Source: an uncultured Alphaproteobacteria bacterium
GTDB lineage: Bacteria > Pseudomonadota > Alphaproteobacteria > RF32 > CAG-239
Length of the DNA stretch: 35,961 nucleotides
Direction of reading: 5' to 3'
NCBI GenBank assembly: GCA_944391725.1
Contig: CALXUQ010000015.1
Location: forward strand, 1 to 35,961
Position 1 is the first letter of the stretch; every line of letters begins with the position of its first letter. The notes under the pieces were generated by a model that was not told the DNA's origin, did no database searches, and worked only from the letters and a program-made list of their open reading frames with translations. Shown here piece after piece: positions 1 to 35,961 of the stretch. Made by a program: the position numbers and the translations under genes.

Positions 1-37
1 AAGGAGTTTTTTATCTGTAAAGCTGTAAGCTCTTTGG

Positions 38-67
38 AACTACCGGCCTAGCCGGTAGTTTTCTTGT
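38..67 (+). terminator. Intrinsic terminator for a gene left of the window
   Basis: A perfect 10-bp stem (38-47 with 51-60) closes a 3-base CTA loop and is followed by a T-rich tract (TTCTTGTT). The T tract lies on the plus-strand 3' side, so it would stop a plus-strand transcript entering from outside the window. No coding sequence is visible in 1-37. Confidence 0.6.
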
Positions 68-70
68 TAC

Positions 71-98
71 AAAAAACCGACGAGTTGATACCCGTCGG
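71..98 (-). terminator. Intrinsic terminator of the accA-rmuC operon
   Basis: On the minus strand a 6-7 bp stem (CCGACG with CGTCGG, 77-98) is followed immediately by six T residues (71-76). It lies about 20 bases beyond the rmuC stop codon, so it is well placed to end the accA-rmuC transcript. With the hairpin at 38-60 it separates two converging transcripts. Confidence 0.75.
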
Positions 99-118
99 CC
101 ACTTTAATCTCTTTTACT

Positions 119-1264
119 TTAAGCACTTTTTTCGCTCATATCCTCACTGCCATGATGCTCCAAAGAAATTTTTTGTTCTTCGCCCAGCTGAATGTCCTCA
201 ATCTTTTGGATACGGCGGGCAATCTTGCCGGAAGAAACCTTTATCCCGTCAATATCTTCATTGGCTTGTTTGAAGTGGCGACTCAAACTTTCAATTCGGC
301 CATCGAGCCGACCGATGTCATCTATTAACACCCCGACCTCTTTCTGAATTACGCCGGCTTGCTCACGCATTTTGGCATCTTTTAAGATTGCGCGAACCGT
401 GTTTAAGGTGGCCATCAAGGTGGTGGGAGAGACAATCCAAACCTTGGCACGATAAGAAGCCTCGACCACATCGGGGAAATTGGCGTGCAGTTCGGCATAA
501 ATCGCCTCGCTGGGCAAAAACATCAGGGCGGATTCCGCTGTTTCTCCGGCCACAATATATTTGTCGGCAATGTCTTTAATATGCTTTAAGACCGAAGCCT
601 TGAAAAATCGCTCGGCCTCCAGCTTTTCTCTATCATTTGCGGCCACGCGCAGGGCATGATAGCTCTCCAGCGGAAACTTGGAGTCAATTACAATCAACCC
701 CGGAGGATTGGGCAATTTCAGCACGCAGTCGGCGCGTTTTTGGTTGCTCAAAACTACCTGAAACTCATAAGCCGACGGCGGCAAAGCCGAGGTAACCAAA
801 TCGTTTAACTGGATTTCGCCAAAGGCCCCGCGAGCTTGCTTATTGGACAGCACTTCCTGCAAGGACACTACCTGCTCGGAAAGGGCGGAAATTTTTTGTT
901 GCGCCACATCTATCTTGGCCAGCCTTTCGCGCAAGTCGGTTAGAGTTTCGTTGGTTTTGACGGTATTTTGCTGCAAGCCTTCGCTCACATTTTTGCTAAC
1001 CTCCAGCAATTTCTCGTCCATAATTTTCAAAACAGAGAGCTTTTGCTCATTTATGGCCGAGGCAATTACATCTTGCTGTTGGCGAGAATATTCGGAAATT
1101 TGGGTTAAGCGGCCGGCAAGTTCAGCCTGACCCCGAAACAAAACATCAGCAACATTATGCAACTCACCGTTTTTGTTCCGAAACAGCAAGGCCCAGAGGT
1201 TAACCAACAGCAAAGCGCCAATGATAACCAAGGCTAAAATCTGGAATTCGGGAGTGAGTTGCAT
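119..1264 (-). CDS. rmuC: RmuC-family DNA recombination protein
   Basis: The 381-residue product has one N-terminal membrane segment (about residues 8-28), a long predicted coiled coil (about 40-150) and then the RmuC domain. Recognisable blocks are GAFGEIQL, VIDSKFPLE and ESALMFLPSEAIYAEL near the middle, and IVSPTTLMATLNTVRAI further on. RmuC proteins are membrane-anchored, carry a nuclease-like fold and limit recombination at short inverted repeats; the exact activity is not settled. The ATG at 1264 is preceded by an AAGGACA ribosome site and lies 16 bases after the accA stop, so the two genes are probably co-transcribed. Pairing with accA is a neighbourhood fact and does not imply shared function. 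Confidence 0.88.
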   Translation of the reverse strand: MQLTPEFQILALVIIGALLLVNLWALLFRNKNGELHNVADVLFRGQAELAGRLTQISEYSRQQQDVIASAINEQKLSVLKIMDEKLLEVSKNVSEGLQQNTVKTNETLTDLRERLAKIDVAQQKISALSEQVVSLQEVLSNKQARGAFGEIQLNDLVTSALPPSAYEFQVVLSNQKRADCVLKLPNPPGLIVIDSKFPLESYHALRVAANDREKLEAERFFKASVLKHIKDIADKYIVAGETAESALMFLPSEAIYAELHANFPDVVEASYRAKVWIVSPTTLMATLNTVRAILKDAKMREQAGVIQKEVGVLIDDIGRLDGRIESLSRHFKQANEDIDGIKVSSGKIARRIQKIEDIQLGEEQKISLEHHGSEDMSEKSA

Positions 1265-1280
1265 TTGTTGTCCTTACAGC

Positions 1281-2258
1281 TTAGCGGTTGGGATATTGCA
1301 AATTGCGCCCCATGGCTAAAAATTTCTCGGTGCGCTCTTGCTTGAGCTGGTCTCCGCTTAAGGGCATAAGCTCTTTTAGGTGGCGATGAATGGCGTTGCC
1401 AACTCGCTCAATGGTCAACTGCGGGTCGCGATGGGCGCCGCCGGTGGGCTCAGGGATAATCTCATCAATCACGCCTAATCTCTTCAAATCTTGCGCGGTT
1501 AGTTTCAGAGCCTCGGTGGCTTCTTTGACCTTATCGGCAGAGCGCCACAAAATAGAAGCACAGCCCTCAGGCGAAATCACCGAATAAATCGAGTGTTCAA
1601 GCATCAAAACTCGGTTAGCGGCCGCAATGGCAATTGCACCCCCGGAACCACCCATACCAATAACAATGGAAACCAGCGGCACCTTAATTTGCAAACATTT
1701 TTCAATGGAAGAGGCAATTGCTTCGGCTTGTCCTCTGGCCTCGGCCTCAACTCCGGGGAAGGCGCCGTCTGTATCCACAAAAGCAATTACAGGCATGTGG
1801 AACTTATTGGCCAGATCCATCAATCTTTGAGCTTTGCGGTAGCCTTCGGGTTTGGCCATACCAAAGTTATATTTAACACGGCTTTCCAAATCGTGGCCTT
1901 TTTCTTGACCTAAAACCACAACCGAAATGTTCTTAAAGCGGCCGATACCGCCAATCATGGCCTCGTCATCGCCAAAAACTCTATCTCCGCACAGCGGGGT
2001 AAAATCTTCAATTAAGGCATGGACATAATCCAAGCAATGCGGACGTTGCGGGTGACGCGAAACTTGGAGTTTTTGCCATGGCGTTAAATTTGCATAAGAA
2101 GCTTTCATTTGTCTCTCCAATTTTTGCTGCAGACGGGTGATTTCCGGCGTGATATCGACATCTTGTCCCTCTGCCAAATGGCGCATGGCTTCTATTTTAT
2201 CTTCAATCTCGACTATATTTTTTTCAAAATCGAGCACCAAAGTACTTTCGTTATTCAT
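1281..2258 (-). CDS. accA: Acetyl-CoA carboxylase carboxyltransferase subunit alpha
   Basis: The 325-residue protein matches the usual length of AccA. It has a helical N-terminus (about 1-60) and then the crotonase-fold carboxyltransferase domain, with GMAKPEGYRKA, the FVDTDGAFPG block, GMGGSGGA (about residues 200-210) forming an oxyanion-type loop, and SVISPEGCASILW. With AccD it transfers the carboxyl group from biotin on AccB to acetyl-CoA, giving malonyl-CoA for fatty-acid synthesis in the cytoplasm. accD, accB and accC are not in this window. It is the first gene of the accA-rmuC pair. The ATG at 2258 has a weak GAGATAA ribosome site; no strong promoter was found in 2259-2431 on this strand. 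Confidence 0.96.
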   Translation of the reverse strand: MNNESTLVLDFEKNIVEIEDKIEAMRHLAEGQDVDITPEITRLQQKLERQMKASYANLTPWQKLQVSRHPQRPHCLDYVHALIEDFTPLCGDRVFGDDEAMIGGIGRFKNISVVVLGQEKGHDLESRVKYNFGMAKPEGYRKAQRLMDLANKFHMPVIAFVDTDGAFPGVEAEARGQAEAIASSIEKCLQIKVPLVSIVIGMGGSGGAIAIAAANRVLMLEHSIYSVISPEGCASILWRSADKVKEATEALKLTAQDLKRLGVIDEIIPEPTGGAHRDPQLTIERVGNAIHRHLKELMPLSGDQLKQERTEKFLAMGRNLQYPNR

Positions 2259-2360
2259 TATTATCTCATCTGGTTGTTTAAACTGTTATGATGAATAACA
2301 CATTTTTTTTGAGATTTCGACTCTTATTTTGGCAGATTGTGCAAATAGTCGGTAAATTCC

Positions 2361-2388
2361 TTGAAATCTGACCTAAATGTAATACTAT
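2361..2388 (+). promoter_or_regulatory. Sigma70-type promoter for the 2432 gene
   Basis: TTGAAA (2361-2366) and TACTAT (2383-2388) are 16 bases apart, giving a start near 2395 and a leader of about 37 bases ahead of the TTG at 2432. It would drive the unknown membrane protein and the yejA-yejB genes that overlap it. Confidence 0.5.
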
Positions 2389-2431
2389 TATGGTGTTTTT
2401 GAAGATTAAACCACTTTGAGGAGTTGGCAAA

Positions 2432-3829
2432 TTGTTGGCATTGTCTTTTTTTACCGTTGTGTTTTCATCTTTGCTTTGGGTTATCTACGCTATTGTCCAA
2501 GTGGCAGATAAACTCAGCGACGGCGCTCTTAACAATGCCGGAATTGTCGATATTTCTATCTATGTGGCCTTTGTACTCCTGCCAGTGTTTGCTTTGTGGG
2601 TGATTTTCGGGATTATCAGCCAATATCTCCACAACCAGAATTTTAACCGCAATCTTTTTTATCTGCTCAGTCAGATGAAAAAAAATCAGGACTATTCTGA
2701 CCTTCTAGCGCGGATTATGCTTGAGGGGGAACAACAAATTAAAGACGGATTTGCCATTCAGCAATTTGACCTGTTTATCTCGGATATGAACGAACTTATC
2801 TCCGAAATTATTCAGCGCAGCTCGCTTGCCTCTCCAGAGCAAATCGACCGTTTGTGGAGCAAAGTGCGCAATGGCGGTAAGTGGGCGTTTGGCAAGGTGA
2901 TTATTGAGGTCAACCAAAATCAGCCCAGTTTCCAAATGCGCATTTTTGACAAGGCTATGCAAGACAAGGTTTTGGCCGGAACCATCATGGAATTTTGCGC
3001 TCGCTATCTCGGAACTGTCGACTTATTTGAAAAACATGACCATGAGAAAATCTTTCTCGGAATTATCGAAAACGGAGTTTTGGGAAAAGTATATTCCATC
3101 TTCTCACCGATTTCTGATGAACTGCGCCGTAAACGCAATGCCGCGCTCAAGCAAAAACCTCAAAATACCGATTTTGCCGCGCAAGCGAAATCTTCTTATC
3201 AGCCCGAGCTGGTGATTGATGATGAGGAAGAATCGCAAAAGCTTTCAGCGCCGGTCAGCAGTGTGAAAAGCGGGCGGGTAAACGCTCCTAAAACACCGAA
3301 ATTCAGTCTGTCTGACACCTTGTCCTTCTTGCGGCGCAAAAAAGAAAGCGAACCCCAAGAAGAAAGCGCTCCCGCCAGCGAGGAGAAAGATGTCCTTTCC
3401 ATCGCTTTGGAACGGAGTTTTGGTGCAACTACTCCAACTAAAGAAGAACCTTCGTTTAGCGTGTTTGACATCAAAACATCTACCACCGTTTCTAAACCCG
3501 TCGATGAGCCAAAGTTTTCTATCAGTTTGCCGGAAACGGATAATAATTCTTCGCTTATCAGTGAACCTGATAATGAAAATGTCAGCGGACCGAACCTTGA
3601 ACCTAAGCCCGTGAAAACGGTATCAAGACGTGCTCCTTATGCCGAAATGTCGAGCACTCAACGCACCCTTGATAATTTGCGCAAAGAGTGGGAAGACCTC
3701 AAAAAAGCTGAAGGTTCTTCTTATGAATCGGCTCCGACAGCCAACAAAGCTAATCCTACCGCCGAAAATGATGATAACCTGACATACCCGTTCGGAGGCT
3801 GGACCAATGAGGATAACTACAATAAATAA
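2432..3829 (+). CDS. Membrane-anchored protein of unknown function
   Basis: I do not recognise this 465-residue protein. Two membrane segments lie at the N-terminus (about residues 1-22 and 45-65). A folded, conserved-looking region follows to about residue 235. After that comes a long low-complexity, charged and Ser/Pro-rich tail to the end, likely disordered. The start is TTG, chosen because a GAGGAG ribosome site (2418-2423) is 8 bases upstream and no ATG fits; the second codon is also TTG and is a possible alternative. The last 23 bases overlap yejA, whose ribosome site lies inside this gene, so translation is probably coupled. A role with the peptide transporter is possible but not shown. 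Confidence 0.8.
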   Translation: MLALSFFTVVFSSLLWVIYAIVQVADKLSDGALNNAGIVDISIYVAFVLLPVFALWVIFGIISQYLHNQNFNRNLFYLLSQMKKNQDYSDLLARIMLEGEQQIKDGFAIQQFDLFISDMNELISEIIQRSSLASPEQIDRLWSKVRNGGKWAFGKVIIEVNQNQPSFQMRIFDKAMQDKVLAGTIMEFCARYLGTVDLFEKHDHEKIFLGIIENGVLGKVYSIFSPISDELRRKRNAALKQKPQNTDFAAQAKSSYQPELVIDDEEESQKLSAPVSSVKSGRVNAPKTPKFSLSDTLSFLRRKKESEPQEESAPASEEKDVLSIALERSFGATTPTKEEPSFSVFDIKTSTTVSKPVDEPKFSISLPETDNNSSLISEPDNENVSGPNLEPKPVKTVSRRAPYAEMSSTQRTLDNLRKEWEDLKKAEGSSYESAPTANKANPTAENDDNLTYPFGGWTNEDNYNK

Positions 3830-5621
3830 GTTTGCCGTCATTATTTTCTGCGCGCTTCTGCTTAATATCAATTCCGTGCGGGCTGAAGTTCTTCCTTATC
3901 TCAGTCTTTATGGCGAGCCTAAATATACCGAGCTGAAAAATTTTGACTATGTTAACCCTAACGCACCCAAAGGCGGACGTATCGTACTACCTGCTTATGG
4001 CGGGTTTGACAGTTTTAACCCCTTTATCTTTAAGGGAGTGCCGGCTTATGAGGCGGCCGGATTAACCTTTGATACTCTAGCCGTGGTGCCAAGCGATGAT
4101 ATTTCAACCGCTTATCCGCTGGTGGCCGAAAAATTTGACCTCGCTCCTGACCATAGCTACATCGGCTTTATTATTAACCCCAAAGCGCGATTTCATGATG
4201 GTTCAAAAATCACCGCCGATGATGTGATTTTTAGTTTCAATTCTTTAGTGGAAAAAGGCTCGCCGCTTTATAAAATATATTACAGTGATGTGGAGCGGGT
4301 GGAGAAAATTAACGACAATGAGGTGCGCTTTTACTTCAAGCCGCAAAGCCAAAACAAAGAACTTCCCCTTATCTTAGCCCAACTTCCGGTGCTTTCGGCC
4401 AAGTATTGGGAAGGCAAGGATTTTGCCAAACCGGAGCTCAAGCCGATGCTCACCAGCGGACCTTACAAGGTTAGCAAATTTGAACCGGGAAAATTTGTAG
4501 TTTTGGAGCGCGTAAAAAACTACTGGGCGCAAAATCTCCCTTCGCGCAAAGGATTTTTTAATTTTGATGAAATGCGCTATGACTATTATCAAGACACAAC
4601 CGTTACCCTGCAGGCGCTCTTTGCCGGAAATATTGACCTCAGAGAAGAATATATTGCCAAAATCTGGGTAACCGGTTATGACAATGAGCAAGTGAAAAAC
4701 GGCAGTATCAAAAAAGAAGAAATTGCCCACAACAACACCGCCATTTTGCAAAGCTTTGTATTCAACTTGCGGCGGCCGCAATTTCAAGACAAACGCGTGC
4801 GACAGGCAATCGGGCTGGCGTTTAATTTTGAATGGGCCAACCAAAACCTATTTTACAACCAATATCGGCGCTTGGACAGCTATTTTTCTAACTCGGAAAT
4901 GGCCGCTACCGGCAAGCCGCAAGGCAAAGAACTATCTATCTTAAAACAATATGCCAAAGATTTGTCGCCGGAGGTATTTGGCGAGCTCCCGACCCCGCCT
5001 TATCATGCCGATTATCGTAAAACGCGAGAATATCTCAAGCAGGCAGTGGCTCTACTCAAAGAGGCCGGATATGATTTTGTGGATGGCAAAATGGTTAATC
5101 TGGAAACCAAGCAACCCTTGGAAATTGAGGTTCTCAGCAATACGGCCAACGGTGCTTCTTTTACGCGGGTGATGCTCCCATTTATCAGCAATCTCGCTAA
5201 AATCGGTGTCAAGATGAGTTTTCGTAACATTGAAGTAAACATCTTCAAAAATCGGCTCGATAATTTTGATTTTGATATGGCTATTTTATCTTACCCGATG
5301 AGCCAAATGCCCGGGAACGAACAAAAAGAAATGTGGGGAAGTCTGGCCGCGGACAACAAAGGAAGCATGAACTGGGCCGGGGTGAAAAATCCGATTGCAG
5401 AAGAGCTGATTAACGGCTTTATCAAGGCTCAAAACAAAGATGATTATCTGGCTTATATCAAAGCATTTGACCGGGTGATGCGTCATGAATATTATCTCAT
5501 TCCCCAATGGTATGCTCCTTACCAAAGGGTGGCTTATCGGGATAAGTTTGAACACCATAAGACCGATTTGAAAGTGGGCTTACAAACCATGACCTGGTGG
5601 ATGAAGGGAGCTAAAAAATGA
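3807..5621 (+). CDS. yejA: YejA-like peptide ABC transporter substrate-binding protein
   Basis: A 604-residue family-5 extracellular solute-binding protein. A signal peptide of about 26 residues ends near SVRA. The mature start then reads like YejA proteins, with the [12 protein letters not shown] block that introduces this subfamily. The length fits. In enterobacteria YejA with YejBEF imports oligopeptides such as microcin C; the substrate here is unknown. The ATG at 3807 has GGAGG at 3794-3798, 8 bases upstream, inside the preceding gene. The stop overlaps the yejB start as ATGA (5618-5621), so the two subunits are translationally coupled. Confidence 0.87.
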
Positions 5622-6679
5622 GAAACTATATCTTAAAACGCTTACTCTTAATTCCCGTTACCCTATTTGGAATTTTGCTGGTTAATTTTGTGATTATTCA
5701 ATTTGCGCCCGGAGGTCCGGTGGAACAAACGCTCGCTAAATATCGGGGGCTTACGGCCGGTGGCGAGGCAGCTTCCGCCGTTTCGACCCAACTTAGTTCC
5801 GGAAAATATCAAGGGGCGCAAGGGGTGCCTGAGGATTTGGTCAAAGAGCTCGAAAAACAATTTGGTTTTGACAAGCCGGCTTATGTACGTTTTTTTAAGA
5901 TGCTCAAGGATTATGCCACTTTTGATTTCGGCAAGAGTTTTTATAAAGACAAAACCGTGGTTCAACTCATTGGTGAAAGAATGCCGGTTTCTATCTCGCT
6001 TGGGCTATGGGCAACGCTGATTATTTATCTGATTGCCATTCCGCTTGGTATCAAAAAAGCGGTTTGCGACGGCTCAAAATTTGATGTATGGACTTCGTTT
6101 GCCGTAATCATCGGGGCGGCTATTCCGGTATTTTTGTTTGCGGTATTTTTAATCGTGCTTTTTGCCGGAGGAACATATTTTAGTTGGTTCCCCTTGCGTG
6201 GGTTGACTTCCGATAACTGGTCTGAACTGTCTTTACTTGGCAAAATCGGTGACTATTTCTGGCATATCACCTTACCGGTGATTACTATGGTTATCGGCGG
6301 ATTTGCCAGCCTAACCATGCTGACTAAAAACTCGTTTATTGATGAACTCGGCAAACAATATGTACTGACAGCCCGTGCCAAGGGGTTAAGCGAGCGTCAG
6401 GTACTCTACGGGCACGTTTTTCGCAATGCCATGCTGTTGGTGATTGCCGGATTTCCGTCAATGTTAATTAAAATGTTGTTTACGGGTGCTTTATTAATTG
6501 AAATCATCTTCTCGCTTAACGGTCTTGGCTTACTTGGCTATGAGGCAATCTTAACCCGCGATTATCCGGTGATTTTCGGAACTTTATATATTTTCGGCTT
6601 GCTCGGCTTAATCTTAAAACTTATCTCAGATATTACTTATTCTTTGGTTGACCCGCGGATTAATTTTGAAGCCCGCTAA
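5618..6679 (+). CDS. yejB: YejB-like peptide ABC transporter permease
   Basis: A 353-residue inner-membrane permease of the binding-protein-dependent transport family. The N-terminal membrane helix leads into FAPGGPVEQ, typical of YejB, followed by a periplasmic-side insert (about residues 45-100). Several membrane helices follow, then an EAA-type loop ([21 protein letters not shown], split here: [10 protein letters not shown] and HVFRNA) that contacts the ATPase. The last block near [14 protein letters not shown] is also family-typical. A partner permease (YejE) and ATPase (YejF) are required for transport but do not follow: the next gene is on the other strand, 3 bases away. They must be encoded elsewhere or be lost. 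Confidence 0.88.
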
Positions 6680-6682
6680 TTT

Positions 6683-7162
6683 TTAGCATTTGGGTTTGGA
6701 AGAATGCGATTTGGGGTCGTCTATGCTCAAATAACCCAAGCTCCAATACATCAGCAATTCTTCTTCGCCGGTGTTTTTATCAATTTCGGACATCAGGATT
6801 TTGAAACCATGGCGGCGATAAAACTGAACGGCGCGCAAGTTCTTGGCATATACCCTAAGACTTAAAATCGGCCAAACTTGCTGCAAAGTCAGCATTAAGG
6901 CACTGCCGATGCCTTTGCCTTGCAACTTGGGGTCAACAAAAATGCCACCGATGTAGGTCTTGTCCAACAAAGACACAAAACCGGCAATTTGGCCGTTTTC
7001 TTCCCACAAAATGGTGCGGGACTGCGGCAGGTATTTATCGCGAACCACCGGCATATTGCGGCGCCAATAATCTTCCGAAATGAAAGCGTGAGATTTTAGT
7101 GTGGCGGAAAGCCAAATATCCATCACGCGGTCAGTATCCTCAGCGGTCATATTGCGAATCAT
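6683..7162 (-). CDS. GNAT-family N-acetyltransferase
   Basis: A 159-residue single-domain GNAT enzyme. The acetyl-CoA pyrophosphate-binding motif A is clear: GIFVDPKLQGKGIGSALM (about residues 93-110), with Q/R-x-x-G-x-G/A in QGKGIG. The RAVQFYRRHGF segment is the usual motif B. These enzymes move an acetyl group from acetyl-CoA to an amine; the substrate cannot be read from sequence. The ATG at 7162 has AAGGAG 5 bases upstream. The gene lies 26 bases after parE on the same strand, so it may be read through from parE, and converges on yejB with only 3 bases between stops. Confidence 0.88.
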   Translation of the reverse strand: MIRNMTAEDTDRVMDIWLSATLKSHAFISEDYWRRNMPVVRDKYLPQSRTILWEENGQIAGFVSLLDKTYIGGIFVDPKLQGKGIGSALMLTLQQVWPILSLRVYAKNLRAVQFYRRHGFKILMSEIDKNTGEEELLMYWSLGYLSIDDPKSHSSKPKC

Positions 7163-7188
7163 TACGGCTCCTTGCGGTTGTGTGGAAG

Positions 7189-9177
7189 TTAGATATCCAA
7201 GTCATCAACAAATTTGGCGCGTTCAATGATAAACTTGAAGCGCAATTCCGGATTTTTGCCCATGAGGCGTTCAACCTGACGGCGGGTTTCAAAGGCTTCT
7301 TCTTTGCCTTCTTCGGTGGCCGCAGAGGGAACCAAAACTTTTAGCAAAGTACGGTTTTTCTTGTCCATGGTGGTTTCTTTAAGCTGCTGAGCACTCATCT
7401 CGCCTAACCCCTTAAACCGACTGATATCAGGTTTTTGATTGCCTTTGACCACTTTTTTCAATATGCGGTCTTTGTCTTCATCGTCTTGGGCATAGTAGTT
7501 ATTGCCGCCGACCACGATTTTATACAGCGGCGGGGTGGCAATATACAAGTGTCCGTTCTCAATGAGTTTGGGCATTTGTTGATAGAAAAAGGTCATGAGC
7601 AAAGAGGCAATATGCGCACCATCGACATCGGCATCGGTCATAATAATGATTTTTTCATAGCGCAGATTGTCTTCATTATAGTGGTCCTTAACTCCGCAAC
7701 CTAAAGCCTCAATCATATCTTTTATTTCTTGGTTTTGGGTGATTTTATCAAGACTGGCGGAAGCCACGTTTAAAATCTTGCCGCGCAGAGGCAAAATGGC
7801 TTGGGTGACGCGGTCGCGCCCCATTTTGGCCGAACCACCTGCGGAATCGCCCTCAACAATAAAGATTTCGGTATTTTCGGCCGCAGCCTGAGAACAGTCG
7901 GCCAATTTGCCGGGCAGGCGCAATTTTTTGGTCGGAGTTTTGCGGGTTTGGGCTTTTTCTTCTTTCTTTTTGCGGCGGCTTTCGGCACGCTCAATCACAT
8001 AATCAAGCAAAGCTGAGGCGTTCTCAACATCGGAGGTCAGCCAGTGGTCAAAAGAATCTTTAACCGCTTGTTCCACCAAACGAACTGCTTTGGCTGAGGT
8101 GAGTTTATCTTTGGTTTGGCCTTGGAACTGCGGGTCGCGGATAAAAACCGAAAGCATAATACAGGCATCGCTCAAAAAGTCCTCAGCCGTGATACCGGCG
8201 GCTTTTTTAACATTAGCCATTTCGCCATATTCTTTAAGGCCGCGTATCAGTGCCGACTTAAAGCCCATTTCGTGCGTACCGCCTTGAGGAGTAATCACGG
8301 TATTGCAGTATGAATAGCAAAAACCGTTTTCGTCTTCGGGCCAGGTGATAGCCCATTCGACGCGTCCCTCATCATTGGCCAATTCGGCATCACCGGTAAA
8401 AGATTTGCGGTTAATGGTGGTGCGGTTACCGACCTGATAGTTCAAAAAATCGCTCAAACCATTAGGGAAAATCAGTTCGGCTTCCAGCGGAGTGGTATCA
8501 CCTTCCGATAAAACTTCGGGAGCGCATTTCCACAAGATTTTAATGCCCTTAAACAAAAAAGCTTTGGAACGGGCCATACGATAAATCTTGTTGGGATTAA
8601 AAGTCGAGTTAGCACCAAAAATTTCGGCATCGGGATGGAAAGTGATTGATGTACCGCGGCGGTTGGGAGCATTGCCAATCTGCTCTAGTGCGGTTAGCGG
8701 TTTGCCTCTAGAATATTCTTGGCGATAAAGTTTTTTATCACGGGCAATTTCGACCACCAAGCGGTCTGACAAAGCATTAACCACCGAGAGCCCCACACCG
8801 TGCAAACCGCCGGAAACTTTATAAGCGCCACCGCCGAACTTGCCGCCGGAATGGAGCACGGTCATAATCACTTCAAGAGCAGATTTGCCGGGGTATTTGG
8901 GGTGAGGGTCAACCGGAATACCGCGGCCGTTATCGGTAATGGTGACCGAACCGTCGGCATTGACCTTGACCTCAATATGATTGGCAAAGCCGGCCACGGC
9001 CTCATCCATGGAGTTGTCCAAAATCTCGGCAACCAAGTGGTGCAGAGCCTGCTCATCGATACCGCCGATATACATTCCCGGGCGGTGACGCACCGGTTCC
9101 AAACCTTCCAAAACCTCAATATCTTGCGCCGAATATTCCTTGATTGCCGGCGCGGTACTCTCAAACAAATCGCTCAT
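7189..9177 (-). CDS. parE: DNA topoisomerase IV subunit B (ParE)
   Basis: A 662-residue type IIA topoisomerase ATPase subunit. The GHKL ATP-binding region has EILDNSMDEA, DNGRGIP and GGLHGVG. The TOPRIM region has EGDSAGGSAKMGRDR and DADVDGAHI, whose acidic residues bind Mg2+. ParE with ParC decatenates daughter chromosomes. The length (about 660, not about 800) and MYIGGIDEQALHHLVAEILD favour ParE over GyrB. I start at the ATG at 9177, which has GAGGAA 5-6 bases upstream; an in-frame extension to 9219 has no ribosome site and would run across the promoter and likely transcription start. parC is not in the window. Confidence 0.88.
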   Translation of the reverse strand: MSDLFESTAPAIKEYSAQDIEVLEGLEPVRHRPGMYIGGIDEQALHHLVAEILDNSMDEAVAGFANHIEVKVNADGSVTITDNGRGIPVDPHPKYPGKSALEVIMTVLHSGGKFGGGAYKVSGGLHGVGLSVVNALSDRLVVEIARDKKLYRQEYSRGKPLTALEQIGNAPNRRGTSITFHPDAEIFGANSTFNPNKIYRMARSKAFLFKGIKILWKCAPEVLSEGDTTPLEAELIFPNGLSDFLNYQVGNRTTINRKSFTGDAELANDEGRVEWAITWPEDENGFCYSYCNTVITPQGGTHEMGFKSALIRGLKEYGEMANVKKAAGITAEDFLSDACIMLSVFIRDPQFQGQTKDKLTSAKAVRLVEQAVKDSFDHWLTSDVENASALLDYVIERAESRRKKKEEKAQTRKTPTKKLRLPGKLADCSQAAAENTEIFIVEGDSAGGSAKMGRDRVTQAILPLRGKILNVASASLDKITQNQEIKDMIEALGCGVKDHYNEDNLRYEKIIIMTDADVDGAHIASLLMTFFYQQMPKLIENGHLYIATPPLYKIVVGGNNYYAQDDEDKDRILKKVVKGNQKPDISRFKGLGEMSAQQLKETTMDKKNRTLLKVLVPSAATEEGKEEAFETRRQVERLMGKNPELRFKFIIERAKFVDDLDI

Positions 9178-9207
9178 TATTTCCTCAATCAAATTCAATT
9201 TAGCCCT

Positions 9208-9236
9208 AAAATACAGCAAAGCTCCCGAATTTACAA
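9208..9236 (-). promoter_or_regulatory. Sigma70-type promoter of parE
   Basis: On the minus strand TTGTAA (9231-9236) and TATTTT (9208-9213) are 17 bases apart, giving a start near 9201 and a leader of about 25 bases to the parE ATG at 9177. Confidence 0.5.
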
Positions 9237-9267
9237 GGATTAAACATCAAAATTGAACAAATTTAAT

Positions 9268-9296
9268 TTGACAACATATGCTTAATGCCTTAATCT
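9268..9296 (+). promoter_or_regulatory. Possible promoter for the 9339 membrane protein
   Basis: A perfect TTGACA (9268-9273) is followed after 17 bases by TAATCT (9291-9296), a poor -10 match. It is divergent from the parE promoter in the same 160-base gap. Confidence 0.35.
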
Positions 9297-9338
9297 CGGC
9301 AACAATAGAAATATGTTTAATGCTTAAATTATTTTATT

Positions 9339-9764
9339 ATGGAAAAAATAAAAGTTAAAAGCTCTCCGCTGGAGTTTGCAATTTGGGCTATAGCAATTTG
9401 GGGGTTTTGTTTTGGGTTGGCATATAAGTCTTTTGACCCTTATGGCATTACTTCTTGGGCATTGTGTTTGACCTTAATGCTGGCCGATGTGTTGGTGTTT
9501 GCTCCTCGCAAAATTTCTTGGTTATATCGGGTTTGCATATTATTGCTCTGGTTGGGGGCTCCCTTAAAGCTGATGGAATGGGGACTGCAGTGGTGGTTAA
9601 TTATTCCGTTTTTGGTGGGGTGCGCATCCGTTATGGCCTTTATCCAAAACAAAAGCGCCAAGGGAATTGGCACTTTTTTCGTTCTCAGCTTGGTCTTGTT
9701 TTATGTGGTATCGCTAATCGGAATTGCGGTTTGCGCATTAATTCTGGAATTATTAGCTTTCTAA
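9339..9764 (+). CDS. Small multi-pass membrane protein, unknown
   Basis: A 141-residue hydrophobic protein with about four to five predicted membrane helices (roughly residues 11-28, 38-53, 63-80, 85-101 and 112-137), separated by short loops rich in Lys, Arg and Trp. I recognise no family. There is no clear Shine-Dalgarno sequence ahead of the ATG, only AT-rich DNA. It stands alone as a single-gene unit: a candidate promoter lies at 9268-9296 and a strong terminator at 9792-9819. The composition and clean reading frame make it a likely real gene. Confidence 0.68.
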   Translation: MEKIKVKSSPLEFAIWAIAIWGFCFGLAYKSFDPYGITSWALCLTLMLADVLVFAPRKISWLYRVCILLLWLGAPLKLMEWGLQWWLIIPFLVGCASVMAFIQNKSAKGIGTFFVLSLVLFYVVSLIGIAVCALILELLAF

Positions 9765-9791
9765 CCTAAAAATCTGCTTGGATTTTTTTAG

Positions 9792-9819
9792 CACCGGTTT
9801 CAAACCGGTGTTTTTTTTT
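9792..9819 (+). terminator. Intrinsic terminator after the 9339 gene
   Basis: CACCGGTTT (9792-9800) pairs perfectly with AAACCGGTG (9802-9810), in practice a 6-bp GC-rich stem with a 7-base loop, followed by nine T residues (9811-9819). It separates the small membrane protein from rpsB. Confidence 0.9.
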
Positions 9820-9871
9820 GCTTTTTTGATAAAAAATGCTTGCAAATTCGGTAAATAGTGATAAAAACATC

Positions 9872-9971
9872 AGCGAGTGCGGATGGGCCGTACTCATAAT
9901 TTCACACGCAGATATGGCGGGGGCCGCATGATATTGCAGCAAACTCGCTCCGGTGCTGTTTTTTTAACAGC
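9872..9971 (+). promoter_or_regulatory. Structured 5' leader of rpsB
   Basis: The 190 bases before rpsB hold several nested pairings. AGCGAGT (9872-9878) pairs perfectly with ACTCGCT (9943-9949). Inside lies a GC-rich arm around 9909-9937 (GCA-G-ATAT with ATAT-TGC enclosing GGC-GGGG-GCC). Next comes a hairpin GCTGTT-TTTTT-AACAGC (9955-9971) about 40 bases before the start codon. S2 leaders with autogenous control are known in other bacteria; I cannot match this one to a named family, so regulation by S2 is inference. Confidence 0.45.
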
Positions 9972-10013
9972 CGAGAATCTGCGGAGGTTTAACCGGAAAA
10001 AGGATATTTTAAT

Positions 10014-10814
10014 ATGACACTTCCTACTTTTACTTTGCGCCAAATGGTTGAGGCCGGCGTTCACTTTGGTCACCACGCTCGTCGTTGGAACCCGAAAATG
10101 GCTCCTTATATCTTTGGCAAAAAAGATAATATTCACATCATTGACCTGCAAAAAACTTACCCCATGCTCTATACTGCTTTGGCTGCAGCCAGAGATATTG
10201 CGGCTCAGGGTGGTAAGGTTTTGTTTGTCGGAACTAAAAGACAAGCTCAGGACATCATCAAAGAAAATGCCGAAAGATGCGGACAATACTATGTTAACCA
10301 TCGTTGGCTCGGCGGTATGATGACCAACTGGAAAACTGTTTACAAATCAATTTCTCGTTTGGTGAAACTCAAAGATATGGCTGAGAAAAATGCCTATGAG
10401 GGTTATACCAAAAAAGAAATGCAGAACCTGAAAAAAGAACAGGAAAAATTGGAGCTCGAGCTCGGCGGTATTATGAACATGGGTGGTCAACCCGACCTCT
10501 TGTTCGTGATTGATACTCCCAAAGAATCTTTGGCTATCAAAGAAGCTAAAAAGCTCGGTATTCCGGTTATCGGCATTTGCGATACCAATGCTGATCCTGA
10601 AGCTGTTGATTTCCCGGTTCCGGGTAATGATGATGCTATTCGCGCTATTTCTTTCTATTCTGAACTCGTTTCGAGCGCTATCTTGGATGGTATGCAAGCC
10701 GAAATCGCCGCTCAGGGTGTGAAAGTTGATGATATGGTTGAAGGCGAAGCTAAGCCGGCTAAGAAAAAAGCTTCTAAAAAAGCTGCCGCCGAAGCTGAAG
10801 CCAGTGCTGAATAG
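10014..10814 (+). CDS. rpsB: 30S ribosomal protein S2
   Basis: A 266-residue S2 protein. The N-terminus [20 protein letters not shown] and [20 protein letters not shown] is diagnostic, followed by [24 protein letters not shown] and the [24 protein letters not shown] region (here split: [10 protein letters not shown] and [12 protein letters not shown]). The C-terminal tail is Lys/Ala-rich, as in many alphaproteobacteria. S2 joins the small subunit late and is needed for S1 binding. An AAGGAT ribosome site lies 8 bases before the ATG. Codons are strongly biased (GGT, GCT, AAA), as expected for a highly expressed gene. It forms an operon with tsf. Confidence 0.97.
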
Positions 10815-10844
10815 TTCTAATTAAATAGAGCTGTGTTGTTGTGT

Positions 10845-10877
10845 GTGGCGGTATTTAGTTTTTTTAAGTATCGCCAC
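10845..10877 (+). other. Intercistronic hairpin between rpsB and tsf
   Basis: GTGGCG (10845-10850) pairs with CGCCAC (10872-10877), and the stem extends inward with two G-U pairs to about 13 bp around a T-rich loop. No T run follows the 3' arm, so it is not a normal terminator. It may set mRNA stability or the S2:EF-Ts ratio. Confidence 0.6.
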
Positions 10878-10905
10878 ATTCTAAATCAATTAAAGGGATA
10901 TAAAA

Positions 10906-11832
10906 ATGACAAATATTACTGCCGCTATGGTTAAAGAACTCAGAGAAACAACTAGCGCCGGAATGCTTGATTGCAAAAAAGCATTGACCGAAACTGACGG
11001 CGATATGGAAAAAGCTATTGACTGGCTGCGCAAAAAAGGTTTGGCCTCGGCTGCTAAAAAAGCCAGCCGTATCGCGGCCGAAGGTTTGGTGGCTGTTGCC
11101 GTTGACGGTAACAAAGGTGCCGTGGTTGAAGTTAACTCCGAGACCGACTTTGTTGCTAAAAACGATATCTTCCAAGAATTTGTACAAGATGCCGCTTTGG
11201 TCGCTTTGATGAAAGATGGCGAAGTTTGCGATATGAAAACTTTCCAATGCCCCAAAGTTCACAAATCTTTTGAAGAGCGCTTGACCGATATGATTGCGAA
11301 AATCGGCGAAAATATGAATTTGCGTCGGGCTAAAGTGCTGGAAGTTAAAGAAGGTGTAATTGCTGCTTATGTACACAATGCCGTTAAACCGGGTCTTGGC
11401 AAAATCGGTGTTTTGGTGGCTCTCGAATCTAAGGGCGACAAAGAAAAACTCGCTGAGCTTGGCAAACATATTGCTATGCATATTGCGGCTTCTAACCCCT
11501 TGTTCCAAGATATTGCCTCGGTTGACCCGGCTGCAGTAGAACACGAAAAATCTATTTTTGCTGAGCAGGCTAAAGCTTCCGGCAAACCGGAAAACATCAT
11601 TGAAAAAATGGTTGAAGGTCGGGTTCGCAAATACTATGAAGAAGTGGTACTCGAAGAGCAAGCTTATATCATGGATCCTGACAAGAAGGTTAAGCAAGTT
11701 ATTGCCGATGCCGCCAAAGAGCTTGGTACCGACATTAAACTCAAGGGTTATGTCTGCTTCCGTCTGGGTGAAGGTTTGCAGAAGAAAGAAGAAGATTTTG
11801 CCGCTGAAGTTGCTGCTCAGTTAGCAAAATAG
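10906..11832 (+). CDS. tsf: Translation elongation factor Ts
   Basis: A 308-residue EF-Ts, the nucleotide exchange factor that recycles EF-Tu-GDP to EF-Tu-GTP. The N-terminal UBA-like domain has KELRETTSAGMLDCKKAL, and the signature ETDFVAKN follows near residue 80. The central dimerisation-type regions include MHIAASNPLF and a C-terminal helical module. Length is normal for the family. An AAAGGGA ribosome site lies just before the ATG. It is the second gene of the rpsB-tsf operon and is closed by a strong terminator. In many proteobacteria pyrH and frr follow; here they do not. Confidence 0.97.
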   Translation: MTNITAAMVKELRETTSAGMLDCKKALTETDGDMEKAIDWLRKKGLASAAKKASRIAAEGLVAVAVDGNKGAVVEVNSETDFVAKNDIFQEFVQDAALVALMKDGEVCDMKTFQCPKVHKSFEERLTDMIAKIGENMNLRRAKVLEVKEGVIAAYVHNAVKPGLGKIGVLVALESKGDKEKLAELGKHIAMHIAASNPLFQDIASVDPAAVEHEKSIFAEQAKASGKPENIIEKMVEGRVRKYYEEVVLEEQAYIMDPDKKVKQVIADAAKELGTDIKLKGYVCFRLGEGLQKKEEDFAAEVAAQLAK

Positions 11833-11854
11833 TCTTTGACAAACTTGTTAAAGA

Positions 11855-11882
11855 AAGCTCCGTTTTTGCGGAGCTTTTTTTA
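11855..11882 (+). terminator. Intrinsic terminator of rpsB-tsf
   Basis: AAGCTCCG (11855-11862) pairs with CGGAGCTT (11869-11876) around a 6-base loop, followed by a T run that reaches 11881. It lies 22 bases after the tsf stop. Confidence 0.92.
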
Positions 11883-11950
11883 TAGGCTTAAAAAAGGCTT
11901 GCATTTTGGGAGTATTGTTTTAAGCTAGTTTTTGCAGTTTAGAGATAGAC

Positions 11951-12096
11951 TGTGGTGTCTAGAAAACACCTACAGAAAATTAATCCACCTAAGGTGGAGT
12001 GCGCGAGATAAGCCTTCTCGGTCGAATAAGCGCGGCTGTTTCTGTACAGTTTTCTAGCTCCACCGCCTTTTCTTTTGGAATGGGCGGTTTTGTTTT
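11951..12096 (+). ncRNA. Candidate structured RNA or attenuator leader
   Basis: A dense set of pairings fills an otherwise empty gap. CTAGAAAAC (11959-11967) pairs with GTTTTCTAG (12049-12057). TACAGAAA (11971-11978) pairs with TTTCTGTA (12039-12046). Inside are a hairpin TCCACC-TAA-GGTGGA (11984-11998) and an arm GAGA-TAAGCCT-TCTC near 12005-12019, flanked by GCGC repeats. GGTGGAG (11993-11999) can instead pair with CTCCACC (12058-12064), which would block the terminator at 12062-12088. A second switch is GGTGT/ACACC (11954-11958 with 11966-11970) against the long stem. A weak promoter (TTGCAT 11899-11904, TAAGCT 11921-11926) would start near 11933. It is either a small stand-alone RNA of about 160 bases or a leader controlling the helix-turn-helix gene. 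I cannot assign it to a known family. Confidence 0.55.
12062..12096 (+). terminator. Intrinsic terminator ending the structured RNA
   Basis: ACCGCC (12062-12067) pairs with GGCGGT (12083-12088), with an inner TTC/GAA pairing in the loop, followed by a tract TTTTGTTTT. It lies 26 bases upstream of the next start codon, so it either ends a small RNA or acts as an attenuator. Confidence 0.72.
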
Positions 12097-12121
12097 AATC
12101 AAAACTTTAGGAGCTAATTTG

Positions 12122-12370
12122 ATGATTATTAAAGATTATGACTTACCGCTGTTGCGACGGGCTTTGGGCAAAGAGTTGATGCTCACTCGTTGGCAAAAAG
12201 GAATCTCTCAAAAACAAATCGCTGCACGGCTAAAGCTTAACCCTAAAATTATTGACCGTGCTGAGCTTGGCAAATTTACCTATTATGGTTTAATCCGCAC
12301 CTTATTGCTTTTCTACAATAAAGAAATCAGAATCGAACTGGTTGACCGCGAAAAGCCCAACACTCTCTAG
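12122..12370 (+). CDS. Small helix-turn-helix (XRE/Cro-like) protein
   Basis: An 82-residue protein whose centre (about residues 25-50, GISQKQIAARLKLNPKII) looks like a Cro/CI-type helix-turn-helix, followed by a short helix and a strand-rich tail. The ATG at 12122 is preceded by AGGAG (12109-12113) with 8 bases between. A longer frame back to a GTG at 11999 exists but would run through the structured RNA and terminator and has no ribosome site, so I reject it. It follows the structured RNA and converges with polA: the two stop codons share the palindrome CTAG at 12367-12370. Target and role are unknown. Confidence 0.7.
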   Translation: MIIKDYDLPLLRRALGKELMLTRWQKGISQKQIAARLKLNPKIIDRAELGKFTYYGLIRTLLLFYNKEIRIELVDREKPNTL

Positions 12371-15129
12371 TGTGCCTCGGTCCAGTTGTGTCCGGCACCG
12401 ACTTCGGCCACAAACGGAACCGCCAAGTCGACGGCTTGCTCCATGGTCTGTTTGATTAAGGCGGCGGCAGTTTCGACCTCATCATCGGGGGCTTCAAAAA
12501 CCAACTCGTCATGAACCTGCAACAGCATTTGGGTTTTGAGACCGGCGCTTTGCATAACGCTATTCATCCGGTTCATGGCCAGTTTGATGATGTCGGCGGC
12601 GCCGCCTTGTATCGGAGCATTAATCGCGGCGCGCTCGGCATTGGCTACCAAGCGTTTGTTTTGGTCGTTAATCCCCATAATCGAACACTTGCGGCCAAAG
12701 GGGGTCACAACATAGCCATATTTATGCGCAAAGGCGATGGTCTGTTCCATATAGGTCTTGATTTCGGGCATTTGGGCAAAATAGGCGTCTATATAAGCTT
12801 TAGCCTCGTCCGGACTTACATCTATCTGCTTGGCCAAGCCATATTGTGAAATGCCATAGACAATGCCAAAATTGATGGCTTTGGCATGGCGGCGGAGGTT
12901 GGCATCGACCTTATCATAGGGCACCCCAAAAACTTTTGCGGCTGTGGCGGCATGAATGTCTATCCCCTCTGCAAAAGCTTGCTTGAGCGCCTTGACATCT
13001 GCCACGCAAGCCAAGAGCCGCAATTCAACCTGACTATAGTCGGAAGCTATCAGCTTATGGCCGGGGCGAGCAATAAAGCATTCGCGGATTTTGCGCCCCT
13101 CATCGCTGCGTATCGGAATGTTTTGCAGGTTGGGATTGTTAGAAGCCAAGCGGCCGGTATTGACCACGGTTTGGTTGTAGGTGGTATGGATACGCGAGTT
13201 CTTATCCAACAAATCGAGCAAAGCATCGGTATAAGTGGATTTTAGCTTAGAAAAGCCCCGCCAATCCAAGATTTTGGCGGCCAAAGCGTTACCGTCGTCT
13301 GCTAACCGTTCCAAAACATCGGCTCCGGTTTGCCAAGCACCGCTGGCGGTCTTTTTGCCCTTCAGGCCTTGTTTGGTGAACAATATATCACCAATCTGTT
13401 TGGGTGAGCCGATATTAAACTCCTCTCCGGCCAGCTGGTAGATTTCTTGCTCATAGCCGCGCAGTTTCTGCTCAAACTCGCCTTTCAGACGGCGCAAAGC
13501 CGGAGCATCGACCATAATTCCGTTCTTTTCCATATGGTACAAAACACTTATCAGCGGGCGGTCAAAACTTTCATAGACATCGGTCATTTTTTCGGCTATC
13601 AGCCGCGGCTTAAACAGCTCATAGAGCCGCAAGGTGATATCGGCGTCTTCGGCGGCATAATCTAAGGCCTTATCCAAAGCTACTTCGGCAAAGCTAATCT
13701 TATCTTTGCCGCTACCGCAAACCTCCTCATAGTGAATGGTCTTATAGCCCAAATACAACTCAGCTAATTCATCCATACCATGCCCATGGGCTGAGCTATT
13801 GAGGTCATATGAGAGCACCGCGGTATCTTCAATCGGGAATATATTAGCATCATCACCTATCACTTGTTCCATGAAGTGCAAATCAAACTTGATATTGTGG
13901 CCGATTTTTAAGATAGATTTATCGGTCAACAGCGGCTTGAGGTATTTTGCCACAATTTCTGTTTTCAGCTGCGGCAGTTCGGCAACTTCGGTGGCAAACA
14001 AATCGGCCTTGACCGCAGAGCGGTGATGAAGCGGAATATAGCAAGCCTCGCCCGGAGCTGTGGCAATGGACATACCGACAATTTTATCAAAAACCGGATT
14101 GAGCCCTGTCGTCTCGGTATCAAAAGCCATTTTGCCGGCATTGGTAATTTTTTGAACCCAGCGAGCGAGTGCGGCCTCATCGGTGACTAATTCATAGTGT
14201 TTTTCAACTTCTTTAAATACAGTGTTCGGCTCTTCTTTTTCCTCACTTTGGGGTAAAGTTGAACACCGTTCAGATGCCCATTTTTCCGCTCTTGCGCGCA
14301 AAGAATTTAACCCATAGCGGTCGATAAAGGCGCTTAAATCTTTGGGGTTTGGACGGTGACAAGCATAACTTTCAATCTCTTTTTCGACCGGGACATCGGG
14401 TTTCAAGGTAACCAAAGCCAATGAAATCAGCGCATTTTCGCGGTTATCGAGCAAGGTTTGACGACGTTTTTCTTGTTTGATTTCGCCGGCACGCTCCAAA
14501 ACTGCCTGCAGTGAGCCATACTCATTTATTAACTGAGCCGCCGTCTTTAAGCCGATACCCGGAACTCCGGGGACATTGTCGGTGGAATCTCCGGCCAAAG
14601 CCTGAACATCTATCACCTTATCAGGATAAACCCCAAACTTTTCTTTGACATCTTCGGGGCTGAAAAACTTGTCTTTCATCGGGTCAAAAAACTCTACCCC
14701 CGGACGTATCAACTGCATCAAGTCCTTATCGGCAGAAACAACTACCACCTCATAGCCTTTAGCCAAAGACTGAGCCGCATAGGTGGCTATCAAGTCATCG
14801 GCTTCGTAACCTTCCATTTCCAAATGGTTGAGGCTCATGGCGTCAGTGGCTTCGCGGATTATCGGAAACTGGGGTATCAGCTCCTCGGGTATCTCTTTTC
14901 GGGTGCCCTTATAGTCAGCAAATATCTGATTGCGGTAGTTCTCCCGCTTGGCATCAAACAGCACCAGACAATAGTCGCAAGCAATTTTTTGGGTCAGGCG
15001 CATAAACATATTACTGAAACCCAAAACCGCATTGACCGGAACACCGTCCGGACTGGTTAAAGGCGGCAATGCATAAAAAGCACGAAAAATATAGCCGGAG
15101 CCATCAACAAGGCAAACTTTTTTGGTCAT
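12367..15129 (-). CDS. polA: DNA polymerase I
   Basis: A full-length 920-residue Pol I. The 5' nuclease domain (about 1-290) starts with CLVDGSGYIFRAFYALPP and has AGDSTDNVPGVPGIG. The 3'-5' exonuclease domain appears intact: AFDTETTGL (Exo I), GHNIKFDLHFM (Exo II) and YAAEDADIT (Exo III). Polymerase motifs are DYSQVELRLLA (A), RRHAKAINFGIVYGIS (B) and QVHDELVFE (C). It fills gaps in repair and removes RNA primers. The ATG at 15129 has GGAAGAA upstream. No neighbour forms an obvious operon with it; the phosphatase upstream on the same strand ends 72 bases away. Confidence 0.97.
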   Translation of the reverse strand: MTKKVCLVDGSGYIFRAFYALPPLTSPDGVPVNAVLGFSNMFMRLTQKIACDYCLVLFDAKRENYRNQIFADYKGTRKEIPEELIPQFPIIREATDAMSLNHLEMEGYEADDLIATYAAQSLAKGYEVVVVSADKDLMQLIRPGVEFFDPMKDKFFSPEDVKEKFGVYPDKVIDVQALAGDSTDNVPGVPGIGLKTAAQLINEYGSLQAVLERAGEIKQEKRRQTLLDNRENALISLALVTLKPDVPVEKEIESYACHRPNPKDLSAFIDRYGLNSLRARAEKWASERCSTLPQSEEKEEPNTVFKEVEKHYELVTDEAALARWVQKITNAGKMAFDTETTGLNPVFDKIVGMSIATAPGEACYIPLHHRSAVKADLFATEVAELPQLKTEIVAKYLKPLLTDKSILKIGHNIKFDLHFMEQVIGDDANIFPIEDTAVLSYDLNSSAHGHGMDELAELYLGYKTIHYEEVCGSGKDKISFAEVALDKALDYAAEDADITLRLYELFKPRLIAEKMTDVYESFDRPLISVLYHMEKNGIMVDAPALRRLKGEFEQKLRGYEQEIYQLAGEEFNIGSPKQIGDILFTKQGLKGKKTASGAWQTGADVLERLADDGNALAAKILDWRGFSKLKSTYTDALLDLLDKNSRIHTTYNQTVVNTGRLASNNPNLQNIPIRSDEGRKIRECFIARPGHKLIASDYSQVELRLLACVADVKALKQAFAEGIDIHAATAAKVFGVPYDKVDANLRRHAKAINFGIVYGISQYGLAKQIDVSPDEAKAYIDAYFAQMPEIKTYMEQTIAFAHKYGYVVTPFGRKCSIMGINDQNKRLVANAERAAINAPIQGGAADIIKLAMNRMNSVMQSAGLKTQMLLQVHDELVFEAPDDEVETAAALIKQTMEQAVDLAVPFVAEVGAGHNWTEAH

Positions 15130-15201
15130 ATCATTATTCTTCCGAGTAAGTCATTTTACCGGTTAATATAATGGATATTTTTGCTTTTACCAAGCAATTT
15201 A

Positions 15202-15678
15202 TCAATCTTGTGCCTTGGTTATCTCGGCAAGCAAGCGACCACAAGCCGTTTCTATCATCTCAAACACGCGGTCAAAGCCATTGTGATAATAGGGATCGGG
15301 AACATTCTCTCCATATTCGGGCGCATATTCCAATATCTTTTTGACCACCGCTTTTTGATAACGCGCGTCGCCATAAGGACGCTTTTGCTCCAAGTTCCAG
15401 ACATTGTTATCGTCCATGGCCAAAATCAGGTCAACCTCGGCAAAGTCATCTCCACAGACCGGACGCGAACGCAAGTTGCGCAAATCCAATCCGTGGCGGT
15501 CGGCGCATTCAATGCTTCGGGCATCGGGACAATCGCCGCTATGGTAACTCGACGTTCCGGCCGAATCTACCAAAATTTCCTCACTCTTTCCGGCATTTTC
15601 AACCAAGCGGCGCATTATTGCTTCCGCAGTCGGAGAGCGGCAGATATTACCGGTGCAAACAAACAGCAGCTTATACAC
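15202..15678 (-). CDS. Low-molecular-weight protein-tyrosine phosphatase
   Basis: A 158-residue LMW-PTP. The phosphate-binding loop is CTGNICRS (C8 nucleophile, R14), followed by PTAEAI as usual. The general-acid aspartate lies in DPYYHNG near the C-terminus. Length matches the family. Such enzymes dephosphorylate protein tyrosine (sometimes arginine) in the cytoplasm. The start is GTG at 15678, directly after the stop of the Lon-like gene with no gap; GAGG inside that gene is the likely ribosome site. This makes translational coupling with the protease likely. No tyrosine kinase is nearby, so the substrate is open. Confidence 0.9.
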   Translation of the reverse strand: MYKLLFVCTGNICRSPTAEAIMRRLVENAGKSEEILVDSAGTSSYHSGDCPDARSIECADRHGLDLRNLRSRPVCGDDFAEVDLILAMDDNNVWNLEQKRPYGDARYQKAVVKKILEYAPEYGENVPDPYYHNGFDRVFEMIETACGRLLAEITKAQD

Positions 15679-18117
15679 CTAGAACCTCAGACAGCCATGG
15701 GTTTCTTTGGCATAGTGGGCATAGCATTTGTAATAGTGCTCCAAGCCTTTTTGAACCTCATAATTGACCGTGCCTTTGGGGAATTTGCCATGCTTATCGG
15801 GCGTACCGGCTTTTTTGCCGGTCAAAATCTCGATACCGTCATCGACCGTATCAATGGCATAAATATGGAATTTGCCTTCTTCCACCGCATTGATAACATC
15901 ATCACGCAACATCAGATTTTTGACATTGGTTCGCGGAATAATCACGCCTTGAGTGCCGGTCAATCCATGGTGTGAGCAAACATCAAAGAAGCCCTCAATC
16001 TTCTCATTTACACCGCCAATCGGCTGTATCTCTCCAAACTGGTTAATGGAGCCGGTCACGGCAATGTCTTGACGAATCGGCAAGTTGGAAATGGCAGACA
16101 ATAAGCAATAATACTCGGTTGAAGAAGCACTATCGCCATCGACGCCACCATAAGACTGTTCAAATACAATTGAGGCATTCAAAGACAGCGGGGACTCTTT
16201 GGCAAAGCGGTTGGCCAGCAAGCTTTGCAAAATCAGCACACCTTTGGTATGGATTGGTCCGCTCATTTCAATCTCACGCTCAATGTTGAGCAACTCGCCG
16301 CTACCCATACGAACTTGGGCCGTAATACGCGCCGGTTTGCCAAAGGAATAGCGCGAGAAATTGTAAACCACCAGGCCGTTAATCACCCCTACTCTTTTGC
16401 CCTCAACATCAAGGAGAATCGTCCCTTCGTCAATTTGTTCCAACATCTCTTGTTTGATGCGGTCGCAACGGTAGGTTTGAGCCTCAATGGCCTGTTCAAT
16501 ATGATTTTTGCCTATCTGGTTGGATTTGGAGTGGCGAGCCCAATAATCGGCCTCGCGCAACAAATCGCCAATGGAGGCAATATGCGCGGTCAGTTTTTGC
16601 GAGTCATCGGCCAAACGCGAAGAATGCTCAATAACCTTGGCTACGGCTTGTTTGTTAAGCGAACGGAGGTGTTTTTTCTTGGATAGCGAGCCAATCAATT
16701 TGGCATATTCAACCTCATTATCGTGGTTGCGGTCCATAATCACCCCAAAGTCAGCCTCAACCTTGAAGAAATCATTAAAATCGGGATCGCGCTCGGAAAG
16801 CATATCATAGAGCTCGGAATCTCCGGTCAAAATTACTTTAACATCCAAGGGAATCGGCTCAGGGTCGAGGGTAATGGTGGTAAAGCTGGTTTCATCGCTC
16901 GGGGCTTCAATCTTGATTTTTTTGGAAGCTAAAGCGCGTTTGAGCGAATCCCAGGCAAAGGGCTGTAAAAGTAATTTGTGAGCATCAATCAACAAAAAAC
17001 CGCCGTTGGCCTGGTGCAAGGCTCCGGCCTTAATCAAGGTGAAGTCAGTCAACAAAGCACCATATTGTTGCAAGCGCTCAACGCGTCCGACCAAGTTGGC
17101 CTGCGTGGGGTGGTCAAGCTGGACAATCGGGGCGCCGGAGCCTTTTTCGTTTTTGACCACAACATTGACCTTGAACTTGGCAAACTTGTCTTCTTCTTGC
17201 TTGTTCATGCGGCTAAGCAAAAGACTTAAAGCATCTTCTCCACCCTCTGCGGCACCATTCTCGTTGGTTTCGGGCATGAACTCTTCAATGTTTTCGGTAA
17301 TGTATTTTTGAATGCTCTTTAAGAAATCGCTGGCGCCGCGGTGTCCCTTATATTTTTGGCGCAAGGTGTCAATGGGTTTTTTAACCGCAATTTTAATGAA
17401 CTTTTCGCGCAGGGCATTGGTTTCTTTGCGCTGTTTGTCTTCCCATTCCGGAAGGTCTTGAGCCGCATTCTCAATTTCTTCCTGCATGGCGTTTAAGTCA
17501 TTAATCAGCTCTTTTTTCTCTTCTTCGGGCAGTTCATCAAAAACATCGGGGCTCAAAACCTCTCCGTTCTTGACCGGAGCAACTACCAAGCCAACCGGCA
17601 TATGCAACAAAGAAACACTCTTGCCTTTGGCTTTCTTTTGCAACAAACGGATATATTCCTCTTTGCGCTGTTTGTACTTCTCCTTAATAATGCTTAAGCC
17701 GGCCTTATACTCATCACTCTCGACCAAGGCGGGCAGAGAAACCGAAAAGTCTTCAATCAACTTATCAATATCTTTGGCAAACTCGCTGGCTTTGGAGGCC
17801 GGAAAGCTGATGGCTATCGGTTTGTGGGGTTCTTCAAAATTGTAAACATAGGCCCAATCATCCGGCGTGGGGCGGTTTTTGGCCTCTTCGCGGAGCACTC
17901 TTTTGACCAAGCTGGTTTTACCGGTGCCTTCAGGCCCTAAGCAAAACAAGTTATAGCCTTTAGACTTAATATTAATCCCAATCTCAACTGCACTCAAGGC
18001 GCGGTCTTGCCCTAAAGCCGAAAGACGTTCTTCAAGCTCGGCCGTGGTCGAAAAGTTGAACTTCTTAGGGTCACATTTGGTATATAACTGACTGGGTTTT
18101 AGCTTGGTTATGCTCAT
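15679..18117 (-). CDS. Lon-family ATP-dependent protease, YcbZ/LonH-like
   Basis: An 812-residue AAA protease of the Lon-related group. The Walker A motif is GPEGTGKTS (about residues 57-65). A long helical insert rich in Glu and Lys follows (about 110-290). The C-terminal Lon proteolytic domain has GGVDGDSASS with catalytic Ser663 and VNEKIEG with Lys706, forming the Ser-Lys dyad. The N-terminus, with AVEIGINIKSKGYNLFCLG, is characteristic of the AAA_32/YcbZ type, not classical Lon. E. coli YcbZ is shorter; about 800 residues is usual in alphaproteobacteria. An AGGGGA site precedes the ATG and a perfect TATAAT lies at 18161-18166 on this strand, without a good -35. It is followed immediately by the phosphatase. 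Confidence 0.9.
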   Translation of the reverse strand: MSITKLKPSQLYTKCDPKKFNFSTTAELEERLSALGQDRALSAVEIGINIKSKGYNLFCLGPEGTGKTSLVKRVLREEAKNRPTPDDWAYVYNFEEPHKPIAISFPASKASEFAKDIDKLIEDFSVSLPALVESDEYKAGLSIIKEKYKQRKEEYIRLLQKKAKGKSVSLLHMPVGLVVAPVKNGEVLSPDVFDELPEEEKKELINDLNAMQEEIENAAQDLPEWEDKQRKETNALREKFIKIAVKKPIDTLRQKYKGHRGASDFLKSIQKYITENIEEFMPETNENGAAEGGEDALSLLLSRMNKQEEDKFAKFKVNVVVKNEKGSGAPIVQLDHPTQANLVGRVERLQQYGALLTDFTLIKAGALHQANGGFLLIDAHKLLLQPFAWDSLKRALASKKIKIEAPSDETSFTTITLDPEPIPLDVKVILTGDSELYDMLSERDPDFNDFFKVEADFGVIMDRNHDNEVEYAKLIGSLSKKKHLRSLNKQAVAKVIEHSSRLADDSQKLTAHIASIGDLLREADYWARHSKSNQIGKNHIEQAIEAQTYRCDRIKQEMLEQIDEGTILLDVEGKRVGVINGLVVYNFSRYSFGKPARITAQVRMGSGELLNIEREIEMSGPIHTKGVLILQSLLANRFAKESPLSLNASIVFEQSYGGVDGDSASSTEYYCLLSAISNLPIRQDIAVTGSINQFGEIQPIGGVNEKIEGFFDVCSHHGLTGTQGVIIPRTNVKNLMLRDDVINAVEEGKFHIYAIDTVDDGIEILTGKKAGTPDKHGKFPKGTVNYEVQKGLEHYYKCYAHYAKETHGCLRF

Positions 18118-18199
18118 AATAAAAAATCCCCTATACTTATCTGTTCAAAATGTTATCCTGATTATAGAAAACTAATAACTAACATAGCGTAAAGATTTG

Positions 18200-19675
18200 A
18201 TGAAATATTCTTTATACATAATCATTTTTTTGGCCATCGCATCGGCAATCTGGATGGGAACGGCTTTTTTGCGGCGGCTCAAAGAAGATATGCTATTCAA
18301 AATCTTAGCGCGGCGCTTGTTATCCAAACAAAAACCTGCCGAGAACGGCTGGTTTTTCTCCTCAATCGGGCTTTCGGAAATTGTGCGGCGGCTGGCTCAA
18401 AATAATCATCAAGCACTTAATCTGCTCACCAACGGCAAGATGGCGAAAGCTTGTCTAAGTTTGAAAAAGAAAAAATTGGCTTATCCTTATGGAATATTAC
18501 TAACTATTTATAATCCGCGGAAGGCCAAAAAAATATGGCAACAGCTATGTTTCAAGCACCCAAAAAACAATTTGTATCGAGCCGAACTGGCTAAAATTTA
18601 TTTGATTAACGGCAAAGAATCGGAAGCTTTTACCACAGCTGAAAGCATCAAAGAAAAATCGGCCTCGCGATACGCGCGCGGTGTGAAATATTATATCCAA
18701 AGTATTGAAATGACTAAAGCCTCCGAAATGAAAGAGGCATCGCAAAATGCTTCGGCGGCGGTAAAATGTTTTGAAAAAGAGCGCTGCTTGGCCGAGGCGG
18801 GAATCGCCTATTTGCAACTGGGGACGATTTATCGAATATCTGCCGTGAGCGATGTGGCACAGACGATGTTTGAAAGTGCGTTGGGGCTGTTTAAGAAACT
18901 CCAACTTGTCGAACTCCAAGCCGAGGCTCTCGGTAATCTTGGAATGTTAACCGCGGCGCAAAATCGGTTTGAAGAGGCGGAAAGCTATTTTGAAAAAGCC
19001 TTAAATCTTAATCTGAAGAACAATCGAAAACGCGGTGAGGCTGAAATCTTAAATCAGCAAGCATTGCTCTCTTTAGCTCAAAAACAAAATTCTAAAGCGC
19101 GAAAGACAGCCGAAAAGGCACTAAAAATCCATCAGCAACTTCACAATCTTCAGGGGCAAGCTTTTAGCTGGGATATCTTAAGTTATGTCAACTTGGCCCA
19201 AAAGAAGTATGATGAAGTGATTTTTTCGGCCCAAAAGGCGCTCAGTCTTTATAAACCCAGAAAAAATCTATCGGCAATTTTGGAAATGAAGTATATGCAG
19301 GCAAGTGCTTATTTTGTACTCGGGAAAAACGAATCGGCTGAAAAAATTTTGCGGCAAATTACCAAACAAGCCGCCAAGCAGGAAAGTTGTTTTCACGTGG
19401 CAAATGCTTATAATTTGCTCGGCTTGATTTTTTTGCAGAAAAAAGAATTCCAGCGGGCCAAGGGGCTGTTTATGCAGGCAGTGAGTTTTGAAGAACGAAA
19501 CGAACGTTTTAACTGTGCGGCGGTTGATTATGCAAACATTGCTCTCATTGAACAAAAATGCGGCAATGTGGACCAAGCTCGCAAAACGCTTGAGCTGGCT
19601 TTGGAATATGCCCAAAATTTTGAAGCGGACGAACTGGTCGAACAACTAAAAAAACAACTGCAACAGCTTGGTTAA
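18200..19675 (+). CDS. Membrane-anchored TPR-repeat protein
   Basis: A 491-residue protein with one N-terminal membrane helix (about residues 4-24), a basic linker and then an array of tetratricopeptide-type repeats to the C-terminus. Clear units include AEALGNLGMLTAAQNRFEEA, GEAEILNQQALLSLAQ, NAYNLLGLIFLQKKEFQRAK and ANIALIEQKCGNVDQARKT. The family fold is a protein-binding scaffold; no enzyme domain is present. I use the ATG at 18200; a TTG directly before it is in frame. The ribosome site is weak. It is divergent from the Lon-like protease and its stop overlaps that of the next gene on the opposite strand at TTAA. Confidence 0.8.
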   Translation: MKYSLYIIIFLAIASAIWMGTAFLRRLKEDMLFKILARRLLSKQKPAENGWFFSSIGLSEIVRRLAQNNHQALNLLTNGKMAKACLSLKKKKLAYPYGILLTIYNPRKAKKIWQQLCFKHPKNNLYRAELAKIYLINGKESEAFTTAESIKEKSASRYARGVKYYIQSIEMTKASEMKEASQNASAAVKCFEKERCLAEAGIAYLQLGTIYRISAVSDVAQTMFESALGLFKKLQLVELQAEALGNLGMLTAAQNRFEEAESYFEKALNLNLKNNRKRGEAEILNQQALLSLAQKQNSKARKTAEKALKIHQQLHNLQGQAFSWDILSYVNLAQKKYDEVIFSAQKALSLYKPRKNLSAILEMKYMQASAYFVLGKNESAEKILRQITKQAAKQESCFHVANAYNLLGLIFLQKKEFQRAKGLFMQAVSFEERNERFNCAAVDYANIALIEQKCGNVDQARKTLELALEYAQNFEADELVEQLKKQLQQLG

Positions 19676-20469
19676 TTATATTCCAGCTCAAATTTTATCC
19701 GCAACGGAAGGTTGTTTTCTTTATCGCGCGATTGGAACTCAATGTTTTTGATGCCGACATTTTTATAAGCCAAAACATTGACGCTGGGAACACAAAACGG
19801 ATTGAAAATATGTTTACCGTCGGTGAACATAATGCGGTTTTTAACCTCTAACGAACTCTTTTGCAAAAAATTCTTAAACACCGGTGACCAGGCCGGAATG
19901 CCGAAATTGCCTACCAAAATCAGCGGTTCATCTTGGCTTAAGACAAATTCTGCCAAATTGTTGTATATGGTCGGAGTTTCTTCCGGAGTCAAATCTTCTA
20001 AGTCTAGCTGCATTACCGTAAAGCGGCGGCGATTTTGGCGGAAAGTGGCAAAAACTGCCTCGCGTCCGGGGGATAGTCTAACCTTACCCATACGACGAGC
20101 CGGTGAACCAACACTTTCGACAATCTCGGGAAAAGCAGTGCGCCCTTCGTGATAGACCACATTAAGAGTGGCTTTGCCTTTGACCAACACGTTATAAAAC
20201 AAATTGGTGCTGGATGAAATGATAGTATAGTTAAAGACTAATAAGCACAAAGCACTAAAAGCGTATATGGTCTTGCGGTAAAACAGCGCATATAACATCA
20301 AAAACAGTGAAAACAAGTAAAGGTGGAAACGAGCCCCGTCAACCCAACGGAAAAAGGACGTATCCGGAAACATCAGCGCCAAAAACAGCACTATGGCAAC
20401 CAGACTCAGACTAACTGCCAAAAAGATATTGATGCGCTTTTGCTTCTTTTTCTGACCGAAATAACTCAT
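19672..20469 (-). CDS. Membrane protein with degenerate EEP-type domain
   Basis: A 265-residue protein with about three N-terminal membrane helices (roughly 14-34, 48-62, 66-88) and a soluble domain of about 165 residues. The layout and the block LILVGNFGIPAWSPVFKNFL resemble YafD-like endonuclease/exonuclease/phosphatase proteins. Those normally read GDFN-x-x-PWSP and end with an SDH motif. Here the metal-site Asp and Asn of GDFN are replaced (GNFG), and no SDH is visible near the C-terminus. I infer a catalytically dead relative, or a divergent function. It converges with the TPR gene and is divergent from the 20572 gene. Confidence 0.6.
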   Translation of the reverse strand: MSYFGQKKKQKRINIFLAVSLSLVAIVLFLALMFPDTSFFRWVDGARFHLYLFSLFLMLYALFYRKTIYAFSALCLLVFNYTIISSSTNLFYNVLVKGKATLNVVYHEGRTAFPEIVESVGSPARRMGKVRLSPGREAVFATFRQNRRRFTVMQLDLEDLTPEETPTIYNNLAEFVLSQDEPLILVGNFGIPAWSPVFKNFLQKSSLEVKNRIMFTDGKHIFNPFCVPSVNVLAYKNVGIKNIEFQSRDKENNLPLRIKFELEYN

Positions 20470-20571
20470 TTCTTAACTATTTATTGTCTTTTTTACGGTA
20501 AGTGTATAATATCTTTAGTTAAAGTAATACTAATAGTAAAAATCTATTTTGTAAACGGTGTTGAACGAAAT

Positions 20572-21957
20572 ATGTTTAACGAGATGATAACATTGCTTTC
20601 TTTAGGCGAAATCCAGACGGCCATCAGCAGTAAATTTGAGGGCATGAGTAATTTTATGGACCATTATCTGTCCAACAGCGGAAATTTGCGCACCCTGTCT
20701 ATTGTGTTGATGATGTTGGCAATTGTCTTATTTTTGCTCTTGATTGTGGTTTTATACATGAAATCGTTGTCATCTTTTTTGCGTTTGGAGCAAAACCGTA
20801 ACAAAGACAGCGAAAAGCGCTCTAAGTCTTTTTTTGAAAGTATGGACGATGATGCCGATGCGGCCGAAATCGAAAAAATTCGCCAAGAAGAACTGGAAAA
20901 AGAGCTGGAACGAGAACTAGAAATTGCCGTCGCCGAAAAAGCTTCGCGCGAGGAAAAAGCTCGGGCCGAACAAAAGAAAAAAGAACAGGAAGAAAAAGAT
21001 CGTAAGCAGGAGCAAGTAACCGAATTGCCCAAACGAATGGTGGCCAGAAACGATAATGTGCTGGATTTGGACTGGAAAAAAGGCAAGCTTAAAGATATGG
21101 AAAATTTGCCCGAACCTCCGGATATTCCGCTCCAATATCAACAAAGCAAAAAACAACTTTCTGAACTCTTGGGCTTGATTATTGATATGCTCGGGCGTAA
21201 TGTCGATGACCTCAAAATTGCGCAAACCGTTATGTTTAGAAATATGGCTCAGGAATCAGAAGAAACTATCTTGCAGACGATTGACGCAATAAAAGATTTT
21301 ATCGCTCTTTGCATTAACGGACGCTTTACACCGCTGCGTAACACTAAAAAACTGCCCGATGAGGAAAAAGCTCTTTATAATTTGGCCATGGGTGATAGTT
21401 CACCGGCATTGTCTTTGCTTGAGGCTTTGATGGATGATAATATTGATAAGGCAGCCGTGTTGCCCGAAAGCCCTAAACGCGATGAAATGTTTGCTACTAC
21501 CTCAAATTATGCCGTTACTTTCGGAACTCTGGCGGCAATTGCCGATGTGCATTTGGCAACCGGAGCATTTGAGCTGGCAATTGAGCTTTATCCGCAAAAT
21601 ATTAATGCTTGGAACAGAATTGGCGATATGTATCAGTTGGCCGAAAATGAGACTCAAGCCACTAAAGCTTATCAGAATGTATTAAACCTTGCCGATGAGG
21701 AAATGAACCAACGGCAGATAGCTAATGCGCAGAAAATGCTCTCGCAATATTATTATGCTCAAGGAGATAGTTTGCAGGCGGCCAAACTTCATAATACTTC
21801 TAAGGGATATTATGATTCCATCGGTATTAATCGGCGTTTGGATCGTCAAGAAGTGGAAATTGTGGAGATTATCGAATCGCACCAACAAGAAGAACTTGAA
21901 GCAACCATCAGTAAAATTTTAGCTAATCAAAATCTTAAACAATATAGTTTTGCCTAG
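20572..21957 (+). CDS. Membrane-anchored coiled-coil/TPR protein
   Basis: A 461-residue protein. One membrane helix lies near residues 43-64. A highly charged Glu/Lys/Arg coiled coil follows (about 90-150), then a helical region. Near the C-terminus are TPR-like repeats around LAAIADVHLATGAFELAIEL, NAWNRIGDMYQLAENETQA and KMLSQYYYAQGDSLQAAKL. I recognise no named family. The ATG at 20572 is the first one after the TATAAT-like -10 at 20505-20510; a longer in-frame extension to 20323 would overlap the gene on the other strand and is rejected. It is a second anchored TPR protein within 3 kb, but the two are not obviously paralogous. Confidence 0.75.
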   Translation: MFNEMITLLSLGEIQTAISSKFEGMSNFMDHYLSNSGNLRTLSIVLMMLAIVLFLLLIVVLYMKSLSSFLRLEQNRNKDSEKRSKSFFESMDDDADAAEIEKIRQEELEKELERELEIAVAEKASREEKARAEQKKKEQEEKDRKQEQVTELPKRMVARNDNVLDLDWKKGKLKDMENLPEPPDIPLQYQQSKKQLSELLGLIIDMLGRNVDDLKIAQTVMFRNMAQESEETILQTIDAIKDFIALCINGRFTPLRNTKKLPDEEKALYNLAMGDSSPALSLLEALMDDNIDKAAVLPESPKRDEMFATTSNYAVTFGTLAAIADVHLATGAFELAIELYPQNINAWNRIGDMYQLAENETQATKAYQNVLNLADEEMNQRQIANAQKMLSQYYYAQGDSLQAAKLHNTSKGYYDSIGINRRLDRQEVEIVEIIESHQQEELEATISKILANQNLKQYSFA

Positions 21958-22013
21958 TTAAGACTATTTCACGAAATAAGTAGGACAAACCCGAAAGAGT
22001 GCATTAGTTGGAA

Positions 22014-22064
22014 GTGGCCGAAGCGAGTTAGTGAGCCTTAGCGAACTTAGGAGAAGAAACGCCG
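22014..22064 (+). repeat. Direct repeat A, copy 1
   Basis: A 51-base segment (GTGGCCGAAGCGAGTTAGTG... to ...AAACGCCG) that recurs at 22407-22458 with one substitution and one inserted base. It contains short internal echoes of GCGA and TTAG. Confidence 0.85.
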
Positions 22065-22068
22065 AGGA

Positions 22069-22097
22069 TGAAAAAACTTTCGGTGAAAGTTTTTTCA
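22069..22097. repeat. Perfect 13-bp inverted repeat
   Basis: TGAAAAAACTTTC (22069-22081) pairs with GAAAGTTTTTTCA (22085-22097) around a GGT loop. It lies 111 bases after the stop of the 20572 gene and could end that transcript, since the 3' arm carries a T run; it is symmetric enough to act on both strands. Confidence 0.7.
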
Positions 22098-22228
22098 CCG
22101 CAGGGTCAGGAAACATCAATAAGCAAGGCTTTGATAGAAGCCGCAGCGCATTTAGGTTTCCAACGTCGCGAAGTTGTTAGGCGGCGCCGAAACAGTATGT
22201 TTCAAGCGGCCGTTACATAATGAGCTGC

Positions 22229-22303
22229 CGTTTGCGCTTAATGGATTGAGGACTAACTTGAAAGTAGGCGCAAACAGGTGGTTACTTATGCGGCCGGGAG
22301 CGC
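22229..22303 (+). repeat. Direct repeat B, copy 1
   Basis: A 75-base segment repeated identically at 22459-22533, 230 bases downstream. GTTTGCGC at its start pairs with GCGCAAAC inside it, so each copy can form a 46-base hairpin. Confidence 0.88.
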
Positions 22304-22406
22304 TGGAGGATATAAAAGGCTCCGGCGGAGCGTTTTATGACGACAGACGAGAGTTTGTCAGTGAGTGAGCAAGCGACAGCGCCGGGAAACGAACTCTACA
22401 AACCGA

Positions 22407-22458
22407 GTGACCGAAGCGAGTTAGTGAGCCTTAGCGAACTTAGGAGCAAGAAACGCCG
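22407..22458 (+). repeat. Direct repeat A, copy 2
   Basis: Second copy of the 22014-22064 segment, here joined directly to repeat B copy 2; in the first arrangement A and B are 164 bases apart. Confidence 0.85.
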
Positions 22459-22533
22459 CGTTTGCGCTTAATGGATTGAGGACTAACTTGAAAGTAGGCG
22501 CAAACAGGTGGTTACTTATGCGGCCGGGAGCGC
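22459..22533 (+). repeat. Direct repeat B, copy 2
   Basis: Second copy of 22229-22303. It runs into a third GCGCAAAC and a CCGGGAG/CTCCCGG stem (22524-22530 with 22542-22548), which lies 3' of the last gene of the minus-strand operon and might help end it, though no T run follows. Confidence 0.88.
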
Positions 22534-22596
22534 AAACGCCACTCCCGGTTTAAGAAAGAAATGCATAACATAATAATATCTCTGAGACAGAAAAGG

Positions 22597-23121
22597 TTAA
22601 AATCCTTTCACGCAGCGCGGATAGAACATATTCCTGTTTTGGGCATCAGTAGAAAAACCATACTTATTAAGATATGTGATTCCATAACCACGAGATTCTA
22701 TCCAATACCAACTATCTGCCAAAAGTTCCTGACCAGTAGGCAGAGTTTTAAGTTTGGCATTTAAGGTCGCAAATTTGGTATTGCTGACGCCGTTAATCCG
22801 CTCATTACCCATACGGAGAATTTCCATGGCATTTGGGAGTTTCCATTCCCCCTTTTTAGTACCTAAAGTCACATAACTATTACAATAGGATTGAGCTGAA
22901 ACGTAAGTCATGGCAGCGGGTTGGTCTAAAGTCATAATATAACCATGGTCGCGCCGAGCTGAAACCCAATACACTAACCCGACCGGAACTTTATCATCAC
23001 GAACGGTTTTATCAAAGGTGCCATCATGATAAAAGACATCTCCGACTTCCACCGCATAAGCATAATTTACTCCACTAAAAATAGCGGCAGTTATAGTTAA
23101 GATGGTTAAAATATGTTTCAT
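22597..23121 (-). CDS. Secreted DUF1566/Lcl_C-like protein, short form
   Basis: A 174-residue protein with a signal peptide of about 22 residues (ending near YAYA). The mature part starts VEVGDVFYHDGTF and continues with VPVGLVYWVS, HGYIMTLDQPA, a paired-Cys region and GEWKLPNAMEI. The GxWxLPxxxEI core resembles the DUF1566/Lcl_C domain (usually DWRLPT-x-x-EL). It ends RCVKGF. It lacks the N-terminal Cys half-module of its neighbour at 23133. The ATG has a GGAGAAC site. It is the last gene of the operon starting at 25863, 11 bases after the previous stop. Related short forms are at 26133 and 26689. Function is unknown; cell-surface or secreted localisation is inferred. Confidence 0.78.
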   Translation of the reverse strand: MKHILTILTITAAIFSGVNYAYAVEVGDVFYHDGTFDKTVRDDKVPVGLVYWVSARRDHGYIMTLDQPAAMTYVSAQSYCNSYVTLGTKKGEWKLPNAMEILRMGNERINGVSNTKFATLNAKLKTLPTGQELLADSWYWIESRGYGITYLNKYGFSTDAQNRNMFYPRCVKGF

Positions 23122-23132
23122 CTTTGTTCTCC

Positions 23133-23954
23133 TTAAAAATCTGCCACACAGCGGAAATTGTTGTAATAATTTTTATAGTTGGCATTACTATGTTTAAAAT
23201 TTTCATGTATGTGAGGTAGTATATTATTTATATTAGTGGTATAATTATCCGTACTTGACCATGGAGAAAGGGAATATGATAACCTTGAACCGGCTTGGCA
23301 ATTACTTCCTACATGAGTATGTTTAGTACAGTAGCTATGGTAAGAACTATTGTACCCCAAAAGAGCAGAATATACATATTCTAGTGTATCTCCTTGAGGA
23401 ACCAGACCTAAATAGTTATTAAACTGATTGAAGGTATAATTAGGATTGGCATTGGAATACATCCATACCTCACCGGCGCTCGGTAAATGCCAATCTCCGG
23501 ATTTAGTACCTTGAGTAGAATAACCATTGCAATAGATATTGGCTTCATCTCGTGTCATCGGTAAGGGGGCGTCAATAGCTAAAACTAAGCCATGATTTTT
23601 CTTACCGTTTGGGTGAACATAAACCACTATCCCTATCGGGAGTTTATTGGCATTATAGCTGGCAGCGGTCGAACCATCTGAGTACACAATGTGACCAACG
23701 GCAATCTCGTTTTTGAACACAAAATCTACATTTTCGGCAGAAACGCAAAACATTTTGCTTTGGTCAAAAGGACAACGCATTCCGCCATCGGGACATTGGT
23801 CAATAGATTTGGTATAGCCAAGCGAAGCACAATCCGGTGCCGCCGTGCAGGTGATGGTTGAGGTTTGGGCTAAGCCGCCGTGCGGTAGTATAAACATAAG
23901 CCCACCTGCGGCAATCGGGCCATATTTGAGAGCCCAAAAAGTTATTTTATTCAT
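23133..23954 (-). CDS. Secreted Cys-module plus DUF1566-like protein
   Basis: A 273-residue protein with a signal peptide (about 29 residues, ending GGLA). Next is one Cys half-module: C-x4-DCASLGY, then C-x5-RCPFDQSKMFC (about residues 36-71), the same pattern that ends the giant protein encoded just upstream. Then comes the DUF1566-like domain with IVYSDGSTAASY, LPIGIVVYVHPNGKKNHGL, YCNGYSTQGTKSGDWHLPS and a variable Tyr/Ser/His-rich segment. It ends RCVADF. AGGAGAAAG precedes the ATG. It is the middle gene of the operon 25863 to 22597. Its close relatives are the genes at 27250 and 28261. Binding or adhesion is a guess from the architecture. Confidence 0.78.
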   Translation of the reverse strand: MNKITFWALKYGPIAAGGLMFILPHGGLAQTSTITCTAAPDCASLGYTKSIDQCPDGGMRCPFDQSKMFCVSAENVDFVFKNEIAVGHIVYSDGSTAASYNANKLPIGIVVYVHPNGKKNHGLVLAIDAPLPMTRDEANIYCNGYSTQGTKSGDWHLPSAGEVWMYSNANPNYTFNQFNNYLGLVPQGDTLEYVYSALLGYNSSYHSYCTKHTHVGSNCQAGSRLSYSLSPWSSTDNYTTNINNILPHIHENFKHSNANYKNYYNNFRCVADF

Positions 23955-24021
23955 TTTTCTTTCTCCTGTTGGTATATTTTAATGCGGAATGTTGGGTTGT
24001 TTTCTCCTTGGGTTGAGATTG

Positions 24022-25863
24022 TTAGTTGGCACACATAATCCAATTGGTGTCATAGGGGCATTTGAGGATATTCTTATTGACACAGTTAAAATCCCACAAT
24101 TGGTAGCCAAGCTTTTGGCAATCTGTTTCGGGGGTGGTGCAATAATATTCATATTTGCCGGCGCAGGCATAGGGACAATATGTGCCGGAGCAAGCATCTT
24201 GAGTGCATAGTGCACCGGCCGGACAACTGGTGTTGCCTTCACAGGCGTTGGGGCATTCTTGACATTGACTATAAAATGTACCTTCTGGGGTTTGGCAGCT
24301 TTGTGCATTTGAGGCACCGCCATACGGACAATCTAAAAAACCTTCACAAAGATTGGGGACACCATCATAATAGACTTTGCCGCAACATTCGCATTTGTCG
24401 GTTTGAGTGTAGCCGGCCAGCAAACTGCCCTCAAAAGGAAGTTCTTTGCAATGACGACAACAATCGCCGGTGTCTTTATCAACACACATTACCCAGGCGG
24501 TATCGTAGGGACAATGCAAGATATCTTTGCCTTCACAATAAAAATCCGGCAAAATATAACCTAAATCTTGACAATCGGTATGGGGGACCGTGCAATAGTT
24601 TTTATAATTGGTTTGGCAGGCATAAGGGCAATAGGTGCCGGAGCAGGCATCTTTGTTACAGAGTGCGCCCGATGGACAAGTGGTGTTGCCGGGGCAGGCA
24701 TTGGGACACTCTTTGCAGGTGGAATAAAGAGTTTTGGTGCCGCTCAGACAATTGGTGGAACCATCTGCTCCGCCAAAGGGGCATTCTGAAAAACCTTCGC
24801 AGGGGTCTTCTTTGACTTTGTAAAACACCTTTTCGCAACAACGGCAGGTCTCAGTGGCCACATAGCCGGGTTTGACACTTTCTTCGGGATAATCCTCACA
24901 AATTTTGCAACAGCTGCCGTCATCGGGCAAACAGTATACAAGCTGGTCATTGTAGGGGCATTTGATGGTTTCGGCGCCGGGGCAATCCGTTGGAACTTGG
25001 GTATAGCCTAAGGTTTCGCAATCGGTGCTATCCGGAGCTTGGCAAAAGTATTTATAACCGACTTCGCAGGCATAGGGGTCGCAGTAACGCCAGGTGCAGG
25101 CTTCATATTCGCACAGCGCATTTTCCGGACAGGTTTCGTTGGAGCATTTCGCCTCGCAGCGTTTGCACTTGTCACACTTAACCACACCAAAAGAAATACA
25201 GGTTTTGGCATCGGGCGCACAACCATCTTGACAATCCCAAAAACCTTCGCATGCATTGAAATCTCCGGAGGCGGCAATGTATTTGGTTCCGTTACAGCTC
25301 TCGCAAGAGGCCACGGCAGTCTTATCTCCTAATTCATCTTTACTGACGAAACCGGGGCAGGTATTGCAGCAGTGCCCAAACTCATCAGAAAGAGAACAAT
25401 GGTCGTTGGGGTCAATTACCCAGCCGGCATCGCAGGTAGAAACATAGGTCGGGTCTTCGGCCAGACAGGCTTCTTCCAAGTCGAGCTGGCACTCTTTGTA
25501 CATTTCCTCCCCGTTGGGACATTTGTTGAAAAGCTCGGTCGGAGGTTCGCACTCGGTGATGATGTAGTCGTTAATGGTGCACCAGGCTTTGTTGTTGCAC
25601 TTGATATAATTGGAATTGTAAGGGCAGAACTCAATAATGGAATATTGATGACAGACGCGGTTTTGGTAACTTTCATAGCCTTCGGATTTGCATTTTTCGG
25701 CGTCTTGGTTGGTATCGGGGGTGGCGGTTTTGTCACCGCAGTCAGGCAAAAAACAAATGGAACTTTGGGCCGGAGTAGAAATTGCAACAGATAAAATCAC
25801 TCCAAGCAACAGGCCGGGCGATATGACAAAAAAACTCAATCTGCTTTTGAGCTGGGCAAACAT
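24022..25863 (-). CDS. Giant secreted cysteine-rich repeat protein, copy 1
   Basis: A 613-residue protein with about 80 cysteines by my count. A signal peptide ends near TPAQSS. The body is a tandem module of about 150 residues. Its order is: TDC-x2-LGY, then a C-x-CPYD-x4-C stretch, CC-x2-C, GY-x7-C-x-CC, C-GF-x2-C-P-GG, ECPNAC-GNT-CP-GALC and DACSGTYCPYAC. The last two modules are clearest; the protein ends on a half-module (LGY ... ILKCPYDTNWIMCAN). Many CxxC pairs suggest disulfides or metal binding. I start at the ATG at 25863, which has GGAGAAAG upstream; a longer frame to 25893 would run through that site. First gene of a three-gene operon. I know no named family for it. Confidence 0.8.
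   Translation of the reverse strand: MFAQLKSRLSFFVISPGLLLGVILSVAISTPAQSSICFLPDCGDKTATPDTNQDAEKCKSEGYESYQNRVCHQYSIIEFCPYNSNYIKCNNKAWCTINDYIITECEPPTELFNKCPNGEEMYKECQLDLEEACLAEDPTYVSTCDAGWVIDPNDHCSLSDEFGHCCNTCPGFVSKDELGDKTAVASCESCNGTKYIAASGDFNACEGFWDCQDGCAPDAKTCISFGVVKCDKCKRCEAKCSNETCPENALCEYEACTWRYCDPYACEVGYKYFCQAPDSTDCETLGYTQVPTDCPGAETIKCPYNDQLVYCLPDDGSCCKICEDYPEESVKPGYVATETCRCCEKVFYKVKEDPCEGFSECPFGGADGSTNCLSGTKTLYSTCKECPNACPGNTTCPSGALCNKDACSGTYCPYACQTNYKNYCTVPHTDCQDLGYILPDFYCEGKDILHCPYDTAWVMCVDKDTGDCCRHCKELPFEGSLLAGYTQTDKCECCGKVYYDGVPNLCEGFLDCPYGGASNAQSCQTPEGTFYSQCQECPNACEGNTSCPAGALCTQDACSGTYCPYACAGKYEYYCTTPETDCQKLGYQLWDFNCVNKNILKCPYDTNWIMCAN
25226..25774 (-). repeat. Duplicated coding segment, copy 1
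   Basis: 549 bases encoding the N-terminal region of the giant Cys-rich protein match 30280-30828 with no indel and about 41 substitutions by eye (about 93% identity). Outside it the two genes diverge quickly while keeping the Cys pattern. Confidence 0.85.
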
Positions 25864-25871
25864 AATTTTCT

Positions 25872-26018
25872 TTCTCCGATAGTCCATAGACAAAAATACT
25901 AAATCATCACATTTTATCCGTAAGTTAGGTTACACGACTCTATTCATTAGTATATAATAAAATAATTTTCCAAAATTTGCAATAATTAATTAGCTTACCC
26001 TAATGTTATTTGTCCAAT
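25872..26018 (-). repeat. 147-bp promoter/leader repeat, copy 1
   Basis: Matches 30924-31070 at 146 of 147 positions (the single difference is C at 25933 against T at 30985). It covers the promoter, the 5' untranslated leader and the start of the ribosome site of the first operon. Confidence 0.95.
25954..25982 (-). promoter_or_regulatory. Promoter of the 25863-22597 operon
   Basis: On the minus strand TTGCAA (25977-25982) and TATTAT (25954-25959) are exactly 17 bases apart. Transcription would start near 25947 and leave a leader of about 84 bases. Confidence 0.65.
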
Positions 26019-26050
26019 TGTTAAAGAAAACAGCTAATTAAACTTTGTAT

Positions 26051-26095
26051 AAAAAAGAACACTCCGCAGAATGCTATCGCTATCCTACGGAGTGT
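26051..26095 (-). terminator. Terminator of the 30917-26133 operon
   Basis: On the minus strand ACACTCCG (26088-26095) pairs with CGGAGTGT (26059-26066), with extra pairing in the 21-base loop, then a T-rich tract TTCTTTTTT ends near 26051. It lies about 38 bases after the stop at 26133 and just before the next promoter. Confidence 0.82.
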
Positions 26096-26132
26096 CGGAG
26101 AAAGAAGACATAATAATACTTTTTACCCAAAC

Positions 26133-26675
26133 TTAAAATGCGGTAATGCAACGGACACCATAGCTGGCTGCCGCTCCTTGTGCCGTGCCTCCACCTCCAG
26201 TAATTCTACCGGTAGCCGGATTGAATGCGTAAGGATAACTGGAGTTGGCAACGTAGTTTTTACTGCTAAGCTTGGTTGCAGCCTTACCATCAGCCTTAGT
26301 TACTCGCCCCAATATGTTGTTCATAGCTGTATAATTATCGGTTGTCGTACCGTTAACTCTATACTTACCCATACGAATTAACTCAATTCTCTGCGGAAGC
26401 TTCCAATCCCCAGCTAATGTGCCTTCTGTATAGTATTCCAAACAATACACATTAGCATTAAAAACATTCATGTTACTTGAGGCTTCATCTAAGGCCATAA
26501 TGTAGCCAAAGTCTTTGTTAGGAGAAACCCAATAAACTAAGCCTATCGCCTGCTTACCAGATTGCATGCTACTGGAAAATGTCTTATCGCTGAAATATAT
26601 ATCACCAACTTCAACTGCACTTGCATTGCGACAAACTAATATGGAAAGAAGAAAAATTGTAAAAAATATCTTCAT
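26133..26675 (-). CDS. Secreted DUF1566-like protein, short form, tandem copy 2
   Basis: A 180-residue protein with a signal peptide (about 20 residues, ending ASA). The mature protein begins VEVGDIYFSDKTF, followed by QAIGLVYWVSPNKDFGYIMA, a Cys near YCLEYYTEGTLAGDW, KLPQRIELIRMGKYRVNG and a Gly-rich segment (GGGGTAQG). It ends RCITAF. It is a close tandem paralogue of the next gene upstream (26689-27234), with long identical DNA stretches. I start at 26675 (MKIFF), which has AAAGGG upstream and gives a clean signal peptide; an extension to 26753 would overlap the neighbouring gene. Last gene of the five-gene operon. Function unknown. Confidence 0.78.
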   Translation of the reverse strand: MKIFFTIFLLSILVCRNASAVEVGDIYFSDKTFSSSMQSGKQAIGLVYWVSPNKDFGYIMALDEASSNMNVFNANVYCLEYYTEGTLAGDWKLPQRIELIRMGKYRVNGTTTDNYTAMNNILGRVTKADGKAATKLSSKNYVANSSYPYAFNPATGRITGGGGTAQGAAASYGVRCITAF

Positions 26676-26688
26676 AGCTAAACCCTTT

Positions 26689-27234
26689 CTAAAATGCTGT
26701 AATACAACGAACGGAATATTTGGTGCCAGATGCTTGGGTATTTCCACCACCACCGCTAATTACTCCACTGTAAGGATTGAAACAATAGGGCCAAGTGGAG
26801 TTGGCAACATAGCTCTTGTTACCTAGAGTGGTTGCTTTATTTCCGTCAGCTTTGGTTACTTTGCTTAAAATATTGTTCATTGCAGTGTAGTTATCTGTCA
26901 CGGTACCATTAACCTTATATTTGCCCATGCGAATCAACTCAATTCTCTGCGGAAGCTTCCAATCCCCAGCTAGCGTACCTTCAGTATAATATTCCAGACA
27001 ATATACATTGGCATTAAATACATTCATGGTTGTTGTGGGCTCATCTAAAGACATTATGTAGCCAAAGTCTTTATTGGGAGATACCCAATAAACTACACCT
27101 ATGGCTTGCTTGCCTGATTGCATGGTACTAGCAAAAGTCTTATCACTGAAATATATATCGCCAACTTCCGCCGCAGTGGCTCCATGACCACTCCAAAAGG
27201 AAAAAAGTATAATGATAGTGAATATTATTTTCAT
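26689..27234 (-). CDS. Secreted DUF1566-like protein, short form, tandem copy 1
   Basis: A 181-residue protein nearly collinear with the gene at 26133: signal peptide ending near ATAA, then EVGDIYFSDKTFASTMQSGK, AIGVVYWVSPNKDFGYIMSL, GDWKLPQRIELIRMGKYKVN and a Gly-rich loop (SGGGGNTQA), ending RCITAF. The two differ mainly in the signal peptide and in the segment before the C-terminus. They probably arose by tandem duplication and are diverging at the tip of the protein. Stop and next start are 13 bases apart. AAGGAAC precedes the ATG at 27234. The domain call is the same DUF1566/Lcl_C-like inference as for the neighbours. Confidence 0.78.
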   Translation of the reverse strand: MKIIFTIIILFSFWSGHGATAAEVGDIYFSDKTFASTMQSGKQAIGVVYWVSPNKDFGYIMSLDEPTTTMNVFNANVYCLEYYTEGTLAGDWKLPQRIELIRMGKYKVNGTVTDNYTAMNNILSKVTKADGNKATTLGNKSYVANSTWPYCFNPYSGVISGGGGNTQASGTKYSVRCITAF

Positions 27235-27249
27235 GATTAGTTCCTTTCG

Positions 27250-28245
27250 TTAGAATATGGCAACACAGCGAAAATGACCTTTTTGTGCGTTGGATGTTGT
27301 TATCTGGTTGATTTGATGTAAGTCAGCAACATACGGCTGATTACCACTCGGATTATCCGAAGCACTCCAATAGGAAGAACTATAATAAAACGGATATCCG
27401 CTGGTAAGAAGATAAGCATATGAAGTTGCTCCATATACATTAACACATCCTGGCGCCGGATTATAATCAGCACGATACTTATACCAACTACCACTAGATG
27501 AATCTATCAAAGGATACCAATTATTAGCATAGCCGCCAATATTGAGGTAGTTAGTTGGATAAGAAGGACTTGATGTAAAATAATTGTTATAGCTTCCGTT
27601 AGGACAGGTTATACCGCTCACGTCACAATCAACCCAAAGATAAGCATTGCTATCTTTGCATTGTCGAGAATAGTAATAGCTAAAAGATACTCCGAGCGCT
27701 TGAGCTCCGGGAATGGTAGATAACAGCGTGTTTAATGTGGTGAACTGAGTGGAATTATCAATGGTATCGCCATTTTGCATGGTGCTGATTTCACCAATGT
27801 CAGCTAAGTGCCAATCTCCAACTTTAGTACCCTTTGTGGTATAGTTAGCACAATATTTAATGGCAAAATCACGACTTTGTACAGAGGGCTGCTCTAAAGA
27901 CATTATTAGGCCGTGGTTGTTTTGAGCGTTGGGATGAACATAGGTAATAATCCCTATCGCATCTTTGGTCGGATCATAGTAGGTTCCCGTTGAGCCATCA
28001 GAAAAAACCACCTGATTTTGATAAATATTATTTTTGAAGCGAAAATCTTCTCCACCAAAACCTGAAACACAAAACATTTTGCTCTTATCAAATGGGCAGC
28101 GAATTCCGCCTTTGGGACATTCAGACTGAGTATAGCCTAAGGTTTCACAATCGGGAGAAGCCGTGCAGGTGATCTCTTCAGCTAGTGCTGAATAACTCAA
28201 CATTGAAACCGAAGTTAAAAAGCTAAGATAAAGTATTTTTTTCAT
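27250..28245 (-). CDS. Secreted Cys-module plus DUF1566-like protein, long form
   Basis: A 331-residue protein with a signal peptide (about 22 residues, ending ALA). One Cys half-module follows: CTASPDCETLGYTQSECP, then RCPFDKSKMFC. The DUF1566-like domain has NQVVFSDGSTG, AIGIITYVHPNAQNNHGLI, KYCANYTTKGTKVGDWHLAD and an unusually long Tyr/Ser/Asn-rich insert (about residues 190-300) with four to five extra Cys. It ends RCVAIF. The insert is where it differs most from 23133 and 28261, so it is the likely variable or binding face. AAGGAGA precedes the ATG. Third gene of the operon. Confidence 0.78.
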   Translation of the reverse strand: MKKILYLSFLTSVSMLSYSALAEEITCTASPDCETLGYTQSECPKGGIRCPFDKSKMFCVSGFGGEDFRFKNNIYQNQVVFSDGSTGTYYDPTKDAIGIITYVHPNAQNNHGLIMSLEQPSVQSRDFAIKYCANYTTKGTKVGDWHLADIGEISTMQNGDTIDNSTQFTTLNTLLSTIPGAQALGVSFSYYYSRQCKDSNAYLWVDCDVSGITCPNGSYNNYFTSSPSYPTNYLNIGGYANNWYPLIDSSSGSWYKYRADYNPAPGCVNVYGATSYAYLLTSGYPFYYSSSYWSASDNPSGNQPYVADLHQINQITTSNAQKGHFRCVAIF

Positions 28246-28260
28246 ATTCGGTCTCCTTGA

Positions 28261-29085
28261 TTAAAATAAAGCTACACAGCGAAACTGCATTTTCTTAGTG
28301 GCCGCAACCGACGTTAAACCGCTGGAGCTGTTGATACTACTTATGTAAGCATTCGAAGCACTATCCAATGTTTGCCCAGATGAAACAAAATTCGGCGTAA
28401 TAAACCAAGTAGTTACCCTTCTACTATAAAAGAATGTATGACTAGCAAAACTACCTTGCACAGCTTGAGAATTTGAAATATCTATACCACCAGATATCAA
28501 TGAGTTATTATAGTAAAATGAGAAGGAATATTCTAAATCCCCCGCAGTGGGAATGGTTTTAAGAACATCGCGATAGGCTGTATATTCATTGGCATCGTTA
28601 AAGGTATCTCCTGCGCTCATGGTGGAAATCTCGGCTAAATCAGGCAAGTGCCAATCCCCAGCCATAGTCCCGGCAGTAGTATAAGCTGCACAGATTTTTT
28701 GAGCTTCAGACTGATTTTGAATAGTGAATGTTTTTAGCGACATCATCAAGCCGTGCTTTTTACTCTTGGTAGGGTGAACATAGGTCACAATTCCTATCGG
28801 TATTTTATCGCTATTATAAAATTTTCCGGTAGTGCCATCGGCGTAAACAATGTGATAGCGGTTAATTGCATTTGCATAAGAAAAGTTTGAGGATACTCCG
28901 TCGCGGATGCAGAACATTTTGTTGGAATCAAATGGACATTTAATACCTCCCTTGGGACAGTTGGTATTAATATAACCGAGGTCGTCACAGCTCGGTGCAG
29001 CCGTACAAGTAAGCGCTAAAACATCTCGGCAATGAGAAATTAAAACTAAACCGCTTAATATGCTATAATAAATAAATTTGCTCAT
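28261..29085 (-). CDS. Secreted Cys-module plus DUF1566-like protein
   Basis: A 274-residue protein. Signal peptide of about 24 residues (ending near DVLA), then a Cys half-module (CTAAPSCDDLGYINTNCP, then KCPFDSNKMFC). The DUF1566-like domain has HIVYADGTTGKFYNSDKIP, IGIVTYVHPTKSKKHGLMMS, AAYTTAGTMAGDWHLPDLAE and a variable Ser/Tyr-rich segment, ending RCVALF. I start at the ATG at 29085, which has GGAGAAAG upstream; the longer frame to 29112 starts inside the previous gene and would put Arg/Lys residues before the signal peptide. It follows the giant Cys-rich protein by 17 bases, as its relative 23133 follows the other giant protein. Confidence 0.78.
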   Translation of the reverse strand: MSKFIYYSILSGLVLISHCRDVLALTCTAAPSCDDLGYINTNCPKGGIKCPFDSNKMFCIRDGVSSNFSYANAINRYHIVYADGTTGKFYNSDKIPIGIVTYVHPTKSKKHGLMMSLKTFTIQNQSEAQKICAAYTTAGTMAGDWHLPDLAEISTMSAGDTFNDANEYTAYRDVLKTIPTAGDLEYSFSFYYNNSLISGGIDISNSQAVQGSFASHTFFYSRRVTTWFITPNFVSSGQTLDSASNAYISSINSSSGLTSVAATKKMQFRCVALF

Positions 29086-29102
29086 TTTCTTTCTCCTTCT
29101 TC

Positions 29103-30917
29103 TTAGTTGCAAATAACCATACTGGTATCGTAGGGACAGTGCAGAATGTTGGCTCCATCACAGCTTGTTTTGTAGAGATAGTAACCAAGCTCAGCACAGT
29201 CGGTTTCCGGAGTGGTACAATAGTCAACATAATTTATCTCGCAGGCATAGGGGCCAAATGTGCCGGAACAACTGTCGTAATTGCACTTTGCTACCTCCGG
29301 GCAAGATTTGTATTCATATGCATTGGGACAGTCTTTGCATTCTTTATACATAACATCAGTTCCGCTCAAACAACTTTCCGTGGAGGCATAGGCCGGACCT
29401 GAAAGACACTTTTGGTAACCTCGGCAAGGATTGGGGGTAATTTTATATTTTATCACTCCATCAACAATGCAGCGACCGGCTGAGATGTAACCGCTAGGAA
29501 TGCTAAGATAGTGATAGTCATAACAACTGGTGAACCCACCGCAAATCACTTTGTTGACATCGTAGGGACACGGCAAAGTGTTTTGGCCGGAGCACTCGGT
29601 GATATCTTTGTCATAGCCAAGCTCTTCACAAGTTTGGACCGGACGATTGCAATAGTAGGTGTAGCCGGTTTTGCAGCCGACCGGACACTGGGCATCGGAG
29701 CAGGCATCATACTGACAAATGGCACCTTCCGGACAGGTCTTGGTTTCGCAACCGTTGGGACAATATTTGCACGACTTATACCAAAGCTCCGTACCATGCA
29801 GACAGGTATCGTTCTCTGCTCCGGCAGATGGTCCAAAACGACATTTTTGGTAACCGGTGCACTCGGCTTCTTTCAATTTGTAAAATGTATTACCACAACA
29901 GCGGCAAGTTTCAGCTGCTTCATAGCCATTGGGAATTTCTATAGCCTCAAAACCCTCACAAATTCGACAGCAAGTACCATCGTCGGGCAAACAATAGACC
30001 TTGCCATTATCATAAGGACAGAAAACCATGCCGCTACCTTCGCACTGCTCGGGAGTTTGAACATAACCTAACTTGTTGCAATCTGTCTCGGGGGTAACAC
30101 AGAAATATGTCATGTCTACGGCACAGCCGGTAACACAATATCTTTGGGTGCAGTTTTCATATTCGCAAATCGATCCCGCCGGACATTCTTCCAAATCGCA
30201 CCGAGCTTCGCAGCGTTTGCAAACCTTACATTTGGTAACACCAAAAGATACGCAGGTCTCCGAGCCGATTTCGCAGCCGTCTTGACAATCCCAAAAACCT
30301 TCGCAAGCATTGAAATCTCCGGAGGCGGCAATGTATTTGGTGCCATCGCAGCTCTCGCAAGAGGCCACGGCAGTCTTGTCGCCTAACTCTTCTTTGCTGA
30401 TGAAACCGGGGCAAGTATTGCAGCAGTGCCCAAACTCATCAGAAAGAGAACAATGGTCGTTGGGGTCAATTACCCAGCCGGCATCGCAGGTAGAAACATA
30501 GGTCGGGTCTTCGGCCATGCAGGCTTCTTCCATGTTGAGCTTGCATTCTTTGTACATTTCCTCCCCGTTGGGGCATTTATCAAACAGTTCGGTCGGAGGT
30601 TCGCACTCGGTGATGGTGTAGTCGTTGATGGTGCACCAGGCTTTGTTGTTGCATTTGATATAATCGGAATTGTAAGGACAGAACTCAACAATGGAATATT
30701 GATGACAAACACGGTTTTGAAAACTCTCGTAACCTTCGGATTTGCATTTTTCGGCGTCTTGGTTGGTGTTGGGAGTGGCGGTTTTGTCGCCGCAGTCAGG
30801 CAAAAAACAAATGGAACTTTGGGCCGGAAAAGAAAATAAGATAGCAAAAAGTGCTCCAAGCAAGATGCATGGAGAGATGACAAAAAACCTCAAGCGTGTT
30901 TTGAGTAACAAATGCAT
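29103..30917 (-). CDS. Giant secreted cysteine-rich repeat protein, copy 2
   Basis: A 604-residue paralogue of the protein at 24022-25863. The signal peptide is different in its first residues, but from SSICFLPDCGDKTATPNTNQ to CEGFWDCQDGC the two are nearly the same. After that only the Cys framework is shared, with modules such as TDCNKLGY, CPYDNGKVYC, TCCRIC and ETCRCC. A later module has lost part of the pattern (CYDYHYLSIPSGYI replaces a CC-x2-C block). It ends on LGYYLYKTSC ... CPYDTSMVICN. GGAGAAG precedes the ATG at 30917. It is the first gene of the five-gene operon. Surface attachment, matrix or adhesion are open possibilities; I would not choose. Confidence 0.8.
   Translation of the reverse strand: MHLLLKTRLRFFVISPCILLGALFAILFSFPAQSSICFLPDCGDKTATPNTNQDAEKCKSEGYESFQNRVCHQYSIVEFCPYNSDYIKCNNKAWCTINDYTITECEPPTELFDKCPNGEEMYKECKLNMEEACMAEDPTYVSTCDAGWVIDPNDHCSLSDEFGHCCNTCPGFISKEELGDKTAVASCESCDGTKYIAASGDFNACEGFWDCQDGCEIGSETCVSFGVTKCKVCKRCEARCDLEECPAGSICEYENCTQRYCVTGCAVDMTYFCVTPETDCNKLGYVQTPEQCEGSGMVFCPYDNGKVYCLPDDGTCCRICEGFEAIEIPNGYEAAETCRCCGNTFYKLKEAECTGYQKCRFGPSAGAENDTCLHGTELWYKSCKYCPNGCETKTCPEGAICQYDACSDAQCPVGCKTGYTYYCNRPVQTCEELGYDKDITECSGQNTLPCPYDVNKVICGGFTSCYDYHYLSIPSGYISAGRCIVDGVIKYKITPNPCRGYQKCLSGPAYASTESCLSGTDVMYKECKDCPNAYEYKSCPEVAKCNYDSCSGTFGPYACEINYVDYCTTPETDCAELGYYLYKTSCDGANILHCPYDTSMVICN
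30280..30828 (-). repeat. Duplicated coding segment, copy 2
   Basis: Partner of 25226-25774 (offset 5054). About 93% identical by eye over 549 bases with no indel. Confidence 0.85.
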
Positions 30918-30923
30918 TTTTTC

Positions 30924-31070
30924 TTCTCCGATAGTCCATAGACAAAAATACTAAATCATCACATTTTATCCGTAAGTTAGGTTATACGACTCTATTCATT
31001 AGTATATAATAAAATAATTTTCCAAAATTTGCAATAATTAATTAGCTTACCCTAATGTTATTTGTCCAAT
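30924..31070 (-). repeat. 147-bp promoter/leader repeat, copy 2
   Basis: Partner of 25872-26018 (offset 5052), 146 of 147 identical. The repeats are in direct orientation, so recombination between them would remove 5052 bp containing the whole five-gene operon except its promoter. Confidence 0.95.
31006..31034 (-). promoter_or_regulatory. Promoter of the 30917-26133 operon
   Basis: Identical to the other operon promoter: TTGCAA (31029-31034), 17-base spacer, TATTAT (31006-31011) on the minus strand. Confidence 0.65.
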
Positions 31071-31074
31071 CGGT

Positions 31075-31109
31075 AAAAATAAACGCCCCTGCTTTTTTGG
31101 GCAGAGGCG
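31075..31109 (-). terminator. Intrinsic terminator of tsaB
   Basis: On the minus strand CGCCTCTGC (31101-31109) pairs with GCAGGGGCG (31084-31092), one G-U pair in 9, loop of 8, followed by TTTATTTTT. It lies 25 bases after the tsaB stop and just ahead of the 31006-31034 promoter. Confidence 0.88.
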
Positions 31110-31133
31110 CGGCTAAAAAGGAAAATTATGCAA

Positions 31134-31793
31134 CTATTTGAGGCAGACGTCAGGTGCTCTCAAGTATAGTGGTTTGGGGAAATTTAGCTTCTTGTTGAAA
31201 TATTGATCCAAAGCACATTGTGCAACGTTTCTTATATCTACCCCGCTTGGCATCTTAATACTATGCAAACTCAATCCGCTTGGCTGATTCAAAAACCGCT
31301 CGGCACCGTCTCCGGTTATCGAAACCTTTTGACCGCCCTTGAGCATGTTTAAGATATCTTCTCGGCTGCCGGCGGCCGGCTCGGATATCTTCTCTCCTCT
31401 TTCACCAAAGATTTGATAGTAAAAATCTTCGCGCTTGGTTTCAATGATTACTACATTCTTTTTGGCCAGCTCATCTCCGCTAAAGTCCATTAAGTAGGCA
31501 TCAAAAGCCGAAACTCCGGTAACAGCTATCTCCGGACAAGCCAAATTAAAAGCTCGTGCCGCCGAAACACTTGCCCGCACTCCGGTAAATGACCCCGGAC
31601 CATCACAAACCGCAATCAGACCTAAATCGGCAAACTTTATTCGTTCTGCTTCTAACATCTTTTCAATTTCGGGAATGAGGACTTCGGCTTGGCCATAGTC
31701 CATGTGTTGCTCAAAAACCGAAACAAACGCCCTATCTCTTAGCAAAGCTATCGAACATTTGCTTCCGGTGGTATCAAAGGCTAAAGTATACAT
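31134..31793 (-). CDS. tsaB: tRNA t6A biosynthesis protein TsaB (YeaZ)
   Basis: A 219-residue ASKHA-fold protein. The N-terminus MYTLAFDTTGSKCSIAL and the DGPGSFTGVRASVSAARAF block (about residues 65-84) are diagnostic. TsaB pairs with TsaD, with TsaE and TsaC acting in the pathway, to add threonylcarbamoyl to A37 of ANN-decoding tRNAs in the cytoplasm. tsaD and tsaE are not in the window. I choose the ATG at 31793, the usual family start, over a TTG at 31811 in the same frame; GGTGG lies upstream. The gene has its own promoter and terminator. Confidence 0.92.
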   Translation of the reverse strand: MYTLAFDTTGSKCSIALLRDRAFVSVFEQHMDYGQAEVLIPEIEKMLEAERIKFADLGLIAVCDGPGSFTGVRASVSAARAFNLACPEIAVTGVSAFDAYLMDFSGDELAKKNVVIIETKREDFYYQIFGERGEKISEPAAGSREDILNMLKGGQKVSITGDGAERFLNQPSGLSLHSIKMPSGVDIRNVAQCALDQYFNKKLNFPKPLYLRAPDVCLK

Positions 31794-31833
31794 TTTTTCC
31801 ACCAACCTCAAAATTTAAGTTTCTCTAAGCATT

Positions 31834-31862
31834 TTTATATTATAGAATCTGCTAACAAACAA
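31834..31862 (-). promoter_or_regulatory. Sigma70-type promoter of tsaB
   Basis: On the minus strand TTGTTT (31857-31862) and TATAAA (31834-31839) are 17 bases apart, with an alternative TATAAT five bases upstream. Start would be near 31827, about 34 bases before the tsaB ATG. Confidence 0.45.
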
Positions 31863-31888
31863 TCGATTTTTCATTCGGACCGAAAAAA

Positions 31889-33586
31889 ATGTCGCAAAGC
31901 CTTCTTATCGATATGTATTATGCCGCACCGGAACTTTGGTTTGCTCTGGCGGCGCTCTTGGGCTCCTTGATTTGCCTACTCATCAGCTTGGGGTTAAAAC
32001 TCCTTAAGCTCAAGCAGAAAAACTATTTTCTTAATCGGGACCGCGAACGCTATGCCGAAACACTATATGCCTCCAAAGATGGTTATTTTGCTTTTCTTTA
32101 TCCGGACCAAAAAATTAATGACCCCAGACAAAATATTGTTGAACATTGCTCCAGACGCTTGGCGGTGATTATGAACCTCGCGGAAGGTACAAAAGCAAAA
32201 TTTGAAGATATTTTGAAAAATTTTTATAAGGAAGACGCTAAGGTTATTCAGAAATATGTCGAACTCCTTAAAAATGACGGTGTGTCCTTTGAAGATGATT
32301 TTAATCTCAAAAGCAATAATAAGCGGTTGCATTTGTCGGGTCACAAAATTTGCGGCAGCGACGGAAACGTGTATTGTGATATGATTTGGTTTCGGGATGT
32401 TAGCTTGGAGTTTAATCGAATCAGCAATTTGGAAGGAGAAAAACTGCAAATTCAGGCCCAAGTGCAACAGTTTGAGGACCTTATCAATAATATTCCTTAT
32501 CCGGTGTGGCTGCGTGACGAAAACCTTAATCTTAAACTAATTAACCGGCGTTATCTCGATTTTGTGGAACCGCAAAACTTTGAGGAGGTTATTAAACAGG
32601 GAATCGAAATCAATAATGTTAAAGGGGAAAGTGTTTCTAAAAATTTGGCTCTTACCGCCATTGGTGCCAATAAACCCAAAAAAGCATCATCGGCAGTGAT
32701 TGTTAACGGGGAAAGACACTTTATGGAAGTGGTGGAAACTCCTTTCCATTTTGAACAAAATTTGAACCTGATTCGTACGGCCGGCGCCATGATTGATGTG
32801 ACCGAGCTTGATGAACTCAAACGCAATTTGAACCGCCATCAAAACGCGCAACTCGAAATTTTGGGAACGCTGGACACCGCCTTTGCCGTGTTTGATGATA
32901 AATTTCATCTCTCGTTTTATAATCAGGCTTTTGCCGGATTGTGGAAACTCGAAAATTTGTGGCTGGAACAACAGCCGACTTATGCCATGTTTTTGGAAGT
33001 GTTGCGCGAAAAACGCCTGCTTCCCGAAGTGCCCGATTTTATTGCCTTCAAAACCGAAGAACAAAAGGCTTTCAGCTCAATAATTGAACCTAAAAAAGAT
33101 TTTCTTTATCTGCCCGACGGGAGAACCTTCCGCCGTGTGCGCGCGCCTTATCCGGTGGGGGGATTGGTCTTTGCTTTTGAAGATGTATCCGACAACTTGG
33201 CAACCACGCGTGCCTACAACTCCCTACTCTCCGTGCAAAAAGACACTTTGGACAACCTGTTTGACGGAGTGCTGATTTTTGCCTCAAACGGGCGGCTAAA
33301 ACTCTATAACAAAGCTTATCTGAAATTGTGGGATGCGACCGAAGAGGAGCTAGACAAGGAACCAACCTTATTGGATGTTATCGAATCGCAGAAGAAGTTT
33401 TTTGCCAAAGTCGATGACTGGACAAGCTTGAAAAAAGATATTTTGGAACACATTATTGACGTAACCACCAAAAGCTTTGCACTTAAACGCAGCAATAATG
33501 ACAGCGTGGAAGTATTGTCCGCCGCCCTGCCCGATGATTCCATTATGGTAACTTATCGGAAAATTCCGACCGTTTATGAGGATTAG
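31889..33586 (+). CDS. PAS-domain signalling protein lacking a kinase domain
   Basis: A 565-residue protein. One N-terminal membrane helix (about 15-40) is followed by an N-terminal PAS-like region, a second PAS domain (about 190-310, with IPYPVWLRDENLNLKLINRR) and two more (about 315-440 and 440-560, with GTLDTAFAVFDDKFHLSFYN and ETLDNLFDGVLIFASNGRLK with D for E; SVQKDTLDNLFDG is the actual start). This is the sensory half of a common alphaproteobacterial PAS histidine kinase. In those, a DHp and ATPase domain follow the last PAS. Here the frame ends PTVYED and no H-box (ELRTPL) or N/G boxes exist in the next 100 bases. It is either a shortened sensor acting through a partner or a decayed kinase. 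The ribosome site is weak. Confidence 0.8.
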   Translation: MSQSLLIDMYYAAPELWFALAALLGSLICLLISLGLKLLKLKQKNYFLNRDRERYAETLYASKDGYFAFLYPDQKINDPRQNIVEHCSRRLAVIMNLAEGTKAKFEDILKNFYKEDAKVIQKYVELLKNDGVSFEDDFNLKSNNKRLHLSGHKICGSDGNVYCDMIWFRDVSLEFNRISNLEGEKLQIQAQVQQFEDLINNIPYPVWLRDENLNLKLINRRYLDFVEPQNFEEVIKQGIEINNVKGESVSKNLALTAIGANKPKKASSAVIVNGERHFMEVVETPFHFEQNLNLIRTAGAMIDVTELDELKRNLNRHQNAQLEILGTLDTAFAVFDDKFHLSFYNQAFAGLWKLENLWLEQQPTYAMFLEVLREKRLLPEVPDFIAFKTEEQKAFSSIIEPKKDFLYLPDGRTFRRVRAPYPVGGLVFAFEDVSDNLATTRAYNSLLSVQKDTLDNLFDGVLIFASNGRLKLYNKAYLKLWDATEEELDKEPTLLDVIESQKKFFAKVDDWTSLKKDILEHIIDVTTKSFALKRSNNDSVEVLSAALPDDSIMVTYRKIPTVYED

Positions 33587-33611
33587 CGCCTCCTGCTTTG
33601 CCGGCTAATCA

Positions 33612-33640
33612 TTGACAGGAATCGTTTTTTATGCGATGAT
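33612..33640 (+). promoter_or_regulatory. Sigma70-type promoter for the 33701 gene
   Basis: A perfect TTGACA (33612-33617) and GATGAT (33635-33640) are 17 bases apart. Transcription would start near 33647, giving a leader of about 54 bases. Confidence 0.5.
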
Positions 33641-33700
33641 TTTACTGTACCGATGAGGACTTCCTGGCAATAAAAATAATAATAGTGGGTGGAGAATAAT

Positions 33701-34516
33701 ATGAATGACGAATCGTCTAATCCGAATATTGAATGGAAAAAGCCCGGTTTTGATTCAAAGGAACGTCTCACCCTCAAAACTAATGTGCGCAAAGCCGTGG
33801 AATATGAGGCTCAAAACAAAAATAGCGGCTTAAACAAAAACTACACTCCTTCTCCGGCCGAACTGCCTAAGGGTATTAATAAAATTCGTAAAAAAATTAA
33901 AGATGTGTATGATGAAGATGACGATGATGATGATGCTTATCAGATTTATGCACTCCAACCGCTCGATTTTAACGAAAATGACGACTCTCTCTTGAAAGCT
34001 CTGCAAGAAGATGAAAAAAAATTCTTACGTCAAAATGAAGAAATTCAAACCATAAATACACTGCAACAAACCGAACAAAATCAAAAAATTGCCAATGCCG
34101 AAAAAATGGCTAAAGAATCCGGTATGAAAAACGGATTGGATAAAAAAGTCTTGGCCAAGACTTATCAAAACACCGCTATCGGTCAAGATTTAACCTCCGA
34201 GGCCATTAACCGCCAGGTGGCTAAAAATTTCAAATTCAAAAGTGAAAAGATTTCGCCTAAAGATGCTAAAAAACTAATGACCGGGGTGAAACGAATCCAA
34301 CAGGTGGGCGGTGCAGAGGCCGTAAGCGGTTTGAAACTGCAGGAAGTGTTGGAGGCCGGCGATAGTAAGCATGAACATCGCGAGACTATCAAAAAATTGC
34401 TTGAGAAATCCGGTCGAATCGACAGTAAGGGTAAGCCGCTCAAACGCAAAGTCAATGAGCTCCAACTGCAAAATGCGCGTTTGGCTCAAAAATTGGAAGA
34501 AACCTCGCGTTCATAA
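33701..34516 (+). CDS. Charged, partly disordered protein of unknown function
   Basis: A 271-residue soluble protein with no signal peptide or membrane segment. The first 80 residues are polar and likely disordered. An acidic run (DEDDDDDDAYQ) lies near residue 70-80. Residues about 95-150 look helical and Gln/Glu/Lys-rich. The C-terminal half (about 150-270) is basic and helical and ends in a Leu/Gln-rich coiled coil. I recognise no family. The ATG at 33701 has GGTGGAG 6-8 bases upstream; a GTG at 33689 in the same frame overlaps that site. It converges with the J-domain gene with no gap between stops. Confidence 0.7.
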   Translation: MNDESSNPNIEWKKPGFDSKERLTLKTNVRKAVEYEAQNKNSGLNKNYTPSPAELPKGINKIRKKIKDVYDEDDDDDDAYQIYALQPLDFNENDDSLLKALQEDEKKFLRQNEEIQTINTLQQTEQNQKIANAEKMAKESGMKNGLDKKVLAKTYQNTAIGQDLTSEAINRQVAKNFKFKSEKISPKDAKKLMTGVKRIQQVGGAEAVSGLKLQEVLEAGDSKHEHRETIKKLLEKSGRIDSKGKPLKRKVNELQLQNARLAQKLEETSRS

Positions 34517-35071
34517 TCAGGAAAATTTAGTCAGCAAATGTTTATAGGCAGCGGAGAGCTTTTTGAAATTTTCTTCGGCATCTTTATCATCTTGGTTCAA
34601 ATCGGGGTGATATTTCTTGACCAGTTTCTTATACTGACTTTTTAGCTTATCAACACTAACTTCAGCCGGTTTAAGCTCCATAATTTTTAAGTATTCCAAC
34701 TCGGTTTCGCTGAAATACACATCGCCGTTTTGGGTGGCAAAGCCCGGAGCATATTCATCAAAAAACTCAAAATAATCCTTGAACGAATAGCCGTGACTGT
34801 ATTTGACCCCAGGACCAAAATTGCTAAAGTGAGCGTGCCGAAATTTTTTCTTGGGTTTGGCGTCGTCCTCTTCTTCGGGGTGTTCGTAATAGTTCCAGCC
34901 GGCATTGTATTGTTGGACGTGCTCCAAACAAAACCAATAGTAATCTTTTAAGCGGCGGTCTTTGGGTGCGCGATACTCACCGGGTTTGTCGCAACCCGGA
35001 TAATCGCAACAATGAGTTTGGCCCTCATTTTGCGGAGCAAAATATTTTTTTTGCCGCGGCTTCCTTTTCAT
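34517..35071 (-). CDS. J-domain (DnaJ-like) protein
   Basis: A 184-residue protein of a small alphaproteobacterial DnaJ-like family. The N-terminus carries Cys/His residues that could bind zinc (CCDYPGCDKPGEYRAPK then YYWFCLEHV). The middle is an acidic linker and an FxxFF-rich region. The C-terminal 60 residues form a J-domain with KYHPDLN holding the HPD motif (about residues 155-157), which stimulates DnaK ATPase. The J-domain lies at the C-terminus, unlike classical DnaJ. AAGGA precedes the ATG at 35071. Client and function are unknown. Confidence 0.85.
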   Translation of the reverse strand: MKRKPRQKKYFAPQNEGQTHCCDYPGCDKPGEYRAPKDRRLKDYYWFCLEHVQQYNAGWNYYEHPEEEDDAKPKKKFRHAHFSNFGPGVKYSHGYSFKDYFEFFDEYAPGFATQNGDVYFSETELEYLKIMELKPAEVSVDKLKSQYKKLVKKYHPDLNQDDKDAEENFKKLSAAYKHLLTKFS

Positions 35072-35149
35072 ATTCCATCCTTAAAAAACAATCGGATTTT
35101 TGTTTATACATCATTTGACCGCGGATAACAACTAAAATCAGCCTCAGAG

Positions 35150-35892
35150 CTAAAAATAATAAAGCAAAAAGCAAATCAGCAAAAATAATGGTCCCCAATA
35201 GAGAATCGATGATTTTTTAAACTTGGGATCATTTTTGTGACGGGTAGAATCGAGCAACCAAGAAATTTTTTTGGGGTCGGTCATTATCAAAGGTTGACGG
35301 GTACACAAATCTAAGCCGCAGGCACTAAACAAATTGAGCAACTCTTGTTCTTTGACCACCGCAGTTGGAAATTTGTGGTAATCTTGAACAAGATATTCTT
35401 GCCAGGATTCAAACACCTTAATGTCGGGACAATAATCTTGCAGCAGAAACAAAAGCCGTTGCATTTTATAGCCGGCTAAAGTGGTCGGCTCTTTACGATG
35501 AGTAATACAGTCAATGGCAAAATGCTGCAAAGCCGGCGTGGCCGGATACAAATAATCAATATCTGGCAAGCAGATTTTGCCTTGCTCCGTATAGGCAACG
35601 CCATGAAAAACCGACATAAAAACTGATTTTTCAAAAATCAAATATGCAACCAGTTTACTCAAATTTTCTTGAACTTTTCGCGGTAAGCGCGCCGAAAAAT
35701 CATAGGATTTATCAAAACTCAGCCATAGTTCGGAAGCGTTGGTTTTAGACCAATTGACCTCAAAAGATGAACCTTTTTCAAAACCATTGACGTCAGCGGT
35801 AAGCATTTCTAATTCCGAGCCATAAAAGCGCATATCTTCAATGGCATCGGCTCGTTTTTTGAAGAGTTCTACTTGCTCGGCAAGTTCCGGAT
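35150..35892 (-). CDS. Partial protein with C-terminal membrane tail, unknown
   Basis: The 3' part of a gene that runs off the contig: about 247 residues from PELAEQVELFKKRADA to the stop. The protein is soluble-looking until its final 20 residues (LYWGPLFLLICFLLYYF), a hydrophobic segment typical of a C-terminal tail anchor. I see no known motif. The true start is outside the window. An apparent start at 35926 (MTGVQTCALPIY) is a translation of adapter sequence and is not real; the last biological base is 35892. Confidence 0.65.
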
Positions 35893-35961
35893 AGATCGGA
35901 AGAGCACACGTCTGAACTCCAGTCACGTGAAAATCTCGTATGCCGTCTTCTGCTTGAAAAA
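35893..35961 (+). other. Illumina TruSeq adapter contamination
   Basis: From 35893 the sequence is the TruSeq read-1 adapter: AGATCGGAAGAGC and the rest of the 34-base arm to 35926, then a 6-base index GTGAAA (35927-35932), then the flow-cell arm (35933-35956) and five A residues. It is an assembly artefact at the contig end. Confidence 0.99.

Follow-up and report, generated by a model that had tools for sequence, protein, structure and literature searches.

Two operons pairing Cys-rich giant proteins with Lcl_C-like proteins in a small-genome alphaproteobacterium: a probable split-gene branch of a surface-displayed lectin-like family

Eight consecutive minus-strand genes of an uncultured alphaproteobacterium encode very Cys-rich proteins of about 600 residues together with smaller proteins that share parts with them, raising the question of what these proteins do and whether they work together. 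The window analyzed here, a stretch of 35,961 nucleotides, makes up one of the 78 contigs into which a 1.57 Mb genome is assembled; other loci of this genome are designated by C-numbers, the sister species and nearest relative is G006, and a further relative is G055. All eight open reading frames, and the shared parts described by an initial annotation, were confirmed as real at the coordinates given below (all minus strand), with three start codons moved. The genes form two operons of common order: a Cys-rich giant, one or two genes encoding a half-module followed by an Lcl_C-like domain, and genes encoding an Lcl_C-like domain only.

The operon headed by giant 1 (29103–30917; 604 aa; 75 Cys, 74 in the mature protein) starts with a protein composed of an N-domain common to all paralogous loci (30402–30809, residues 37–172), Cys modules, and a half-module at its end (29106–29219). 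Two half-module and Lcl_C-like proteins follow, 28261 (28261–29085; 274 aa, 7 mature Cys) and 27250 (27250–28245; 331 aa, 11 mature Cys), with N-terminal half-modules at 28906–29007 and 28066–28167, respectively, and then the Lcl_C-like-only proteins 26689 (26689–27234; 181 aa) and 26133 (26133–26675; 180 aa), which are 75% identical. Giant 2 (24022–25893; 623 aa if read from a TTG) has an N-domain at 25348–25755, a C-terminal half-module at 24028–24141 and 80 mature Cys, and is followed by 23133 (23133–23954; 273 aa, 9 mature Cys; half-module at 23742–23849) and the Lcl_C-like-only protein 22597 (22597–23121; 174 aa). Proteins 22597, 26133, and 26689 thus contain the C-terminal domain alone, as originally described. 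Signal peptides and an alignment of the upstream sequences make ATG 25863 the likely start of giant 2, ATG 29085 that of 28261, and ATG 26675, rather than GTG 26753, that of 26133. Cysteine makes up 13–14% of the split giants.

The half-module, of ~36 aa with five Cys, is the part common to giants and partners. A profile built from the small proteins alone scores 71–83 bits in 23133, 27250, and 28261 and recovers three copies per giant at 10–26 bits, with a period of ~150 aa; among 693 decoys, either shuffled or reversed, the highest score was 9.1 bits. The weakest giant copy (10 bits, giant 2) is near noise alone, yet lies in register with the other copies, and the earlier proposal of a half-module common to the giants and these three proteins is borne out by matches above the best decoy. 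The half-module ends 0–4 residues from the C-terminus in all eight split giants examined and starts near the mature N-terminus of most partners. Searches of the giant module against Pfam, NCBIfam, PHROGs, and PDB sequences returned no match, and PHROGs and NCBIfam searches with the window proteins gave nothing useful.

Cysteine counts differ in parity between the two kinds of protein. Every block of every giant contains an even number (range 8–50), a pattern that fits oxidized extracellular modules that acquire and lose cysteines pairwise. The mature count is even in 12 of 13 N-domain proteins and odd in one, versus odd in 12 of 13 half-module partners (Fisher p 3e-5, a value inflated by the relatedness of the sequences, which are not independent). 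From the odd counts, each partner probably carries one unpaired cysteine, which may therefore allow disulfide-linked assembly with itself or with another protein; in the giants, where each block is even, no free or matching odd cysteine is evident. Together with Sec-type N-termini, judged by eye, cysteine parity supports the secretion of giants and partners, so that the claim of secreted proteins stands as a prediction that both lines fit.

The initial annotation had named the C-terminal domain as DUF1566/Lcl_C-like, an assignment that holds through intermediates and falls short by direct score: against Pfam Lcl_C (PF07603), the window proteins score 14.2–17.7 bits or give no match, and the curated cut-off of 34.9 is not reached. 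A paralogue in C12 scores 74.8 bits, above that cut-off, a profile–profile comparison (hhalign) gives a link at 98.3% (E 2.6e-14), and a further profile link (E 5.5e-5) leads to PDB 8q4e, an entry named in the paper on the Legionella Lcl adhesin (PMC11162425). These profile links place the window domain in the C-type-lectin-like Lcl_C/DUF1566 superfamily. The C-terminal domain of Legionella Lcl binds sulfated glycosaminoglycans (PMC11162425). Because of the predicted export signals, the Cys-rich modules, the relatives targeted by diversity-generating retroelements (DGRs; see below), and the link to 8q4e, surface ligand binding would best explain the Lcl_C-like proteins.

Paralogous loci show how these parts are combined elsewhere. 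C27, C19, and C14 each contain a full-length giant paralogue and, after it, half-module plus Lcl_C-like and Lcl_C-only genes, and locus L044 of the sister species likewise has the order giant, half-module plus Lcl_C-like, Lcl_C-like; the arrangement with a giant first and a half-module protein second, noted at the outset for the window, therefore holds in both window operons, these three loci, and L044. In C6 and C20, the operon order is present as far as its second part, an N-domain gene being followed by a gene for a half-module, a Cys-repeat, and an Lcl_C-like domain. The fused proteins of C12, C25, and C23 join the N-domain directly to three, four, and six Lcl_C-like domains, respectively, and the profile detected no half-module in them. 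Throughout this genome, half-module plus Lcl_C-like proteins are encoded in tandem with, on the same strand as, and downstream of an N-domain gene (9/9; both window operons, C27, C19, C14, C6, and C20). Pieces of the family in C18 and C24 are cut by contig ends, and two more small-gene clusters of the sister species (L103 and L104) lie at contig ends. The C27 operon ends with an extra Cys-rich protein of 302 aa with a signal-like N-terminus (L026, 822–1730).

Of 126 genomes compared at the family level, 47 match the N-domain profile and 52 the Lcl_C-like profile, and some of them carry large expansions; this species and G006 are the only ones in which the split giant–partner pairing was observed. 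Nor is the pairing universal, since the G055 giant (L101) has no adjoining partner, Lcl_C-only homologues in other genera (L110 and L112) have no giant nearby, and N-domains of genus g12 bear other tails. No N-domain was found in viral contigs, and a scan of named genomes yielded a single relative MAG, CALXTR01. The initial interpretation is thus upheld in part. Its idea of a linked system is supported by tandem order in this genome and in L044, by the fused versions, and by an upstream element that most of the giants share; the linkage was observed in this species and one close relative, and Lcl_C-only homologues outside the genus can stand alone.

This upstream element is a 25-bp block, GGACAAATAACATTAGGGTAAGCTA, located at 31043–31067 before giant 1 and at 25991–26015 before the giant 2 operon. 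It is followed in each case by an identical promoter-like stretch, TTGCAA-17-TATTAT (31006–31034 and 25954–25982, respectively; both consensus matches only). In the upstream alignment, the same succession of block and promoter-like stretch appears at both window operons, C14, C12, C6, C23, and C25, while C27, C19, and C18 have only a diverged form of the element. A genus-wide search found nine copies in this genome and five in G006, and none in a reversed control; nine copies precede N-domain genes and five run off contig ends within ~50–220 bp, these being the only two settings in which the element is located. Copies at contig ends are expected if near-identical N-domains break assembly. As separate observations, the right end of the window (35893–35961) is an Illumina TruSeq adapter, an assembly artefact into which the open reading frame at 35150–35926 runs; window positions 1–76 hold a dispersed repeat with a terminator-like palindrome that is also present at the ends of several other contigs in this genome and in C22 of G006; and L099, ~7464–7780, contains a member of an intergenic repeat family that matches dozens of places in this genome.

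Near-identity of the N-domain is a feature of this genome. Between its loci, the N-domain shows stretches of 90–100% nucleotide identity, with pS of 0 to ~0.25 in several locus pairs; over the later modules, identity in most locus pairs drops to ~50–60%, with pS of ~0.7–0.9. N-domain pS against the sister species is 0.55–0.88. As pS is low within the genome and high against the sister species, these values point to gene conversion, or concerted evolution, of the N-domain inside this genome. In the window genes pN/pS is below 1, and we therefore do not claim diversifying selection; positive selection on the C-termini was considered and found unsupported by pN/pS, though the sites are saturated.

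DUF1566 is a known common target domain of DGRs (PMC4159848), and several fused or split paralogues of this genome appear to bear DGR-type variable repeats. Six domain ends, in C6, C20, C12 (three), and C78, have a common fixed backbone with variable codons between; compared with the templates of the sister species, they share the template backbone, with differences also at non-A bases. After a 3-methyladenine glycosylase gene, G006 carries a DGR made up of Avd, three repeats resembling templates, and a reverse transcriptase whose motifs include IGNLSSQI, which matches IGxxxSQ, and YVDD; the bAvd and RVT_1 profile scores of this cassette are above cut-off. The G006 C2 target differs from template TR2 at 16 of 30 template A positions and at 2 of 81 elsewhere (p 2e-9). 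Other genera have Lcl_C-like genes next to a DGR reverse transcriptase, and there the changes are almost confined to template A positions (A versus non-A, 20/45 vs 0/74, 21/49 vs 0/70, and 17/45 vs 2/71). No reverse transcriptase (RVT_1) was found in the present genome, whose 78 contigs leave absence unproven, nor was a template-like copy found among pattern matches. Here the glycosylase and recA genes are ~200 bp apart, and the DGR site is therefore empty; a DGR copy elsewhere in unassembled DNA is possible. In G055, a related reverse transcriptase adjoins recA, and a half-module open reading frame (L102, 1508–1870) is situated between the two. At L119 (1156–1854; G000:C29) and G000:C7:25306, a DGR-like variable region (WSSSEYSSNNYAWLVNANDGNVINYIKYYYYNVRCVIAF) ends an open reading frame without an evident signal peptide, perhaps an intracellular DGR target. 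As for the window genes, their domain is homologous to DGR targets of this genome, but that they are current DGR targets is highly improbable and was rejected: their 3' ends contain no TR-like nucleotide backbone, synonymous differences there are as saturated as elsewhere, and a search of the genome gave no reverse transcriptase.

We consider it probable that the two operons belong to a surface-displayed, ligand-binding, lectin-like family, of which they would be a split-gene, non-DGR branch. Each operon would make a disulfide-packed, rod-like giant consisting of a near-identical N-domain and repeated Cys modules, and would add at least two small proteins whose C-terminal, C-type-lectin-like Lcl_C domain would bind an outside ligand, for example a host or neighbor surface glycan. 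Elsewhere in the genome, the same N-domain is fused to three to six such domains, some ends of which would have been DGR-diversified. A structural matrix or S-layer-like coat in place of a binding system seems decidedly unlikely: very Cys-rich repeats in many copies would suit a tough coat, but known binders and DGR targets occur among Lcl_C domains, and several loci with divergent C-termini are unlike a uniform one.

How giant and partner might associate is a narrower matter. It is possible, though doubtful, as a more specific version of the reading above, that the partner half-module docks homotypically onto the C-terminal half-module of the giant, perhaps by a disulfide, placing interchangeable lectin tips on a stalk. 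The binding through half-modules originally suggested gains from their position at the giant C-terminus and near the partner N-terminus, from the odd cysteine of the partners, and from the lack of a detected half-module in the fused versions, all of which suit an assembly role; it loses from the even count in each giant block, which offers no matching cysteine, and AlphaFold2 models, of low confidence (pLDDT 43 for a small protein, from seven sequences, and 34 for a giant), lend it no support. Moreover, the half-module ending may simply reflect the order inside each module, and the parity test is inflated by homology. The same odd partner and even giant counts fit pairing between partners, and a tentative alternative is that the small proteins self-assemble, as disulfide dimers or otherwise, the half-module being a common extracellular Cys module and the giants separate surface proteins under shared regulation. 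Lcl_C-only proteins found elsewhere without giants agree with such independence, but the consistent tandem order and the fused versions argue for joint work. A further reading, which we regard as rather unlikely, is that one Cys module is divided between proteins, the giant completing the five-Cys half-module of its partner after export; one homogenized stalk family would then serve many lectin tips, some of them subject to hypermutation by a remotely acting DGR.

Remote DGR targets of the TvpA type in Treponema denticola are lectin-fold surface proteins scattered over the genome, all served by one DGR. To our knowledge, that system has no Cys-rich giant and no split pairs. Its likeness to the present family is the scattering of lectin-fold targets of a single DGR (PMC4891356). 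Variable proteins of DGRs that carry DUF1566/Lcl_C or Fib_succ_major domains (PMC4159848, for example) belong to the same C-terminal lectin-like superfamily, in which variable repeats occur in the sister species and apparently in paralogues of this genome; unlike such proteins, the window genes are untargeted and their domain is delivered by split operons beside Cys-rich giants. The Legionella collagen-like protein Lcl (PDB 8q4e; PMC11162425) is a secreted, elongated adhesin with a C-terminal DUF1566 domain, but its collagen-like stalk is not Cys-rich, its C-terminal domain lacks disulfides, and it is encoded by a single gene.

The window thus introduces an unannotated Cys-rich gene family tied to DGR-diversified lectin-like proteins in small-genome alphaproteobacteria. 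The empty DGR site near recA, together with the variable repeats that remain, offers a natural case for comparing how a DGR is gained or lost, and because this genome contains both fused and split versions, the relation between giant and partner is testable.
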